Shown here piece after piece: positions 1 to 64,000 of a DNA stretch of 64,000 nucleotides. Position numbers and translations under genes: made by a program. The DNA is from an uncultured Pelagibacteraceae bacterium. Its GTDB lineage: Bacteria > Pseudomonadota > Alphaproteobacteria > Pelagibacterales > Pelagibacteraceae. The notes below the pieces were generated by a model. The model was given only the letters and a program-made list of their open reading frames with translations, was not told the origin of the DNA and ran no database searches. Numbering within the stretch: position 1 is the first letter of the stretch; each line of letters begins with the position of its first letter. Location of the stretch: assembly GCA_902556065.1 (NCBI GenBank), contig CACDUV010000003.1:1-64000 (forward strand). Direction: 5' to 3'.

Positions 1-893
1 AAACTTTCTTTTCCTTGAATTAATATTTCTTCTAATGTTTCTACACAATCTGATGAAAAACCTGGACAAATCATGAGAACATTCTTAATTCCTTCTTTGG
101 GTAAATTTTCTAAAGTTTTGTCAGTATATGGTTGAAGCCATTCTTGCGGACCAAATCTTGACTGAAAAGTAGTATTAATTTTAATATAGCTAAACTTTTC
201 TGAAATAAGTCTAGTTGTTTTGTGACAATAGCAATGATACGGATCCCCCTTATCAAAATATTTTTTTGGTATCCCATGATATGAGGCTATAATTAAATCT
301 GGTTTCCAATCAATTTGATTAATTTTTTTATTAATCGAACTGACTAGCGCATCAATATAGAGAGGATTAGACTCATAATGTGGAATTATTTTTAAAGAGG
401 GTTGCCATCTCATTTTCATTAAAGTTCTATAAACTTCATCACAAACTGTTGCGGTTGTTGCCGCTGCATATTGAGGATAAAGAGGAAGGATAATTAGATT
501 TTCACACCCCATCTCATGTAATTTGTGTATCTTTTTTTTGATACTTGGATTGCCATATCTCATCGCAAAATCCAAAACGATATTTTCTTTATGTAATGAT
601 TGAAAAGTTTTTTCGGTTTGTTTTTTAGTATAATAGAGAAGTGGAGACATATTTTCATTTTTCATCCAAATTTCTTTATAAGCCTTGGCAGTTTTATAAG
701 GTCTGAAAGTTAAAATAAACAAATTCAAAATTAATTGCCAAATTATAGGATTTACTTCAATCACTCTTCTGTCCGAAAGAAATTCTTTTAAATATTTTCT
801 AATATCAAACCAACTGGTTGAGTCTGGTGTGCCCAAGTTAATTATAAGTACCCCTGTTTTTCCGTATTTTATTGGTGGATGATTTTTATCCAT
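1..893 (-). CDS. hemH: Ferrochelatase, C-terminus cut by window edge
   Basis: This reading frame starts at the ATG (complement of cat at 891-893) and stays open to the left edge, so it is missing from the ORF track. The start reads MDKNHPPIKYGKTGVLIINLGTPDS, the usual ferrochelatase N-terminus with the INLGTPDS motif. The enzyme inserts ferrous iron into protoporphyrin IX, the last step of heme synthesis. It lies 3 bp downstream of hemE on the same strand, so the two are probably co-transcribed. About 297 codons are visible, and the remaining C-terminus is outside the window. The call is firm from the motif and the hemE neighbour. Confidence 0.93.
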   Translation of the reverse strand, partial: MDKNHPPIKYGKTGVLIINLGTPDSTSWFDIRKYLKEFLSDRRVIEVNPIIWQLILNLFILTFRPYKTAKAYKEIWMKNENMSPLLYYTKKQTEKTFQSLHKENIVLDFAMRYGNPSIKKKIHKLHEMGCENLIILPLYPQYAAATTATVCDEVYRTLMKMRWQPSLKIIPHYESNPLYIDALVSSINKKINQIDWKPDLIIASYHGIPKKYFDKGDPYHCYCHKTTRLISEKFSYIKINTTFQSRFGPQEWLQPYTDKTLENLPKEGIKNVLMICPGFSSDCVETLEEILIQGKES

Positions 894-896
894 AGT

Positions 897-1898
897 TTAA
901 TTATTTTTTACTATTTTAATTAAGTTTTCAACCATTTCTGGATTGGTCTCAGGAAGAATACCGTGTCCTAGATTGAATATATATGGATGGTCTTTGAAAA
1001 TTTCTAAATATTTAGAAGTTTCTTTTTTTAAATTTTCATAATCTGTTAGAAGAACTTTAGGATCTAAACCTCCTTGAATTGGAATTTTAATATCTTTTAA
1101 TATTTTTTTTGGATCAATACTATAGTCGATACTTATTGCGTCAGGTTTAACGATTTCGCAAAATTCTTTATAATTTTTAATCTCTCTTGGGAAACATATT
1201 ACCGGTACATTTAAAGATTTAACATATTCCACTAAATTTAGAGTAGGCATATAAATATAATTTGGTAAATCATTCTCTTCGAGTAAACCGGCCCAACTAT
1301 CAAAGATTTGAATAACATTTGCTCCATTGTCTATTTGGTTTTTAATATGAACTTTTAAAAATTTTTCTATAATTAATAAAATTCTGTTTATTAAAAATTC
1401 ATCTTTAAAAAAATTTTCATTCAAGTGTTTTTTCGGAGATTTTAAATTAATCATATAAACTAAGAGTGTCCATGGAGCACCTACAAATCCAATAGTGTTT
1501 TTATCTTTTACAATTGGATTAGAGCTTACTTTTTTAATTGCTTTATAAACAGGATATATTTTTTCTACAAAATCTATTTCATCCAATTTTGCTATCTCGT
1601 TTAAATCTAGATTATCTAATTTAGGACCAAAATTTTTCTCGAATTTAACTTTTTGACCTAACCCGTAAGGTAACATTAAAATATCTGAAAAAATTATTGC
1701 AGCATCAATATCAAATCTTTTTAATGGTTGTAATGTTATTTCAGATGATAAATTTTCATTTAAACATAGTTTAATAAAATCAGGATTATTTTTTCTTATT
1801 TTTCTAAATTCAGGTAAATATCTACCTGCTTGTCTCATTATCCATATGGGATTAAATGAAGTGTCCTTATTGATAATTACTTTGTTTAAAGGTTTCAT
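897..1898 (-). CDS. hemE: Uroporphyrinogen decarboxylase
   Basis: This cytoplasmic enzyme removes four carboxyl groups from uroporphyrinogen III to give coproporphyrinogen III in heme synthesis. The substrate-binding signature MRQAGRYLPE lies at residues 21-30, GFVGAPWTLL lies near the middle and GHGILPETNPE near the C-terminus. At 333 aa it has near-typical length. It leads a leftward hemE-hemH pair with a 3-bp gap. Upstream, a 267-bp gap separates it from the divergent ppsR gene. In Caulobacter and Rickettsia the gap beside hemE is the chromosome origin. Confidence 0.97.
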   Translation of the reverse strand: MKPLNKVIINKDTSFNPIWIMRQAGRYLPEFRKIRKNNPDFIKLCLNENLSSEITLQPLKRFDIDAAIIFSDILMLPYGLGQKVKFEKNFGPKLDNLDLNEIAKLDEIDFVEKIYPVYKAIKKVSSNPIVKDKNTIGFVGAPWTLLVYMINLKSPKKHLNENFFKDEFLINRILLIIEKFLKVHIKNQIDNGANVIQIFDSWAGLLEENDLPNYIYMPTLNLVEYVKSLNVPVICFPREIKNYKEFCEIVKPDAISIDYSIDPKKILKDIKIPIQGGLDPKVLLTDYENLKKETSKYLEIFKDHPYIFNLGHGILPETNPEMVENLIKIVKNN

Positions 1899-2165
1899 AT
1901 TAAAGCTTTATAAATTATTGTAGTTGTATTATATCCTGTGAATAAAGGTGATTATTTTTTATAAACATTATATTCCCAGTTTACCAACACGCCTGATAGT
2001 CAAAACTGTTTAAAATGAAGCTTTTTTTGTTATTTTAATTTTTGTGGATTGTTTTAGCCCATTTATTATTATTGTTAATAAAAATCAAGTTTTACAGGCA
2101 TTATTTGAGAAATTTAAAATTGTATATTCTAATTAAAATAATACAAATTTATTAACTATTTATTC
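1899..2165. other. oriC: Candidate replication origin (oriC) between hemE and ppsR
   Basis: This 267-bp AT-rich gap separates hemE (leftward) from ppsR (rightward). TGTGAATAA at 1937-1945 is the reverse complement of the DnaA-box consensus TTATNCACA with no mismatch. Near matches are TGTTAATAA at 2073-2081 (one mismatch), TGTGGATTG at 2043-2051 (two) and TTACCAACA at 1981-1989 (two). It is established that the Caulobacter and Rickettsia origins are flanked by hemE and RP001, which I recall as the ppsR-type gene. Genes diverge from the gap on both sides. The origin role is inference, since the gap must also hold both promoters. I saw no GANTC methylation site or clear CtrA site. Confidence 0.5.
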
Positions 2166-2993
2166 ATGAGCAATACATACCAAATTTATTTAATATCTGA
2201 CTCAACTGGAGAAACTTTAGATAGAATATTTCTAGCATTAAAGGCTCAATTTTTAAACATAGAATACAAAGTTAATTCTTACTCATTTACAAGAACAGAA
2301 AATCAAATTTTAAAAATTTTGGAAGATGCAGAGAGAAATTCAAATTCTATAATTTTATACACTATTGTAGACAACAACTTAGCCAAGTATTTAGCAAACA
2401 TTAGTGATAAAAAAAAAATTCCATGCTTTGGTGTATTAGGTAATTTAATTTTAAATTTTTCTAAAATTTTAAATCAAAAAGCATCACACGAGCCAAGTGG
2501 ACAACACGTTTTGAATGATGAATATTACGATAGAATCGAAGCAATCCAGTTTACAATGAATCATGATGATGGAAACTTAATAGATGAAGTAGATAAATCT
2601 GATATTATCCTTGTTGGCGTAAGTAGAACAAGCAAAACTCCAACCTCTATTTATCTGGCAAATAAAGGCTTTAAAACTTCAAACATTCCTTTAGTAAATG
2701 AAAACTCTTTGCCAGAAAACCTTAAGAAGAATCCTCACAAAACTTGTGTTATTGGATTAAGTACAGAACCAGAAAGGTTGGCTGATTTAAGAAAAAACAG
2801 AATGAATTCTTTAAGGGAAACGGAAAATATGAATTATACCAATTTAGAAAGTATAAAAAAAGAAGTGCTCCAAGCAAAAAAAACATTTCAAAAATATAAA
2901 TGGCCACTTATTGACGTAACGAGGAAATCTGTTGAAGAAACCGCTGCTTCCATAATTAAAATTCACGAAATATATACAAACAATGCTAAATAA
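2166..2993 (+). CDS. ppsR: Pyruvate,phosphate dikinase / PEP synthase regulatory protein (DUF299)
   Basis: This is a bifunctional ADP-dependent kinase and Pi-dependent pyrophosphorylase. It switches PEP synthase or pyruvate phosphate dikinase off and on by threonine phosphorylation. The P-loop-like GVSRTSKT lies at residues 151-158, after an N-terminal SDSTGETL at 11-18 that is typical of the family. The length of 275 aa is normal. It opens the rightward run ppsR-maf-aroE-coaE-dnaQ, and its end overlaps maf by 11 bp. No strong Shine-Dalgarno precedes the ATG. The target could be either dikinase, and neither is in the window. Confidence 0.92.
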   Translation: MSNTYQIYLISDSTGETLDRIFLALKAQFLNIEYKVNSYSFTRTENQILKILEDAERNSNSIILYTIVDNNLAKYLANISDKKKIPCFGVLGNLILNFSKILNQKASHEPSGQHVLNDEYYDRIEAIQFTMNHDDGNLIDEVDKSDIILVGVSRTSKTPTSIYLANKGFKTSNIPLVNENSLPENLKKNPHKTCVIGLSTEPERLADLRKNRMNSLRETENMNYTNLESIKKEVLQAKKTFQKYKWPLIDVTRKSVEETAASIIKIHEIYTNNAK

Positions 2994-3570
2994 AATTATC
3001 CTTGCATCTAAAAGCAAGGTTAGAAAAGATATATTAGATAAAAACGGTGTTAAAAGTATTATGGAGCCTTCAAATGTTGATGAAGAGATTGTAAAATCAT
3101 CTCTAATTAAAGAAAATGCAACGCCAGAAATTATATCAAAAAATTTAGCTGAATTAAAAGCAAATAAAGTTAGTTCCAAAAATATAGATCAAATAGTATT
3201 GGGAGCTGATAGTGTTATAGACTTAGACGGAGAGTTAATATCAAAACCAGAAAATAGAGATGAAGCGATGTCAATTTTAAAAAAACTTAATGGAAAGCAA
3301 CATTTTCTGATAAGTTCTGTTTGTATTTCTAAGAACGGCACAATGATTTGGAATTATACCGACAAAGCTATTTTGACAATGAAAGATTTTTCGGAAACAC
3401 AATTAAAAGAATATCTTGCAAAAATATCTGATGAAAATCTTTACGCTTATAATGTCTATCAAATTGAAGGAGAAGGAAGAAATTTATTCAGCAACATCTC
3501 AGGTGATGAAAATACAATAATGGGCTTACCAATTAAAAAAATTAAAGAATATCTATGTCTGCACAAATGA
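2983..3570 (+). CDS. maf: Maf-like nucleotide pyrophosphatase
   Basis: Maf proteins hydrolyse non-canonical or selected nucleoside triphosphates (house-cleaning pyrophosphatase) and were first linked to septum inhibition. ILASKSKVRKDIL at residues 5-17 matches the LASxSPRRxxLL signature, though the usual SPR core reads SKV here. The GADSVIDLDGELISKP block supplies the catalytic Asp region. At 195 aa it has typical length. It overlaps ppsR by 11 bp and its TGA overlaps the preferred aroE start by ATGA, so translational coupling is likely. Substrate preference cannot be read from the sequence. Confidence 0.9.
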   Translation: MLNKIILASKSKVRKDILDKNGVKSIMEPSNVDEEIVKSSLIKENATPEIISKNLAELKANKVSSKNIDQIVLGADSVIDLDGELISKPENRDEAMSILKKLNGKQHFLISSVCISKNGTMIWNYTDKAILTMKDFSETQLKEYLAKISDENLYAYNVYQIEGEGRNLFSNISGDENTIMGLPIKKIKEYLCLHK

Positions 3571-4361
3571 AAAATTATGTAGTTATTGGCAATCCAATTG
3601 CTCACTCATTATCTCCCGATCTTCATAATTATTGGTTAAAAGAAAATAATATCGATGCTGTTTATGATAAGATTAAATTGGAAAAAAGCGAAATTAAAGA
3701 TTTCATAAATAAAATAAAAAATCAAAAAATAAGTGGTTGCAATGTAACAGTTCCATTTAAAAAAGATGTCATCCCTTTTTTAGATAAATTAAGCGAAGAA
3801 GCAAAGAAAACACAGTCAGTAAACACCATAACCTTTGAAAATGGTCTTCTAGTAGGACATAATACAGATATTGTTGGTTTTCAAAAATCAATACAATTTA
3901 TAAACTACTCTATTAAAAATAAAAAAATTTTTATTTTAGGAGCCGGGGGTGTGGTGCCATCAATAATTTTTGCTTTAAACAAAATGGAAGTTTCTAAAAT
4001 TATAGTTAGCAATAGAACTGAAAAAAAAGCAAAAGATTTAAAAGATCAATTTAAGAATATCGATGTCGTAGAATGGGGTAGATCACAAGAATGTGATGTT
4101 ATTATAAATGCAACAAGCTTAGGTTTAAATAATGAAACTATCGATTTTGATTTTTCAAATAATCTAAATAATAAATTGTTTTATGATGTAATTTATAATC
4201 CTAGCGAATCTAATTTTTTAAAAGAGGCTAAAAAATTTGGACACAGGGCAGAAAATGGTAAATTAATGTTTATTTATCAGGCTTTTGAAGCTTTTAGATT
4301 ATGGCACAATGTTGAACCAAATATAACTAAAGAGACATTTAAATTATTAAAAAATGATTAA
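3567..4361 (+). CDS. aroE: Shikimate dehydrogenase (NADP+)
   Basis: It reduces 3-dehydroshikimate to shikimate in aromatic amino acid synthesis. GNPIAHSLSPDLHNYW near the start is the shikimate-binding motif, GCNVTVPFK carries the catalytic Lys, GAGGVVPSI is the NADP loop and NATSLGL is conserved. The track starts at 3555, but the ATG at 3567 forms an ATGA overlap with the maf stop and gives MKNYVVIGNP, a normal N-terminus of 264 aa. I prefer that start. Downstream, coaE overlaps the end by 8 bp. This gene order is common in alphaproteobacteria. Confidence 0.94.
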   Translation: MKNYVVIGNPIAHSLSPDLHNYWLKENNIDAVYDKIKLEKSEIKDFINKIKNQKISGCNVTVPFKKDVIPFLDKLSEEAKKTQSVNTITFENGLLVGHNTDIVGFQKSIQFINYSIKNKKIFILGAGGVVPSIIFALNKMEVSKIIVSNRTEKKAKDLKDQFKNIDVVEWGRSQECDVIINATSLGLNNETIDFDFSNNLNNKLFYDVIYNPSESNFLKEAKKFGHRAENGKLMFIYQAFEAFRLWHNVEPNITKETFKLLKND

Positions 4362-4923
4362 AATAGGTGTGGTCGGAGATATAGGGTCTGGAAAAACGTT
4401 TGTAGCAAACAGTTTTGGATATCCAGTGTTTAATGCAGATGATGAAGTAGTAAAAATATATAAAAAAGACAAAAAAATTTTTTTAAAATTAAAAAATAAA
4501 TTACCAAAATATATAACTAGATTTCCTGTAGATAAGGATGAAATTACAAATGCAATTTTAAATAATCAAAATAATTTAAATAAAATAATAAAAATTGTAC
4601 ATAAAGAAGTAAAAAAAAAACTTAATTTTTTCTTAATGAAAAATAAAAATAAAAAGATTGTAATTTTAGATATTCCATTACTAATTGAAAATAAACTTTT
4701 TAATAAAAAAGATTTATTAGTTTTCGTTGATTCAAATAAAAAAGATATTGATAAAAGAATTAAGAAAAGACCAAACTTTAATTCAAAACTTCTAAATATT
4801 TTTAAAAAAATTCAGCTTAGTCCAAGTTACAAGAAAAAAAAATCTCATTTTATAATTAAAAATACATTTACAAAAAAACCTGTTAAAGATGAAGTTAAAA
4901 AAATTATAAATAAAATTTTATAA
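4354..4923 (+). CDS. coaE: Dephospho-CoA kinase
   Basis: It phosphorylates the 3'-hydroxyl of dephospho-CoA, the last step of coenzyme A synthesis. The P-loop GDIGSGKT lies at residues 8-15 (family norm GxIGSGKS), followed by the VFNADDEVVKIYKKD substrate region and IVILDIPLLIENKL with the DIPLL block. The protein is slightly short (189 aa) and very Lys-rich and AT-driven in the second half. It overlaps aroE by 8 bp and directly abuts dnaQ, so it sits inside an operon. Confidence 0.9.
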   Translation: MIKIGVVGDIGSGKTFVANSFGYPVFNADDEVVKIYKKDKKIFLKLKNKLPKYITRFPVDKDEITNAILNNQNNLNKIIKIVHKEVKKKLNFFLMKNKNKKIVILDIPLLIENKLFNKKDLLVFVDSNKKDIDKRIKKRPNFNSKLLNIFKKIQLSPSYKKKKSHFIIKNTFTKKPVKDEVKKIINKIL

Positions 4924-5583
4924 ATGAAAGAAATTGTTTTAGACACAGAAACAACTGGGATATCAGTTAAAGATGGTCATAGAATAGTTGAAATAGGATG
5001 TATCGAATTAGATGATTTGGTACCTATAAATAAATTTCACTCATATTTAAACCCTGAAAGAAAAGTTTCTGACAAAGCATTTGAGGTACATGGTTATTCT
5101 GACGAGTTTTTATCAAAACAAAAAAAATTTTCTGAAATAGTAAGTGATTTTTTAAATTTTATTGAGGGTAAAAACTTAATTATCCATAATGCAGAATTTG
5201 ATATTGCTCATTTAAACAACGAACTCTTTTTAGCTGGACATAAAAAAATTAGTAATAAAATAATTGATACTCTTGAATTAGCTAGATTAAAATTTCCAGG
5301 ATCATCATCAAGTTTAGATGCATTATGTAAAAGGTATAGAATTGATAATTCTAGAAGAATACAGCATACAGCCTTAATTGACTGTGATCTTTTATCAAAA
5401 GTTTATATAAATTTAATTGATCAAAAAGAGCCAACACTCGATTTTAAAAATGATGAAAAGATTGAAAAAAATAAATTAAATTCTAATGTTTATTATTTTA
5501 AGAAAGTCATTGTTCCATCAACAGATGAAAAATCAAGGCATCAGGAATATTTAAAAAATTTTTTGAAAAAGAATAATTATTAA
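4924..5583 (+). CDS. dnaQ: DNA polymerase III epsilon subunit (3'-5' exonuclease)
   Basis: This is the proofreading exonuclease of the replicative polymerase. ExoI is LDTETTG near residue 6, ExoII is HNAEFDIAHLN, and ExoIII is HTALIDCDLL, so the DEDDh catalytic set is present. The 219-aa length covers the exonuclease domain plus a short tail that should bind the polymerase alpha subunit. The gene starts immediately after the coaE stop. Its own TAA shares the bases TTAA with the stop codon of convergent secB. Confidence 0.93.
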   Translation: MKEIVLDTETTGISVKDGHRIVEIGCIELDDLVPINKFHSYLNPERKVSDKAFEVHGYSDEFLSKQKKFSEIVSDFLNFIEGKNLIIHNAEFDIAHLNNELFLAGHKKISNKIIDTLELARLKFPGSSSSLDALCKRYRIDNSRRIQHTALIDCDLLSKVYINLIDQKEPTLDFKNDEKIEKNKLNSNVYYFKKVIVPSTDEKSRHQEYLKNFLKKNNY

Positions 5584-6002
5584 TTAAATCTTTGCATGTA
5601 AAGATTTTCAAAATCTATTTTTTTTTCAAACTTAACACCCTTATAGCCCGAATTATGTAACATATTTAAAAAAGATTTTTCAAGATCAGGATATATTTTT
5701 AGTTGTACATCACACAAAATTATTTTTTCTAACTCTTTTTTTTCACTAACATCATTGTCAACCTTTACGATTGTTGCAAAATTCATTTCAAAATAAGATT
5801 TATGTTTTGATTGATCTATGTCTTCAAATTTCAAAATAGTATTTACTTCAACCATCTTATTTTTTAAAGGTTTTGAATTTATATCAATTTTTAGTTGATA
5901 TTTAGATATATTATCTCTGACATATATGTATGTTTCAGTGTTTTTTGTTTCACTTGACATATCTTTGATGAACTTTCCTAGTATTTTAAATTTATCTGTC
6001 AT
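5580..6002 (-). CDS. secB: Protein-export chaperone SecB
   Basis: SecB is a tetrameric cytoplasmic chaperone that keeps preproteins unfolded and hands them to SecA. The fold pattern is visible in YIYVRDNISKYQLKIDINSKPL, then FEMNFATIVKV in the core and a C-terminal region with CDVQLKIYPD. The protein is 140 aa, slightly short for the family. Its sequence is divergent, but the dnaQ-secB-FxsA-Tim44 neighbourhood is standard in alphaproteobacteria and supports the call. It overlaps the start-proximal FxsA-like gene by 11 bp on the same strand. Confidence 0.88.
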   Translation of the reverse strand: MTDKFKILGKFIKDMSSETKNTETYIYVRDNISKYQLKIDINSKPLKNKMVEVNTILKFEDIDQSKHKSYFEMNFATIVKVDNDVSEKKELEKIILCDVQLKIYPDLEKSFLNMLHNSGYKGVKFEKKIDFENLYMQRFN

Positions 6003-6411
6003 TTTTGTCGTCTATATCTTCGTACTCTCCATCAATAATATTGTTTTTTTTTGTATTTATAGGATTCATTTTTTTAAACAAACTATTAAATATAAATTCT
6101 CTACTTAATGGAAAAATTAATAAGAAACCTAATAGGTCAGTAACAAAACCCGGTATTATTAGTAACAATGCCGCAAAAGCAATTGCTGCTCCAGATAACA
6201 TTTCATAAGTTGGAGTTTTATTTTGTTTTAATTGATTGAATCCTGATTTGAGGGTATTTAAACCCTCATATTTAGCATAATATATACCAACGATAGCTGT
6301 TGTAAAAATTAATAAAATCGTTGTTATTGCTCCTATTTGAGATCCTATCTTAATTAAAAGGTAAATTTCGATTACTGGAACGAGTATAATTGTTAAAAAT
6401 ATTGGGTTCAT
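5992..6411 (-). CDS. fxsA: FxsA-family membrane protein
   Basis: This 139-aa inner-membrane protein matches the FxsA family. It has a hydrophobic N-terminus (PIFLTIILVPVIEIYLLIKIG), a second segment (TILLIFTTAIVGIYYAKYEG), and a third around LLIIPGFVTDLLGFLLIFPLSR. The IPGFVTDLLGFLLIFP stretch is the clearest family hallmark. E. coli FxsA overproduction eases phage T7 exclusion, but the housekeeping role is unknown. The gene precedes secB with an 11-bp overlap, and its own start faces the Tim44-like gene across about 58 bp. Confidence 0.85.
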   Translation of the reverse strand: MNPIFLTIILVPVIEIYLLIKIGSQIGAITTILLIFTTAIVGIYYAKYEGLNTLKSGFNQLKQNKTPTYEMLSGAAIAFAALLLIIPGFVTDLLGFLLIFPLSREFIFNSLFKKMNPINTKKNNIIDGEYEDIDDKNDR

Positions 6412-6469
6412 TTGTCCTTACTCTAAATTGCCGGTTGAAATTAATCAACAGAGTAATTACTATTTAAAC

Positions 6470-7066
6470 ATGAATTATAGTTTTGAATATATCGACATCA
6501 TTTTACTTGCTATGATCGCAGGTTTCATTTTTTTAAGACTTAGAGGAATACTTGGTAAAAGAACAGGATATGAGGGAAAATCTCCAGCACAATTCCAAGA
6601 AGTATTAAAAAAAATTAAGGTTGATCAACATAAAAAAACTAGTGAGAAATTTGATGATGAAGCTAAAAAAGAATTTTTAAAAGGTGCGAGAATTGCTTAT
6701 GAAACAATTATTACTGATTTTAGTGACAATGATAATAAAATTACAAACGCCAAACCTTTATTGAATAGAGATATTTTTAACCAATTTGATGATGCATTAA
6801 AAGAAAGAGCAAAAAGAGGCCATGTTGCTGAAATCACTTTTATCGGAGTAAATAAAGCAGAAATAAAAGAACACAAAAAAACTGGAAACATTCTAAATGT
6901 AACAGTTGATTTTATTGCTGAGGTGATCACTTGTATTAGAGACAAAGAAAAAAAAATTGTATCAGGAGATCCTGAAAAAATTAAAAAAATCTACGATACA
7001 TGGGTTTTCTCTAGAGATACTACTTCGGCAAATCCTAATTGGCAGCTTGTTAATATTTTAACTTAA
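6470..7066 (+). CDS. Tim44-like (TimA) inner-membrane-associated protein
   Basis: The protein has one N-terminal hydrophobic segment (FEYIDIILLAMIAGFIFLRL), then the family turn LRGILGKRTGYEG and a Tim44-like domain (ADEFLKGARIAYE-type helix, then FIGVNKAEI and VDFIAEV strands). The track begins at a TTG (6428), but the ATG at 6470 gives MNYSFEYIDIILLA, the usual start, and 198 aa. Alphaproteobacterial Tim44 homologues are related to the mitochondrial import-motor anchor; their bacterial role is not settled. Many relatives carry mltA between this gene and the Smr gene. Here it is absent. Confidence 0.85.
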   Translation: MNYSFEYIDIILLAMIAGFIFLRLRGILGKRTGYEGKSPAQFQEVLKKIKVDQHKKTSEKFDDEAKKEFLKGARIAYETIITDFSDNDNKITNAKPLLNRDIFNQFDDALKERAKRGHVAEITFIGVNKAEIKEHKKTGNILNVTVDFIAEVITCIRDKEKKIVSGDPEKIKKIYDTWVFSRDTTSANPNWQLVNILT

Positions 7067-7489
7067 TTGAACGATAATATTTCAGATAAAGATAAAAAGG
7101 ATTGGCAAACTTTTATTTCGAGTAAAGAAAAAATTGAAGATAAAGATTTTAAACTTCAAATAAAAAATCATTTAAAATTTAGATCATTAGATCTTCATGG
7201 ATATACTCTTGAACAAGCAAATAATGCTATAGAAAAATTTATATTAAAAGCATTTGATGAAAATGTAAGTAAATTAATTATTGTTACTGGAAAAGGTATT
7301 CATTCAGATGTTGAAAAAGATCCTTATGTTTCTAAAGACCTAAGTATTTTGAAATATTCTGTGCCTGAATTTATTAATAATAATCAAAATTTAATGAGAG
7401 TTATAAATGATATACAAGATGCCAAAATCGAAGATGGTGGTAGTGGTGCTTTTTACATTCTTTTAAAAAAGAAAAGATCTACAAAATAA
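7067..7489 (+). CDS. Smr/MutS2 C-terminal domain protein
   Basis: This 140-aa protein carries a complete Smr domain. [19 protein letters not shown] matches the LDLHGxxxxxA signature, followed by [11 protein letters not shown] (TGKG motif) and the C-terminal [13 protein letters not shown]. Smr domains are nucleases linked to recombination control or RNA cleavage. No ATG fits, and a TTG directly after the Tim44-like stop codon is the only good start, which implies coupled translation. The 3' end overlaps convergent hslU by 11 bp. Confidence 0.88.
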
Positions 7490-8852
7490 ACTTAGAAAGA
7501 TCAGTATCTTTTACTAAATTATCAAGATTTTTATTAATATATTCTTTATTTATTATAATTTTTTCTCCAGATCTGTCTGTTGCTGTGAAACTAATATCAT
7601 CTAATATCTTTTCAATAATTGTATGTAATCTCCTTGCTCCAATATTCTCAACTGTTGCATTTACTTCTGATGCAATATTTGCAATTGCGTCAATACCATC
7701 ATCAGAAAATTCAAGCTCTACATTTTCTGTTTTCAAAAGAGCTACATATTGTTTTATTAAACTGTAGTCTGGCTCTTTTAAGATTCTTTTAAAATCTTCG
7801 CTAGTTAAAGCTTCTAGCTCAACTCTTATAGGTAATCTTCCCTGTAACTCTGGTAGTAGATCAGATGGTTTTGCAAGTTGGAAAGCACCTGATGCAATAA
7901 ATAAAATATGATCAGTTTTAATTGGACCATGTTTTGTATTTACAGTTGTTCCCTCAATAAGGGGTAATAAATCTCTTTGCACACCTTCCCTAGATACATC
8001 ACCACCAACCCTATCGGTTCTTGCAGAAATTTTATCTATTTCATCTAGGAAAACTATTCCATTGTTTTCAGTTGAGAGTTTTGCAGTTTTAACAATTTTA
8101 TCTTGTTCAATTAGTTTGTCTGATTCATCATTGATTAAAATTTCATGAGATTCTTTAACTGTCATTTTTTTCTTTTTTTCTTTGTTACCCATAGATTTAC
8201 CAATCATTTCCCCAATGTTTATCATTCCAACATTAGCACCTGGCATTCCTGGGATCTCAAAAGACGCACCGTTTGAGCCTGTATCACTTACAGCGATTTC
8301 TATTTCATTGTCATCTAAATCACCATTTCTTAGTCTTTTTCTAAAACTTTCTCGCGTTGCAAGGCTTGCTTTTTTTCCCACCAAAGCATCTAGCACTTTT
8401 TCTTCAGCTGCTTTTTGAGCTTGCGCATAAACTTCTTTTCTTTTTTTTACTTTTTCCATTGCAATTGCAATCTCAATTAAGTCTCTAACAATTTGCTCAA
8501 CGTCTCTCCCAACGTATCCAACTTCTGTAAATCTTGTTGCTTCAACTTTAACAAATGGAGCCTCTGCTAATTTTGAAAGTCTTCTAGAAATTTCAGTTTT
8601 TCCAACTCCTGTCGGTCCAATCATTAAAATATTTTTCGGCAAAACTTCATTTTTCATTTCACCTTTTAAAGCCTGTCTTCTCCATCTATTTCTTAATGCA
8701 ACAGCAACAGCTTTTTTTGCTTTATTTTGTCCAACGACAAAACGATCTAATTCTGAAACTATTTCCCTTGGAGAAAGAGCACTTACTAAAGAAGACTCTT
8801 CCTTTTGAGTCTTTTCTTTTGGGTGCAAAGGTGTAACGTTTGAATTATCCAT
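7479..8852 (-). CDS. hslU: ATP-dependent protease ATPase subunit HslU
   Basis: This AAA+ unfoldase feeds substrates to the HslV peptidase. The Walker A motif GPTGVGKT is at residues 79-86, Walker B/sensor [10 protein letters not shown] lies in the second half, and GRLPIRVEL and [10 protein letters not shown] are HslU-specific. The acidic, variable intermediate domain lies between the two Walker motifs. An N-terminal extension of about 25 residues precedes the usual [16 protein letters not shown] start. The gene starts at the base that ends hslV, so the two form one leftward operon, hslV-hslU. Confidence 0.97.
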
Positions 8853-9367
8853 TATATTTTTTCAATTTTAACATTGTCATTTGTAAATACACAAATATCA
8901 GCTGCTACTTTAATTGCCTTTTTTGCAACTTCTTCTGCTGACATATCGCCTTCCATTAAAACTTTTCCTGCCGCTAAGGCATAATTTCCACCAGAACCTA
9001 TTCCTATTACATCACCTTCAGGCTCTAGAACATCTCCAGTCCCAGAAATTATATAACTATTATTTTTGTCACCTACAGCCATTAATGCCTCTAGTCTTCT
9101 TAAATATTTATCGGTTCGCCAATCTTTTGCTAACTCAACAGCAGCTCTAGACAAATTACCTGCGTGTTTTTCTAATTTTCCTTCTAATCTTTCAAATAAA
9201 GTTAGTGCATCAGCAGTTGACCCTGCAAATCCTGCAACTACATCTCTTTTTTCAATTTTTCTAACTTTTGATGCTGTACTTTTGACAACAGTATTTCCCA
9301 TACTTACTTGTCCGTCACCAGCAACCACAACTTCATTATTTTTTCTAACTAGTACAATTGTTGTCAT
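8852..9367 (-). CDS. hslV: ATP-dependent protease peptidase subunit HslV
   Basis: This threonine peptidase is the proteolytic core of the HslUV complex. The protein begins [22 protein letters not shown], so removal of Met exposes the catalytic Thr directly. [20 protein letters not shown] and the [17 protein letters not shown] block are typical. Length is 171 aa. It is first in the leftward hslVU operon and faces divergent hisB across an 89-bp gap that must hold both promoters. Confidence 0.96.
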
Positions 9368-9416
9368 ATCTAATAAATGGTAACTATTTTTGATACTTCA
9401 AGTCTTTACACTAATA

Positions 9417-9447
9417 TTGATATAGTTGGATTAAGTATGTATACAAT
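9417..9447 (+). promoter_or_regulatory. Sigma70-type promoter for the his operon
   Basis: TTGATA (9417-9422) is followed 17 bp later by TATACA (9440-9445). The hisB ATG is at 9457, so a start site about 7 nt after the -10 box would leave a leader of only about 5 nt with no room for a Shine-Dalgarno. The box match is seen; promoter activity is inferred. Confidence 0.45.
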
Positions 9448-9456
9448 TTAAATTAT

Positions 9457-10047
9457 ATGGCTAGAAAAGGAAAAGTTTCTCGAAAAACAAAAGAAACCAG
9501 TATCAATGTTGAATTAAACATTGATGGTAAAGGTAAATACCAAATTGATACTGGGATAGGTTTTTTAGATCATATGCTTGAACAACTATCAAAGCATTCT
9601 CTAATTGATCTAAAAGTAAAAGCAAAAGGTGATACTCACATCGATCTTCATCACACAACAGAAGATACAGGAATTGCAATTGGAGAAGCTTTAAAAAAAG
9701 CTGCAAAGAAATTTGTAGGTATTAAAAGATATGCACACAGAGTTATTCCTATGGATGAAACTTTAACTAGAGTTGCAATCGATGTTTCAAATAGACCTTA
9801 TTTAATTTGGAAAGTAAAATTAAAAGTTGAGAAACTTGGTGAGATGGACACAGAATTATTTAAAGAATGGTTCCAGGCATTTTCACAGGCCGCAGGTATT
9901 ACAATGCATGTCGAAAATATTTATGGTGATAACAGTCACCACATCATTGAGTCTTGCTATAAAGCTTTAGCAAGATCATTAAGAGAGGCACTAGAGATGG
10001 ACCCTAGAAGTAAAAAAAGTATTCCATCCACTAAAGGCTCATTATAA
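9457..10047 (+). CDS. hisB: Imidazoleglycerol-phosphate dehydratase
   Basis: It dehydrates imidazoleglycerol phosphate to imidazoleacetol phosphate in histidine synthesis. Metal-binding motifs are [11 protein letters not shown] near residue 66, [13 protein letters not shown] before it, and [23 protein letters not shown] in the C-terminal half. At 196 aa it is the stand-alone dehydratase without the phosphatase domain found in enteric HisB. It is first in a run hisB-H-A-F-E with gaps of -8 to +5 bp. Confidence 0.97.
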
Positions 10048-10052
10048 GTTTA

Positions 10053-10679
10053 ATGAACGTCACAATTGTTGATTATAATTCGGGCAATATAAGCTCGGTA
10101 ATAAACTCTTTTAAAGAGGTTGCTAAAGATAAGGTAAATATCGAGGTAACATCGGATATAAATAAGATAAAATCGTCGGACAAAGTAGTTTTGCCAGGCC
10201 AGGGTTCGTTCAAAAGTTGTGTTGATGCACTTACTAGTATTAATGGTTTGGTTGATACATTAAATGACTTTGCAATTAATAATAAAAAACCTCTTCTTGG
10301 AATTTGTGTTGGATTACAAATGTTTGCTGACGTTGGTTTTGAAGAAACTGAAACCAAAGGCCTTGGATGGATATCTGGCAAGGTGTCAAAAATAGATAAT
10401 CAGAATGGAAAATATAAACTTCCTCACATTGGATGGAACCAAATTAATATTGTTAAGGATAGTAAAATTTTTAAAGGTATAGAAAATAACTCTCACATGT
10501 ATTTTGTTCATAGTTATGAATTTGTACCAGAAGATAAAAATTTAATTTCAGCAACAACCGAGTATTCATCAAATATTGTTTGTTCAGTTGAAAAGGAAAA
10601 TATTTTTGGAACACAGTTCCACCCAGAGAAAAGTGATAAAACTGGACTTAAAATAATTGATAATTTTATAAGTATCTAA
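10053..10679 (+). CDS. hisH: Imidazole glycerol phosphate synthase, glutaminase subunit
   Basis: HisH releases ammonia from glutamine and channels it to HisF. The class I amidotransferase nucleophile sits in LLGICVGLQMF, the oxyanion-loop region PGQGSF is near the N-terminus, and the catalytic His-Glu is in GTQFHPEKS. The 208-aa length is typical. It lies 5 bp after hisB, and its last base overlaps the hisA start (TAATG). Confidence 0.96.
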   Translation: MNVTIVDYNSGNISSVINSFKEVAKDKVNIEVTSDINKIKSSDKVVLPGQGSFKSCVDALTSINGLVDTLNDFAINNKKPLLGICVGLQMFADVGFEETETKGLGWISGKVSKIDNQNGKYKLPHIGWNQINIVKDSKIFKGIENNSHMYFVHSYEFVPEDKNLISATTEYSSNIVCSVEKENIFGTQFHPEKSDKTGLKIIDNFISI

Positions 10680-11404
10680 TGAAAATATTTCCTGCGATAG
10701 ATATTAAAGATCGAAAGTGTGTGAGGTTAGTTAAAGGAGATTTTGATAACAAAACTGAATACGAAATGTCCCCAGTTGAACAAGCGGGCAAATACAAGGA
10801 TCATGGTTTTCAAAACTTACATATAGTTGATTTAGACGGAGCTTTGACTGGTGAAACAGTCAATTTGGATATTATTCAAGAAATAGTTACCAAATTTGAT
10901 CTTAAAATTGAAGTTGGTGGTGGTATTAGAAATTCTGATAGTATTCAAAAATACATTGATGCTGGTGTTGAAAAAGTCATTTTGGGAAGTGCTGCCATAA
11001 AAGATAAAAACTTTTTAAAAGAAGCATGTGAAAAATTTCCAAATAAAATTGCCTTAGGATTAGATGCTAAAGATGGATATCTATCAGTTTCTGGCTGGAA
11101 AGAAAATTCTAATCAATTAACATTAGATTACTTAAAAGAAGTGAACGAATATGGAGCAAGTAGACTGATTTATACTGATATTAATAGAGATGGAATGAAG
11201 CAAAGTCCTAATTTTGAAGACACAGCAAAGGTTGCTGATACATCTAATTGTCCAGTGATTATATCAGGTGGAGTTTCATCAATAGATGACATTAAAAAGG
11301 CTAAGGAATTAAATAATAAAAATATTGAAGGTATTATAGTTGGAAAAGCTATATATGATGGCGATATTAAATTGGATGAATTAGCTAAGGAAGTAAATGC
11401 TTAA
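10679..11404 (+). CDS. hisA: ProFAR isomerase
   Basis: This (beta-alpha)8 barrel enzyme isomerises ProFAR to [22 protein letters not shown] at the start supplies the first catalytic Asp; VGGGIRN and SGGVSSIDD are the two phosphate-binding loops. [13 protein letters not shown] carries the second catalytic Asp. Length is 241 aa. Its end overlaps hisF by 8 bp. Confidence 0.96.
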
Positions 11405-12152
11405 AAATAGAATAATACCTTGTTTGGATGTTAAAAATGGCCGTGTTGTAAAAGGAATTAACTTTGTTGATCTGCAGGATGCAGGCGATCCAGTTGAACA
11501 GGCTAAAATTTATTCTGATGGAGGAGCAGATGAAATTTGTTTCTTAGATATCACTGCATCAAATGAAAATAGAGATACAATTTATGATGTCGTAGAGAAA
11601 ACTTCAAAAAAATGCTTTGTTCCATTAACAGTTGGGGGTGGCGTTAGAAGTGTTGATGATATAAATAAATTACTTAATTGTGGAGCAGATAAAGTTTCTA
11701 TTAATACTGCAGCAGTTCAAAATTCAGAGGTAGTAGTTGAAAGCTCAAAAAAATTTGGTTCTCAATGCATTGTTGTGGCTATTGATGCTAAAAAAAATGA
11801 TGACAAATGGGAAATTTTCACACATGGCGGAAGAAATAATACTGGAATTGATGCAATAGAATTTGCATCAAAAATGGAGAGTAGTGGAGCAGGTGAGCTA
11901 TTGGTAACATCAATGGATAGAGATGGCACTCAAGTAGGTTATGATACTGAACTTATGTATAAAATTTCATCCAAGGTAAATATTCCCGTCATTGCATCAG
12001 GTGGAGTCGGGAATTTAGATCATTTAGTTGATGGAATTAAATTAGGAAATGCTAGTGCAGTCTTAGCAGCATCAATATTTCATTATGGTAAATACTCTGT
12101 AAAAGAAGCAAAGGAATATTTGGATTCAAAAGGAATACCTGTTAGAATTTAA
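11397..12152 (+). CDS. hisF: Imidazole glycerol phosphate synthase, cyclase subunit
   Basis: HisF condenses PRFAR with ammonia from HisH to give imidazoleglycerol phosphate and AICAR. It is a (beta-alpha)8 barrel: [17 protein letters not shown] holds the catalytic Asp, LTVGGGVRS and [10 protein letters not shown] bind phosphates, and [13 protein letters not shown] holds the second Asp. The length of 251 aa is standard. The AICAR by-product is used by PurH, encoded about 10 kb away in this window. Confidence 0.97.
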
Positions 12153-12153
12153 T

Positions 12154-12426
12154 ATGCTTAATACATTAGAAAATCTAATCAAACTTGCAAGAGAAAGAAA
12201 AACTAATCCAGTTGAAGGTTCTTATACAAATAAGTTACTTTCAGAGAAATCTCTAAGTAAAGCCAAGGTTTTGGAAGAAATTGATGAATTAATTGATGCT
12301 ATAGATGAAAATACGAATAAAATTCATGAAGCGGCAGATGTATTTTATCATCTGTTAATGTATTTGGAAGCTAATGATGTAAAAATTGAAGAAGTAATGG
12401 AGGAATTAGAAAAAAGAAAAAAATGA
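12154..12426 (+). CDS. hisE: Phosphoribosyl-ATP pyrophosphatase
   Basis: This 90-aa MazG-like enzyme hydrolyses phosphoribosyl-ATP to phosphoribosyl-AMP. ARERKTNPVEGSYTNKLL at the start and the acidic helix pair EEIDELIDAI and HEAADVFYHLLMYLE supply the metal-binding residues. It is separate from HisI, which is not in this window. It follows hisF after 1 bp and its end overlaps the HIT gene by 4 bp. Confidence 0.93.
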   Translation: MLNTLENLIKLARERKTNPVEGSYTNKLLSEKSLSKAKVLEEIDELIDAIDENTNKIHEAADVFYHLLMYLEANDVKIEEVMEELEKRKK

Positions 12427-12788
12427 GCTACGATGACAACAATATTTTTGCTAAAATTTTACGAGGAGAAATACCTTGTAATAAAATTTATGAAGATGAT
12501 TTTGTTTTGTCATTCCATGACATTAACCCTCAAAAAAAAATTCACGCTTTAGTTATACCTAAGGGAAAATACATAAATCTTGATGATTTTAGTTTGAATG
12601 CATCTTCTGAAGAGATGGTGGGTCTTTTGAAAGGTATCAATATAGTTGCAAAAAAGCTAGGTATATCAACAGAAGTAGGCCAAGGTTATAGGGCACTTGC
12701 TAATATTAGTGAACATGGAGGTCAAGAGGTGCCTCATTTACATTTTCATTTATTTGGTGGTGAACGTGTTGGAAAAATGGTCGAGTGA
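12423..12788 (+). CDS. HIT-family nucleotide hydrolase (HinT-like)
   Basis: This 121-aa histidine-triad protein probably hydrolyses nucleoside phosphoramidates such as AMP-lysine. The N-terminal IFAKILRGEIPCNKIYEDD is typical of HinT and the C-terminal HLHFHLFGG is the HxHxHxx triad with the catalytic His. It overlaps hisE by 4 bp (ATGA) and the next GTG start by 4 bp, so it is translated as part of the his operon. hisE-hinT linkage is common in alphaproteobacteria. Confidence 0.92.
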   Translation: MSYDDNNIFAKILRGEIPCNKIYEDDFVLSFHDINPQKKIHALVIPKGKYINLDDFSLNASSEEMVGLLKGINIVAKKLGISTEVGQGYRALANISEHGGQEVPHLHFHLFGGERVGKMVE

Positions 12789-13288
12789 AAGAAGAAGTTA
12801 AAAGAAATTATCTAGAAATAAACTCACTTCATGATTTAAAAGAGTGTGAACAACCTTCAGAAGATTATAAAGTTAATTTAATTGAACCAACTGATTTTCA
12901 GTTAAATAAATTTTTTTATAAAAATATTGGTAAAAAACATAAGTGGATTGATAGATTGATATGGACAGAAGAGCAGTGGATCAAATACACGACCAATAAA
13001 AACGTCAAAACATTTGTATTAATGAATAGAAAAGATTTGGTAGGTTTTTTTGAATTAATTATCCATCTAGATAAAAAAGAGGTAGAGATCGCATATTTTG
13101 GAATATTAGAAGAATATCAAAATAAAAAATTAGGATCATATTTATTGTCTGATGCTATTAAAAAATCATTTCAAGAAAATGTAGATAGAGTTTGGCTTCA
13201 TACATGCTCATTAGATCATAAGAATGCACTTAATAATTACTTATCAAGAGGTATGAAAATTTTCAAATCTGAGATTATCAAAATTTAA
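12785..13288 (+). CDS. GNAT-family N-acetyltransferase
   Basis: This is a 167-aa single-domain GNAT protein. VEIAYFGILEEYQNKKLGSYLLSDAIKKSF is the acetyl-CoA-binding motif A, with the usual Q/RxxGxG core altered to QNKKLG. DRVWLHTCSLDHKNALNNYLSRGM is motif B. The substrate is not evident. The GTG start overlaps the HIT stop by 4 bp. Alphaproteobacterial hisE-hinT clusters often carry such a gene. The 3' TTAA is shared with the convergent lolA stop. Confidence 0.85.
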   Translation: MKEEVKRNYLEINSLHDLKECEQPSEDYKVNLIEPTDFQLNKFFYKNIGKKHKWIDRLIWTEEQWIKYTTNKNVKTFVLMNRKDLVGFFELIIHLDKKEVEIAYFGILEEYQNKKLGSYLLSDAIKKSFQENVDRVWLHTCSLDHKNALNNYLSRGMKIFKSEIIKI

Positions 13289-13830
13289 TTTTGAAGTGGA
13301 GTTTTAAATATTTTTTCATCAACTACTTGGTTTAATTTTATTGAATAAAGTAGTGTTACCGCAGTATTTTGATAGATATCTTTTGTTTGCCAACCAACTA
13401 ATTCATAATTCCTAATATCAAAAAAAATATCTATTAATTGATTATTCTCTTTTATTGTAAATTTTATCAGAGAATTATTAATTATTTCCTCATTTAATTC
13501 TGAAATTTTTTTTAATAAAAAATTTTTATCTAAAATAAAATTTAAGGGTGTTTTATTGAGGGCATATCTATAATAACTTAAATTTGATTTTATAACTAAA
13601 GATTTTCCATTAGAAACCATAACTTTATTTTTTTTATCATATTCACAGAACATTTTTTTTGGATACTGAATTGTACAATTACCTAATTCGATTTTACCAT
13701 TAATGTTTTGCTCAAAATCAAAATTTAAATTTGATATATTTTCTAACTTATTAATTATTTGATTTTTATTGTTTGCGTATACTTGATTAGATAAACTAAA
13801 CAGAAAAATTAGAAGAATAAACTTTAGCAT
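13285..13830 (-). CDS. lolA: Outer-membrane lipoprotein carrier protein LolA
   Basis: LolA carries lipoproteins across the periplasm from LolCDE to the outer membrane. The protein has a Sec signal peptide (residues 1-19, cleavage near VYA-NN), then ISNLNFDFEQNINGK, KKMFCEYDKKNKVMVSNGKSLVI and a beta-rich domain ending in KLNQVVDEKIFKTP. At 181 aa it has near-normal length but a divergent sequence. It abuts ftsK on the same strand, and the ftsK-lolA pair is widespread in alphaproteobacteria. Confidence 0.83.
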   Translation of the reverse strand: MLKFILLIFLFSLSNQVYANNKNQIINKLENISNLNFDFEQNINGKIELGNCTIQYPKKMFCEYDKKNKVMVSNGKSLVIKSNLSYYRYALNKTPLNFILDKNFLLKKISELNEEIINNSLIKFTIKENNQLIDIFFDIRNYELVGWQTKDIYQNTAVTLLYSIKLNQVVDEKIFKTPLQN

Positions 13831-15914
13831 TAAAGAACGTCTCTTTTACCTACATGGTTTGCTTTACTCACAATTCCATCAGATTCCATCATGTCAATTA
13901 TTCTTGCAGCTCTGTTATATCCAATTTGAAGTTTCCTTTGTAAAAAAGAGGTAGAAGCTTTTCCTTCAGATCTAATTATTTCAACAGCTTGTTGGTATAA
14001 TTCATCCTTATCTCCTTGATCTGTATTTGATCCTAACTCTTTTTCGTCTGCAAAATTTAAAATTTCATCTATATAATCTGGCTCCGCTTGAGATCTTAAA
14101 AAATTATTTATTTTTTCTATCTCATTATCAGAAACAAATGGAGCGTGAATTCTTACTATCCGGTTCGCAGAAGACATGTAAAGCATATCTCCTTTTCCTA
14201 ATAGTTGTTCTGCTCCTTGTTCTCCCAGAATTGTTCTACTATCTATTTTTGAAGTTACTTGAAAAGATATTCTTGTTGGAAAATTAGCTTTAATTGTACC
14301 TGTAATTACATCAACACTAGGTCTTTGCGTGGCCATAATAATATGAATTCCAGCTGCTCTAGCCATTTGAGATAATTTTTGAATATAATTTTCTATTTCT
14401 TTACCTGCCACTAGCATTAAATCTGACATTTCATCAACTACTACAATTATGTAGGGCATTGGAAGTTTGTGTTTGGTATTATAACCATCAATATTTCTAA
14501 CTCCTTCTTTTGTCATTAATCTGTATCTACTTTCCATTTCTTTAACTACCCAACCAAGTACAGATGCAGCTTTTTTCGCTTCAGTTATTACAGGGCATAG
14601 TAAATGAGGTATTCCTTCATATGTTGAGAGTTCAAGCATTTTAGGATCAATTAATATAAACTTACATCTCTCGGGTGTGTGATGATAAAGAAGTGATAAG
14701 ATAATTGTATTAATACATACAGACTTTCCTGAACCTGTAGTACCAGCAATGAGCAAATGAGGCATTGAGGATAGATCTCCTACAATGGGTTTTCCAGAAA
14801 TATTTTTACCGAGCGCTATAGGTAATTTTGTTTCCTTCTTTTTAAAATCTGCGTTATTTAGAATTTCACTAAGATAGACGTTTTCTCTTGAATTATTTGG
14901 TAATTCAATTCCTACGGTATTACTTCCTGGTATAGTTGAAATTCTAGCAGATTCAGAACTAGTATTTCTAGCAATATCATCTGATAAATTTATAATTTTA
15001 GAAACTTTTACTCCAGCAGCTGGCTCAAATTCATTAAGTGTTACAACTGGACCATAACTTACTTTCTGAATTTCCCCTTTAACTCCAAAGTCCATTAGAA
15101 TTTTTTCTAAAAATTTAGGATCATTTGTCTCATTTTTATTTGAGTTTTCTCTTTCCTTCTTAGTCGGAACTTTTAATAAATCTATTTTAGGTAATTGAAA
15201 TTTATTTTTATTACCCAATTTATTCTCTGCTTTAATAAATGGCAAATCTTCTTGTATTAAGTTTTTAATTTCTTCTTGAGGTATATATTCACTAATAAGT
15301 TCACTTTTATTTGTGTATGATTTATTTTCTTTTTTATTAAAAAATTTAATAATTTTAAATATCGAATTATAGAATTTAGTAGGGTGAAAATTGATACTTA
15401 ATAGAAATAAAGTAATTATAAGTATAATTAGAACATAATAAATTAATTTTTCATTTATAAGAATTATTGAATTTAAAAAAGTTTGTCCAAAATAGTCTCC
15501 AACAAAACCTCCATTTCCATTTATGTAAAGTGTAAAAGCGTCTGAATAAAAATGGTTTAAAAATAGTGTTCCAATTATAGTATACAATACTGTTATAAAA
15601 GTATTTTCAATTATTAAAAAAAATTCTTTTAGTCGAAATATATTGAGCCCAGTAATTATATATGTGAGAGATATTAGATAGGCAATGAATCCAAAAGATT
15701 GAAAAAATAGATCAGAAATAAAACTTCCTTGAAAACCTAACAAATTTTTAATTTCGGTATCTTTAGGAAAAATAAAGTTAGGGTCCTCAGGTGAATACGA
15801 AAAAAGTGCTATAAATAAGAGAATACCAGCAGAGAAAATTATGATCCCAGATATTTCTGCCAATCGTTTTAAAGTAAAATTAAGTAATAAATTAGCTGTT
15901 TTTTTAATGTCCAT
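13830..15914 (-). CDS. ftsK: DNA translocase FtsK
   Basis: FtsK is a septal DNA pump that clears chromosome termini and activates XerCD recombination. Four hydrophobic segments occupy about residues 20-190, followed by a short low-complexity linker. The RecA-like motor has Walker A AGTTGSGKS near residue 390 and Walker B YIIVVVDEMSDLM. The C-terminal winged-helix gamma domain (YQQAVEIIRSEGKASTSFLQRKLQIGYNRAA) should read KOPS-type sites. At 694 aa it is compact because the linker is short. Its last base touches lolA, so the two probably share an mRNA. Confidence 0.96.
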   Translation of the reverse strand: MDIKKTANLLLNFTLKRLAEISGIIIFSAGILLFIALFSYSPEDPNFIFPKDTEIKNLLGFQGSFISDLFFQSFGFIAYLISLTYIITGLNIFRLKEFFLIIENTFITVLYTIIGTLFLNHFYSDAFTLYINGNGGFVGDYFGQTFLNSIILINEKLIYYVLIILIITLFLLSINFHPTKFYNSIFKIIKFFNKKENKSYTNKSELISEYIPQEEIKNLIQEDLPFIKAENKLGNKNKFQLPKIDLLKVPTKKERENSNKNETNDPKFLEKILMDFGVKGEIQKVSYGPVVTLNEFEPAAGVKVSKIINLSDDIARNTSSESARISTIPGSNTVGIELPNNSRENVYLSEILNNADFKKKETKLPIALGKNISGKPIVGDLSSMPHLLIAGTTGSGKSVCINTIILSLLYHHTPERCKFILIDPKMLELSTYEGIPHLLCPVITEAKKAASVLGWVVKEMESRYRLMTKEGVRNIDGYNTKHKLPMPYIIVVVDEMSDLMLVAGKEIENYIQKLSQMARAAGIHIIMATQRPSVDVITGTIKANFPTRISFQVTSKIDSRTILGEQGAEQLLGKGDMLYMSSANRIVRIHAPFVSDNEIEKINNFLRSQAEPDYIDEILNFADEKELGSNTDQGDKDELYQQAVEIIRSEGKASTSFLQRKLQIGYNRAARIIDMMESDGIVSKANHVGKRDVL

Positions 15915-15976
15915 TTATACAAATCAATTATACCACTTTGTATCATCTAATTTTTGTTGTTAAAATTAAAAATAAT

Positions 15977-17053
15977 ATGAGGATTTGTATAATAGGAAGT
16001 GGACTAACAAGTTTAGCTTTAGCAAAAGCTTTAGTTAATCAGAATATATATGTAGATATTTTAAGAGATAAAAAAAAACAAGTAATCGATCAATCTAGGA
16101 CTATAGGTATTACAAAAAGTAATGTTGAATATTTTAATGAAAATATAGTTAATATTAATAAAATAATCTGGAAATTAAATAAAATTGAAATTCTTTCTGA
16201 TAAATTAAATCATGAAAAATTGTTGGAATTCCAAAATAATAATCAAGAACTTTTTTCAATGGTTAGAAGTTTTGATCTTTATAATATTTTAGAAAAAAGT
16301 CTCAAAAAAAATAAATTTTTTAAAATACAAAATCTTATAAATTCAGAAAATATTCAGAAAAAATATAATCTTTTAATTAATTTAAATTTTTCAAACTTAA
16401 TTACAAAAAAATTTTTTAGTAAAAAAATTATCAAAAAATATAAAAGCTTAGCCTATACTTTAATACTAGAACATGAAAAAATTGATAATAAAATTGCAAG
16501 ACAAGTTTTTACAAAGATTGGACCTTTAGCATTTCTACCTATTTCCGATAAAGAAACCTCTATTGTTTATTCAATAAAAAATACTACTAAAATTAAAAAA
16601 GAAAATTTAATAGAATTAATTAACTTACACAATCAAGACTATAAAATTAAAAAAATTAAAAAAATTTCTTCATTTGAATTGATGTCTGTGAACTTAAGAA
16701 ATTATTATCATAAAAATATTTTAGCCTTTGGTGAATTAATTCACAAAATACACCCTTTGGCTGGTCAAGGTTTTAACATGACTGTCAGAGATATTAAAAT
16801 TTTATTAGAGATAATTCAAAATAGGATAGATCTTGGATTACCAATAAATAGTTCTGTTAATGAAGAATTTCAAAAAAATACAAAACATACAAACTTTATT
16901 TTTTCAAACGGAATTGATTTTATTTACGAATTTTTCAATTATGAAGGAAACTTAAAAAGCAATTTTTTTATTAATTCTATTAAATATTTTGGTAACAAAA
17001 ATTCTTTAAATAATATGCTAAAAAAAATAGCAGATACCGGTTTGAATTATTGA
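15977..17053 (+). CDS. UbiH/COQ6-family FAD-dependent hydroxylase
   Basis: This is probably a flavin monooxygenase of ubiquinone ring hydroxylation. The dinucleotide fold is RICIIGSGLTSLALAKALV at the N-terminus. The family block GELIHKIHPLAGQGFNMTVRDIK near residue 245 matches the GDAAHxxHPLAGQGxNLGxxD pattern, but GDAAH is changed to GELIH. The track starts at a TTG (15938), whereas the ATG at 15977 begins directly at the Rossmann fold and gives 358 aa. The sequence is Lys/Asn-rich and divergent, so the ring position hydroxylated is unknown. The gene is convergent with the Lon-domain gene, with stops back to back. Confidence 0.8.
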   Translation: MRICIIGSGLTSLALAKALVNQNIYVDILRDKKKQVIDQSRTIGITKSNVEYFNENIVNINKIIWKLNKIEILSDKLNHEKLLEFQNNNQELFSMVRSFDLYNILEKSLKKNKFFKIQNLINSENIQKKYNLLINLNFSNLITKKFFSKKIIKKYKSLAYTLILEHEKIDNKIARQVFTKIGPLAFLPISDKETSIVYSIKNTTKIKKENLIELINLHNQDYKIKKIKKISSFELMSVNLRNYYHKNILAFGELIHKIHPLAGQGFNMTVRDIKILLEIIQNRIDLGLPINSSVNEEFQKNTKHTNFIFSNGIDFIYEFFNYEGNLKSNFFINSIKYFGNKNSLNNMLKKIADTGLNY

Positions 17054-17692
17054 TTATTGAATAGTGTTATTTTCATAGATATCGTGAGTATATGTTTTTA
17101 ATATCTCAGCAATTTTGTTTTTTCTAATTTCTAAATTTTGAGCTTCTAATAAAACTTGTTTTTCCTCAAGAGAGAAGGGTGATGCCATAGATAAGGCGTT
17201 TATTGTTTCATCTAAACTTTGTTTTTCTAGCGCTTTCCAGTTAATGATAAAACCTTTTTTTTCAAATAAAGACCTTAGATCTTTGAAAATTAATTCCAAA
17301 TCTGAAAATTTAAGATCTTCTTTTTTATTCTCTAAATCTTCAATATAATCCTCGTAGTTTACTTGCAAAATCCTGTATTTAGTCAAAGTCTCTAATTCTT
17401 TAATAGATTTAAATCTTGAGACCCCCTTTAATTCTATTAAATATCTGCCATCCTCTGTTTCTCTAAAACTAGTTATTTTCCCCATACAACCCACTTCATA
17501 TAATTCAGGATGATTATTTTCATTTGTAGTTTTTTTAGGTTGTATCATACCTATTAATTTATCTGACTTCATACTATCATTGACCATATCTATATATCTT
17601 GGTTCAAATATGTTTAATGGGACCGTAGTCTTTGGAAAAATAATAAAGTTACTCAGTGGAAAAATTGGTAATTTAGATGGAAGATTTTTCAT
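17054..17692 (-). CDS. Stand-alone Lon N-terminal substrate-binding domain protein
   Basis: This 212-aa protein has the LON substrate-binding domain without ATPase or protease. LPIFPLSNFIIFPKTTVPLNIFEPRYIDMV is the domain start, and GMIQPKK and VGCMGKITSFRETEDGRYLIELKGVSRF follow. The track begins 31 codons earlier at 17785, which would overlap the divergent sulfotransferase. The ATG at 17692 gives MKNLPSKLPIFPLSN and leaves a 50-bp promoter gap, so I chose it. Such proteins are common in alphaproteobacteria but their role is unknown. Confidence 0.87.
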   Translation of the reverse strand: MKNLPSKLPIFPLSNFIIFPKTTVPLNIFEPRYIDMVNDSMKSDKLIGMIQPKKTTNENNHPELYEVGCMGKITSFRETEDGRYLIELKGVSRFKSIKELETLTKYRILQVNYEDYIEDLENKKEDLKFSDLELIFKDLRSLFEKKGFIINWKALEKQSLDETINALSMASPFSLEEKQVLLEAQNLEIRKNKIAEILKTYTHDIYENNTIQ

Positions 17693-17742
17693 ATATATAA
17701 TTATTAACAAAATATATATTAATCTTCTATAGTTTTTGACAA

Positions 17743-18600
17743 ATGATAATTTGGATAGCATCATACCCAAAAAGTGGAAATACATGGCTCCGAGCTATGA
17801 TAAGTGCTTATTATTATTCTAAAGATGGAACATTTAATCAAAGCTTATTAAAAAAAATTGATCAATTTCCTACTAATAAGTATTTGGAAGGTTATAAATT
17901 TGATAAAAAGATACCCGGAGAAACTTGTAAATTTTGGATTGATGCACAGGAAAAAATTAATTTAGACAAAAAAGTTAAATTTTTTAAAACTCACAATGCA
18001 TTTGGTAAATTAAATAATAGCGATTTTACTAACAATCAAAATTCACTAGGTTGTATATATGTTGTAAGAGATCCAAGAAATGTTATTACATCTTTAAAAA
18101 ATCACTATCAGTTAGACGATGAGAAAGCTTTTAGTTGGATGACGAATGAGAAAAATTATATATATAACATTCTTAAGTTTAATGAAATGGGATATAGCGA
18201 TTTTCAGTTTATAAGTTCTTGGAGTACCAATTATAAGTCCTGGAATATTCAAAAAAAAATACCCGTTAAACTAATAAAATATGAAGATTTATTAAATTCT
18301 ACTTATGCAGTTTTCTTAGATATACTTCATTTCATAAGTAAGATTACAAATAATTCTCAATCTATAAATAAAAATAAAATAAGAAAAACGCTTAGATCAA
18401 CTACTTTTGATGCTTTAAAAAAAAGTGAACAGGAACATGGATTTTCTGAAGCTGTCAGAGATAGAGAAGATAGAAACAAAACAGTCCCTTTTTTTAATCT
18501 TGGTCCCAAAAATGATTGGAAAAAAATTTTAGATGAAGAATTTAAAAAAAAAATACAAAAAGTTTTTGAAAAAGATTTAAAAGATCTAAATTATAAATAA
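17743..18600 (+). CDS. Sulfotransferase domain protein
   Basis: It probably transfers sulfate from PAPS to a hydroxyl acceptor. The 5'-phosphosulfate loop SYPKSGNTW lies at residues 7-15, and the 3'-phosphate motif VVRDPRNVITSLKNHY lies near residue 108. The C-terminal region, with FRSTTFDALKKSEQ-like and DRNKTVPFFNLGPKNDWKKIL, matches the sulfotransferase_1 tail (KG-type PAPS motif shifted to GPKNDWK). No signal peptide or membrane segment is seen. The next gene, a TPR-sulfotransferase, starts on the base where this one ends, so they are co-transcribed. The acceptor is unknown. Confidence 0.85.
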   Translation: MIIWIASYPKSGNTWLRAMISAYYYSKDGTFNQSLLKKIDQFPTNKYLEGYKFDKKIPGETCKFWIDAQEKINLDKKVKFFKTHNAFGKLNNSDFTNNQNSLGCIYVVRDPRNVITSLKNHYQLDDEKAFSWMTNEKNYIYNILKFNEMGYSDFQFISSWSTNYKSWNIQKKIPVKLIKYEDLLNSTYAVFLDILHFISKITNNSQSINKNKIRKTLRSTTFDALKKSEQEHGFSEAVRDREDRNKTVPFFNLGPKNDWKKILDEEFKKKIQKVFEKDLKDLNYK

Positions 18601-20198
18601 TGGATTTTAATAATCTAATTAAATTATCTGACAATGCCATTAAAAATAATAAGTTTATCCAAGCTGTAAAATTTCTTGAAGATGCAATAAAAATAAAACC
18701 AAATTCTTACGATCTGCATTTAAAATTAGGGTTATTGAATCAACATTTGAGTAATTATGAAAAATCAATTCACTACTTTGAAAAAAGTATCACTTTTGAT
18801 CCCAGATCTGTGTCAGCTCATTTCAATCTTGGACTGATTTATTTCAAGTTAAATAATAAAAATTTATCTTTAAAATATTATTTGAAAGCCATTGATCTAG
18901 ATCCAAAAAATTTTTTAGTAAGTTATAATTTGGGTAATTATTATTTCTCTATTGATGATATAGATAATTCTGAAAAATATTATTTAAAATCAATTGAAAT
19001 TGATCACAAACAATTCTATCCCTATAATAATTTATTTCAAATATACGACAGGTCTAATAATTTCATTAAGTTAAAAGAAATAATTAAAAAAATTATTTAT
19101 ATTTTTGGGAGGACACCATCAGTTAAATTTCTAGAAGGAATTTTTGAATTTAGAAAAAAAAATTATAGTAAAACTATTGAAATATTTAGAAACTTAGAAG
19201 TTGATAACAAAGATGTTCAACGCAGTTCCCTCAAAGAAAACATTCTTGCAAAAAGTTATGATTTTGTTGGATCTTATACTCAAGCATTTAAACATTTTTC
19301 TAAGTCAAATTTAATCGTTGAACAATCATTAAAATTAAATTCTAATAAAAATAAATACATTGAATTTATTAACCAAAGATTATCTCTTAATTTTGAAGAT
19401 TTAATTAATTTAGAGTTAGAAAGTGAAGAAATTGATGACCTCAAAGATCCTGTATTCTTAATTGGATTTCCTAGATCCGGTACAACTCTGTTAGATACAA
19501 TTTTAAGAACACATAAATCAATAAAGGTCATAGAGGAAAAATCTCTTGTTGATGAATTAATTAATCATCTAAATAAAAATACTGGTGGGGAACTCTTAAA
19601 ATTAAATACAATAGAAAAAAATTTTATTAGAAAATTAAGAAATTTTTATTTTGAGAGAAGAAAAGCTCTTGTAAGTTATGAAAAAAATACGATTTTTATT
19701 GATAAAATGCCTTTAAATATCTTTTATATTCCAGAATTAAAAAAAATATTTCCAAAGTCAAAGTTCATACTAGCTATAAGAAACCCATGTGATGTAGTAT
19801 TGAGTTGTTTTATGCAACCATTTTTGCCAAATGATGCTATGAACAATTTCTTTAATTTAGAAGATACTGCAGAATTTTATGATTTAGTTATGAAGCTATG
19901 GAAAAAATATTGTGCTACTTTCAATTTAAATCTGCACATTTTAAAATATGAAGAAGTAGTAAACAACTTTGATTATACACTAAAGAGTTTAATAAAATTT
20001 TTAGAAGTAGAATGGTCAGACGATTTAAAAAATTTTTACTTAACAGCAAGCAAAAGAGGTATTATTCAAACACCCAGTTATAATCAAGTAAACATGCCTT
20101 TGTATACAAATTCTATTGGTAGATGGAAAAATTATAGTAAACAGTTTTCTAACGTTGATCCTATATTAAGCAAGTGGATGAAAACTTTTGAATATTGA
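18600..20198 (+). CDS. TPR-repeat sulfotransferase
   Basis: This 532-aa two-domain protein has about five tetratricopeptide repeats in residues 1-170 (blocks such as LHLKLGLLNQHLSNYEKSIHYFEKSI and AHFNLGLIYFKLNNKNLSLKYYLKAI) followed by a sulfotransferase domain. The P-loop LIGFPRSGTT lies near residues 286-295 and the 3'-phosphate site near KFILAIRNPCDVVLSCFMQ. TPR-sulfotransferases are frequent in marine bacteria, and acceptors are mostly unknown. The gene follows another sulfotransferase with a 1-base overlap and lies beside the FkbM/tRNA-Gly patch, which suggests surface-glycan or lipid modification. Confidence 0.88.
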   Translation: MDFNNLIKLSDNAIKNNKFIQAVKFLEDAIKIKPNSYDLHLKLGLLNQHLSNYEKSIHYFEKSITFDPRSVSAHFNLGLIYFKLNNKNLSLKYYLKAIDLDPKNFLVSYNLGNYYFSIDDIDNSEKYYLKSIEIDHKQFYPYNNLFQIYDRSNNFIKLKEIIKKIIYIFGRTPSVKFLEGIFEFRKKNYSKTIEIFRNLEVDNKDVQRSSLKENILAKSYDFVGSYTQAFKHFSKSNLIVEQSLKLNSNKNKYIEFINQRLSLNFEDLINLELESEEIDDLKDPVFLIGFPRSGTTLLDTILRTHKSIKVIEEKSLVDELINHLNKNTGGELLKLNTIEKNFIRKLRNFYFERRKALVSYEKNTIFIDKMPLNIFYIPELKKIFPKSKFILAIRNPCDVVLSCFMQPFLPNDAMNNFFNLEDTAEFYDLVMKLWKKYCATFNLNLHILKYEEVVNNFDYTLKSLIKFLEVEWSDDLKNFYLTASKRGIIQTPSYNQVNMPLYTNSIGRWKNYSKQFSNVDPILSKWMKTFEY

Positions 20199-20280
20199 TT
20201 TTTTTTTAATTTTATAAATACAATAAAAATAGTCTCTTACAAAAAAATTAAATACTCTCTATTTTCAATTAATTTAAGAA

Positions 20281-20327
20281 GTAGTCATAGGTCAGTGGTA
20301 GAGCGTCTTGTTGCCAACCAGATAGTC
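20281..20327 (+). pseudogene. Decayed 5' part of a tRNA-Gly(GCC) gene
   Basis: The stretch aligns without gaps to the first 47 nt of the intact tRNA-Gly at 21459. About 39 of 47 positions match, including the unbroken D-loop/D-stem run TCAGTGGTAGAGCGTCT and the anticodon-loop run GTTGCCAAC. The acceptor 5' strand is mutated, the anticodon stem is broken, and nothing matches after about nt 47, so no T-arm or 3' acceptor exists. It cannot fold as a tRNA. It lies in the only large convergent gap of the window. Confidence 0.8.
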
Positions 20328-20390
20328 CACAATTTCTTTTTATTGCAAAGTCTAGTTAATTTTCAGCATTTATATTTTGGATCCATTATA

Positions 20391-20399
20391 GGATACAGT
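20391..20399 (+). repeat. 9-bp direct repeat, copy 1 (GGATACAGT)
   Basis: GGATACAGT occurs here, just past the 3' end of the FkbM gene, and again at 21377-21385, just before its start, in the same orientation. It could be a relic of an insertion event, but a 9-mer match between two 200-bp gaps could also be chance. Confidence 0.3.
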
Positions 20400-20426
20400 T
20401 GGTTGCAAATATCATGATTAATAATC

Positions 20427-21257
20427 TTAGGTTTTTTTTTTATAAGGATGATAGTCACTGTCTGTAATTTCAAATTTTTTCCAAATTTCGTTAAGTTTTA
20501 TTTTTGTACTACGATGAATGCAAAGCATGTTACATGAAACTATTTTAGGAAAAATATTTTTAGTATTTTTTAAAAAATTGTCTGGATTGTAAAGTGGTGG
20601 TAAATGCCAAAATAATATGTATCCCATATTTTTAATTATTTCTATCAAAGCTTTTGAAGTGTGAATGTCATCATTTTCAAAATAAAGATATGGTTTATAG
20701 TGATCTATTATTTTTTTGGATCCTAAGATAATATTAAGTTCTTGACCTTGCGCATCGCACTTTATTAATTTTATTGATTTTCTCTCTTTAATATTGTCGT
20801 AAAATAACTGGTCTAAAGTTTTTACAGGTACAGTTTCAGCATTATTAAAATTAGAACTAAAAATTCTAGAGTCCCCATAATTACTTGCAATATTTTCATC
20901 AAAAGTATTCATATATGCTTCACCTTCCTTTGATGATATTGCTATTTTTAAGACTTTAACATTTTTTACCTCATTGTTCTTAATATTATCTAAAAGTAGT
21001 TTATGATTTTGATATTGAGGTTCTATAGCGTATACGAAGCCACCATTTGAAACTTGTTTTGCTAATGGAATAGTATGGGTTCCAATATTTGATCCAACTT
21101 CGATCATATTTTCATTGTCAGCTAATAATTGTTTTACTAAACTTACCTCTGCTTCAGACCACTCCCCATATTCTGACAAACTTTTTCCAATATATTGGTC
21201 GTTTGAGTAATAGGAAAAAATTCCATGCTTAAATTTTTGTTTAATTATATTACTCAT
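20427..21257 (-). CDS. FkbM-family SAM-dependent methyltransferase
   Basis: The SAM-binding motif MIEVGSNIGTHTIPLAKQV lies near residue 53, followed by VYAIEPQYQNHKLLLDNIKNN and the FkbM middle block VPVKTLDQLF plus IKLIKCDAQGQELNIILGS. FkbM enzymes O-methylate sugars or polyketides, and in marine bacteria they often sit in surface-polysaccharide regions. Length is 276 aa. The gene is transcribed toward the sulfotransferases and is flanked by a tRNA-Gly relic downstream and the intact tRNA-Gly upstream. The acceptor is unknown. Confidence 0.87.
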   Translation of the reverse strand: MSNIIKQKFKHGIFSYYSNDQYIGKSLSEYGEWSEAEVSLVKQLLADNENMIEVGSNIGTHTIPLAKQVSNGGFVYAIEPQYQNHKLLLDNIKNNEVKNVKVLKIAISSKEGEAYMNTFDENIASNYGDSRIFSSNFNNAETVPVKTLDQLFYDNIKERKSIKLIKCDAQGQELNIILGSKKIIDHYKPYLYFENDDIHTSKALIEIIKNMGYILFWHLPPLYNPDNFLKNTKNIFPKIVSCNMLCIHRSTKIKLNEIWKKFEITDSDYHPYKKKT

Positions 21258-21376
21258 AATTAAAATATATTATATCAAAACCAAATTTTAAAATTATAGT
21301 TAATTTTTTTAGTAAATATTTATTTATAAGTTCTCAAAATTTTTTTAAAATTTAAAAAAAAGCTGGACTCACTGTG

Positions 21377-21385
21377 GGATACAGT
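21377..21385 (+). repeat. 9-bp direct repeat, copy 2 (GGATACAGT)
   Basis: This is the second copy of GGATACAGT (see 20391). Here it is also the right half of a small stem, ACTGT-GGGAT-ACAGT (21371-21385). The 201-bp gap holding it otherwise contains only the FkbM 5' region and the tRNA promoter. Confidence 0.3.
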
Positions 21386-21416
21386 AAGTATTTAATTTAA
21401 TTAATTTTCTTATTGC

Positions 21417-21445
21417 TTGCATTTCTAAAAACCGCTAACTATAAT
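21417..21445 (+). promoter_or_regulatory. Sigma70-type promoter of tRNA-Gly
   Basis: TTGCAT (21417-21422) and a perfect TATAAT (21440-21445) are spaced by 17 bp. The tRNA 5' end lies at 21459, 13 nt past the -10 box, so a leader of about 6-7 nt is expected for RNase P to remove. The relic copy at 20281 has no comparable promoter. Confidence 0.65.
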
Positions 21446-21458
21446 GTTTTTTAAACAA

Positions 21459-21533
21459 GCGGGCATAGCTCAGTGGTAGAGCGTCTCGTTGCCAACGAGA
21501 AGGTCGAGGGTTCGACCCCCTTTGCCCGCTCCA
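21459..21533 (+). tRNA. tRNA-Gly (anticodon GCC)
   Basis: The 75-nt gene has a 7-bp acceptor stem (GCGGGCA with TGCCCGC), discriminator T and an encoded CCA. It also has a D-arm with GCTCAGTGGTAGAGC, an anticodon stem CTCGT/ACGAG with GCC in the loop, and a T-arm GAGGGTTCGACCCCC. A strong promoter precedes it, and the phhB ATG follows only 6 nt after CCA, so phhB may be transcribed with it. A ruined partial copy lies 1.2 kb upstream. Confidence 0.96.
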
Positions 21534-21539
21534 AATTTT

Positions 21540-21887
21540 ATGAGTGACGATTTATTAAATAAAAAATGTTTACCTTGTGAAGGAGGAGTTATTCCTTTTA
21601 ATATATCTGAAATTCATAAATATCAAAAAAAAGTTGATGGTTGGGATATTACAGAGGATAAAGATAAAGTTTTCTTTCTATCTAAAAAATTTAAATTTGA
21701 AGATTTTATAAAAAGTCAAAATTTTGTTAATGAGGTTGGTAAAATTTCCGAAGAAGAGGGTCATCATCCAGATATAAGTTTTGGTTGGGGTTATGCAGAA
21801 ATTAAAATTACTACTCATGCTATCAAAGGTCTCTCAGAAAATGATTTTATTTTAGCTGCTAAGATAGATAAGGCTGCTAATGCCTAA
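21540..21887 (+). CDS. phhB: Pterin-4a-carbinolamine dehydratase
   Basis: It dehydrates 4a-hydroxytetrahydrobiopterin, recycling the pterin cofactor of aromatic amino acid hydroxylases. GWDITEDKDKVFFLSKKFKFEDFIKSQNFVNEVGKISEEEGHHPDISFGWGYAEIKITTHA holds the family's HHPD motif and downstream His. The track starts in frame inside the tRNA (21489); the ATG at 21540 gives MSDDLLNKKCLPCEG and 115 aa, the normal form. It follows tRNA-Gly by 6 nt, and its end overlaps convergent purH by 11 bp. No phenylalanine hydroxylase is in the window. Confidence 0.92.
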   Translation: MSDDLLNKKCLPCEGGVIPFNISEIHKYQKKVDGWDITEDKDKVFFLSKKFKFEDFIKSQNFVNEVGKISEEEGHHPDISFGWGYAEIKITTHAIKGLSENDFILAAKIDKAANA

Positions 21888-23412
21888 AATGTCTTGTCTT
21901 AGAAAAGACTAGAATAGTATCTGTATCGTTTGCAAATTTAATAATTTCTTTGTCTCTAACAGATCCAGAAGGTTGAATTACAGCCTGAACTCCTGATTGA
22001 ACTAATTTTTCAATCCCATCTACAAAAGGAAAGAAAGCGTCTGATGCTGCAACCAAATTATTTCCAAATAAATTAAATTTTCTCATTTTATTAATTGCTA
22101 TTTCACAGCTGTCCAATCTACTTGGTTGACCTGATCCAATACCAACAATCGCATCATCTTTTGCAAGAACAATTGCATTTGATTTTACATATCTACAAAT
22201 ATTGAATGCAAAAATTAGATTTCTTAGCTGCTTCGAATTTGGTTTTCTTTTAGACACAACTTTAAAATCTTTATTTTTAAATATTTTTAAGTCCTCAGAT
22301 TGAACTAAAATTGCTTCATTTGAGGAATTGAATTTTATAATTTCACTAAGTGAATAATTTGTTGCATCAATTACACGTAAATTTTTTTTGTTTTTAAATA
22401 TTTTTAGGGCATTATTATCAAAACCATTAGCTATAATTACTTCTAAAAAAAGTTTATTTAGCTCTATTGCAAGATTTTTCTTTATTTTAAAGTTACAAGA
22501 AACAATTCCTCCAAAAGCACTTACGGGATCACATGCTAATGCAGAATTATAACTATCTACTGGATTAGATTTTACTGAAACACCACATGGGTTTGCATGC
22601 TTTACTATTACAGTACCTTTGTTTTTTGGTAAAGATTTTGAAATAGTTAAGGCAGCAAATATATCGTTGTAGTTGTTATAGCTTAATTGTTTTCCTTGAA
22701 TCTGCTTTAGGTTAGTTGTTAAATTTTTTGAATAGTATCCACTAAATTGATGTGGATTTTCTCCATATCTAAGTTTTTCAATTAAATTTGCAGAAAAAAC
22801 TTTTTTTTCTGGCAAGTGTATATTCACTTTTTTATTAAAATAACTTGAAATTACAGAGTCATAGTAAGCAGTTTCTGTAAAAGCTGTCCTAGATAGTTTC
22901 TCTCTGAATTTTAACGATGTAGTTCCATTATTTTTATTCATCTCATCTATTAACTCTTGATATTGATCTGTAGAAGTAATCACTGTTACATCATTATAAT
23001 TTTTAGCAGCAGACCTAACCATTGTGGGGCCTCCGACATCTATATTTTCAATTATTTTTTTGTGATTATTTGTACTTTCTAAAGTTTTTTCAAATGGATA
23101 AAAATTTACAATTACTAGATCAATATTTTCAAAATTATTTTTCTTTAAATCATTTAAATGTGTTTTATTATTTCTTTTATTTAGGATTCCCGCATGTATT
23201 TTTGGATGTAAGGTTTTAACTCTTCCCTCTAAAATTTCAGGAGAATCTGTAAAATCAGATACTTCTAAACAATTAAATTTTAATTTTTTAATTTCTTTAT
23301 ATGTTCCACCAGAACTAATAATTTTAATGTGATATTTTTTTAAAATTTCTAAAATTGGTTTTAAATTATTTTTATCTGATACAGAAATAAGAGCTGTCTT
23401 TATTTTTTTCAT
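21877..23412 (-). CDS. purH: Bifunctional AICAR transformylase / IMP cyclohydrolase
   Basis: PurH carries out the last two steps of IMP synthesis. The N-terminal cyclohydrolase domain (about 1-195) contains ISSGGTYKEIK, EILEGRVKTLHPKIHAGIL and NIDVGGPTMVRSAAKN. The C-terminal transformylase has the RYGENPHQ block, KHANPCGVSV with the catalytic Lys-His, and SDAFFPFVDGIE near the end. The length of 511 aa is normal. Its start shares a base with the upstream heparinase-like gene, so the leftward run rpe-heparinase-purH is probably one operon, an order common in alphaproteobacteria. Confidence 0.97.
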   Translation of the reverse strand: MKKIKTALISVSDKNNLKPILEILKKYHIKIISSGGTYKEIKKLKFNCLEVSDFTDSPEILEGRVKTLHPKIHAGILNKRNNKTHLNDLKKNNFENIDLVIVNFYPFEKTLESTNNHKKIIENIDVGGPTMVRSAAKNYNDVTVITSTDQYQELIDEMNKNNGTTSLKFREKLSRTAFTETAYYDSVISSYFNKKVNIHLPEKKVFSANLIEKLRYGENPHQFSGYYSKNLTTNLKQIQGKQLSYNNYNDIFAALTISKSLPKNKGTVIVKHANPCGVSVKSNPVDSYNSALACDPVSAFGGIVSCNFKIKKNLAIELNKLFLEVIIANGFDNNALKIFKNKKNLRVIDATNYSLSEIIKFNSSNEAILVQSEDLKIFKNKDFKVVSKRKPNSKQLRNLIFAFNICRYVKSNAIVLAKDDAIVGIGSGQPSRLDSCEIAINKMRKFNLFGNNLVAASDAFFPFVDGIEKLVQSGVQAVIQPSGSVRDKEIIKFANDTDTILVFSKTRHFRH

Positions 23413-25037
23413 TATATTTTAATTATTTCCCATCTGATTATTTGTTCAGTTTCATTATTCATGCCTGAAATATATATATTTTGGTTTTCCTGATACGAAT
23501 TTTTATTACCGAAATATAAACCATTATCAATATTTATATCATAGTTATCGCAACTAAATTGCCAACCTTCATCTTCTAATTGTATTAATATAAACTTACT
23601 ATTTTGTGTTTTCATAACTTTAGAGTCTGGATGAAGGTGAAACCTAATATCAAATTTAATTTGCTTATCAGGATCTTTTCTTACTATTTTATCATGACCA
23701 ATAAATTTAAATTGTTCAGGATAGAATTCTATTTCTCTATGATGATCTAATTTAAACTTTTTGAAGTAACCATTATGACTAGCTGAAATTTTCCAATAAT
23801 TTTTCTCAAAAACTATATTTTTATTTTCAATTTTAAGATCTTTTTGTATTAAAAAATTATTACTAGATTTAATAAAATCACTTGAAGAGTAATCTTCAAT
23901 TGAAAGTGTATTTTGTAAAGCAGTGCTTTTAGATAATTTATTTAGTCTGTTTTTTGTATCTGGATAGTAACCAGAATTTGAAATTAATTTTTTATCATTA
24001 GAAAAAATTTCAAAAGATAGGGCACCTGCTTGATAATCTTTCGTATATATTTTATCTGGATTTGACCCAATATCTGCTGCTAGAATAAATTTTTTATTTT
24101 GTAGTATTGCATATCCTGCTAATTCATTGATTTGATTTTTAAAAGTATATCCAAGTCTTTTTAAATATTGGTCGAATTCGTGATTATTAGATGAATAATT
24201 TCCATTAAAAAAAACATCTTGCTTTATGTTTTGCCATATAAAAGCATAACTGGATCCTAAATAATATATAGTTTCATCAACATATTCTGGAATTGGATTT
24301 TGAGACTCTTTAAACCACTCTCTAATAATTATGAGATATTTAAGATAAAAAACTAAGTTTTGTATGCTTCTTGACCTAGGAAATCCTTGTTTATCAAGAG
24401 ACTGTTTAATTATATTTTTTAATATATTTAAACCGCTGACTAAATAATTTTTTTCATCTTTATACGCTAAACCTGTTAAAATAATTGCAGCACAACCAAT
24501 TAGTTTTTCTTCTATTTCACTTAAATTTTTGATCTCATTCAATAAATGGTTAGTTTGTTTCTGAAGCATGTGATTAAAAAATAATCTATATTCCTCATTA
24601 CTATCCTCATAAGTTAACTGATGATTGGAAAGCCAAGCAATAATTCTTTTTGCAGTAATATTGAATTCCCAGATATTCTCATCAAATTTTTCATTCTTAT
24701 TAATCCAATTGAGAATAATTGATTGCGTGGTTTCTTTAGATGATTTTAAATCTAAACTAAAAAACCAAAAAAAATTGTTTAGTTTTTTAAAGTCCTTGGA
24801 GGAAATATTATTTTTCCACATAGCTTCTGTTGCAAAATCTTCAATTTTATATTTTTTTTTCTGATACCTTATAATTGAAGATAAAAGATGAGGACTTGGT
24901 TTATATTCAAAATTGTTATCAAAGGTTTTTGAAATTCGCTTTTCATAAAAATTTGAATTTTTATATAATTTTTTAAATGAAGATTTTAATTTAAAAAATA
25001 TTCCATTAGAAAGATTTAAGGAATTTTGAGATTGCAT
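23412..25037 (-). CDS. Heparinase II/III-like protein
   Basis: This 541-aa protein matches the alphaproteobacterial heparinase II/III-like family that sits beside purH. The N-terminal half is alpha-helical (FDENIWEFNITAKRIIAWLSNHQLTYE), and the C-terminal half is a beta-rich lyase-like domain (YTKDYQAGALSFEIFSNDKKLISNSGYYPD, DHHREIEFYPEQ, FDIRFHLHPDSK). The blocks DQAGALSFE-like and RFHLHPD are the family hallmarks. No signal peptide is visible, unlike secreted lyases, so the substrate and location are uncertain. It lies 4 bp from rpe. Confidence 0.83.
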   Translation of the reverse strand: MQSQNSLNLSNGIFFKLKSSFKKLYKNSNFYEKRISKTFDNNFEYKPSPHLLSSIIRYQKKKYKIEDFATEAMWKNNISSKDFKKLNNFFWFFSLDLKSSKETTQSIILNWINKNEKFDENIWEFNITAKRIIAWLSNHQLTYEDSNEEYRLFFNHMLQKQTNHLLNEIKNLSEIEEKLIGCAAIILTGLAYKDEKNYLVSGLNILKNIIKQSLDKQGFPRSRSIQNLVFYLKYLIIIREWFKESQNPIPEYVDETIYYLGSSYAFIWQNIKQDVFFNGNYSSNNHEFDQYLKRLGYTFKNQINELAGYAILQNKKFILAADIGSNPDKIYTKDYQAGALSFEIFSNDKKLISNSGYYPDTKNRLNKLSKSTALQNTLSIEDYSSSDFIKSSNNFLIQKDLKIENKNIVFEKNYWKISASHNGYFKKFKLDHHREIEFYPEQFKFIGHDKIVRKDPDKQIKFDIRFHLHPDSKVMKTQNSKFILIQLEDEGWQFSCDNYDINIDNGLYFGNKNSYQENQNIYISGMNNETEQIIRWEIIKI

Positions 25038-25041
25038 TAAC

Positions 25042-25701
25042 TTATTTTGTTTTTAATAAATTAATATTCTTTTTAATATCTCCGTCATTGCTTTTAAAAA
25101 CTGTTGTACCAGATACAAGAATATTAGCACCAGCTTCAATTGCTATTTTGCAATTATCAAAATTTATCCCACCGTCTATTTCAATATCAAAGTTAAGTTT
25201 TTCTATTTCTCTAATTTTTTTTAATTCTTTAATTTTTTCTAAAACTTCTGGCATGAATTTTTGTCCACCAAATCCAGGATTTACACTCATTATTAAAACT
25301 AAATCAATTTTATTTAATAGATTTTTAATTAAATCTATACTTGTTTCAGGATTGAGGGAAACTCCTACCTTTTTCTTTAGATCTTTTATTTTATTTATTG
25401 AGTCTTCTAAATTATCAGTTGCTTCAGGATGTACAGTAATTATATCTGCTCCCGCATCAGCATAAGCCTCTATATATTTATGCACAGGAGAAATCATTAA
25501 ATGAACATCAAATTTTAATGAGCAATGTTTTCTAAGAGCTTTAATTACTGGAGGACCTATTGTTAAGTTTGGAACAAAGTGGCCATCCATTACATCTACG
25601 TGAATCATATCAGCCCCACCTTCTTCAAGTCTTTTTATTTCTTTACCTAATTGGCTAAAATCAGCTGATAAAATTGACGGAGATATTTGTATATTTTTCA
25701 T
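25042..25701 (-). CDS. rpe: Ribulose-phosphate 3-epimerase
   Basis: It interconverts ribulose-5-phosphate and xylulose-5-phosphate. The barrel motifs are ISPSILSADFSQLGKEIKRLE, MIHVDVMDGHFVPNLTIGPPV (catalytic Asp and metal His), VLIMSVNPGFGGQKFMPEVLEKI, and IEIDGGINFDN with the second catalytic Asp. The length of 219 aa is typical. It is the first gene of the leftward run toward purH. Confidence 0.97.
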   Translation of the reverse strand: MKNIQISPSILSADFSQLGKEIKRLEEGGADMIHVDVMDGHFVPNLTIGPPVIKALRKHCSLKFDVHLMISPVHKYIEAYADAGADIITVHPEATDNLEDSINKIKDLKKKVGVSLNPETSIDLIKNLLNKIDLVLIMSVNPGFGGQKFMPEVLEKIKELKKIREIEKLNFDIEIDGGINFDNCKIAIEAGANILVSGTTVFKSNDGDIKKNINLLKTK

Positions 25702-25729
25702 TGATATCTAGACTTACTAGTACCAATTT

Positions 25730-26086
25730 TTAAAATTTAATTGAATTAAAAAATTGATAAATCTGCCTAGAAATTTCACTTTCAAGAGGAAATGACAACA
25801 TACCCATTACTGAATATCCTAAAATCCAAGGCATCAAATAAAATCTAATCATGAAAAAGAACCAAGCCACATAAAGTGGTACCAATGGTTGAATTATGAA
25901 AGAAGGAGTAACAGGTCTAAAAATTCTTAATAGAGGATTAGTAAATTTTACAAAAGCTTTCATAAAGAAAAATCCAGAGTCTTCTCTTTGAAAGATGTTC
26001 ATTGCTACTCTTCCAACTAAAGTCCACATGATAATTCCAAGAATATAGTCAATTATATAAACTAAAGGATGAAAGTTAGCAGACAT
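25730..26086 (-). CDS. Small integral membrane protein, YggT-like
   Basis: This 118-aa protein has three or four hydrophobic segments. The middle block AFVKFTNPLLRIFRPVTPSF resembles the YggT pattern of an amphipathic helix ending in NPLLRxxRxxxP, and a second hydrophobic half (LVPLYVAWFFFMIRFYLMPWILGYSV) follows. Similarity is by pattern only, and a clearer YggT protein is encoded at 35295. It lies 28 bp upstream of rpe on the same strand and 70 bp downstream of the symporter, with a terminator in between. Function is unknown. Confidence 0.5.
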   Translation of the reverse strand: MSANFHPLVYIIDYILGIIMWTLVGRVAMNIFQREDSGFFFMKAFVKFTNPLLRIFRPVTPSFIIQPLVPLYVAWFFFMIRFYLMPWILGYSVMGMLSFPLESEISRQIYQFFNSIKF

Positions 26087-26120
26087 TAAGGAATTTATAT
26101 TTGATCTTAAAAAGAAATAA

Positions 26121-26144
26121 AAGGGGCGAAATTAATCGCCCCTT
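26121..26144 (-). terminator. Rho-independent terminator of the symporter operon
   Basis: A perfect 9-bp stem (AAGGGGCGA with TCGCCCCTT) closes a 6-nt loop. Read on the minus strand it is followed by TTTATTTCTTTTT. It lies 12 bp past the symporter stop codon and is the clearest intrinsic terminator in the window; its GC-rich stem stands out against the AT-rich background. Confidence 0.85.
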
Positions 26145-26155
26145 AAAAAGATTAT

Positions 26156-27970
26156 TTATTTTTGGCCGCCGATTACAGATGCACCCGCAGGTACTCTAGA
26201 ATCATCAACCATTTTTTGTGTTGCAGCGCTAGGTGCTGAAGTCATTAAACTTACAACAACCATAGCTACTAAGCTAACAGTAGATCCGAAGATACCAAAT
26301 GTTAACTGAGTAATACCTAAGAATCCGCTTCCACCACTTCGTACCCAAACTAGATACGCAAATCCAGAAACTAATCCTAAGACCATACCAGCTATAGCAC
26401 CTTCTTTATTAGCTCTCTTCCACCATACACCAAGTACAAGTGGCCAGAACAATCCAGACATCGCAAAGTCAAAAGCCCAAATAACTGAACCTAAAATACC
26501 TTGGATCTCCATTGCTGCAATAGTTGCTCCTGCAAAACCAATCACTACAAGTAATACCCTTGCAACAACTAGTCTCTTAGCTGTCTCTGCTTTAGGGTCT
26601 ACCATTTTGTAGTAAACGTCATGCGAGATTGCATTTGCGATTGCAAGAATTAAACCATCCGCAGTTGACATCGCAGCCGCCAAACCTCCAGCAGCAACTA
26701 GACCTGAGATTACATAAGGTAATCCTGCAATTTCTGGTGTTGCTAATACAACGGCTTTACCACCCATGAAGAACTCGTTTAATTCAACAGTTCCATTTCC
26801 GTTAAAGTCGCTTACAAACATCAGATTTGCTTGGTTCCAGTTTTGATACCAATCGATTGCTTGAACTTCTGCAATTGATTTACCAATAATACCTGTTGGT
26901 AAGTTTGGATCAATCAAAGCAAGTTTAGATAGTGTCGCTAACATTGGTGCAGAAGAATAAAGTAGGAAGATAAAGAACACTGACCAACCTACTGATTTTC
27001 TAGCTGCTTTTACACTTGGAGTAGTAAAGAACCTCATCATTACGTGTGGTAATGAAGCAGTTCCCATCATCATTGCTAGTGCTAATGAGATGAAAGCCCA
27101 AGGTGTTGCGTTTACTTCAGAGTGAGCCTTAGTAATACCAGCCAAACCTTTAGGCACTGTAGCTAAATCAGCAGCAGAGTTTTTTACAAACCCAAACTGT
27201 TGTTCTAACTCACCGATTCTAGCAACTTCATCAGCTAACATGAAGTGTGGGAAGAAACCCGCACCAATGTTGTTACTGATCCAGAATACTGGAAGCAGGT
27301 AAGCTATAATTAGTACAATGTATTGCGCAACTTGTGTCCAAGTTACCCCTCTCATACCACCAAGCATTGAACATAATAAAATACTTACTAGTCCAACATA
27401 TACTGCGTATTGGAATGGGATATCTAAAGCAACAGCTGCAATAGTACCTGTAGCGTTAATTTGTGCAGTCACGTAAGTGAATGATGCAACAGTTAAAACG
27501 ATAACTGCCATCAATCTTGCAGTATTACCACCGTATCTAGTACCCACGAAATCTGGAACTGTGTAACAGCCAAATTTTCTTAAGTATGGTGCTAACAAAG
27601 TTGCAACTAACACATAACCACCTGTCCAACCTACAAGCAAAGCCATATATCCATAACCTTTGAAATAAATACCACCCGCCATTGCAACGAATGAAGCACC
27701 AGACATCCAGTCGGCTGCTGTTGCCATTCCGTTGAACACAGTTGGAACCGTTCTTCCAGCTACGTAATAGTTACTTGCTTGGGCTGTTCGAGATAGCCAA
27801 CCAATTAGTGCGTAGATGAAAATGGTAAAACCAACAAAGCAAATACCTATTGCTTTCGCCGTCATACCCATCGACTCACCAATTGCCATTAAGACTATGA
27901 AACCTATAAATCCACCAGTGTAGATTCCATAAACTTTAGGCAAGTTATCTATAAAATTACCTTTAATCAT
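26156..27970 (-). CDS. Sodium:solute symporter (acetate/monocarboxylate type), large subunit
   Basis: This 604-aa SSS-family transporter has about 13 hydrophobic segments. The family blocks are YYVAGRTVPTVFNGMATAADWMSGASFVAMAG, YTVPDFVGTRYGGNTARL, and AAAMSTADGLILAIANAISHDVYYKM, which is the sodium-site helix. It resembles the VC_2705/ActP group. Between helices, residues 388-399 form an EF-hand-like loop (DFNGNGTVELNE). A DUF4212 small subunit starts directly upstream with a 1-base overlap. Codon use is visibly more G/C-rich than its neighbours, as expected for a highly expressed gene. Nearby acs suggests acetate uptake, but the substrate is inference. Confidence 0.9.
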   Translation of the reverse strand: MIKGNFIDNLPKVYGIYTGGFIGFIVLMAIGESMGMTAKAIGICFVGFTIFIYALIGWLSRTAQASNYYVAGRTVPTVFNGMATAADWMSGASFVAMAGGIYFKGYGYMALLVGWTGGYVLVATLLAPYLRKFGCYTVPDFVGTRYGGNTARLMAVIVLTVASFTYVTAQINATGTIAAVALDIPFQYAVYVGLVSILLCSMLGGMRGVTWTQVAQYIVLIIAYLLPVFWISNNIGAGFFPHFMLADEVARIGELEQQFGFVKNSAADLATVPKGLAGITKAHSEVNATPWAFISLALAMMMGTASLPHVMMRFFTTPSVKAARKSVGWSVFFIFLLYSSAPMLATLSKLALIDPNLPTGIIGKSIAEVQAIDWYQNWNQANLMFVSDFNGNGTVELNEFFMGGKAVVLATPEIAGLPYVISGLVAAGGLAAAMSTADGLILAIANAISHDVYYKMVDPKAETAKRLVVARVLLVVIGFAGATIAAMEIQGILGSVIWAFDFAMSGLFWPLVLGVWWKRANKEGAIAGMVLGLVSGFAYLVWVRSGGSGFLGITQLTFGIFGSTVSLVAMVVVSLMTSAPSAATQKMVDDSRVPAGASVIGGQK

Positions 27971-28230
27971 TAGTCGTCTCCTTTTTCACTGAAGCCGAAC
28001 TCTTCATCAATTTTTTCTTGTCTACCCGCAAACCAGAAAATAAGGATTACAAATATCGCAAGAGAACCTTGACATGTGAACCAATAAGTTAATGGATACC
28101 CAAAAGGTCCAGTAACTTCGTTCATTTCAGCTCCGAAAAGGAATATACCCATTGAGAATACAGCCCAGATTGCTAATGTTACAAATAGCAAACCTCTGGT
28201 CTTTTCCCAGTGTTGAGCGTTTTTCGCCAT
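27970..28230 (-). CDS. DUF4212 symporter small subunit
   Basis: This 86-aa protein with two transmembrane helices (LLFVTLAIWAVFSMGIFLFGAEM and YPLTYWFTCQGSLAIFVILIFWFAGRQ) matches the DUF4212 family. That family is nearly always encoded immediately before an SSS transporter of the VC_2705 type and is presumed to be an accessory subunit. It ends on the base where the transporter starts. A GAGAGG Shine-Dalgarno precedes its ATG and may be sequestered in a hairpin. Confidence 0.9.
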   Translation of the reverse strand: MAKNAQHWEKTRGLLFVTLAIWAVFSMGIFLFGAEMNEVTGPFGYPLTYWFTCQGSLAIFVILIFWFAGRQEKIDEEFGFSEKGDD

Positions 28231-28235
28231 GTATA

Positions 28236-28285
28236 CCTCTCTTTTTTAGTTATAACTGATAAAACCATAACCATTATGAGAGAGA
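28236..28285 (-). promoter_or_regulatory. Possible Shine-Dalgarno-sequestering leader hairpin of the symporter operon
   Basis: On the minus strand UCUCUCU (28279-28285) can pair with AGAGAGG (28236-28242), which contains the ribosome-binding site of the DUF4212 gene. A nested GUUAU/AUAAC stem (28267-28271 with 28249-28253) would stabilise it. The pairing is seen; a regulatory role is inference, and no known riboswitch class was recognised. Confidence 0.3.
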
Positions 28286-28351
28286 ATAAAAGTGTAAAAA
28301 TAGCCGTATTAGGTTAATTTTTTCAATTATTTTCAATAAAATTAACTTTTT

Positions 28352-28975
28352 ATGATTAAAAAAAAATTAAGTTGGAAAGATTTATCTTTGAGTGATTTCA
28401 AAGTTTATTTTTTTTCTTTGTTTAAAGCTTTGATTCCAAAATCAAAAATTAAAACTTTAGATGAGTTAGAAGAATTTATTCAAACAAAATCTGCGTGGGT
28501 ATCACAAGTTACACTTTATAGTTATTTAAAAACAAGAATGGGAACAAGATATGTTCTCCATTTTGATAATGATGAATTTATGAAATCTGTAAATGAAGCT
28601 AAATGGAATATCTATTCCGTTGCTCTTCAAGATTTAACTTTCTTCACTTTTTCTTATTTAAAAGTTAATTTTAGTTTCAGTGAATTAAATAAAGCTAAGG
28701 AAATTTTTTTAAAAATTTTAGATGACGAAACAACAAATAACATGCCTTTAAATATCATCGAAGAAGCGAAAAAAGAATTTGATGAAAGATTGATTAAAAT
28801 TGATTGGGAAAAGTATCATGATGATCGTCCCTTCAACCCGAGTGCATTATCATTATATAAATGGGCACCAATAGCTGACGAATTAAAAACTCTTGATAGA
28901 AAAATAGTTTTAAATTCTGTTATTTTAAAATGGGATGTTATTAAAAAAGAATATAAAGATAGAATACAGTTTTAA
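28352..28975 (+). CDS. Conserved alphaproteobacterial protein of unknown function
   Basis: This 207-aa soluble protein contains the block [50 protein letters not shown] recognise it as a conserved hypothetical family in alphaproteobacteria with no assigned function. It is mostly helical, without signal peptide or membrane span. It diverges from the symporter operon across a 121-bp gap and converges on acs, sharing the four bases TTAA for both stops. The position between acetate transporter and acetyl-CoA synthetase genes could hint at a link, but nothing in the sequence proves it. Confidence 0.75.
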
Positions 28976-31038
28976 ATATTTTTTCTGTTTTCAACCAAAC
29001 TTTCTACAACGCTAGGATCAGCTAATGTGGTTGTATCTCCCAATTGACCGTGTTCATTTGCAGCAATTTTTCTTAAAATTCTTCTCATAATTTTTCCAGA
29101 TCTTGTTTTTGGAAGTCCTGGAGTGAAATGAATTAAATCAGGTGTAGCAAGTGGACCAATTTGTTTTCTAACCCAAAGTTTTAGATCTCTTTCGAGTTCA
29201 CCAGTTTCTCTTTCACCAGCATTTAATGTTACATAACAATACAATCCATTACCTTTAATATCATGTGGGTAACCTACGACTGCTGCCTCTGCTACCTTTG
29301 GATGAGCTACAAATGCACTTTCAATTTCAGCAGTACCCAAGTTGTGTCCTGATACAATAATTACATCATCCACCCGACCTGTAATCCAATAATATCCATC
29401 TTTATCTCTTCGACATCCGTCACCAGTAAAATATTTGCCATCAAACTGAGAAAAATAAGTATCAATAAATCTTTGATGATCCCCATATACTGTTCTCATT
29501 TGTCCAGGCCACGATTGTGCAATACAAAGTCTTCCTTCTCCGGGTCCTTTTATCTCTTTGCCTGATTTATCAACCAACATAGGCTTTATCCCATAAAATG
29601 GCTTTGTTGCAGAACCAGGTTTTAAAGGAATAGCACCTGTTTGAGGAGCAATTAATATCCCTCCTGTTTCTGTCTGCCACCATGTATCTACAATTGGGCA
29701 CTTAGAATTTCCAACTGTTTTGTAATACCACATCCAAGCTTCAGGGTTTATTGGTTCACCAACAGTTCCAAGTAATTTTAAAGATTTTCTAGATGTTTTT
29801 TTGACAGGCCTATCACCTTCTCTCATTAGAGCTCTGATTGCAGTTGGTGCAGTATAAAAAGTATTTACTTTGTATTTATCTACTATTTGCCACCACCTAG
29901 AGCTATCAGGATAGTTTGGTATTCCCTCAAACATTATAGTTGTTGCACCGTTCGAAAGAGGACCATAGATGATATAACTGTGACCTGTTACCCAACCAAT
30001 ATCAGCAGTACACCAATAAATATCTTTTGGTTTGTAATTAAAAATATATTGATGAGTCATTGATGCATACACCATGTATCCTCCTGTTGTATGCAAAACG
30101 CCCTTTGGTTTTCCAGTTGAACCCGATGTGTATAAAATAAATAAAGGATCTTCAGCGTTCATTTCTTCTGGCTCACACTGAGAAGGAACATCTTTAATTA
30201 AATCATGATACCAAACATCTCTATCATAATTCCAACTAATTGAATTACCTGTACGTTTAACAACAATACATTTTTTTACATTAGGACAGCTCTCTAATGC
30301 TTCATCAGTTGTTTCTTTTAAAGGAATAGTTTTTCCACCTCTAACACCCTCATCAGCTGTAATTATATATTCAGATTCACAGTCATTCACTCTTCCTGAA
30401 ATTGAGTCTGCTGAAAAACCTCCAAAAATAATTGAATGGACTGCACCAATCCTAACACATGCTAACATTAAAATAGCAAGCTCTGGTATCATTGTAAGAT
30501 AAATCGTAACTCTATCTCCTTTTTTAATACCTAATTTTTTTAAACCATTTGCAGCTTTAGAAACTTTTTGGTGAAGTTGTTTGTAAGTTATTTTTTGACT
30601 ATCTTTTGGGTCATCACCAACCCAAATTATTGCTGTTTTATCTTTTTTGTCTTTTAAATGTCTATCGATACAGTTTGCAGACGCATTCAGTGTTCCATCT
30701 TCAAACCATTTAATTTTAACTTCTTTAGAACTATATTTAACATCTTTAATTTTTTTATACGGTTTAATCCAAGTAATTCTTTTTCCTTCTTTTTTCCAAA
30801 ATTCATCGTTACTTTTTATAGATTGAGAATATTTTTGCTCGTATTTACTTTTGTTAGCTAAGCCGCTTTTGATCCATTCAGGTTTAATTTTTATAACCAA
30901 TTCTTGATTAGCTTTTTCACTTTGTTTTAAAATTTTTTTTGATTTTTTTTTTTTACCTTTAGTTTTTTTCTTAACTGCAGTTTTCTTTCTTACTTTAGTT
31001 TTTTTTTTAGATTTTGCTTTTTTCTTTTTTTTTGGCAT
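28972..31038 (-). CDS. acs: Acetyl-CoA synthetase with lysine-rich N-terminal tail
   Basis: It activates acetate to acetyl-CoA via acetyl-AMP. Adenylation motifs are [42 protein letters not shown] and [11 protein letters not shown]. The C-terminal TRSGKIMRR carries the Lys normally acetylated for control. The 688-aa protein starts with a tail in which 23 of the first 40 residues are Lys. No ATG lies between this tail and the catalytic core, though a TTG at the Leu of ELVIKI could be an alternative start. It lies 13 bp after the EVE gene on the same strand. The nearby symporter suggests an acetate-use module. Confidence 0.95.
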
Positions 31039-31051
31039 GGATTATTTTTTT

Positions 31052-31465
31052 TTAAATTTTACTCATGTTATTTATAATTTTCCAGCTTTTATCATCAATT
31101 GGCATTACCGAAAGTCTACTTTGTTTTATGAGCGCTAAATCCCTTAAATCCTTATTTTTTTTAATATTTTCAAGAGTCACTGGTTTAGAGAACTTGCTTT
31201 TAAATTGGACTGTTACAGCAACAAATCTTCCAGACTTGTCAGTTTTATCTAAATAGTGTTCTTTTATTACTTTTACTATCCCAACTACTTCTTTGCCAAT
31301 ATTAGAGTGATAAAAAAAACATTTATCACCTTTCTTCATGCTTTTGAGATTATTCGCTGCTTGATAATTTCTAACACCATCCCACGGCGCACCTTTTTTG
31401 CCAGCTTTTATTTGTTGATCAATTGACCAAACATCTGGTTCAGATTTTAATAACCAGTATTTCAT
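31052..31465 (-). CDS. EVE-domain protein
   Basis: This 137-aa protein is a complete EVE domain (PUA-like fold, Thy28 family), thought to bind modified bases in nucleic acids. The N-terminal YWLLKSEPDVWSIDQQ and APWDGVRNYQAANNLKSMKKGDKCFFYHSN are the family hallmarks, and the end reads LALIKQSRLSVMPID. Its start shares one base with the tsaD stop, so it is translated with tsaD. It is often found in this position in alphaproteobacteria. The specific ligand is unknown. Confidence 0.92.
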   Translation of the reverse strand: MKYWLLKSEPDVWSIDQQIKAGKKGAPWDGVRNYQAANNLKSMKKGDKCFFYHSNIGKEVVGIVKVIKEHYLDKTDKSGRFVAVTVQFKSKFSKPVTLENIKKNKDLRDLALIKQSRLSVMPIDDKSWKIINNMSKI

Positions 31466-32538
31466 TACAGTTGTACTCCTGCTCCTTTTAAAAAAGCTGC
31501 ATCTTCATCTAAAGGCCATCTTGGTTTTGCTGGATAATCTAAATTATTAAATTCATTTAATTTATATTTTTCCAGACCTACCATTGCAATCATTGCAGCA
31601 TTATCCCCACAAAGTTCTATTGGTGGAAATATACTTTTGTAATTATTAGCTTCACATAAATTAATTAACATAGATCTAATTTTCTTGTTAGCAGCAACTC
31701 CACCAGCAACAACGAAAATTTTTTCATTTAATTCATTTATTTTTTCAAATTCAGTAAAAGCAATCTTTGTTTTTTTATATAAAATTTCCTCAATTGTTTT
31801 TTGAAAAGATGCTGCAAGATCATATTTATCTTGTTCTGATTTAATTGTTTTGCTTATCTTTAATACGGCAGTTTTTAGACCTGCAAAAGAAAGATTGCAT
31901 CCTCCTTTACTGAAAATTGGTTTTGGTAAATCATATTTTTCTGGATCACCTTTTTTAGCTAAAATTTCTATTTGAGGTCCTCCTGGAAATTCTATTCCTA
32001 AAAGCTTTGCCGTTTTGTCAAACGCCTCACCTAATGCATCATCAATAGTTGTTCCTAATCTTTTATATTTACCAAGGTTCTGAACACTTAAATATTGTGA
32101 GTGCCCACCTGAAATTAAAAGAAGTAAATATGGATAATTTAAATTTGTATTTAGTTTTGGACTTAAAGCATGTCCCTCTAAATGATTAACAGCAATAAAA
32201 GGTTTATTCATTGCTGTTGCAAAAGCTTTACCAAAACTTAATCCAACTGATAGACAAACAATTAATCCAGGGCCAGCGGTAGAAGCAACTGCGTCTATTT
32301 CTTCAATTTTTCTTCCACTCTCATCAATAGCTTTTTTGACAATCCAATCAATTTTTTCAATGTGTGAACGAGCTGCTAGTTCTGGAACTACACCACCAAA
32401 CTCCTTATGAACCTCCACTTGACTAGAAACAATATTAGACAAAACTACCGGGAGTCCCTCTTCATTTTCAGTTATTAAAGAAGCTGCAGTTTCATCACAG
32501 CTAGATTCTATTCCAAGAATTAAGGGTTTTTTGCTCAT
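31465..32538 (-). CDS. tsaD: tRNA N6-adenosine threonylcarbamoyltransferase
   Basis: TsaD transfers threonylcarbamoyl to A37 of ANN-decoding tRNAs, together with TsaB and TsaE. The ASKHA fold start LGIESSCDETAASL, the metal-binding HLEGHALS, the SGGHSQYL block, and the C-terminal CGDNAAMIAMVG are all present. Length is 357 aa. It diverges from hemC over a 54-bp gap; this tsaD/hemC pairing is common in alphaproteobacteria. Confidence 0.97.
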   Translation of the reverse strand: MSKKPLILGIESSCDETAASLITENEEGLPVVLSNIVSSQVEVHKEFGGVVPELAARSHIEKIDWIVKKAIDESGRKIEEIDAVASTAGPGLIVCLSVGLSFGKAFATAMNKPFIAVNHLEGHALSPKLNTNLNYPYLLLLISGGHSQYLSVQNLGKYKRLGTTIDDALGEAFDKTAKLLGIEFPGGPQIEILAKKGDPEKYDLPKPIFSKGGCNLSFAGLKTAVLKISKTIKSEQDKYDLAASFQKTIEEILYKKTKIAFTEFEKINELNEKIFVVAGGVAANKKIRSMLINLCEANNYKSIFPPIELCGDNAAMIAMVGLEKYKLNEFNNLDYPAKPRWPLDEDAAFLKGAGVQL

Positions 32539-32592
32539 TCAAATAGTTTTTAATAATTGTACAATCTTAATACAAGTAAGAAATAAATTTTT

Positions 32593-33510
32593 ATGAATAA
32601 AAAAATAATAATAGGATCTAGAGGCAGCAAGCTTGCCTTACTTTATGCTCAACAAGCTAAAGATAAAATTATTGAAAATACCAATCTAGACAATGATGAT
32701 ATTTTAATTAAATCAATCACAACCAAAGGTGATGAAGTTCAGGATGTGAGATTGTCGGATGTTGGTGGTAAAGGTTTGTTTTCAAACAATATTGAAAAAG
32801 AACTTCAGTTAAAAAATATTGATATTGCAGTTCATGCGCTGAAAGATATGCCTGCTAACGAGACAGAAGGATTAAGGACAGATTCTTTTCTTGAAAGAAA
32901 TGACCCTAGAGAGATTTTAATTACAAAGAACAAAAAAAAACTTAGAGATTTAGATGAAAAGTCAATTGTTGGAACTTCATCATACAGAAGAGAATTTCAA
33001 ATAAAAAAAATTAGACAAGATTTAAACTGCAAATTAATTAGAGGAAATGTAGATACTAGAATTAAAAAATTAAATGAAGGAATGTATGATGCAATTATAT
33101 TATCTTATGCAGGTATCAAATTTTTAAAATTTGAAAATGAAATCTCAGAAATTTTTTCAGCTGAAGAAATAATTCCTAGTGCAGGACAAGGTGTAATTGC
33201 TCTTCAGTGTAGAGAGAATGATGATGAGACAATTTCTATTTTAAACAAAATTAATCATGAGGAAACACATAAAAGAGCTCACCTTGAGAGAAATATTTTA
33301 AAAGTTTTAGATGGAGATTGTGAAACAGCAATTGGTGCTCATTCAGTTGTTGATGGAGATAAGATTACGGTGGAGGCTGAACTTTTTTCTTTAGATGGCA
33401 AACAAAGGTTTTATGAAAAAAAAGTTGGTAATTTGAATGAGTTTAAAGAAATTGGTAAAGAAGTTGGAATACTTTTAAAAACAAAATCAAATAATTCATA
33501 TAAAAGATAA
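32593..33510 (+). CDS. hemC: Hydroxymethylbilane synthase
   Basis: It polymerises four porphobilinogen units to hydroxymethylbilane. GSRGSKLALLYAQQ is the N-terminal motif, VHALKDMPA holds the catalytic Asp region, and LNCKLIRGNVDTRIKKL binds substrate. The dipyrromethane-cofactor Cys is in LDGDCETAIGAHS. The length of 305 aa is normal. It starts a rightward run hemC-hemD-mscS-yggT-folD with gaps of 1-9 bp or overlaps. Confidence 0.97.
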   Translation: MNKKIIIGSRGSKLALLYAQQAKDKIIENTNLDNDDILIKSITTKGDEVQDVRLSDVGGKGLFSNNIEKELQLKNIDIAVHALKDMPANETEGLRTDSFLERNDPREILITKNKKKLRDLDEKSIVGTSSYRREFQIKKIRQDLNCKLIRGNVDTRIKKLNEGMYDAIILSYAGIKFLKFENEISEIFSAEEIIPSAGQGVIALQCRENDDETISILNKINHEETHKRAHLERNILKVLDGDCETAIGAHSVVDGDKITVEAELFSLDGKQRFYEKKVGNLNEFKEIGKEVGILLKTKSNNSYKR

Positions 33511-33511
33511 T

Positions 33512-34210
33512 ATGCATATTTTGTTAACTAGACCACTGGAGGATTGTTCTGAAATGATATTAAAATTTCAATCATTAGGACATCAAGTTTCTCATCTTCC
33601 CTTAATAAGAATTGAAAAGGTTAATTATGAAGAAATTAACTTTTCTGAATATGGTGGAATTGTTTTTACTAGTGCAAATGCAGTAAAATTTTTGAACAGA
33701 GTAAAATTAGATAAAAATATTAAATGCTTTTGTGTTGGAAATGCTACAGAAAATAAAGCAAGAAGTGTTGGTTTTCAAAATACAATTGCGGCTGAAGGAA
33801 ATGTTACAAACTTAAAGGAGTTAATTATACAAAGTTATGAATCCAAAAATAAAGAATTACTTTACGTTAGTGGTGAAACAATATCGGTTGATTTAGATCA
33901 GCAGTTATTAAGCGAAGGTTTTAAGGTAAAAAGAATTATTAATTATAGAGTAGATCATAATCAAAAATTTGAAGAGAAATTTGTTAATGAATTAAAATTA
34001 AATATGCCTGATATGGTCTATGTTTACTCTCAAAATAGTGCGTCAAGTTTCTTAAATTTCATAAAGATTTACCAAACCGAAAATTTATGGATGAATACAA
34101 ATTTGATGTGTATAGGCGAAAAAACCTCGTCAATACTGAACGAAATCAAATGGAAAAAGATTTTTCTTTTTAACCCTGGAGAAGAAGAGTTTTTGTTATA
34201 TAAAATTTAG
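33512..34210 (+). CDS. hemD: Uroporphyrinogen-III synthase
   Basis: It closes and inverts hydroxymethylbilane to uroporphyrinogen III, the substrate of HemE. The start HILLTRPLEDCSEMILKFQSLGHQVSHLPLI and the GGIVFTSANAVKFL block are the recognisable family parts, with LLYVSGETISVDL and MVYVYSQNSASSFL later. HemD is always poorly conserved. The 1-bp spacing after hemC supports the call. At 232 aa the length fits. Confidence 0.9.
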   Translation: MHILLTRPLEDCSEMILKFQSLGHQVSHLPLIRIEKVNYEEINFSEYGGIVFTSANAVKFLNRVKLDKNIKCFCVGNATENKARSVGFQNTIAAEGNVTNLKELIIQSYESKNKELLYVSGETISVDLDQQLLSEGFKVKRIINYRVDHNQKFEEKFVNELKLNMPDMVYVYSQNSASSFLNFIKIYQTENLWMNTNLMCIGEKTSSILNEIKWKKIFLFNPGEEEFLLYKI

Positions 34211-34212
34211 AA

Positions 34213-35298
34213 ATGGAATTAATTAATAATTTTTCAGAGATATTTTTATCAGTATGGAATAAAGGAATTCTTGGTGTTGATATTTTTCAAATCTTAATTG
34301 GTATTGGAATATTTTTACTATTCTTAATTTTTAGAGGTCTAATAAGTAAATTAGTTATTAAAAAATTAGAAATTATCTCGAAAAGAACAACGAATAAATT
34401 AGATGATACTTTTGTTCAATCACTTGTAGGTCCAGCAAGATTTTTACCAATTGTATTAGGATTTTTTATTGCAAGCTACTACATGACTTTCTCACTAGAA
34501 GGAAGAGAAGTGGTAGATACAATTAATAGAACGTTGATCACTATTTTAATTTTTTGGATAATTCACCAAATCATAGAACCAATCTCATACATACTTAGTG
34601 GTTTAGACAAATTGTTAACAAGAGAACTTATTGGCTGGATAATTAAATCGCTAAAAATTCTAATTTTTATTTTAGGTTTAGCAGCAGTTTTAGAATTGTG
34701 GGGAATAAAAATAGGTCCAATCATTGCAGGTCTTGGATTGTTTGGTGTTGCTGTAGCATTAGGGGCACAAGATTTATTCAAAAATTTAATATCGGGAATT
34801 TTAGTTTTAGTTGAAAAGAGATTTAAAATTGGAGACTGGATAGCTGTCGAGGGTATTATTGAAGGTGTAGTAGAAAAGATTGGATTTAGATCAACAACAA
34901 TTAGAAAGTTTGATAAATCTCTTGCTATTATTCCAAATTTTCAATTTGCCGAAAACGCAGTTGTAAATGTAAGTGAAACTTCAAATTGGTTAATCAGTTG
35001 GATTATTACACTTCAATATGACACTACGGTAGATCAGTTAAAAAAAATTAGAGATGAAATCGAAAGTCATATTAATTCAAGCGAAGATTATAATACCTCA
35101 ATTGGTGTTGCGGTAAGAGTTGATAAATTTTCTGATAGTTCAATAGATATGTATGTAAGATGCTTTACAAAAACAGGAAGTTGGAATAATTGGTTAGATG
35201 TTAAAGAAAGATTAGCAATTGCGATCAAAGAAATTGTTGAAAAAAACGGTGCTTCATTTGCTTTCCCAAGTCAGTCGATTTATGTTGAGAAAAAATGA
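34213..35298 (+). CDS. Small-conductance mechanosensitive channel (MscS family)
   Basis: This inner-membrane osmotic safety valve has four or five hydrophobic segments in residues 1-190. The pore helix and MscS-core block IIAGLGLFGVAVALGAQDLFKNLISGILVLVEKRFKIGDWIAV is followed by the beta domain GVVEKIGFRSTTIRKFDKSLAIIPNFQFAENAVVN and a cytoplasmic cage. At 361 aa it carries one extra N-terminal helix pair compared with E. coli MscS (286 aa). It overlaps yggT by 4 bp. Confidence 0.93.
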   Translation: MELINNFSEIFLSVWNKGILGVDIFQILIGIGIFLLFLIFRGLISKLVIKKLEIISKRTTNKLDDTFVQSLVGPARFLPIVLGFFIASYYMTFSLEGREVVDTINRTLITILIFWIIHQIIEPISYILSGLDKLLTRELIGWIIKSLKILIFILGLAAVLELWGIKIGPIIAGLGLFGVAVALGAQDLFKNLISGILVLVEKRFKIGDWIAVEGIIEGVVEKIGFRSTTIRKFDKSLAIIPNFQFAENAVVNVSETSNWLISWIITLQYDTTVDQLKKIRDEIESHINSSEDYNTSIGVAVRVDKFSDSSIDMYVRCFTKTGSWNNWLDVKERLAIAIKEIVEKNGASFAFPSQSIYVEKK

Positions 35299-35585
35299 TA
35301 GCTATTTTTTATTTAGTTTTACAAATTTTAAAATTGTACTCTTATGTTGTAATCGCCAATGTTATTGTAAGTTGGTTAATAGCTTTTAACGTTCTTAATA
35401 CTCAAAATAGGTTTGTGTATGCAATTTTAGAGTTAAGTTACAAATTAACTGAGCCTTTTCTGAATAAAATTAGACGTTTTTTACCAAATTTAGGTTCACT
35501 AGATATTTCTCCAATCATTCTTCTTTTATTGATTTGGTTTATTGAAATGTGTATGAAGCTGTACATTGCACCAATGATTTTTTAA
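35295..35585 (+). CDS. YggT-family membrane protein
   Basis: This 96-aa protein has two hydrophobic halves around the family block YKLTEPFLNKIRRFLPNLGSLDISPIILLLLIW. The LTEPxLxxIRRxLPxxGxxDxSPI pattern is diagnostic for YggT. It is linked to osmotic tolerance or cell division in some bacteria, but the exact role is unknown. It overlaps the mechanosensitive channel gene by 4 bp, which fits an envelope-stress role, and is 9 bp ahead of folD. Confidence 0.92.
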   Translation: MIAIFYLVLQILKLYSYVVIANVIVSWLIAFNVLNTQNRFVYAILELSYKLTEPFLNKIRRFLPNLGSLDISPIILLLLIWFIEMCMKLYIAPMIF

Positions 35586-35594
35586 GAGAGAAAT

Positions 35595-36440
35595 ATGATT
35601 TTAATTGATGGAAAAAAAGCAGCGGCAGAATTAAGAGTAGAGTTAAAGGAAGAAGTTGCAGAGTTAAAATCAAAACATAATAAAGTACCAGGTTTAACAG
35701 TAATACTGATTGGTGATTTAACACCTAGTCAGATTTATGTAAGAAATAAAGAGAAGTCAGCAAATGAGGTGGGATTAAAATCTGAAGTAATTAAATATCC
35801 AGATTCAGTTGAAGAGAAGACTGTTCTAGAAAAAATTCAAGAACTAAACAGTGATGAAACTGTTTCGGGTATTTTAGTTCAACTTCCTTTACCTAAGCAT
35901 ATTGACAAGCAGAAGGTCATAGAAGCTATTGATCCCTCAAAAGACGTAGATGGATTTCATCCAATGAATGTAGGTAATCTTTCATCTGGTTATGAAAGTT
36001 CGATACCTTGTACTCCGCTTGGATGTTATTTGTTGATAAAAAAAATTGAACCTAATTTAAGTGGTAAAAAAGCTGTAGTTGTGGGTAGATCAAATTTAAA
36101 TGGTAAACCAATGACACAACTTCTTTTGAAAGAAAATTGTACCGTAACTATAACACATTCAAAAACTAAAGATTTAAAAGCTGAATGTTTAGAGGCAGAT
36201 ATAATTGTTGCAGCTGTAGGTATACCCGAACTTGTTAGAGGAGATTGGGTTAAGAAAGATGCTATTGTTATTGATGTTGGTATAAATAAAACTGATAACG
36301 GTATAGTTGGTGATGTTCATTTTGATGAAGTTTCAAAAAATGCAAAAGCACTTACGCCAGTTCCGGGTGGAGTTGGACCAATGACCATCGCTTGTTTACT
36401 TAAAAATACGATCGACTGTTTCAAAAGATCGCAAATTTAA
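35595..36440 (+). CDS. folD: Methylenetetrahydrofolate dehydrogenase/cyclohydrolase
   Basis: FolD interconverts 5,10-methylene-, methenyl- and 10-formyl-tetrahydrofolate, supplying formyl groups to PurH. ILVQLPLPKHIDKQKVIEAIDPSKDVDGFHPMNVG is the classic signature. GRSNLNGKPMTQLLLKENCTVTITHSKT is the NADP-binding loop, and the end reads PVPGGVGPMTIACLL. The catalytic Lys lies in YVRNKEKSANEVG. Length is 281 aa. A GAGAG ribosome-binding site precedes the ATG. Confidence 0.97.
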   Translation: MILIDGKKAAAELRVELKEEVAELKSKHNKVPGLTVILIGDLTPSQIYVRNKEKSANEVGLKSEVIKYPDSVEEKTVLEKIQELNSDETVSGILVQLPLPKHIDKQKVIEAIDPSKDVDGFHPMNVGNLSSGYESSIPCTPLGCYLLIKKIEPNLSGKKAVVVGRSNLNGKPMTQLLLKENCTVTITHSKTKDLKAECLEADIIVAAVGIPELVRGDWVKKDAIVIDVGINKTDNGIVGDVHFDEVSKNAKALTPVPGGVGPMTIACLLKNTIDCFKRSQI

Positions 36441-36478
36441 TAATTAAACCATAAGCTGTAATCTGTTAATTTATTAGG

Positions 36479-36682
36479 ATGAAAAAACCTAAACGACCAT
36501 ACAGATTTGGTATAATTTTTTTGCTTCTTACAGTTCCACCTATTGGGGCAACACAATTAGGTTGGTATTTGCATGACAAGCAAACTGGTTTTGATTATGG
36601 TATGATTGTAGGTACTGTATCAGTAATATACGCTGCATATTTAATGTATGAAAAAAACTGGCGTGAAGAAGATGAAGATTAA
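36479..36682 (+). CDS. Small two-helix membrane protein, unknown
   Basis: This 67-aa protein has two predicted transmembrane segments (FGIIFLLLTVPPIGATQLGWYL and YGMIVGTVSVIYAAYLMYEKNW) and a charged C-terminus ending REEDED. I do not recognise the family. It sits 38 bp after folD and 3 bp before another small membrane protein, so the two are likely co-expressed. Confidence 0.7.
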   Translation: MKKPKRPYRFGIIFLLLTVPPIGATQLGWYLHDKQTGFDYGMIVGTVSVIYAAYLMYEKNWREEDED

Positions 36683-36685
36683 ATT

Positions 36686-36961
36686 ATGGAAAAAATAATT
36701 TTTTTTGGATTGGTTATTCCTATTATGGCTTATGTTTTATATTTAGGTGGAATGGCGATAATGAATGGTTTTAAATCTAAGGAAGCTAATAGAGCTGAAA
36801 AGGAGCAATCCGAAAGTGAGACTGATGAGATAAGCGAGTCTGCTTCTGAACAAACTAGCAATTTAAGTGATGAACTCAGTAAATTAAATGATTTAAAAGA
36901 AAAAGGAATTATTTCTCAAGAGGAATTTGAAAAGGCGAAAAATAAACTATTAAATAATTAA
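36686..36961 (+). CDS. Small membrane protein with C-terminal SHOCT domain
   Basis: This 91-aa protein has one N-terminal transmembrane helix (IIFFGLVIPIMAYVLYLGGMAIM), a Ser/Glu-rich linker, and a C-terminal SHOCT motif, LSKLNDLKEKGIISQEEFEKAKNKLLNN. SHOCT domains are short helical pairs found at protein ends, probably for oligomerisation or binding. It follows the preceding small gene by 3 bp. The role is unknown. Confidence 0.85.
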   Translation: MEKIIFFGLVIPIMAYVLYLGGMAIMNGFKSKEANRAEKEQSESETDEISESASEQTSNLSDELSKLNDLKEKGIISQEEFEKAKNKLLNN

Positions 36962-36972
36962 ATAGTTTAATC

Positions 36973-37860
36973 ATGTTTAATAGTTTTAAAAAAAAATTTG
37001 TTAAAGTAAGCAAGGGTAAAATTTTTTGTAGATTTAAAGGTAACGGTCCTCCCTTATTATTACTTCATGGATATCCCCAAACACATGTGATGTGGCACAA
37101 GACTGCCCCTGAGCTTAGTAAATATTTTACTGTAATAGTTGCTGACCTTAGAGGATATGGAGATAGTTTAGTTTTACCTGGTGGTACTAATCATAAAAAT
37201 TATTCTAAAAGAGAAATGGCTAAAGATATGGTTCAATTGATGAGTAAATTAAATTTTAAAAAATTTTTTGTTGCTGGACATGATAGAGGCGGGAGAGTTG
37301 CACATAGAATGGCAAGAGATTATAGAAATAAAATTATGGCATTAAGTGTATTAGATATTTGTCCAACTCTAGATATGTACGAGCATACTGATATGAAATT
37401 TGCAAAAGGATATTTTCACTGGTTTTATTTAATACAGCCAGCACCTTTACCAGAGAAAATGATAATGGCAGATCCTAAAAGATGGTTAAAAAGTCGTTTT
37501 AATAGGTCATCAAAACGTGCGATTGGAAAAGTTGAAGATGAATATTTTAGAGCCTTTAAACAAAAAAAAAGAATTCATGCAACTTGTGAGGATTATAGGG
37601 CTGCGGCTACTATAGATTTAGAGCATGACAAAAAAGACAGAAAAAAAAAATTAAACATTCCTATACAAGTTTTGTGGGGTAAAAAGGGAGTTGTTGGAAC
37701 ACAATTTAAATCAGTTAAAATTTGGCAAAAATACACAAACAAAAAAGTTTATGGAGCAGAAATTAATTCAGATCATTTCATTCCAGAGGAGAGTCCTAAA
37801 CAAACGATTAATCACTTAAAAAAATTTTTTTTAAAAAATGTTAAAAATAATTCCAAATAA
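36973..37860 (+). CDS. Fluoroacetate/haloacetate dehalogenase-like alpha/beta hydrolase
   Basis: This 295-aa alpha/beta hydrolase has the full pattern of fluoroacetate dehalogenases. The nucleophile elbow is GHDRGGR (D104, with carboxylate-binding R105 and R108), the acid is D128 in VLDICPT, and the halide pocket is H149-W150 in FHWFYLIQPAPLPE plus Y208 in CEDYRA. The base is H268 in SDHFIPEE. D104 to D128 (24) and D104 to H149 (45) match the spacing I recall for the Rhodopseudomonas enzyme. Real substrates in the ocean are unknown. A TauD-like gene overlaps its end by 23 bp. Confidence 0.85.
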   Translation: MFNSFKKKFVKVSKGKIFCRFKGNGPPLLLLHGYPQTHVMWHKTAPELSKYFTVIVADLRGYGDSLVLPGGTNHKNYSKREMAKDMVQLMSKLNFKKFFVAGHDRGGRVAHRMARDYRNKIMALSVLDICPTLDMYEHTDMKFAKGYFHWFYLIQPAPLPEKMIMADPKRWLKSRFNRSSKRAIGKVEDEYFRAFKQKKRIHATCEDYRAAATIDLEHDKKDRKKKLNIPIQVLWGKKGVVGTQFKSVKIWQKYTNKKVYGAEINSDHFIPEESPKQTINHLKKFFLKNVKNNSK

Positions 37861-38629
37861 AAAAAATATTGGAGCTGAAATAATTGTAAATTTAAAAGAT
37901 ATTACGAATAAAGATATTTTAAAAATTAAGAAAGCACTGAATAAATATGGAATGTTGTATTTTAAACAACAAGAATTAACTTCTAAATTTTATATTCAGT
38001 TTGCGAAATATTTTGGAAAATTAGCCAACTATCCAAGACTAAAAGGTTTAAATAAAAAATTTCCTCAAATTACTGTGGTGCAAAGAAAATCAACTGATAA
38101 AGGACCAAGTTTTGGTGAACAATTTCATACAGACTCGATTTATACAAAAAAACCACCAAGATTTACAATGTTGCTTTCTAAACTTGTGCCAAAAAAAGGA
38201 AAAGCTAATACAGAATTTTGTTCTCAATATCTTGCTTATAAAGAATTACCAAGTCCAATAAAAAGAAAATTTAAAAATATTAAAGGTAAATATTCCTCTG
38301 AGGGTCCAATCTCGGTTACAACAAAAGAAAGAGTAAAAGAAAAAGGAAAAAATATTAAAGAGCTTAAATCTTCACATAAAATAATTAGGAAAATCAGCAC
38401 AAATTATTCTATTTATTGCAGTCCAGGACATTTTGTTGGTTTTAGCTCAAAGATAAACAATCAAGAAAAGTTAAAAAAATTTTTATTTAACCATCAAATT
38501 AAGAAGAAGTTTCAATTTTCATTGCCTTGGGAAAAAAATCAATTGGCTATATGGGATAATAGATCTATGCTTCATCAAGCAACACCTTTCAAAGGAAATA
38601 GAATAATGCATAGAATAACGATTAAATAA
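37838..38629 (+). CDS. TauD/TfdA-family Fe(II)/2-oxoglutarate dioxygenase
   Basis: This 263-aa enzyme has the metal-binding HTDS (H97, D99) in FGEQFHTDSIYTKKPPRFTML and a distal IWDNRSMLHQATPFKGNRIMHRITI block, which supplies the second His and the 2-oxoglutarate-binding Arg. It begins PNKKNIGAEIIVNLKDI, as in TauD/TfdA relatives. These enzymes oxidise sulfonates, aryloxyacetates or other small acids. Its start lies inside the dehalogenase-like gene (23-bp overlap), which suggests a joint pathway for small substituted acids. Confidence 0.87.
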   Translation: MLKIIPNKKNIGAEIIVNLKDITNKDILKIKKALNKYGMLYFKQQELTSKFYIQFAKYFGKLANYPRLKGLNKKFPQITVVQRKSTDKGPSFGEQFHTDSIYTKKPPRFTMLLSKLVPKKGKANTEFCSQYLAYKELPSPIKRKFKNIKGKYSSEGPISVTTKERVKEKGKNIKELKSSHKIIRKISTNYSIYCSPGHFVGFSSKINNQEKLKKFLFNHQIKKKFQFSLPWEKNQLAIWDNRSMLHQATPFKGNRIMHRITIK

Positions 38630-38632
38630 TTT

Positions 38633-39559
38633 ATGTTCACAATTTTTTTAGGACTAACACCATTTATATTTATTACTTTTTTAGGGTTTGTATTTGGTAA
38701 GTTAAAAGTCTTAGACCTTAGTCATGCTAAAATTTTAAATCTTTTTTTGTTCTATATTGCAGTTCCAGCATTGATAATTAAACTAATAGCACAAAATGAA
38801 ATTGGACAAGTAGATTTCAAACAAATTTTTTCTTATTTAATTATGCAATCGATATGTGGAATTATCGCTTACTTAATTACTTCAAAATATTTTAAAAGAT
38901 CAATCCCAGAGTCTATAATTTGGGCTTTAACAGTTGCATTATCAAACCATGTGACTTTGCTTTTGCCAATAACAGAAATTTATTTTCAACAAAATGTAAT
39001 TACACAAGTTGCAAGTATTATATTAATGGATGGGATAATTTTATTATCTATAATTGCTTTTTTTCTTGAATTATCTACAAAAAAAAATGTAAATTTATTT
39101 AATTTTATTAAAAATTTATTTTTAAACCCATTTATTCTTTCAATAATTATAGGTCTATTATTTTTATTATTAAATTTTAATATTGATCAAACACCGATTG
39201 AATACACTTTGTCTAAACTTGCAGCATGTGTTTCACCAGTTGGATTGTTTGCAATTGGCATAATTCTTTCGTTTTATACTAAAAATGTAATTAATAAATT
39301 ATCTGTTTCTATTTCAGTTTTAAAATTAGTCATTTCCCCAATAATTTTATTGTTAATTGGATTAGTGATTTTTAATACAGGATTGCCAGCTGAAATACCA
39401 GGTGCTTTCTTTGTGAGTGTTGCGCCTTGTGGAGTTACTTCTATAGTTTTATGTGCTGCTTATAATGTCAGTCCCGAAAATATAATTAAAGCAATTTTTG
39501 TTTCTACTATTGCTTCTATAGGGACTATATTTTTTGCAATTAAGTATTTAACCCTATAA
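38633..39559 (+). CDS. AEC-family permease
   Basis: This 308-aa integral membrane protein has about ten hydrophobic segments. The N-terminal TPFIFITFLGFVFGKLKVLDLSHAKILNLFLFYIAVPALIIKLIA is the auxin-efflux-carrier start, and GLFAIGIILSFY and the C-terminal VSVAPCGVTSIVLCAAYNVSPENIIKAIFVSTI are typical. AEC proteins carry malate, malonate or other organic anions. It follows the TauD-like gene by 3 bp, so it may move that pathway's substrate. Its end overlaps the convergent metallohydrolase by 6 bp. Confidence 0.88.
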   Translation: MFTIFLGLTPFIFITFLGFVFGKLKVLDLSHAKILNLFLFYIAVPALIIKLIAQNEIGQVDFKQIFSYLIMQSICGIIAYLITSKYFKRSIPESIIWALTVALSNHVTLLLPITEIYFQQNVITQVASIILMDGIILLSIIAFFLELSTKKNVNLFNFIKNLFLNPFILSIIIGLLFLLLNFNIDQTPIEYTLSKLAACVSPVGLFAIGIILSFYTKNVINKLSVSISVLKLVISPIILLLIGLVIFNTGLPAEIPGAFFVSVAPCGVTSIVLCAAYNVSPENIIKAIFVSTIASIGTIFFAIKYLTL

Positions 39560-40537
39560 CAATTTGTCTAGAGGACTAACTTCTCCAATTTTAAAAATAA
39601 TTGCATCTTCTTTATTAAAACCATATTTTTCAGCACTATCTTTAAATCTAATTGGGGGTTCCATAATCGGCTCTAATGACAAAACAAATGTTCCCCAATG
39701 CATTCCTAATACTTTTTTACTTTTTAGGTCTTGTGCAACATTCAAGGCTTCTTCTGGTGTAGTATGATAAATAGTTTTATCAAACATTGGTTTAAAATTA
39801 TAAGCCCCAATATTAATCATTGTCAGATCTATAGGACCATATTTTTCACCTAGTTTTTTGTAGATTTCCCCATATCCAGTGTCACATGCGAATAAAATTT
39901 TTTTATTTTTATATTCTATAAGAAAATTACCCCACAAAGTTTTATTAGTGTCTGTTAAACTTCTCTTTGACCAATGAACTGCAGGAAGTAAAGATATTTT
40001 TAAATCCTCATTTATAATTATTTTATCATACCAATCCATTTCATTTACATCTTTATATCCTTTAAAATATTTACCAAGATTTAGTGGTGCTAATACTTTT
40101 GCACTTTTAAAAGGAAAATTTCTAATTGTTGACATGTCCTGATGATCGTAATGATTATGAGTGAGTAAAAATATATCCGTTTTAGGTATCTCATTTAATT
40201 TTATTGCAGGATTAGTAAATCTTTTTGGACCAAAGATTAGTGGTCCAGCATTCTTTGAAAATACAGGATCTGTTATAATTGTAGTTGCACCTAATTTTAT
40301 AAGATATGTCGCGTGACCTATCCAAGCAATATAATCATTATCTTTATATTTTTCTAAATCAGCTAATACTTTTTGTTTTTCAATAACATGTTCTTTTGGA
40401 TAAGTTAAATCAACTTTTTTTCTCAATTTACTGAAAATTCTATAAGAAAATTTTCCTGACCTAGATATTATTACCGGAGATCCTTTTGGATTCCTGAAAG
40501 TACCATCAGGCAAATGATGATAAGGTCTTTCTTTCAT
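39554..40537 (-). CDS. NAPE-PLD-like metallo-beta-lactamase-fold hydrolase
   Basis: This 327-aa protein matches bacterial relatives of N-acyl-phosphatidylethanolamine phospholipase D. ADYIAWIGHATYLIKLGATTIITDPVFSKNAGPL is typical, the metal-binding motif HNHYDHQD is present, and later metal ligands are in AVHW, FACDTGYGEIY and GMHWGTFVL. No signal peptide is seen. The product is therefore probably a cytoplasmic lipid or phosphodiester hydrolase, with the exact substrate uncertain. It is 1 bp from the next minus-strand gene, so they are likely co-transcribed. Confidence 0.85.
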   Translation of the reverse strand: MKERPYHHLPDGTFRNPKGSPVIISRSGKFSYRIFSKLRKKVDLTYPKEHVIEKQKVLADLEKYKDNDYIAWIGHATYLIKLGATTIITDPVFSKNAGPLIFGPKRFTNPAIKLNEIPKTDIFLLTHNHYDHQDMSTIRNFPFKSAKVLAPLNLGKYFKGYKDVNEMDWYDKIIINEDLKISLLPAVHWSKRSLTDTNKTLWGNFLIEYKNKKILFACDTGYGEIYKKLGEKYGPIDLTMINIGAYNFKPMFDKTIYHTTPEEALNVAQDLKSKKVLGMHWGTFVLSLEPIMEPPIRFKDSAEKYGFNKEDAIIFKIGEVSPLDKLL

Positions 40538-40538
40538 A

Positions 40539-41633
40539 TTATTTTTTTTTCTCCATTAACCATAAGCTATTTCCCGCAAGAAAATATATTTTTCCATTAA
40601 CAGGATGAACTTGTATATCTCTTATTCTTCCAATTTTATCTTTGAAAATAATTGTTTCTTGAATGTTAGATGAATTTTGAAAGTTTAATTTTCTTAATGA
40701 TTTATCTTTTAAAGAAGTAATGAGCGCTTCGCCATTCCACTCATCAAATTCTTTTCCTTTATAAATGGTTATTGCACTTGCAGCTATAGAAGGTACCCAG
40801 TATTGGAGTGCCTTAGTAAAACCTGGTTTCCATTTAGGTCCAATCTTTGACCCTGAATAATTTGTTCCACCCCAACCTAAAATTTTCCAACCATAATTCT
40901 CTCCCTTTTTTACTTCACCAAACCAATCACCACCTTTTGCACCATGGTTGCTTGCATAAATTTTTCCATCAAAAGAGGAATAGGTTAGACCTTGAGGATT
41001 ACGAACACCTATTTGATAAATTTCTGGTAACCAATCTGATTTACCTCTAAATTTAGGGTTATCTTTTGGAATACTACCATCTAAATAAATTCTGATAATA
41101 CTTCCAGGATGGCTTGTCGGATCTTGAGCAATCATACCCCCACCTCTTTCACCAGCAGATGCAAAAAGATAATTGTCTTTAATAGCCAGTCTAGAACCAA
41201 AATGATAACCAGATTCTATTGGAGGTTCAGCTTGAAATATATTTTTAAAATCTAAATTTTTTTTATTTAATTCAGCTTTTGCAATTGATGTACTGGTTTT
41301 CCAATCCCCTCTATTTTCTGAATAAGAAATCCATAAGTAATTATCTTGGTAAATAATATCTAATAAACCTCCTTGTCCATGTACAAAATAATTTAAGTTA
41401 TGTTCAACTTCATAAACTTCTTCAGAAATAATATTTACTATTTTTATTTTTCCAGTTTTTTCAGTGATAATAAGTTCTTCATTATTTATAAAAGATGATC
41501 CCCATGGGTCATTTAAATCTGTAAATTTTTTAAAAGTAAAATTTTCAGAAAAACTTTTCGATGAAAATAGTAAAAAGAAAAATATCGATAAAAAATATTT
41601 GATCACTTTATGAAAGTTTAGATCTACCACCAT
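40539..41633 (-). CDS. PQQ-dependent sugar dehydrogenase-like (glucose/sorbosone) protein
   Basis: This is a secreted six-bladed beta-propeller of the GSDH family. After a signal peptide (VIKYFLSIFFFLLFSSKSFS) come LNDPWGSSFINNEELIITEKTGKI, GGLLDIIYQ, SRLAIKDNYLFASAGERGG, PEIYQIGVRNPQGLTYS, ASNHGAKGGDWFGEVKKGENYGW and PSIAASAITIYKG. These are classic blocks in order. The track starts 26 bp inside the upstream SDR gene. A GTG at 41606 would give MIKYFLSIFFF, an ideal signal peptide just past the SDR stop, so 40539-41606 is equally likely. Sugar specificity is unknown. Confidence 0.88.
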   Translation of the reverse strand: MVVDLNFHKVIKYFLSIFFFLLFSSKSFSENFTFKKFTDLNDPWGSSFINNEELIITEKTGKIKIVNIISEEVYEVEHNLNYFVHGQGGLLDIIYQDNYLWISYSENRGDWKTSTSIAKAELNKKNLDFKNIFQAEPPIESGYHFGSRLAIKDNYLFASAGERGGGMIAQDPTSHPGSIIRIYLDGSIPKDNPKFRGKSDWLPEIYQIGVRNPQGLTYSSFDGKIYASNHGAKGGDWFGEVKKGENYGWKILGWGGTNYSGSKIGPKWKPGFTKALQYWVPSIAASAITIYKGKEFDEWNGEALITSLKDKSLRKLNFQNSSNIQETIIFKDKIGRIRDIQVHPVNGKIYFLAGNSLWLMEKKK

Positions 41634-42318
41634 CTACAGCAATTATTTGGCCTGTAACCCAAGAACTATCTTCTGTTAGCAAGAATTTAGCAAGAGCAGC
41701 AGAGTCTTTACCTTCGCCTAATCTTTTAAGGGGGTGTGCTTTTGCAATACCTTCGGCTATAGCAGTATTTTTTAACATTGGTTCTGCTATTTTAGATTTT
41801 GTTAAACTTGGTGCCACACAATTTACTCTTATGTTCGGAGCAAATTCTGCTGCAAGAGAAACCGTCAATCCTTCAACAGCAGCTTTTGCTGAGGCTATGA
41901 TTGCATGGTTAGTAAAACCTCTTTGGGCAGCAACGGTCGAAAATAATACTATCGAACCTTTATTTTTTTTTAAACTTTCTTGAAATCCTTTAATAGCTTC
42001 TACAGCAGAATAAAGATTAAGTTTCATGCATTTCTGAAAGTCTTGTTCATTTACCATTCTTAATGGTTTCAAATCAATTGAACCAACACAATAAGCTAGG
42101 CCTTTAATTTCAGAAATATCTGATTTAACTTTTTCTATAAACCCATCCTCTAAAACATCTACAACGGTATGTGAGCATCCAAGTTTTTCAGAGACAGAAC
42201 TAAGTTCACTTTCATTTCTTCCAACTAAATGAATATCGTTTCCAGAGTTTTTTAATTGTTCTGCTAAACTTGACCCAATAGAACCTGTCGCACCAAAAAT
42301 TACATATTTTTCTGACAT
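41608..42318 (-). CDS. SDR-family oxidoreductase lacking the catalytic Tyr
   Basis: This 236-aa short-chain dehydrogenase has the cofactor motif FGATGSIGSSLAEQL at the start, VLFSTVAAQRG with the Ser, and VNCVAPSLTKSKI. The YxxxK site reads IIASAK, so the Lys is present but Tyr is replaced by Ile. I have seen NHAxIAxAK variants in marine alphaproteobacteria, so this appears to be a lineage feature rather than decay. It sits next to photolyase genes, a common partner. Activity as a dehydrogenase is doubtful. Confidence 0.85.
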   Translation of the reverse strand: MSEKYVIFGATGSIGSSLAEQLKNSGNDIHLVGRNESELSSVSEKLGCSHTVVDVLEDGFIEKVKSDISEIKGLAYCVGSIDLKPLRMVNEQDFQKCMKLNLYSAVEAIKGFQESLKKNKGSIVLFSTVAAQRGFTNHAIIASAKAAVEGLTVSLAAEFAPNIRVNCVAPSLTKSKIAEPMLKNTAIAEGIAKAHPLKRLGEGKDSAALAKFLLTEDSSWVTGQIIAVDGGRSKLS

Positions 42319-42345
42319 AAAAAATTTTATTAGTTATATTTAACT

Positions 42346-43836
42346 ATGAAGTTATTTTTTATACTTGGTAATCAATTATTTCCAATAAAATACCTAGACC
42401 GCTTCAAAAAAGACCACCTATTTTTTATGGCTGAAGATAAGGGTTTATGCACTTATGAAAAGCATCATAAACAAAAAATTTTATTATTTTTATCTTCAAT
42501 GCGTTCTTATGCAGACGGATTAAGAAAAAACAAATTTAAATTAGATTACTTTAAAATCGAAGATAAAGAATTTAATGAAGATTATTTAAAAAAATTAAAA
42601 AAAATAATTACACAAAAAAAAGTAAAAGAAATTTCAAGTTTTGAAGTAGAAGATAAATTTTTTGAAAAAAAAATTTTACAATTTTTAAAAAAAGAAAACA
42701 TACACTGGAATGTTATTCAAACTCCTATGTTCTTAAATTCAAGAGCAGAATTTAAAAATTATTTATCAAAATCAAAAAAACCTTTTATGGCAACTTTCTA
42801 CAAAGATGTTAGAAAAAAATCTGGAATATTGATGGGGTCAGATGGTGATCCAATCGGGGGGAAATGGAGCTTTGATGAAGATAATAGAAATAAATTACCT
42901 AAAAATATTTCAATTCCTAAATTTCCAAAAATAAATGAAACCAGTTATACAAAAAAATTAAAGCCTATTATTGAAAAGGAATTTAAAAATCACCCAGGGA
43001 GTACAAATAATTTTTGGTTTGCAACGGAATATGAAGATGTAGTTAAACTATTGAATTTTTTTATAAAAGAAAAATCTAATCTTTTTGGTGATTATGAGGA
43101 TGCAGTTGATCAAAAAGATAATATCCTGTTCCATAGTGCATTAAGTCCTTACATAAATTTAGGTTTAATAACCCCTGAATTTGTTGTCCAAAAAGTTTTA
43201 GACTTTCACAAGAAAAATAAAATTAGAATGAATTCTTTAGAGGGTTACATTCGTCAAGTGATTGGTTGGCGAGAATTTATGCGAGGAATTTATCAGTCAT
43301 ACTCTCAAGAAATGGAAACTGGAAATTTTTTCAAACAAAATAGAAAAATGAAAAATTCTTGGTACGATGGAACCACTGGTCTTCCACCTTTGGATTATGC
43401 AATTAAAAATGCCGTTAATCATGGTTGGTCACATCATATTGAAAGATTAATGATCTTATCAAATATTATGAACCTTTGTGAAATCAAGCCAACAATTGTT
43501 TACAAATGGTTCATGGAAATGTTTGTGGATTCCTCAGATTGGGTAATGGTTCCTAATGTTTATGGAATGGGATTGTTTAGTGATGGAGGAATTTTTGCAA
43601 CAAAACCTTATATTTGTGGATCAGCATATTTTATGAAAATGATGGATTTTAAAAAAGGAGAGTGGTGTAACACAATGGATGGCCTTTATTGGAGGTTCAT
43701 AGACCGAAACAGAAAATTTTTTTTAAAAAATCCTCGTCTATCTATGATGGTAAGGATATTTGATAAAATGAAATCTGAGAGAAAAAAATTAATTTTATCA
43801 GAAGCTGATAAATTTATAAAACAAAATACAATTTGA
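42346..43836 (+). CDS. PhrB-type photolyase/cryptochrome-related flavoprotein
   Basis: This 496-aa protein belongs to the deoxyribodipyrimidine-photolyase-related (FeS-BCP) family. The N-terminal [11 protein letters not shown] antenna domain is followed by an all-helical FAD domain with [39 protein letters not shown] and [28 protein letters not shown]. The family's 4Fe-4S cluster uses four Cys (C350, C438, C441, C454 in Agrobacterium PhrB, from memory). Here only C378, C424 and C441 lie in that half and no CxxC exists, so the cluster is probably missing or altered. A DUF2256 gene overlaps its stop by ATGA. Confidence 0.88.
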
Positions 43837-43964
43837 TGAAAAAAGAAAATTTACCAACCAAAACTTGTCCAATTTGTAAAAGACCATTTACTTGGCGCAA
43901 AAAATGGAAGTTGAACTGGGAGAGAGTAAAATATTGTTCAAAGAAGTGTTCTAAGCTAAGCTAA
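43836..43964 (+). CDS. DUF2256 zinc-ribbon-like small protein
   Basis: This 42-aa ORF is absent from the track. It reads [20 protein letters not shown] then [20 protein letters not shown], with two CxxC-type pairs that should bind zinc. This is the DUF2256 family, which is almost always encoded beside photolyase/cryptochrome genes. Its start overlaps the photolyase stop (ATGA), so the two are translationally coupled. The function is unknown; context suggests a helper of the photolyase-like protein. Confidence 0.9.
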
Positions 43965-43969
43965 ACTTA

Positions 43970-44689
43970 GTGAACATAATAGTATTACAACATATCAAAA
44001 TAGAAGACCCAGGTTACATTAAAGATTTAATGCTGGCTGATGGATTTAAGCTCACCACTATTGAATTAGATGAAGGTGAAAAAATACCAAAGGATTTAGG
44101 TAAATTTGATGGAATGTTTTGCATGGGAGGTCCAATGGATACCTATATGGAACAAGAATATCCTTGGTTAATAGAAGAAAAGAAAGCAATTAAAGAATTT
44201 GTTGTTAATCTAAAAAAACCTTATTTAGGTTTTTGTTTAGGTTGTCAGCTTTTAGGAGAAGTGGTGGGCGGAAAAGTAGTTAAATCTAAACCAGCAGAAA
44301 TAGGAATTATGGATATTAATTTCTCTAATGAAAAAGATGAAGATAAATTATTTTCAAAATTTCCTAATACAATTAAAAGTTTGCAATGGCACTCTTATGA
44401 GGTTCAAGGTATTGAAAATAATAATGATGTAACTTTATTAGCTTCCTCCCCAATTACCAAGTATCAAATCTTTAAATATCAAAACCATGCTTATGGAATT
44501 CAATTTCATATAGAAATAAAAGATACTACAGTCAATGAGTGGGGATGTGTACCGGAATACAAAAAAGCTCTGCAAGATCAGCTTGGTAATGGTGCATTAG
44601 AAAAGTTTGATCAATCTGCAAAAGATAACATGAAAGATATGAATAACTACTCTACAATCCTTTATAATAATTTTAAAAAACTTTTATGA
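43970..44689 (+). CDS. Class I glutamine amidotransferase-like protein
   Basis: This 239-aa stand-alone GATase1 domain resembles the GMP-synthase-like group. DGMFCMGGPMDTYMEQEYPWL precedes the nucleophile block LGFCLGCQLLGEVVGG, and the His-Glu pair is in YGIQFHIEI. A GTG start lies 5 bp after the DUF2256 gene. Such proteins may hydrolyse gamma-glutamyl compounds or amidate an unknown partner. No synthase domain is attached. Its end overlaps the next small gene by 4 bp. Confidence 0.85.
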   Translation: MNIIVLQHIKIEDPGYIKDLMLADGFKLTTIELDEGEKIPKDLGKFDGMFCMGGPMDTYMEQEYPWLIEEKKAIKEFVVNLKKPYLGFCLGCQLLGEVVGGKVVKSKPAEIGIMDINFSNEKDEDKLFSKFPNTIKSLQWHSYEVQGIENNNDVTLLASSPITKYQIFKYQNHAYGIQFHIEIKDTTVNEWGCVPEYKKALQDQLGNGALEKFDQSAKDNMKDMNNYSTILYNNFKKLL

Positions 44690-44907
44690 ATAATAAAATT
44701 TTTGAATGGGCAGGGGTTATAACTGCAATATTGTATTCTTTGTTTGTTGCTTTAAACATAGGAATAGAATTTTTTGGTTTTTGTTTACTGTTATTGTCAG
44801 CCATTTTAATTGGAATTTGGGCCTATAGAGGTGGTCATAAAGGAATTTTATTTTTGCAATTTTTTTATGCAACCGCTGGAATTATTGGAATGGTTCGTTG
44901 GTTTTAA
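44686..44907 (+). CDS. Small membrane protein, unknown
   Basis: This 73-aa hydrophobic protein has three predicted transmembrane segments (WAGVITAILYSLFVALNIGI, FFGFCLLLLSAILIGIWAY, GILFLQFFYATAGIIGMVRW). The GHKGILFLQFFY-AGIIGMVRW end recalls small transporter-like folds (PnuC or SWEET fragments), but I cannot assign a family. It overlaps the amidotransferase by ATGA, so it belongs to the same mRNA. Its stop shares TTAA with the convergent photolyase-like gene. Confidence 0.65.
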   Translation: MNNKIFEWAGVITAILYSLFVALNIGIEFFGFCLLLLSAILIGIWAYRGGHKGILFLQFFYATAGIIGMVRWF

Positions 44908-46043
44908 TTAAAGCTTGAAACTATTTTAGGGATATAATTTTTAAAATTAAAAAAACCTTTATTACAGTATTGCCAAGCTAATTGATCAAGATTTCTATAT
45001 AAAAAATCTATCTTTAAATTATTAGAATTTAAAAAATCTAAATTTTCACCTACTGTTGGATACAAACTGTAATAATTTTCAATATTTGTTAATTCACTTA
45101 TATCTATAATTTGACAATCAATAGATTGATTTTTTAATCTCTGTACTTGGTCTTCTATTAAATGAGATTTAAATTTCACTAACTTTTCACTGAGTTTTAT
45201 TGCTCTATTTTCATTTTTATTAGAGACTAAGTAAATTTTTTTAAAATTGTTTTCCTTAAAGTCAGTGATTTCAAACGAGAGATTATTTTCAAAAATTAAA
45301 AGATTCTTATTCTCAATCTTTTGTGGGTTATTGAAATCCTGTTTAATTATTTGATAAGATTTTTCAGATATTTTTGGAGGAGCATTTTCATTTAATTTTA
45401 TATTTTGAAATCTATTGTTAGTGAATTTTTTAATATTACATTCACTTGCAAGGTAATGTTTTCCTTGAGTTTGAACACCCGCAACCCATCGCCACCCAAG
45501 AGTATTTGATGCAGCATCTCCATCATAAAGATGTTGCATAAAAAATTCTGCACCTAATTGCCAAGGCAATTCTAAAGTAAAAATCCAAATACTTGCAAAC
45601 CACATTCTTGTGTGATTATGCAAATAATTGTTTTCTTTAAGCTCTTTCACCCACTCATTAAAGCAATTTACTTTTGTTTTTCCTTCGATTGCTGCAATAT
45701 AATCTTTATTATCTTTTAATTCGTTTTTGATTTGATTTAATTCGATAAGATAATCTTTCCAAACATTTGGTCTTAGTTCCAACCAGCCTTTCCAATAAGT
45801 TCGCCATAGAACTTCTTGAATAAACTTTTCATTTTTTGAAAAAGAAAATTTACTCAGCGCTCTCTGAATGACTTCTTTTTCATTAATTATTCCATGAGTT
45901 ATGTATGGTGATAAGCAAGATATATTAGATCTATTTTCAGGCCCAAAATCAAAATTTCTTAATTTTGAATATTCTCCAAGATTATTATCAACAAAATTAT
46001 TTAATTGATTTAAGGCCTTAGCCCTTGAAGCTTCAAATATCAT
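44904..46043 (-). CDS. Photolyase FAD-domain protein without antenna domain, extra C-terminal domain
   Basis: This 379-aa protein starts directly with a photolyase-type FAD domain: SCLSPYITHGIINEKEVIQRAL, FIQEVLWRTYWKGWLELRP, YLHNHTRMWFASIWIF, and DGDAASNTLGWRWVAGVQTQGKHYLAS (175-200). The usual N-terminal Rossmann-like antenna domain is absent. Residues about 246-379 form a separate alpha/beta-looking region (NLLIFENNLSFEI, KKIYLVSNKNENRAIKLSEKL, KSHLIEDQVQRLKNQSIDCQIIDI). Related proteins occur in other marine alphaproteobacteria, to my memory uncharacterised. DNA repair versus signalling cannot be decided. Confidence 0.82.
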   Translation of the reverse strand: MIFEASRAKALNQLNNFVDNNLGEYSKLRNFDFGPENRSNISCLSPYITHGIINEKEVIQRALSKFSFSKNEKFIQEVLWRTYWKGWLELRPNVWKDYLIELNQIKNELKDNKDYIAAIEGKTKVNCFNEWVKELKENNYLHNHTRMWFASIWIFTLELPWQLGAEFFMQHLYDGDAASNTLGWRWVAGVQTQGKHYLASECNIKKFTNNRFQNIKLNENAPPKISEKSYQIIKQDFNNPQKIENKNLLIFENNLSFEITDFKENNFKKIYLVSNKNENRAIKLSEKLVKFKSHLIEDQVQRLKNQSIDCQIIDISELTNIENYYSLYPTVGENLDFLNSNNLKIDFLYRNLDQLAWQYCNKGFFNFKNYIPKIVSSFN

Positions 46044-46049
46044 TTAAAA

Positions 46050-46430
46050 TTATTTTGATTTTTTTTTCTTAAGACCCAATTTGTCACTATGTCTTAATCT
46101 TAAAACAACAATTGCTCCAGCAATTAACAAAATAGCTACTGCTTCATAAACAAGTGCAGTAGGATCCATTTCTTTACCTTGTAGAATAATAAATCGTGCA
46201 AGGGCGGTAATTGCAATAAGAAGTGGTAGGGTAATACTAATAGATTGTTGGTTCCAAAAAACTCTAACCATTGCTAGAACCTCTAAATAAAGAAACATTA
46301 ATAATAAATCTGCTAAAGTTACAGATTGATTTAAGAACATATTTTTCATTTCAATCCCAACAGCAATAACAGTACTGATTAGGATAATAACCATTAATGC
46401 TAACTGTAAGTTTTTTGCTATCTTATCCAT
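46050..46430 (-). CDS. PsiE-like phosphate-starvation-inducible membrane protein
   Basis: This 126-aa protein has four hydrophobic segments. LADLLLMFLYLEVLAMVRVFWNQQSISITLPLLIAITALARFIIL matches the PsiE core, and a basic C-terminus (LRLRHSDKLGLKKKKSK) follows. PsiE is induced by phosphate limitation in enteric bacteria, but its function is unknown. It overlaps the upstream gene end by one base and is 6 bp from the photolyase-like gene, so they form one leftward unit. Confidence 0.83.
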   Translation of the reverse strand: MDKIAKNLQLALMVIILISTVIAVGIEMKNMFLNQSVTLADLLLMFLYLEVLAMVRVFWNQQSISITLPLLIAITALARFIILQGKEMDPTALVYEAVAILLIAGAIVVLRLRHSDKLGLKKKKSK

Positions 46431-46888
46431 TATTTATTTTTACTAAAAGGTAACCATTTTTCAATTGCAGATTTTAAGGGACCATCATAAGGGATTGAAT
46501 AAGAGTTTGGATTTGGACTTGTCAAAACCTCAATTCCTTTTGAAAATACGAATATAAATACTATTACAAAAACTATGACCATGATTTTAAAAGGATCAAA
46601 ATTTTTTGTTTGAAAAACACTTGCAGACTTCTCCTCTGCTCTATGGAATTGTTTAAAAGTCATATAGACGGCAAATATTAAACCTATATGAGCTAAAAAA
46701 AGTCCAGCCCATCCAAAAGCGAAAGTTGTGTAAGAAAAAACATATAAACTAAAAACAGTAGTCCAAATAAAACTTAAAACCAAAAGAATTTGTAATCTTA
46801 CTGTCTTAGGAAGTGCACGCAGATCATTTTTACTATCATCAAATAAAATATTTGCAGCATCTTTCATCCAATTCTTTATTGATTCCAT
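46430..46888 (-). CDS. Membrane protein of unknown function
   Basis: This 152-aa protein has three transmembrane segments (LQILLVLSFIWTTVFSLYVFSY, GWAGLFLAHIGLIFAVYMTF, MVIVFVIVFIFVFSKGIEVL) with a charged N-terminal helix and a short periplasmic-looking C-terminus. I do not recognise a family. It is first in the leftward run with psiE and the FAD-domain photolyase relative. An inner-membrane role is the only thing the sequence supports. Confidence 0.75.
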   Translation of the reverse strand: MESIKNWMKDAANILFDDSKNDLRALPKTVRLQILLVLSFIWTTVFSLYVFSYTTFAFGWAGLFLAHIGLIFAVYMTFKQFHRAEEKSASVFQTKNFDPFKIMVIVFVIVFIFVFSKGIEVLTSPNPNSYSIPYDGPLKSAIEKWLPFSKNK

Positions 46889-46945
46889 GATTAAAGGATA
46901 TAATTTTTAGTGATTTAAACAAATGTCAATTTGTCCTAAACGTTA

Positions 46946-48133
46946 CTAAGAACGGAGCTTTTTCTTATGAAAATTGATAAATTTCTCAACGTTAGATTTG
47001 TTAAATGATTTATTTTCTTCAAAAGATACCTTCTTCATTGAATATGCGTTGCTATTAGTAACTCTTGATTGAATTGTAATATTCCCTTTGTATAATTTAA
47101 GTTTAACTGAACCATTAACTTTACTTCTTTTTTGATCAACAATTTTTTGAAGTTTAAACCTTTCCTTTGAATACCAATAACCATTATAAATTAACTCAGC
47201 ATATCTAGACATTACCTGATCTTTTTTGTGCATAGTTTCTTTATCTAAGGTAACAGACTCAATTGCTCTATGAGCATTTATTAAAAGAGATCCACCAGGT
47301 GTTTCATATACTCCTCTAGATTTGATACCTAAAAATCTATTCTCTACTAAGTCAACTCTTCCAATTCCATTTTTACCCGCAAGGTCATTTAGCTTCGTTA
47401 ATAATTTAGCTGGAGACATTTTTTTTCCATTGATTCCAAAAGGATCTCCATTTTTGAAATTGATAGTAACAAATGAAGGTTTGTTTGGAGCTTTTTCTGG
47501 AGAGATTGTTCGCTGAAAAATAAATTCTGGTGCAGTATTTTTTGGATTTTCCAATACCTTACCTTCTGTTGATGTATGAAATAAATTATCATCTACTGAA
47601 AAAGGTGGGGCACCTTTTTTATCTTTTGGTATTGGTATTCCATGTTTTTTTGCATAGTTAATCAAATCTGTTCTTGATTTTAATTTCCAAATTCTCCATG
47701 GAGCAATAATTTTCATTTTAGGTCCAAAATAATGATAGCCTAACTCAAATCTTACCTGATCATTCCCTTTCCCAGTTGCACCATGCGAGACTGCATTTGC
47801 TTTAAATTTTTTAGCTATTCTTATTTGATCTTTTGCAATTAACGGTCTAGCAATAGAAGTACCTAGTAGATACACTCCTTCATAAATCGCATGTCCTCTA
47901 ATCATTGGGTAAACGTAATCTTTTACAAAAGTATCTTTTAAATCTTGGATAATAATATTTTTAACACCAAATTTTTTTGCATTCTTAAAAATTTTTTTTC
48001 TATCGATTTCTTGACCAACATCAGCAGTGTAACAAATTACTTCAGCTTTATAATTTTCTTGAAGCCATTTTAAAATTATGGACGTATCCAAGCCGCCCGA
48101 GTAGGCAAGTACAATTTTATTTTTTGATTTCAT
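46946..48133 (-). CDS. argG: Argininosuccinate synthase
   Basis: It ligates citrulline and aspartate with ATP to argininosuccinate. The PP-loop motif KIVLAYSGGLDTSIILKWL begins the protein; SHGATGKGNDQVRFELGYH, APWR and GVYETPGGSLLINAHRAIE follow. The track starts 28 codons early (48217), overlapping the upstream IalB-like gene. The ATG at 48133 gives MKSKNKIVLAYSGG and 395 aa, the normal length, 4 bp after that gene's stop. The C-terminal half is typical. Confidence 0.97.
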   Translation of the reverse strand: MKSKNKIVLAYSGGLDTSIILKWLQENYKAEVICYTADVGQEIDRKKIFKNAKKFGVKNIIIQDLKDTFVKDYVYPMIRGHAIYEGVYLLGTSIARPLIAKDQIRIAKKFKANAVSHGATGKGNDQVRFELGYHYFGPKMKIIAPWRIWKLKSRTDLINYAKKHGIPIPKDKKGAPPFSVDDNLFHTSTEGKVLENPKNTAPEFIFQRTISPEKAPNKPSFVTINFKNGDPFGINGKKMSPAKLLTKLNDLAGKNGIGRVDLVENRFLGIKSRGVYETPGGSLLINAHRAIESVTLDKETMHKKDQVMSRYAELIYNGYWYSKERFKLQKIVDQKRSKVNGSVKLKLYKGNITIQSRVTNSNAYSMKKVSFEENKSFNKSNVEKFINFHKKKLRS

Positions 48134-48137
48134 TTGA

Positions 48138-48647
48138 TTATTTACAAGCTTTTTTTGATGCGTTGTAAGCTTTGGTAAATCCAAGCAAAGAATAATGATC
48201 AATTGTTTGAGATCCATTTTGATTGTACCCAGTAATCATTATTCTTGAACCTTTCTTCATTCTACTAATCATTTTTACTTCAATTTTATTATCAGCAATC
48301 CATGCAAATCCTTGTTGCATTATATCAAACTTAAATTTGCTCTTTCCAGATGCCGCAATAACTGAATTCTTGCTATTAAATTCATATCCAGGAGTAACAC
48401 TAATTTCATTTGAAATATTTTCTTCTGGTCTAAAAGTTACAAATAATTTTGCATCTCTTTTGTTCGATTTTGGCGCTTGAAGTATAGGTAATGATTGAGC
48501 AAAACATATTTTGCCATTGGGCTCATAAGCCTCCATTGCCTCCCAATCTTTATATTTACCAATTTTTTTTACTTCCTGAGCAAATACATGATTTGAACTT
48601 AAGATAAATATAGTTGATAAAATTATTATTTTTTTAATTAAGGACAT
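48138..48647 (-). CDS. IalB-family periplasmic protein
   Basis: This 169-aa secreted protein has a signal peptide (SLIKKIIILSTIFILSSNHVFA) and a domain resembling invasion-associated locus B: KYKDWEAMEAYEPNGKICFAQS, AKLFVTFRPEENISNEISVTPGYEF, GFAWIADNKIEVKMISRMKKGSRIMITGYNQNG, and IDHYSLLGFTKAY. The family is common in free-living alphaproteobacteria despite its name, and its role is unknown. It overlaps the aldo/keto reductase end by 10 bp and precedes argG by 4 bp. Confidence 0.82.
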   Translation of the reverse strand: MSLIKKIIILSTIFILSSNHVFAQEVKKIGKYKDWEAMEAYEPNGKICFAQSLPILQAPKSNKRDAKLFVTFRPEENISNEISVTPGYEFNSKNSVIAASGKSKFKFDIMQQGFAWIADNKIEVKMISRMKKGSRIMITGYNQNGSQTIDHYSLLGFTKAYNASKKACK

Positions 48648-49672
48648 GGATTTGGATAAATTGTTTGAACTTGATTGATTTCTTCGATGATATCATTAGA
48701 CAAATTTACATTTACACTTTCTATGTTTGTTTTCAACTGCTCCATTGTGGTAGCACCAATAATTACACTTGTCATAAAATCTTGCATTTCGCAAAATTTT
48801 AGAGACATTTTTGTGAAATCAAGACCATATTTTTTGCTAATATTAAAATATTCTTCAACCGCGCCTTCAGTATTTGGTTTTCTATATCTTGTCCAAAAAT
48901 CCCAATCTCTTTGCATTCTTGATCCTTTTGGAAAATTTTTATTTCTATATTTTCCGGTTAAATATCCACTTGCTAAAGGTGAATAGGCAAGGCATCCAAC
49001 TTGCTCTCTAATTGAAACTTCGGCCAATCCAACTTCATATGTTCTGTTTAATAAGTTGTATGGATTTTGAATAGACATCATTCTTGGTAGATTTTTATCT
49101 TTTGATAACTGTAGGAAATTTAATGTTCCCCAAGGAGTTTCGTTTGAAAGACCAACGTATCTTATTTTTCCAGCTTTAATATATTTATCTAGATCGCTAA
49201 GAACATCTACAAATTGATTCCAATCATTTTCTTTATGAACATAACCAAGTTTTCCAAAATTATTTACATTTCTTTCTGGCCAATGAAGTTGATATAAATC
49301 AATATAATCTGTTTTAAGTCTTTTGAGACTATTGTTTAAAGCTGACTCCAAGTTTGGACCTGTAAAACTATTTTCTCCATTTCTTAAATAATCTCTTGCT
49401 GGACCAGCAACTTTTGTAGCTAGAATAACTTCTTTTCTTTTTTTTGTTTTTTCAAACCAATTACCAATTATTTCTTCAGTGTCTCCATAAGTTTCTTTAC
49501 GAGGAGGAACAGCATATACTTCAGCTGTATCCCAAAAATTAACTCCGTTGCTTAAAGCAAAGTCCATTTGTTCAAAGGCTTGATCTTGAGTATTTTGCTC
49601 TCCCCAAGTCATTGTACCGAGACAAATTGTGCTCACATCAAGATCAGTATTTCCTAATTTTTTGTAATTCAT
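48638..49672 (-). CDS. Aldo/keto reductase (Tas-like)
   Basis: This 344-aa NADPH-dependent oxidoreductase barrel resembles E. coli Tas. The start MNYKKLGNTDLDVSTICLGTMTWGEQNTQDQAFEQMDFAL, FWDTAEVY with catalytic Asp and Tyr, VILATKVAGP with the Lys, YIDLYQLHWPERN with the His, and VIIGATTMEQLKTNIESV near the end are all typical. The substrate is unknown. It is first in a leftward run with the IalB-like gene and argG. Confidence 0.92.
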   Translation of the reverse strand: MNYKKLGNTDLDVSTICLGTMTWGEQNTQDQAFEQMDFALSNGVNFWDTAEVYAVPPRKETYGDTEEIIGNWFEKTKKRKEVILATKVAGPARDYLRNGENSFTGPNLESALNNSLKRLKTDYIDLYQLHWPERNVNNFGKLGYVHKENDWNQFVDVLSDLDKYIKAGKIRYVGLSNETPWGTLNFLQLSKDKNLPRMMSIQNPYNLLNRTYEVGLAEVSIREQVGCLAYSPLASGYLTGKYRNKNFPKGSRMQRDWDFWTRYRKPNTEGAVEEYFNISKKYGLDFTKMSLKFCEMQDFMTSVIIGATTMEQLKTNIESVNVNLSNDIIEEINQVQTIYPNPCP

Positions 49673-49711
49673 TATGTTTTATGTTAACTTTTATTAATTT
49701 ATTAAGGTATC

Positions 49712-49740
49712 TTGAATAATTGTCAAAAGACTATTATATC
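49712..49740 (+). promoter_or_regulatory. Sigma70-type promoter of the Bax-inhibitor-like gene
   Basis: TTGAAT (49712-49717) and TATATC (49735-49740) are 17 bp apart. The ATG at 49750 begins 9 nt past the -10 box, so a transcript starting 6-7 nt after it would have almost no leader. The boxes are seen; usage is inferred. Confidence 0.4.
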
Positions 49741-49749
49741 TAACATATT

Positions 49750-50511
49750 ATGGAATTTGATAAAAATGGAATATTAAACAGAGCAAAAGCAGCAAAACAA
49801 ACTGCAGCTGTAATGGATGAAGGCTTAAGAGCCTACATGTTAAAAGTTTATAACTACATGGCAACAGGTGTGTTACTAACAGGGATCATCGCACTTATAA
49901 CATTTAAGATGTCAGTCATAACTGATCAATCGGGTGCAATTGTTGGATTAACACAAATGGGTAATGCAATTTATTTATCAGGGCTTAAATGGGTGGTAAT
50001 GTTAGCTCCTTTAGGTATCGTTTTTTATATGAGTTTTGGGATAAATAAGATGAGTGCTTCAAAAGCCCAAACAACATTTTGGGTGTTTGCGGCTTTAATG
50101 GGACTTTCGCTGTCTTCAATCTTATTAGTTTACACTGGCTTGAGTGTTACTAGAGTATTCTTCATAACTTCAGCAACTTTTGGAGCGATGAGTATTTATG
50201 GTTATACAACTAAAAGAGATTTAACAAAGTTTGGATCATTTTTAATGATGGGATTAATTGGAATTATTATTGCATCAATCGTTAATATTTTCCTAAAATC
50301 TTCAATGATGTATTTTGTAATATCAATTTTAGGTGTTTTAATTTTTGTAGGTCTAACAGCTTATGATACTCAAAAAATTAAGAACATGTATGTTGCAAGT
50401 GACTCTGGTGAAATCGTTGGAAAAAAAGCAGTAATGGGTGCTTTAACACTTTACCTAGACTTCATTAATCTATTTATAATGTTGTTAAGACTTTTTGGTC
50501 AAAGACGATAA
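49750..50511 (+). CDS. Bax inhibitor-1/YccA-family membrane protein
   Basis: This 253-aa inner-membrane protein has seven hydrophobic segments. DEGLRAYMLKVYNYMATGVLLTGIIAL is the family start, and LTAYDTQKIKNMY near the end plus LYLDFINLFIMLLRLFGQRR are diagnostic of the YccA/YbhL group. Relatives act as proton-leak or calcium channels, or modulate FtsH. It abuts the convergent DUF2794 gene with 1 bp between stops and has its own likely promoter. Confidence 0.95.
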   Translation: MEFDKNGILNRAKAAKQTAAVMDEGLRAYMLKVYNYMATGVLLTGIIALITFKMSVITDQSGAIVGLTQMGNAIYLSGLKWVVMLAPLGIVFYMSFGINKMSASKAQTTFWVFAALMGLSLSSILLVYTGLSVTRVFFITSATFGAMSIYGYTTKRDLTKFGSFLMMGLIGIIIASIVNIFLKSSMMYFVISILGVLIFVGLTAYDTQKIKNMYVASDSGEIVGKKAVMGALTLYLDFINLFIMLLRLFGQRR

Positions 50512-50512
50512 T

Positions 50513-50860
50513 TTATTTTTGAAGTTTCTTCCAATTAGTATTTTTAAGCAAAGACTTAAGATCGTAAGAATTTTTTAGAATTTTGCCACTTGTATCTGTG
50601 ATTAAATATTTTAAATTTTTATTTCTTGGCTTAAAATTTTTACAGATTTTATAGAGTGCATTTTCTGCTGCATTCCTAAATACACTAAAGCTAACTTGCT
50701 TGCTTGATATGTTGAGGCCATAATCTTTCCAAGATCCTTCAGAAACCATCTTTGCATAAAGATCTAAAATAATTTTAAGTTCGTCTTTTTCAAAAAATTG
50801 TTTTTCCTCAATTTTGTTATGTTGATTATTTACTACTAATCTTAAGTTATTACGCATCAA
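50513..50860 (-). CDS. DUF2794 protein
   Basis: This 115-aa protein is recognisable as the alphaproteobacterial DUF2794 family. FFEKDELKIILDLYAKMVSEGSWKDYGLNISSKQVSFSVFRNAAENALYKICKNF is the conserved core with the WKDYxL motif. It has no signal peptide or membrane span and no known function. It overlaps yciB by 11 bp on the same strand, a pairing frequent in alphaproteobacteria. Confidence 0.87.
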   Translation of the reverse strand: MMRNNLRLVVNNQHNKIEEKQFFEKDELKIILDLYAKMVSEGSWKDYGLNISSKQVSFSVFRNAAENALYKICKNFKPRNKNLKYLITDTSGKILKNSYDLKSLLKNTNWKKLQK

Positions 50861-51401
50861 TTTTATGTTTATTTATTAATGGTATCTGAAATCCAGTAAA
50901 TACTATTGTTATTGGAAGCATTCCCCAAACTTTAAAATTTACCCAAAATTCTTCAGTTTGAGTTCTCCAAACAAATTCATTTAGCAATGCAAGACCGAAG
51001 AAAAAAAACATCCATCTTCGATTTAAAATTTCCCATCCAATATCTGTTAAAGGTATTGATTTACCCATAACTTTTTTAAGGATCGGTTCTTTTGTAAAGT
51101 ATTTTCCAAAATATAAAGCTAAAGCAAACATAATATTTATTATTGTAGGTTTTAAGTAAATAAATATTGGATCATTAAAATATATAGTGAGTCCTCCAAA
51201 AAAAGTTATCAAAATTCCACTCAACAAAGGCATTGGTGGTATTTTTTTTTCAAAAAACCAAACGATGGCTAATGCAATGATAGTTGCAACTATTAAGGGA
51301 GGTATTGCTACTGATAAATTTTTTCCACTGTTGTAATAATAGAAAAAAAATATTGCTAGAGGTCCAAAATCAGTAACAAATTTTAAAAAAGATTTATTCA
51401 C
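50850..51401 (-). CDS. yciB: Inner membrane-spanning protein YciB (septation protein A)
   Basis: This 183-aa protein has five or six transmembrane segments. The family pattern FVTDFGPLAIFFFYYYNSGKNL at the start, MPLLSGILITFFGGLTIYFNDPIFIYLKPTIIN in the middle, and RRWMFFFFGLALLNEFVWRTQTEEFWVNFKVWGMLPITIVFTGFQIPLI at the end are the YciB/IspZ hallmarks. It is linked to septum placement and envelope maintenance. It is first in a two-gene leftward unit with DUF2794 and diverges from hspQ over 87 bp. Confidence 0.95.
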   Translation of the reverse strand: MNKSFLKFVTDFGPLAIFFFYYYNSGKNLSVAIPPLIVATIIALAIVWFFEKKIPPMPLLSGILITFFGGLTIYFNDPIFIYLKPTIINIMFALALYFGKYFTKEPILKKVMGKSIPLTDIGWEILNRRWMFFFFGLALLNEFVWRTQTEEFWVNFKVWGMLPITIVFTGFQIPLINKHKIDA

Positions 51402-51488
51402 TTAAAAGATATTAACATATTTGCCACATCACAAAACATTAATATTTTTTACATTGATTTTTATTTTTAAATACCCATACTAACTATT

Positions 51489-51809
51489 ATGGCAATTCAA
51501 AAAGCTAAATTTTCAATTGGAGATATTGTAAAACACAAGCACTTCGAATTTAGAGGTGTTATTTATGATGTAGATTTTGAGTTTAATAATTCAGAGGAAT
51601 GGTATCAGTCTATTCCAAAAAATGTTAGACCGAGAAAAGATCAGCCTTTTTATCATCTACTTGCTGAAAATGATGAAATTACTTACGAAGCCTACGTTTC
51701 AGAGCAAAATCTTTTGATGGATGACTCTGATGAGCCTATAAAACATCCGTTAATTGAGGAAATTTTTTCAGGCAAAAAGGGCTCAAGTTATTTCAAGCTT
51801 TCTAATTAG
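51489..51809 (+). CDS. hspQ: Heat shock protein HspQ
   Basis: HspQ is a small hexameric protein that acts as a specificity factor for Lon and binds hemimethylated DNA in enteric bacteria. The 106-aa protein reads AKFSIGDIVKHKHFEFRGVIYDVDFEFNNSEEWYQSIP, then KDQPFYHLLAENDEITYEAYVSEQNLLMDDSDEPIKHP, the family core. It diverges from yciB and is followed by a 178-bp gap holding a candidate small RNA. Confidence 0.92.
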   Translation: MAIQKAKFSIGDIVKHKHFEFRGVIYDVDFEFNNSEEWYQSIPKNVRPRKDQPFYHLLAENDEITYEAYVSEQNLLMDDSDEPIKHPLIEEIFSGKKGSSYFKLSN

Positions 51810-51875
51810 CCACCATTATTCAAACACATTTATTTCCAATCTAGGCCACACTAATTTTTTATTTAATGGTTATAT

Positions 51876-51948
51876 TCTGATCAAGAGTGTTAAAAGTTAG
51901 TCTTTCTTTATTATCTCCCCCCTCTCCATTCTTGATCAGATAATTTTT
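51876..51948 (+). ncRNA. Candidate structured RNA with long hairpin and C-rich loop
   Basis: TCTGATCAAGAGTG (51876-51889) pairs with CATTCTTGATCAGA (51927-51940) as a 14-bp stem with one G-U pair. It closes a 37-nt loop that contains CTCCCCCCTCTCC, and the stem is followed by TAATTTTT. The CU-rich loop could pair with Shine-Dalgarno sequences, as in alphaproteobacterial 'cuckoo' sRNAs. The loop is too long for a plain terminator, though it might also end hspQ transcripts. No promoter was identified with confidence. The stem is directly visible; the RNA function is inference. Confidence 0.45.
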
Positions 51949-51987
51949 CACAATAGTATTTTTTAAATAAATCCCTAAATTAGAGAT

Positions 51988-52695
51988 ATGTTTAAACTTC
52001 TAGAGCCAAATAAAATTTTTCAAATTACTTCGAAGGCGCCAAAATATGTTTTGTTTTTATTTATTATTGTCCTATCTGTTGGATTAGTTGAAGCACTTAT
52101 ATTGTCTCCGGAAGATTACAAGCAGAGTGACGCTGTCAGAATTATGTATGTTCATGTTCCTGCCGCTTGGATTTCTCTTGGAATTTTTTCTTCAATAACT
52201 TCTTTATCAATTTCAGGATTTATTTTTAAAAACAAAAATTTTTTTTTAATATCTAAAAGTTTAGCACCCTCAGGCTTTGTTTTTAATATTATTGCTTTGG
52301 TAACTGGTTCTATCTGGGGCAAACCCACTTGGGGTACATGGTGGGCCTGGGATGCGAGAATTACTTCAATGTTAATTTTAGCTCTATTTTATGCTTTATA
52401 TTTAATCTCTTGGAGAATTTATGAAAATGAGGAAAAAGTTTTTAAAATCTCAACTTTTATTACTATTCTCGGAATTATTAATGTGCCGATAATTAAGTAC
52501 TCTGTTGATTGGTGGAATACACTTCACCAGCCTGCTTCAATAAATATCTTGTCAAAAAGCTCGATCCATTCATCAATGCTTTATCCGTTATTGATAATGA
52601 CTGCGGCATTTGCTCTTTTTTCGTTGTTAATTTTCTTAATGAAATATAATACAGAACTGATAAAAATTAAAAATAAAGGCTTAGATAGATTATGA
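51988..52695 (+). CDS. ccmC: Heme exporter protein CcmC
   Basis: CcmC is an inner-membrane protein with six hydrophobic segments that loads heme onto CcmE. The tryptophan-rich motif WGTWWAWDARITSMLILALFYALYLI is flanked by conserved His in YVHVPAAWISLG and HQPASI. The length of 235 aa is normal. It opens the run ccmC-D-E-F-G-H, each gene overlapping or within 10 bp of the next. The genes for the ABC exporter, ccmA and ccmB, are not in front of it. Confidence 0.96.
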   Translation: MFKLLEPNKIFQITSKAPKYVLFLFIIVLSVGLVEALILSPEDYKQSDAVRIMYVHVPAAWISLGIFSSITSLSISGFIFKNKNFFLISKSLAPSGFVFNIIALVTGSIWGKPTWGTWWAWDARITSMLILALFYALYLISWRIYENEEKVFKISTFITILGIINVPIIKYSVDWWNTLHQPASINILSKSSIHSSMLYPLLIMTAAFALFSLLIFLMKYNTELIKIKNKGLDRL

Positions 52696-52919
52696 TTAAC
52701 GAATTATTATTTATGAATGGATATGCAGTGTACGTATTATCTGCATTTGGTTTTACCTTATTGAGTTTCCTAAGTTTATATTTGGTAACAAAAGTTCAAT
52801 TTATTAAAGAACAAAATAAATTTGTTGCTAAATTTGGATCACTTAACACTGAACAAGCTAATTCTGCAAAATCACAAAGAATAAATAAAGAAATTTTAGC
52901 TAACGTAACAAATAATTAA
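52692..52919 (+). CDS. ccmD: Heme exporter protein CcmD
   Basis: This 75-aa protein has one transmembrane helix (YAVYVLSAFGFTLLSFLSLYLVTKVQF) preceded by FMNGYAVYV, the usual CcmD start with a Tyr-rich face. It is longer than typical (about 50-60 aa) because of a polar C-terminal tail. CcmD helps release holo-CcmE from CcmABC. Position between ccmC (4-bp overlap) and ccmE supports the call. Confidence 0.82.
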   Translation: MINELLFMNGYAVYVLSAFGFTLLSFLSLYLVTKVQFIKEQNKFVAKFGSLNTEQANSAKSQRINKEILANVTNN

Positions 52920-52929
52920 TTTTTGATCC

Positions 52930-53349
52930 ATGTATGGTCGAAAAGTTAAGTTAAGGTTTCTGTTTGTATCGACCATTTTATTAATTTTGATATTAACAGT
53001 TTTTTTAGTTTTAAAGTCTTTAGAAGAAAACGTTGTTTATTTTCAATCTCCTTCAGAGATTAATTCATTAACTGAGCTGACAAATAATAAAATCAGAGTA
53101 GGTGGAATGGTTAAAAAAAATTCTATCAGTATGAATTCTAATGAAGTGAATTTTATTATTACAGATTTTAAAAACGAGATTAACGTAACTTACTCAGGCG
53201 TAGTTCCAAATTTGTTTGAAGAAGGAAAAGGAGTTGTAGCTGAAGGTGTTTTGAAAGACAGAAATTTTTTTTCAGCAACAAAAATTTTAGCAAAGCATGA
53301 TGAAAATTATATGCCTCCAGAGGTTAAAGCTGCATTGGAGGAAAATTAA
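52930..53349 (+). CDS. ccmE: Cytochrome c-type biogenesis heme chaperone CcmE
   Basis: This is a periplasmic heme chaperone with one N-terminal membrane anchor ([24 protein letters not shown]) and an OB-fold domain ([47 protein letters not shown]). The heme-binding His lies in [12 protein letters not shown] near the end, the invariant family motif. Length is 139 aa. It lies 10 bp after ccmD and abuts ccmF. Confidence 0.96.
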
Positions 53350-55224
53350 TTGATTTATAGCGTTGTTGGATATTATGCACTAATTTTAGGATTAATTAGT
53401 GGTTCAATTTTGATCTATTTTTCAATTCAAAATTTTAGAAATTCAGAAATTTTAGATGCTAAAATATTATCGTTATCATTTTTACAATTACTTTTTGTTG
53501 TTATTAGCTTTTTTGGTTTAATTTTATCTTTTGTAGTTTCAGATTTTAGTAATGAAACAGTATTTAATAATTCCCATACTACAAAACCTTTATTTTACAA
53601 AATTACAGGAACTTGGGGAAACCATGAGGGTAGTTTGTTGCTGTGGTTGTTGGTTTTAACATTATTCATTTTCATTTTTTTATTAAGAACAAATAATCAA
53701 TCAATAAAATACAAAACTTTAACAACAATATTCCAGCAGATAATAATTGTTGGTTTTTTCATTTTTTTATTAAAAACTTCTAATCCATTTAATTATTTAT
53801 TTCCAATTCCTGAGGAAGGTTTAGGTTTAAATCCAATATTACAAGACCCTGCATTAGCAATTCATCCACCTATTCTATATTTAGGCTATGTAGGTTCATC
53901 AATAATATTTTCCTCAGCACTAGCAGCAACAACTTTAAAAATGGTATCAGGAAGCTGGGCAACCCATATAAAAAAATGGACTTTAGTTTCATGGATATTT
54001 TTGACGTTAGGAATTTTACTTGGTTCTATTTGGGCTTATTATGAGCTTGGGTGGGGAGGATTTTGGTTTTGGGATCCGGTTGAAAATGTATCTCTCATGC
54101 CTTGGTTAGCATTAACAACATTGTTACATTGTATATTGGTCCTAGAAAAAAAATTAATTTTAACTTCTTGGGTTATAATTTTATCTATTGCTACATTTAC
54201 ACTTAGTATGTGTGGAACTTTCTTAGTTAGATCAGGTATACTTAATTCAGTTCATACTTTTGCTAACGATCCCGAAAGAGGTTTGTTCATATTGATTTTC
54301 TTATTTGTTTTAATTTTTATGTCTTTATTTATTTTTTTCTTTTTTCATAAAGAGGATCAAAATAATTCAATTAATCTTTTTTGGCTGAGTAAAGAAAGTG
54401 CAATTATATTGAATAATTGGTTTATGATGTATTTTTTATCTGTAGTTTTAATTGGTACAGTATATCCAATTTTTTTAGATGTAATTTCTTCAGAAAAAAT
54501 TTCGGTAGGTCCGCCATTTTACCATAAATTAATTGTCCCTTTCTTAATACCATTTTTAATTGCTATGGCAATTGGACCTCAATTAAAGTGGATTAAATCT
54601 AATTTAGATAGTAAAAAAATCCTTATTTTTTTGTTACTTGTATCTATTTTAATATCTTATTTAGTTGTTAAAAATTTTAATAAAAATTTACTTGTAAATA
54701 CTATTTTAATCTCAAGTGCTTTTTATTTGTTTTTTATTACTGTAAGAGATTTTTTTACAAAAAAATTTAAAAATGTTTACCAAAATATAGCTCACTTTGG
54801 ATTTAGTTTATTAATTTTAAGTATTTTATTCAATAATTTACTTTCTAGTGAAGTAATAACTAATCTTAAAGTTGGTGAAAGTTATGAAAATTCAAAAATT
54901 AAAATTATACTTGAAGATATAAACCAAACAGAAGAAAAAAATTATAATTCAGTAGTAGCAAATTTTAAAATTATTTCTTCAAATGGGAAAATTAATAAAA
55001 TGTCTCCTGAGTTAAGAATTTATAATCAGCCAAGTATAGTAACTAGTGAAGCTGATATTAAAACTTCTTTAATGAAAGATAAATTTATTGTCATAAACTT
55101 AGTACAAAATCAGGAATATTTTAATGTTAGATATCAAGACAAACCTTTCATGCTTTGGATATGGTTATCAGTATTATTATTTAGTATGGGTGGAATATTA
55201 AGTTTTTTTAAAAAGAAAATATGA
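53350..55224 (+). CDS. ccmF: Cytochrome c heme lyase subunit CcmF
   Basis: CcmF attaches heme from CcmE to apocytochrome c with CcmH. The 624-aa protein has about 14 hydrophobic segments. The WWD domain reads YELGWGGFWFWDPVENVSLMPWL, with GSLLLWLLVLTLF and HPPILYLGYVG conserved. The start is TTG directly after the ccmE stop, and no ATG fits nearby, so translation is probably coupled. Its end overlaps ccmG by 4 bp. Confidence 0.96.
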   Translation: MIYSVVGYYALILGLISGSILIYFSIQNFRNSEILDAKILSLSFLQLLFVVISFFGLILSFVVSDFSNETVFNNSHTTKPLFYKITGTWGNHEGSLLLWLLVLTLFIFIFLLRTNNQSIKYKTLTTIFQQIIIVGFFIFLLKTSNPFNYLFPIPEEGLGLNPILQDPALAIHPPILYLGYVGSSIIFSSALAATTLKMVSGSWATHIKKWTLVSWIFLTLGILLGSIWAYYELGWGGFWFWDPVENVSLMPWLALTTLLHCILVLEKKLILTSWVIILSIATFTLSMCGTFLVRSGILNSVHTFANDPERGLFILIFLFVLIFMSLFIFFFFHKEDQNNSINLFWLSKESAIILNNWFMMYFLSVVLIGTVYPIFLDVISSEKISVGPPFYHKLIVPFLIPFLIAMAIGPQLKWIKSNLDSKKILIFLLLVSILISYLVVKNFNKNLLVNTILISSAFYLFFITVRDFFTKKFKNVYQNIAHFGFSLLILSILFNNLLSSEVITNLKVGESYENSKIKIILEDINQTEEKNYNSVVANFKIISSNGKINKMSPELRIYNQPSIVTSEADIKTSLMKDKFIVINLVQNQEYFNVRYQDKPFMLWIWLSVLLFSMGGILSFFKKKI

Positions 55225-55739
55225 AAGATAAATTAATACCTTCAATAATAATAATAAGTTTTATTATTATTTTTTTAATATTTTATAAAGGTTTACAGGA
55301 AACGAATATTTATATTCCTAAGTCAGAAATAAAAAAAGATATTCCAATTTTTTCTAGTGTTAAGTTTGATAGCAACGAAAATATTAATTCGTCAGAAATA
55401 TTTAATTCAAATAAATTTTATTTGCTGAACATATGGGCTTCTTGGTGTGTACCTTGTAGGCAAGAACATACTTATTTAATGAGATTAAGTGAAAATAATA
55501 AAGTAACTTTAATTGGATTAAATTATAAAGATAATTTTAATAATGCTCAAAATTTTTTAATGAAATTGGGAAATCCATATGAAGTAATATTCTTAGATGA
55601 AGATGGTACAATTTCAATAGAGTGGGGAGCCTATGGTGTGCCAGAAACTTTTTTGATTCATAAAAATAAAATAGTCGCAAAATATATTGGACCATTAAAT
55701 GAAAAATTAATTAATGAGATTAATTCTATTGTAAAATGA
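55221..55739 (+). CDS. ccmG: Thiol:disulfide interchange protein CcmG/DsbE
   Basis: This 172-aa periplasmic thioredoxin-fold protein with an N-terminal anchor reduces apocytochrome c Cys pairs. FYLLNIWASWCVPCRQEHTYLMRL holds the CVPC active site. The family insertion region VTLIGLNYKDNFNNAQNFLMKLGNPYEVIFLDEDG and the cis-Pro block WGAYGVPETFLIHKN follow. It overlaps both neighbours (ccmF and ccmH) by 4 bp. Confidence 0.96.
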   Translation: MKDKLIPSIIIISFIIIFLIFYKGLQETNIYIPKSEIKKDIPIFSSVKFDSNENINSSEIFNSNKFYLLNIWASWCVPCRQEHTYLMRLSENNKVTLIGLNYKDNFNNAQNFLMKLGNPYEVIFLDEDGTISIEWGAYGVPETFLIHKNKIVAKYIGPLNEKLINEINSIVK

Positions 55740-56095
55740 AAAATTTAAAAATTTTTTTGATTATTTTATTAATAATTCCAAATTTATCATTTGCAGATAA
55801 TCAACTTGAAAGAAACAAGATTACTAAAAATTTAAGATGTTTAATTTGTCAGGGTCAATCTGTATACGATTCTGACTCAGACTTTGCAAATAGTATGAAA
55901 ATTTTAGTTGATAAAAAACTTGAAGAAGGATTATCTGAAAATGAAATTTATGATTTTTTTAAAGAAAAATATGGAGAATGGATTTTGTATGATCCTGGTT
56001 TAAATAAAAACACTTATATTCTTTGGTTATTGCCATTATTGATATTTTTACTTGGAGGTGCAATAATCATGAAAAAACTTAGATTTAAAAACTAA
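55736..56095 (+). CDS. ccmH: Cytochrome c-type biogenesis protein CcmH (CycL)
   Basis: This 119-aa periplasmic protein has a signal peptide, the redox motif LRCLICQGQSVYDSDSDFA, and a C-terminal transmembrane helix (ILWLLPLLIFLLGGAIIMKKL). It carries only the short CcmH/CycL domain. The TPR domain (CcmI) that some bacteria fuse to it or encode next to it is absent. It overlaps ccmG by 4 bp and is followed after 6 bp by a lipid A deacylase-like gene. Confidence 0.94.
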   Translation: MKNLKIFLIILLIIPNLSFADNQLERNKITKNLRCLICQGQSVYDSDSDFANSMKILVDKKLEEGLSENEIYDFFKEKYGEWILYDPGLNKNTYILWLLPLLIFLLGGAIIMKKLRFKN

Positions 56096-56101
56096 TCCAA
56101 A

Positions 56102-56608
56102 ATGTATTTAAAAAAAATTTTAATTTTATTTTTAGCATTTATGATCTCATCAAATGCGGAGGAAATTAAACAGAGAGATTTAAACAACCAGTTTAATGTT
56201 TACACTGGAATGTTTGATTTCAGTGATGACGGAAAAAAGTCAGAATTAATTGGTTTTCAGCATCAAAATGAAAATTTAAATAGAGATACTTTTTTAGGAA
56301 ATTTATCACCTATTACTGGTGCCCTTATTACTGCTGATAGTGCGGCTTATATTTATACAGGAGTAGAAGCTCAATATAAAATAGGATCTTTAAATTTTAA
56401 TCCAAGTTTTGCTCCTGGATTATATCATGAAGGTGATGGAAAAGATCTTGGCCATGTTTTAGAATTTAAAACTGAACTTCAGATATCATTTGATATGTCC
56501 GAAAATAGTCAATTTGGCTTTTCATATAACCACTTATCTAATGCTAGTTTAGGAAGTAAAAATCCTGGGGCAAATAGTTATATGTTTAATTTCTTCAAAA
56601 GCTTCTAA
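56102..56608 (+). CDS. Lipid A 3-O-deacylase PagL-like outer-membrane protein
   Basis: This 168-aa protein has a signal peptide (YLKKILILFLAFMISSNA) and an eight-stranded barrel-like pattern. SFAPGLYHEGDGKDLGHVLEFKTELQISFD and the C-terminal FGFSYNHLSNASLGSKNPGANSYMFNFFKSF match PagL/acyloxyacyl hydrolase proteins, where the HxSN block holds the catalytic His-Ser. The protein ends in Phe as outer-membrane barrels do. It would trim lipid A in the outer leaflet. It lies 6 bp after ccmH but is unlikely to work in heme maturation. Confidence 0.85.
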   Translation: MYLKKILILFLAFMISSNAEEIKQRDLNNQFNVYTGMFDFSDDGKKSELIGFQHQNENLNRDTFLGNLSPITGALITADSAAYIYTGVEAQYKIGSLNFNPSFAPGLYHEGDGKDLGHVLEFKTELQISFDMSENSQFGFSYNHLSNASLGSKNPGANSYMFNFFKSF

Positions 56609-56618
56609 TTACCTTTTT

Positions 56619-57770
56619 ATGAATTTAAATGATTGTTATAATTTTGATGATTTTAGAAAACTAGCAAAGAAGAAACTTCCAGCGCCCATATTTCATTACA
56701 TTGATGGAGGCGCTGATGACGAAATAACATTAAATAGAAATACAGATTCATTTAATGACTGTGATTTAGTTCCTAATATTTTGAATAGTGTTGGAGAGCC
56801 AGATCTATCCACAAAAGTTTTTGGTAGGAAAATTGATATGCCATTATTTTTATCTCCAACTGCAATGCAAAGTTTGTATGATCCAGAAGGTGATAAAGCA
56901 TCTGCTAGAGCAGCAGAAAAATTTAATACAATTTATAGTATGTCTACAATGGCATCATTTTCTATTGAAGAGGTTGCAAATATTTCTAGTGGTCCAAAAT
57001 TATTTCAACTTTATATTCATAAGGATAAATCAATTACTGATGATTTAATTGAAAGATGTAGTAGAGCAAATTTTGATGGTATGTGCATTACTGTTGATAC
57101 TTTAGTTGCCGGTAATAGAGAAAGAGATCACAGAACTGGTTTTACAACCCCACCTAAACTTACTTTAGATAGTTTATTAAGTTTTGCTATGAGACCAGGA
57201 TGGGTTTTTAAATATTTCACTAATAGGAAATTTGAATTAGCAAACATCAAAAACAAAACTGATAAGGGAACAAACATAGCTAAGTCAGTAATGGATTACA
57301 TTAATGAACAGTATGATCCAGCGATGAATTGGAAAGATGCAGAATATTGTATTAAAAAATGGAATAAACCAATGGCTTTAAAAGGAGTTATGTCTGTTGA
57401 AGATGCAAAGAGAGCAATTGATATAGGTTGTACAGCAATAATGATATCTAATCATGGTGGAAGACAATTGGATGGATCTAGATCACCTTTTGATCAAGTA
57501 AAAGCGATTTCAGACGCGGTAGGAGATAAATTAGAAATTATCCTTGATGGTGGAGTAAGAAGAGGAACGCATGTTCTCAAAGCTCTTGCAGCTGGTGCAA
57601 CAGCTTGTAGTTTTGGAAAAGCCTTTCTTTTTAGTTTAGGAGCTGGAGGCCAAAAAGGTGTTGAAAGATTGTTAGAGAACATGCAAAAAGAAATTAGAAG
57701 AAACATGATTTTGATGGGATGTAAAACTGTAAGAGATCTAGATGAGACAAAAATTATCTACAGAAACTAA
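56619..57770 (+). CDS. FMN-dependent L-2-hydroxyacid dehydrogenase (L-lactate dehydrogenase-like)
   Basis: This 383-aa (beta-alpha)8 flavoenzyme has IFHYIDGGADDEITLNRN near residue 25, PLFLSPTAMQSL, and YNMSTMASFSIEEV-like YSMSTMASFS. The active-site block ISNHGGRQLDGSRSPFD carries the catalytic His and Arg, and ILDGGVRRGTHVLKAL binds phosphate. It probably oxidises L-lactate or glycolate to the 2-oxoacid and passes electrons to quinone or oxygen. No membrane segment is obvious. It lies just ahead of the glycolate oxidase genes. Confidence 0.92.
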   Translation: MNLNDCYNFDDFRKLAKKKLPAPIFHYIDGGADDEITLNRNTDSFNDCDLVPNILNSVGEPDLSTKVFGRKIDMPLFLSPTAMQSLYDPEGDKASARAAEKFNTIYSMSTMASFSIEEVANISSGPKLFQLYIHKDKSITDDLIERCSRANFDGMCITVDTLVAGNRERDHRTGFTTPPKLTLDSLLSFAMRPGWVFKYFTNRKFELANIKNKTDKGTNIAKSVMDYINEQYDPAMNWKDAEYCIKKWNKPMALKGVMSVEDAKRAIDIGCTAIMISNHGGRQLDGSRSPFDQVKAISDAVGDKLEIILDGGVRRGTHVLKALAAGATACSFGKAFLFSLGAGGQKGVERLLENMQKEIRRNMILMGCKTVRDLDETKIIYRN

Positions 57771-57802
57771 GAGAATATAAAGAAATTTATAATAATTCTA
57801 AA

Positions 57803-57830
57803 TAGACATTCATTCTTTTTTATGTATATT
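57803..57830 (+). promoter_or_regulatory. Possible promoter of the aminotransferase-glcDEF unit
   Basis: TAGACA (57803-57808) and TATATT (57825-57830) are spaced by 16 bp in the 73-bp gap before the aminotransferase ATG at 57844. The match is moderate, and AT-rich sequence gives many such pairs. Confidence 0.3.
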
Positions 57831-57843
57831 TTCCAATTTTATT

Positions 57844-59007
57844 ATGAAATTAGCAGCATCACTTGATAGACTTGGAACAGAGAGTGCTTTTTCGGTTTTA
57901 GCAGAAGCTAAAAAATTAGAAGCACAAGGAAACCCAATGATACATCTTGGCTTAGGTCAGCCAGATTTTAAAACACCTAAGCATGTAGTTGAAGCTGCAA
58001 AAAAAGCTTTAGACGATGGTCACCATGGTTATGTGCTTTCAAATGGAATTTTAGAATGTAGACAAGCAGTTAGTAGATGGATAAAGAAGAGATATAATAC
58101 CGATGTAGACCCAGAAAGAATTTTTATAATGCCTGGTGGCAAACCAACGATGCATTATGCGATTCAGTGTTTTGGTGAGCCAGGAGCTGAAATTATTCAT
58201 CCTACACCTGCATTTCCTATTTATGAGTCCATGATTAATTACACAGGTTCTACTGCTGTACCTTATGACTTAACAGCAGATAAAGATTTAAAATTTAGTG
58301 CAGATAAAATTTTATCTTTAATAACTGAGAAAACTAGATTGTTAATTCTAATCAATCCAAATAATCCAACGGGAAGTTTTGTTGAGAAATCCGAGATAGA
58401 TAAGTTAGCAGAGGGATTAAAAAAACATCCTCACGTAACTATCTTAAGTGATGAAATTTATAGTAGACAAATATTCGATAATAAAGAGATGCCAACATTT
58501 TTTAATTATCCAGAGTTAAGAGAAAGACTAATTGTTTTAGAAGGTTGGAGTAAAGCATATTCAATGACTGGTTGGAGATTAGGGTGGAGTTTTTGGCCTG
58601 AAAATTTAATTGAACATATTAATAAATTATTAATCAATAGTGTTTCTTGTGTTAATGCAGCGGCTCAATTTGCGGGAATAGCTGCACTTGATGGACCTGA
58701 TGATTCGATTGATTTAATGATGGAAAAATTTACTCAAAGAAGAAAATTAATTCATGAAGGCCTAAATAGCTTACCAGGAGTAGAATGTAGTTTGCCTGGT
58801 GGAGCATTTTATGCTTTTCCAAAAGTTATAGGCACTGGAATGAATGGATCAGAATTTTGCAAAAGAGCTATGCATGAAGCAGGTGTTGCAATTGTACCTG
58901 GTACTGCATTTGGAAAAACATGCCAAGATTATGTAAGATTTAGCTTTGCTGCATCTCAAGATAACATTTCTAACGCATTGGAAAATATCAAAAAAATGCT
59001 AGGTTAG
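57844..59007 (+). CDS. Class I/II PLP-dependent aminotransferase
   Basis: This 387-aa fold-type I aminotransferase is of the aspartate-aminotransferase-like group. HLGLGQPDFKTPKHVVEAA is the N-terminal substrate region, GGKPTMHYAIQ the cofactor helix, and LINPNNPTGS the Asn-Pro-Thr-Gly motif. ILSDEIYSR holds the PLP-binding Asp-Tyr, EGWSKAYSMTGWRLGW holds the Schiff-base Lys, and FSFAAS holds the carboxylate Arg just before it. It lies 3 bp before glcD, which suggests it may aminate glyoxylate to glycine, but specificity cannot be read. Confidence 0.93.
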   Translation: MKLAASLDRLGTESAFSVLAEAKKLEAQGNPMIHLGLGQPDFKTPKHVVEAAKKALDDGHHGYVLSNGILECRQAVSRWIKKRYNTDVDPERIFIMPGGKPTMHYAIQCFGEPGAEIIHPTPAFPIYESMINYTGSTAVPYDLTADKDLKFSADKILSLITEKTRLLILINPNNPTGSFVEKSEIDKLAEGLKKHPHVTILSDEIYSRQIFDNKEMPTFFNYPELRERLIVLEGWSKAYSMTGWRLGWSFWPENLIEHINKLLINSVSCVNAAAQFAGIAALDGPDDSIDLMMEKFTQRRKLIHEGLNSLPGVECSLPGGAFYAFPKVIGTGMNGSEFCKRAMHEAGVAIVPGTAFGKTCQDYVRFSFAASQDNISNALENIKKMLG

Positions 59008-59010
59008 ACT

Positions 59011-60507
59011 ATGTCTGAATTAGCTCTACCAAAAATTGATCAAACTATTTTAAATAGAAAAAGTGAGATAGTTAAAAATCTTTCAAAATTAACTGATAAA
59101 GAAAATGTTCTAAGTGAAGCTGATGAATTGAGACCTTATGAAACTGATGCTCTCTCAGTTTACACACAAACACCTCTAGCAGTAGTGCTTCCAGAAAATA
59201 CTGATGAGGTTAGTGAGATATTAAAATATTGCTATAGTGAAAACATAAAAGTTGTTCCAAGAGGAGCAGGTACAGGCTTATCTGGAGGAGCATTACCTCT
59301 TCAAGATGCTATTCTTATTGGCTTAGGAAAATTTAATAAAATATTAGAAATAGATTATGAAAATAAATGTGTTGTGACTCAGCCAGGAGTAACTAATCTT
59401 GGAATTACTCATGCAGTTCAGCATAAAGGATTTTACTATGCGCCAGACCCTTCGAGCCAGTTAGCATGTTCTATCGGTGGAAATGTTGCTGAAAATTCTG
59501 GTGGAGTTCACTCATTGAAGTATGGAACGACCACAAATAACATATTGGGTGTGCAGATGGTTATGATGGATGGAACGATTTGTAGATTTGGAGGAAAATC
59601 TTTTGATCAAGAGGGATACGATCTTATGGGCTTAATTTGTGGTTCAGAAGGTTTATTAGGAGTTGTCACTGAAGTCACAGTAAAAATTTTAAAAAAACCT
59701 GAAGTGGTAAAAGCCGCTTTAATAGGCTTTCCATCTATAAAGGAAGGTGGAGATGCAGCCTCAGAAATTATTTCAAGTGGAATAGTTCCTGCAGGAATGG
59801 AAATTATGGATAAAGCTTTGATTGAAGCAACAGATAATTTTAGTAAAGCAGGATATCCAAGAGATGCAGAATTGTTATTGATAGTTGAACTTGATGGGAC
59901 AGAATCAGAGGTTAATGAATTAATTAAAAAAGTAGAGGTAATTTGTAAAAAAAATAATTGTTCAAGTCTTAAACTTAGTAATAGTGAGAAAGAAAGACTC
60001 TCATTTTGGGCTGGAAGAAAAGCTGCTTTTCCCGCATGTGGAGCTATGGCACCTGATTATTATTGTATGGATGGATCTATTCCAAGAGGTAAACTTGCCG
60101 AAGCATTGTTAGAAATAAAAAAATTATCGGAAAAATATGAATTACCCGTTGCAAATTGTTTTCACGCAGGCGATGGAAATTTACACCCACTTATTATGTT
60201 TGATGGAAATGATAAAGAACAACTTAGAAAAACAGAGGAGTTTGGTTCTGAAATATTAAAAACATGTGTAAGACTTGGAGGAGTAATTACAGGAGAGCAT
60301 GGCGTTGGTATAGAAAAAAGAGAACTTATGTGTGAAATGTTTAATGATAATGATATTCAACAACAGTTAAATATAAAAAAGTCATTGGATGAAAAAAATT
60401 TATTAAATCCTGGAAAAGTTTATCCTATACTTAGAAAATGTGCAGAGGAGGGAAGGGTTCATGTCCACAAAAATAAAGATAAATTCCCAGATCTTCCAAG
60501 ATTCTAA
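59011..60507 (+). CDS. glcD: Glycolate oxidase FAD subunit GlcD
   Basis: GlcD is the catalytic flavin subunit that oxidises glycolate to glyoxylate. The FAD-binding block VPRGAGTGLSGGALPLQ is followed by PDPSSQLACSIGGNVAENSGG and LICGSEGLLGVVTEVTVKIL. The metal/substrate block CFHAGDGNLHPLI and GGVITGEHGVGIEKRELM lie near the C-terminus. At 498 aa it is normal length. Its end overlaps glcE by 47 bp. Confidence 0.96.
   Translation: MSELALPKIDQTILNRKSEIVKNLSKLTDKENVLSEADELRPYETDALSVYTQTPLAVVLPENTDEVSEILKYCYSENIKVVPRGAGTGLSGGALPLQDAILIGLGKFNKILEIDYENKCVVTQPGVTNLGITHAVQHKGFYYAPDPSSQLACSIGGNVAENSGGVHSLKYGTTTNNILGVQMVMMDGTICRFGGKSFDQEGYDLMGLICGSEGLLGVVTEVTVKILKKPEVVKAALIGFPSIKEGGDAASEIISSGIVPAGMEIMDKALIEATDNFSKAGYPRDAELLLIVELDGTESEVNELIKKVEVICKKNNCSSLKLSNSEKERLSFWAGRKAAFPACGAMAPDYYCMDGSIPRGKLAEALLEIKKLSEKYELPVANCFHAGDGNLHPLIMFDGNDKEQLRKTEEFGSEILKTCVRLGGVITGEHGVGIEKRELMCEMFNDNDIQQQLNIKKSLDEKNLLNPGKVYPILRKCAEEGRVHVHKNKDKFPDLPRF
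60447..60452 (+). promoter_or_regulatory. Strong Shine-Dalgarno of glcE
   Basis: GGAGGG ends 8 nt before the ATG at 60461 and lies inside the glcD coding region. It decides the glcE start against the track start at 60440, and it stands out in a window where most genes have weak or no Shine-Dalgarno. Confidence 0.75.
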
Positions 60508-61741
60508 TAAAGTTTATTATCCTAAAGATGAGGCGGAAGTTTCAGATTTAATTAGAGAACTATACAAACAAGACTCTCCGACAGAAATTATTGGCAACAA
60601 TTCAAAAAGCTTTATTGGAAATAAAACGCAGTCAGCTAATACTACGTCTCTATCAAAAATCTCAGGTATTATCGATTATAGACCTGAAGAATTGTATATT
60701 AAAGTTAAAGCCTGCACACCAATTAATGAAATTGAGGAAGTATTAAGTGAAAATAATCAAGAGCTAGCTTTTGAACCAATAGATTTTGGGTATATTAAAG
60801 AAGGTAAGTCAAATAAAGGAACAATAGCAGGCTACTTAAGTTGTAATTATGCAGGTTCACGAAGATTTAAAGTTGGTAGCGTAAGAGATCATGTCCTAGG
60901 TTTTAAGGGAGTTAATGGAAAAGGAGATATAATTAAATCAGGAGGTACTGTTGTAAAGAATGTTACAGGTTATGATTTATCAAAACTAATAGCAGGCTCA
61001 TTTGGTACTCTTGTTGCTTTAACTGAAATTACGTTAAAGGTGTTACCTAAGAAAGATTCTTCTAAAACTGTAATAATTTATCCAGGTGACTTTGAACAAA
61101 TTTATGATTTTTTAAACAAACTATCTAGCTCAAGTAGCGAAATTTCTGGTGCTGTTTTTGTTCCTGAACAATCAAAGGATAAAGATTTTGTTATTAAAAA
61201 AAATTCTGTTTTTAAGTTTAATGATCTTAAATCAAATTTTTCTTTTTTAGCATTTAGGGTTGAAGGGGACAAAATTTCAATTGAAGAAAAAATTAACAAT
61301 TTAAAAAAAGAACTTGAATTAAATAATTCAGATATTTCTACTCTTGATGTTTATCAATCAGAACCATTTTGGAAAAAAGTAAATAATTTAGAGGTATTTG
61401 AAAATACCGAGCATAATTTAATACGAATGGTAATACCACCTGCAAATGGTTCAAAACTATGCAAATATTTAGAAAATAACCATAACTATTTTGTTGATTG
61501 GTGTGGGTCGTTATTCTGGATTGAAATTAATAGTAAAAAAGAGGAAAAGATTAAAGACTTAAAAAAAATGGCAAAAGAGTTTGGAGGTTATTTGACAGTA
61601 ATTAAAACCTCATCAGAATATGATTACGGAGAGGCTATCTTTACTGTTGATAAAGTACGTTTAATGATTTCTGAAAAAGTAAAACAAAGTTTTGATCCTA
61701 AAAGAATTTTAAACCCAGGGAAAATGTATAGAGGAGTTTAA
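60461..61741 (+). CDS. glcE: Glycolate oxidase FAD-binding subunit GlcE
   Basis: GlcE is a second FAD-domain subunit of the glycolate oxidase complex. EIIGNNSKSFIGNKT and the family block GTIAGYLSCNYAGSRRFKVGSVRDHVLGFKGVNGKGDIIKSGGTVVKNVTGYDLSKLIAGSFGTL are diagnostic. FDPKRILNPGKMYRG closes the protein. The track starts at 60440, but the ATG at 60461 has a perfect GGAGGG site and gives 426 aa. Its last base is the first of glcF (TAATG). Confidence 0.94.
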   Translation: MSTKIKINSQIFQDSNKVYYPKDEAEVSDLIRELYKQDSPTEIIGNNSKSFIGNKTQSANTTSLSKISGIIDYRPEELYIKVKACTPINEIEEVLSENNQELAFEPIDFGYIKEGKSNKGTIAGYLSCNYAGSRRFKVGSVRDHVLGFKGVNGKGDIIKSGGTVVKNVTGYDLSKLIAGSFGTLVALTEITLKVLPKKDSSKTVIIYPGDFEQIYDFLNKLSSSSSEISGAVFVPEQSKDKDFVIKKNSVFKFNDLKSNFSFLAFRVEGDKISIEEKINNLKKELELNNSDISTLDVYQSEPFWKKVNNLEVFENTEHNLIRMVIPPANGSKLCKYLENNHNYFVDWCGSLFWIEINSKKEEKIKDLKKMAKEFGGYLTVIKTSSEYDYGEAIFTVDKVRLMISEKVKQSFDPKRILNPGKMYRGV

Positions 61742-63030
61742 TGCAAACAAAATTCACTGAAGAACAACTTAGAGATCCTGACAATTTTGCAAACGAAAAA
61801 GTTTTTAAAAAGTGTGTGCATTGTGGAATGTGTAATGCTACATGCCCTACGCATCAACTTTTAGGTGACGAGTTAGATGGTCCTAGAGGACGTATTTATC
61901 TTATTAAAGATATGTTGGAAAATAATAGGAAACCAACTGAAAAGGTTGTAAAGCATATCGATCGATGTCTATCATGTTACAGTTGTATGACTACTTGTCC
62001 TGCAGGAGTAAATTACATGCATATAATTGATCATGGAAAAAAATATATCGAAAAAAATTATCAAAGATCTCTCTTTGATAAGCTAATAAGGTATTTTTTA
62101 TCTATTACTCTTCCAAATACAAAAGTTTTTAGAATTTCAAGTTTATTAGTAAAATTATCGAAGCCATTCAAATTCTTAATGCCTTCAAAAATTAAGGACA
62201 TGATTGAGTTAATGCCTACAAAATTTCCTAAAAAAAGCCTACCAATTAAAGAAGTTTACAAAAACTCTACTAAAAAAAGAATTGCTAGAGTTGCTCTTTT
62301 AACAGGATGTGTACAAAAAGAAATATCTCCTCAAATTAATGAAGCAACAATAAGGCTATTAAACAGACATGGAGTAGAAGTAGTTGTTCCAAAAAAAATT
62401 CGTTGTTGTGGATCTTTAAATCATCATCTTGGAAAAGAGGAGGATGCACATCAAGATTTTAAGAACAATATAAACACTTGGTATGAGGAGTATCAAAAAG
62501 GAAATTTAGATGCAATTTTATCAAATACATCAGGTTGTGGGACAACAATGAAAGATTATGGATTTATTTTTCGTGAAGACAAAGAATTAAGTAAAAAAGC
62601 AAAAGTAATATCAGAGCTTACAAAAGATATATCAGAATATATATTTGAAAGTTTAAAACTTGATATTAAAGATAAAGGAAAAAAATATAAAGTAGCTTAT
62701 CACTCTGCGTGTTCTATGCAGCATGGTCAAAAAGTTCATTCTCAGCCTGTTTCGTTACTTGAGAAAACTAAAAATGAAATTATGGAAATTCCTGAAGGAC
62801 ATATATGTTGTGGATCAGCTGGCACTTACAACATATTACAATCAAAAATTGCAAAACAATTATTGAAGAAAAAAGTAAATAATATTGAAAGTTTAAATCC
62901 AGATTTTATTTCTACTGGAAATATTGGTTGTATTACCCAAATCGCTCATGGTACAAAAGTTCCTATATTACATACAATTGAAGTTTTAGATTGGTACACA
63001 GGTGGACCAAAACCTGAAATTTTAAAATAG
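61741..63030 (+). CDS. glcF: Glycolate oxidase iron-sulfur subunit GlcF
   Basis: This 429-aa subunit has two 4Fe-4S motifs, CVHCGMCNATCP near residue 26 and CLSCYSCMTTCPAGV near residue 77. Two CCG domains follow (RCCGSLNHHLG and ICCGSAGTYN). It passes electrons from the flavin subunits to the respiratory chain at the inner membrane. It overlaps glcE by one base. The glcDEF order is complete and undisturbed. Confidence 0.96.
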   Translation: MQTKFTEEQLRDPDNFANEKVFKKCVHCGMCNATCPTHQLLGDELDGPRGRIYLIKDMLENNRKPTEKVVKHIDRCLSCYSCMTTCPAGVNYMHIIDHGKKYIEKNYQRSLFDKLIRYFLSITLPNTKVFRISSLLVKLSKPFKFLMPSKIKDMIELMPTKFPKKSLPIKEVYKNSTKKRIARVALLTGCVQKEISPQINEATIRLLNRHGVEVVVPKKIRCCGSLNHHLGKEEDAHQDFKNNINTWYEEYQKGNLDAILSNTSGCGTTMKDYGFIFREDKELSKKAKVISELTKDISEYIFESLKLDIKDKGKKYKVAYHSACSMQHGQKVHSQPVSLLEKTKNEIMEIPEGHICCGSAGTYNILQSKIAKQLLKKKVNNIESLNPDFISTGNIGCITQIAHGTKVPILHTIEVLDWYTGGPKPEILK

Positions 63031-63035
63031 AAATT

Positions 63036-63989
63036 ATGAAAAAAGTTTTAATTACAAGACGCTTGATCAGAGAAAGTGAAGACAAAGCATCTAAGTTATT
63101 TGATGCTAAATTTAATAGTAATGATGAACTTTATTCACAAAAAAAAATTATTGAAATGAGCCAAGGATTTGATGGCATATTATCATCACTAACTGAAAAA
63201 TTAGATGCAGAAACAATCAATCAATTGCCAGATTCGGTTAAAATAATTTCTAATTTTGCAGTAGGATTTGGAAACATTGATTTAGAAGCAGCAAAGAATA
63301 GAGATATAGCAGTAACAAATACACCAGAAGTTTTATCAGATGCTACAGCAGAAATTGGAATTTTATTAATTTTGGGAGCTTGCAGAAGAGCTTCTGAAGG
63401 AATTGAATCTGCTCGAGAGGGTGGATGGAAATGGTCTGCAGATTATTTAATAGGAAAACAATTAACAGGAACAAGATTAGGAATTCTGGGTATGGGGCGT
63501 ATTGGCCAAAAAATTGCAAAAATTGCAAAATCTTTAGGTATGGTTATTCATTACCACAATCGTTCCAAATTAAGTGAAGATAAAGAGCAAGGTGCATCGT
63601 ATCATGACAGTATAAAGAGTCTTTTTGCGGTCTCAGATGTTTTGTCAATTTGTTGTCCAGCAACTAAAGAAACAGAGAATTTAATTAATAAAGAGACTGT
63701 TGAGTATTTTCCAAAAGGTGCTGTGATAACTAATGTTGCTAGAGGTGACATAGTTGATGATGAGGCTTTGATTGATGCATTAAATAGAAGAAAAATTTAT
63801 GCTGTAGGATTAGATGTTTATAAAAATGAACCGAATTTAAATCCTGGTTATTTAAAAATACCAAGTGCTTTTGTTTTACCTCATCTTGGGAGTGCAACAA
63901 AAGATACAAGGATTGCGATGGGAAATTTAGCAATTGATAATCTAGATGAGTTTTTTAGAACTGGAAATTGTATCAACAAAGTAAATTAA
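63036..63989 (+). CDS. D-isomer-specific 2-hydroxyacid dehydrogenase (glyoxylate/hydroxypyruvate reductase-like)
   Basis: This 317-aa NAD(P)-dependent enzyme has the dinucleotide motif LGILGMGRIGQKIAKIAKSLGM near residue 148. The substrate-binding block NFAVGFGNIDLEAAKNRDIAVTNTPEVLSDATAEIGILLIL is present, with the catalytic Arg in VARGDIVDDEAL, Glu near YKNEPNL, and His in LPHLGSATKDTR. It is closest in pattern to glyoxylate reductase. It lies 5 bp after glcF, so it may return glyoxylate to glycolate or handle hydroxypyruvate. Direction and substrate are inference. Only 11 bp of sequence remain after its stop. Confidence 0.93.
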   Translation: MKKVLITRRLIRESEDKASKLFDAKFNSNDELYSQKKIIEMSQGFDGILSSLTEKLDAETINQLPDSVKIISNFAVGFGNIDLEAAKNRDIAVTNTPEVLSDATAEIGILLILGACRRASEGIESAREGGWKWSADYLIGKQLTGTRLGILGMGRIGQKIAKIAKSLGMVIHYHNRSKLSEDKEQGASYHDSIKSLFAVSDVLSICCPATKETENLINKETVEYFPKGAVITNVARGDIVDDEALIDALNRRKIYAVGLDVYKNEPNLNPGYLKIPSAFVLPHLGSATKDTRIAMGNLAIDNLDEFFRTGNCINKVN

Positions 63990-64000
63990 AGTCTCAATCG

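Follow-up and report, generated by a model that had tools for sequence, protein, structure and literature searches.

The window analysed here is a 64-kb stretch of DNA from an uncultured Pelagibacteraceae bacterium, and the feature under study lies in the 178-bp spacer that separates hspQ from ccmC, both on the + strand. The initial annotation had described a 14-bp stem enclosing a 37-nt loop at this place, and the hairpin is there exactly as described, with 51876-51889 pairing with 51927-51940 through 14 bp, one of them G·U, and with UAUCUCCCCCCUCUCC contained in the loop. A 15th pair (51890/51926) is present in most relatives and mismatched in the window genome. The window hairpin has a computed folding energy of -17.5 kcal/mol, lower than that of almost all dinucleotide-shuffled sequences (z = -3.0). 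The features of the locus are the following:

51489-51809, + strand: hspQ, always found upstream of the hairpin RNA
51823-51848, + strand: conserved box of 26 nt, consensus AACACAaTTagcTCAAAtCTTnGaCA, at a distance of 27-30 nt from the stem's TGATC, on its 5' side
51871-51876, + strand: TATATT, a possible -10 element, read from the sequence only
51876-51940, + strand: core of the hairpin RNA, its stem formed by 51876-51889 and 51927-51940, supported by covariation and by the G·U versus A·C count
51912-51925, + strand: conserved loop core, consensus UAUCUCCCUC(U) from the alignments, in the window UAUCUCCCCCCUCU, its C run being longer; the putative anti-Shine-Dalgarno seed
51988-52695, + strand: ccmC, the downstream neighbour in the genus of the window (g1) and in g8, not in g10 or g12

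An inverted repeat alone is not unique here, as about ten sites of the window have 13-bp arms separated by 25-49 nt (most of them AT-only), and it is conservation that lifts the hairpin above chance. The scan for similar hairpins also returned a further inverted repeat at 9497-9554 (CCAGTATCAATGT / AAATTGATACTGG, 32-nt loop). The C run, singled out as striking in the initial annotation, is indeed the sole C6 of the 64 kb (at 51917; there are also one G6 and eight other 5-nt runs of C or G), but it is a locally lengthened version of the C3 in the usual CTCCCTC, and some clades have C4-C6.

We propose that the box at 51823-51848 is the promoter or activator region of the hairpin RNA. The complete genome G070 contained no other convincing copy of it (one weak match) and the first 960 kb of G012 contained none, so that a box belonging to a wider regulon was discarded. 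A scan with the sigma-70 consensus did not predict a promoter at the hairpin locus. At the other end, the T-rich tail that had been noted after the stem is a T tract that is not conserved across relatives. No terminator-like site was detected between 51780 and 52010, and the hairpin was for this reason rejected as an intrinsic terminator.

Conservation, strand and neighbourhood of the hairpin

A search of 61 genomes matched the spacer in many genomes of the same genus, and in 22 of these same-genus genomes the hairpin was found at the same place, 3' of hspQ and 5' of ccmC. The covariance-model search of SAR11 genomes that had been suggested at the outset was carried out with a model (R1) that matches 254 of 397 Pelagibacterales genomes, or 103 of 151 if only the good ones are counted. 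There is one R1 locus per genome; the second matches that we examined were either the palindromic stem of that locus read from the opposite strand or fell in ORFs by chance, and a multi-copy RNA was discarded. Weak R1 matches in G311 (L079) and in G111 and G085 (L080, L081) were also chance hits, to coding sequence, the true copy of G311 being L247.

Starting from the upstream gene, a regular expression for the hairpin matched 79 of the 80 named hspQ loci, which all come from Pelagibacteraceae or Pelagibacterales, and in the remaining one (L353) the hairpin could be seen by eye with one base changed. Every readable Pelagibacteraceae hspQ locus has the hairpin. The 14 genomes of the window's genus that lacked it and were tested all lacked hspQ as well, and look like assembly gaps. 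Some of these 14 genomes (G079, G107, and G187 are examples of the set) are rated >95% complete, and the absence of hspQ from them reflects either a region prone to assembly problems or a true loss of hspQ and the RNA together.

The initial annotation had made the case for an RNA depend in part on the conservation of the stem in relatives, and the stem is strongly conserved, with clear covariation. Among 20 same-genus copies, 98.7% of the stem cells pair and 7 of the 15 pairs have changed on both sides. In an alignment of 20 divergent copies that includes other genera, pairing is kept in 98% of the cells and the pairs changed on both sides rise to 11 of 15 (27 such cells), while shuffles gave means of 3.9 pairs and 5.5 cells, with none of 500 reaching either observed value. 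Sliding the pairing partners along this extended alignment destroys the pairing of the stem. The non-Watson-Crick pairs on the + strand amount to 39 G·U and 0 A·C, and since the same cells are mismatched when read from the - strand, the + strand is the one that corresponds to the RNA. A DNA operator or an RNA of the - strand would not give wobbles on one side only. Judging from these alignments, the hairpin is conserved as an RNA of the + strand, and we consider it a new and well-supported structured RNA family of Pelagibacteraceae.

Two other genera, g10 (L247) and g12 (L249), have an almost wholly replaced stem sequence, and still the 15-bp stem stays and the loop ATCTCCCTC is kept, with folds of -18.7 and -20.4 kcal/mol, respectively, and z values of about -5. 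In both genera the gene downstream of the hairpin is not ccmC. In all loci read the upstream gene is hspQ, and the downstream one is either ccmC or an unrelated gene. Therefore, the RNA goes with hspQ and is not a ccm leader, and a ccm attenuator was discarded on the same grounds. The hairpin travels with hspQ and with the conserved 26-nt box. The hairpin had initially been placed before the ccm operon, which is correct for the window, but the link is incidental and absent in two genera. In family f2 another gene lies directly 3' of hspQ and the hairpin is absent. As for the genes that take the place of ccmC in L247 and L249, the RNA is followed there by a secreted protein of ~180 aa, ending in MSYNHLSNASLG.KNPGANSYMFNF, which by eye resembles lipid A deacylase PagL-like proteins, and then by a gene for a lactate-dehydrogenase-like FMN protein.

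The usual loop core is UAUCUCCCUC, in which the C run varies from C3 to C6 and the flanking UCU is kept; nearly all copies read have UAUCUCCC(C0-3)UCU. About half of the 79 named loci have C3 and the others C4, C5 or C6, and loops with C4-C6 were counted in 49 of 399 genomes of the genus. The C6 of the window is an extreme within this range and probably not ancestral, given that the other genera have C3 too. In its 5' half the loop varies in sequence. Many copies (L054-L068) carry there a second C-rich patch, ACCCUU or UUUCCCUU, which is absent from the window and could be a second seed.

The proteorhodopsin leader and other candidate targets

The complementarity of the loop to Shine-Dalgarno-like sequences, already pointed out from the window alone, was borne out by the relatives, whose usual CUCCCUC is complementary to GAGGGAG. 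For a screen of targets we used 787 orthologue pairs between G070 and the first 960 kb (71%) of G012. Leaders that pair strongly in both genomes were no commoner among these pairs than for shuffled loops, and therefore no broad regulon is shown. Proteorhodopsin ranked second of the 787, and no other gene had GAGGGAG, the exact complement of the core, conserved in G070 as well as G012. Since an exact conserved 8-mer match to some gene also turns up with 4 of 56 permuted cores, we take this match as suggestive only.

The leader of proteorhodopsin, GAGGGAGTTTTTTATG, is nearly invariant in the genus, with AGAGGGAGUUUUUUAUG exactly complementary to the usual loop. The stretch AACUAAC...GAGGGAGUUUUUUAUG is nearly invariant, being kept in 25 of 26 readable proteorhodopsin loci, and the sequence further upstream varies. 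The GAGGGAG core was recovered in 15 of 16 further loci of g1 as well as in g8, and by pattern search the leader was unchanged in 30 of the 30 genomes that have the leader pattern. The duplex of this leader with the C3 loop was calculated at -18.3 kcal/mol, compared to -8.9 kcal/mol for the anti-Shine-Dalgarno tail of the 16S rRNA, whose sequence we assumed from what is generally known of alphaproteobacterial 16S. Loops with C4, C5 and C6 pair less well (-12.5, -14.3, and -10.8 kcal/mol, respectively). We looked for co-evolution of the C-run length with the leader and saw none, the leader being unchanged in the C4-C6 genomes. Exceptions to the GAGGGAG leader are g12, with GAGAGG despite a canonical loop, and the deviating leaders of L217 and L262. 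Family f2 has a proteorhodopsin leader without GAGGGAG and also lacks the hairpin, which amounts to a single phylogenetic contrast. Proteorhodopsin had no match in the window's own assembly, which is 74% complete. Just upstream of the leader there is a palindrome, TAGTTTATATAAACTA or TAGTTTAAATTTAAACTA (L214-L240, L259-L275), and GUUUUUUAUGAAAAAAC could also form a hairpin with the start codon in its triloop. The conservation of the leader could have other causes, and proteorhodopsin is put forward here, tentatively, as the leading candidate target.

Third in the ranking came an ABC binding protein of the branched-chain amino acid type (livK-like, g70_345 / g12_247), with the leader AGAGGAAGATAATG (G000:C1:153970-153980, L035), which is complementary to a large part of the loop in G070 as well as G012. 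An aldolase-like gene also ranked high, and for a dmdA-like leader good pairing was obtained in G070 alone; dmdA and the leaders of some transporters are possible further targets. The two targets originally suggested, glcE and DUF4212, fared worse. The glcE leader reaches -15.1 kcal/mol in the window, and its G070 orthologue only -8.0 kcal/mol with the consensus loop; the values for DUF4212 are -10.2 and -6.9 kcal/mol, respectively. For both, pairing is weak or is lost in G070, and the first 960 kb (71%) of G012 yielded no orthologue of either.

A proposed mode of action and its rivals

With their small number of transcription factors, SAR11 cells are believed to rely on post-transcriptional control. 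To our knowledge, little is known about their regulatory RNAs beyond riboswitches and a few orphan motifs. The hairpin described here is a structured RNA spread along the lineage, apparently not in Rfam, with clear covariation, a defined strand and a conserved loop. The Pfam model of Hfq had no match in 10 SAR11 genomes (G000, G070, G012, and seven others; nine of the ten 99-100% complete), while the control genomes (Caulobacter, E. coli and others) were matched, and a phmmer search of SAR11 agreed in finding none. With Hfq undetected, any pairing of the RNA in these cells would have to be Hfq-independent, as has been reported for NfeR1 (PMC10746234).

As the most likely reading of the hairpin, with a probability of about one half (0.52), we propose an Hfq-independent, trans-acting sRNA that would mask Shine-Dalgarno sites with its C-rich loop, acting like the αr14 and AbcR RNAs. 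An RNA gene of ~65-80 nt would be transcribed on the + strand, starting from the conserved box downstream of hspQ, and its rigid 15-bp stem would present a large open loop, UAUCUCCC(C0-3)UCU, able to pair with sites of the GAGGG(AG) type and to block the loading of ribosomes. The best candidate to be masked in this way would be the leader of proteorhodopsin. The stronger proposal, that a dedicated lineage-wide sRNA sets the translation of proteorhodopsin by masking its invariant GAGGGAG, in a group apparently devoid of Hfq, is more speculative and we hold it only tentatively. If true, it would place a post-transcriptional switch on one of the main light-harvesting proteins of the ocean, a light-driven proton pump, in its most abundant bacteria, and it would be a case of anti-Shine-Dalgarno riboregulation in alphaproteobacteria that have no detectable Hfq. 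In P. ubique, proteorhodopsin has been reported to be expressed constitutively (PMC3090418).

The same sRNA might have a broad or different set of targets, such as transporter and metabolic mRNAs, with proteorhodopsin not among them. This would agree with the αr14 and AbcR RNAs of rhizobia, which mainly target transport mRNAs (PMC8844928, PMC10746234), and with the high rank of the livK-like and aldolase-like genes; that proteorhodopsin alone keeps the exact complement across the screen makes this alternative somewhat unlikely. Of similar weight is a cis-acting element of the hspQ transcript, i.e., a hairpin of the 3' UTR with a part in the stability, processing or termination of that mRNA, from which a 3' UTR-derived RNA might be released, or else a 5' leader of ccm. 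The hairpin always lies within ~70 nt of the end of hspQ, it precedes ccmC in g1 and g8, and a consensus promoter was not scored. However, a near-invariant loop is not required of a terminator or stabiliser, the conserved box stands between hspQ and the stem, and the T tract is not maintained across relatives. The lack of ccmC downstream in g10 and g12 speaks strongly against a ccm leader.

A less probable role is that of a protein-binding RNA, in which the C-rich loop would be a landing site or decoy for Rho or for a cold-shock protein. Changes in the length of the C run would be tolerated by a protein that reads pyrimidines, and a run going from C3 to C6 between constant UCU suits such a reader; besides, a role in post-transcriptional regulation has been suggested for CspE and CspL of P. 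ubique (PMC2864753). Against it, the bases of UAUCUCCCUC stand in the same exact order in most copies and in three genera, beyond what a pyrimidine reader needs, and the match to the proteorhodopsin leader would be left unexplained. An inverted repeat acting at the level of DNA, for example as the operator of a transcription factor, would account for the palindrome TGATCA in the arms and for the R1 score of the opposite strand, but wobbles confined to one strand and arms replaced in g10 and g12 with their pairing intact make it very hard to believe, and we discarded it.

Comparison with known RNAs

In Rfam 15, taking the gathering score of a family or above as the criterion of membership, the window gave only a tRNA and no plausible match below threshold, and six related loci gave none. 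A precedent within the group is the set of candidates found in Candidatus P. ubique by Meyer et al. (2009; ffh, rpsB, rhtB, pntA, babIM elements, etc.), which are also SAR11-specific hairpins detected by comparative analysis. Neither hspQ nor ccm was found in that survey, whose table covers intergenic regions >100 bp with a GC content of at least 26% (PMC2704228). Most of the hspQ-ccmC spacers that we measured have <26% GC.

The initial annotation had likened the RNA to the cuckoo type of alphaproteobacterial sRNAs. In that family, which also includes αr14/NfeR1, CcsR of Rhodobacter is processed from a transcript shared with a DUF1127 small-protein gene (CIN1 locus), driven by an RpoH promoter and closed by an intrinsic terminator (PMC10253847), whereas the neighbour of the SAR11 RNA is hspQ and a terminator was not found. 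None of the features of the family (motif, number of hairpins, DUF1127-type neighbour, Rho-independent terminator) is seen here: there is a single hairpin, CUCCUCCC occurs in none of the copies read and CCUCCUCCC is equally missing. On our reading, the SAR11 hairpin RNA falls outside the cuckoo family.

The likeness is greater at the level of the presumed seed, and the alphaproteobacterial anti-Shine-Dalgarno sRNAs are the nearest known counterpart of the SAR11 RNA. AbcR1 and AbcR2 (αr15) carry two 8-nt unpaired anti-Shine-Dalgarno motifs, CUCCUCCC and UUCCCCUC, by which they block the translation of transporter mRNAs (PMC8844928). They share with the SAR11 RNA the location of such motifs in unpaired regions and differ from it in having two of them and several stem-loops, against one hairpin. 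AbcR has also been contrasted with the Hfq-independent NfeR1 (PMC10746234), and SAR11 is without detectable Hfq. The αr14/NfeR1 RNAs of Rhizobiales consist of three hairpins, each with the ultraconserved CCUCCUCCC and with stems that differ greatly (PMC10746234), whereas the SAR11 RNA has one hairpin with UCUCCCUC. What both have in common is a conserved C-rich anti-Shine-Dalgarno motif in the loop over stems of very divergent sequence. The SAR11 loop, predicted to be unpaired, C-rich, complementary to Shine-Dalgarno sites and kept while the stems diverge, has in this regard the characteristics expected of the seed of an anti-Shine-Dalgarno sRNA.
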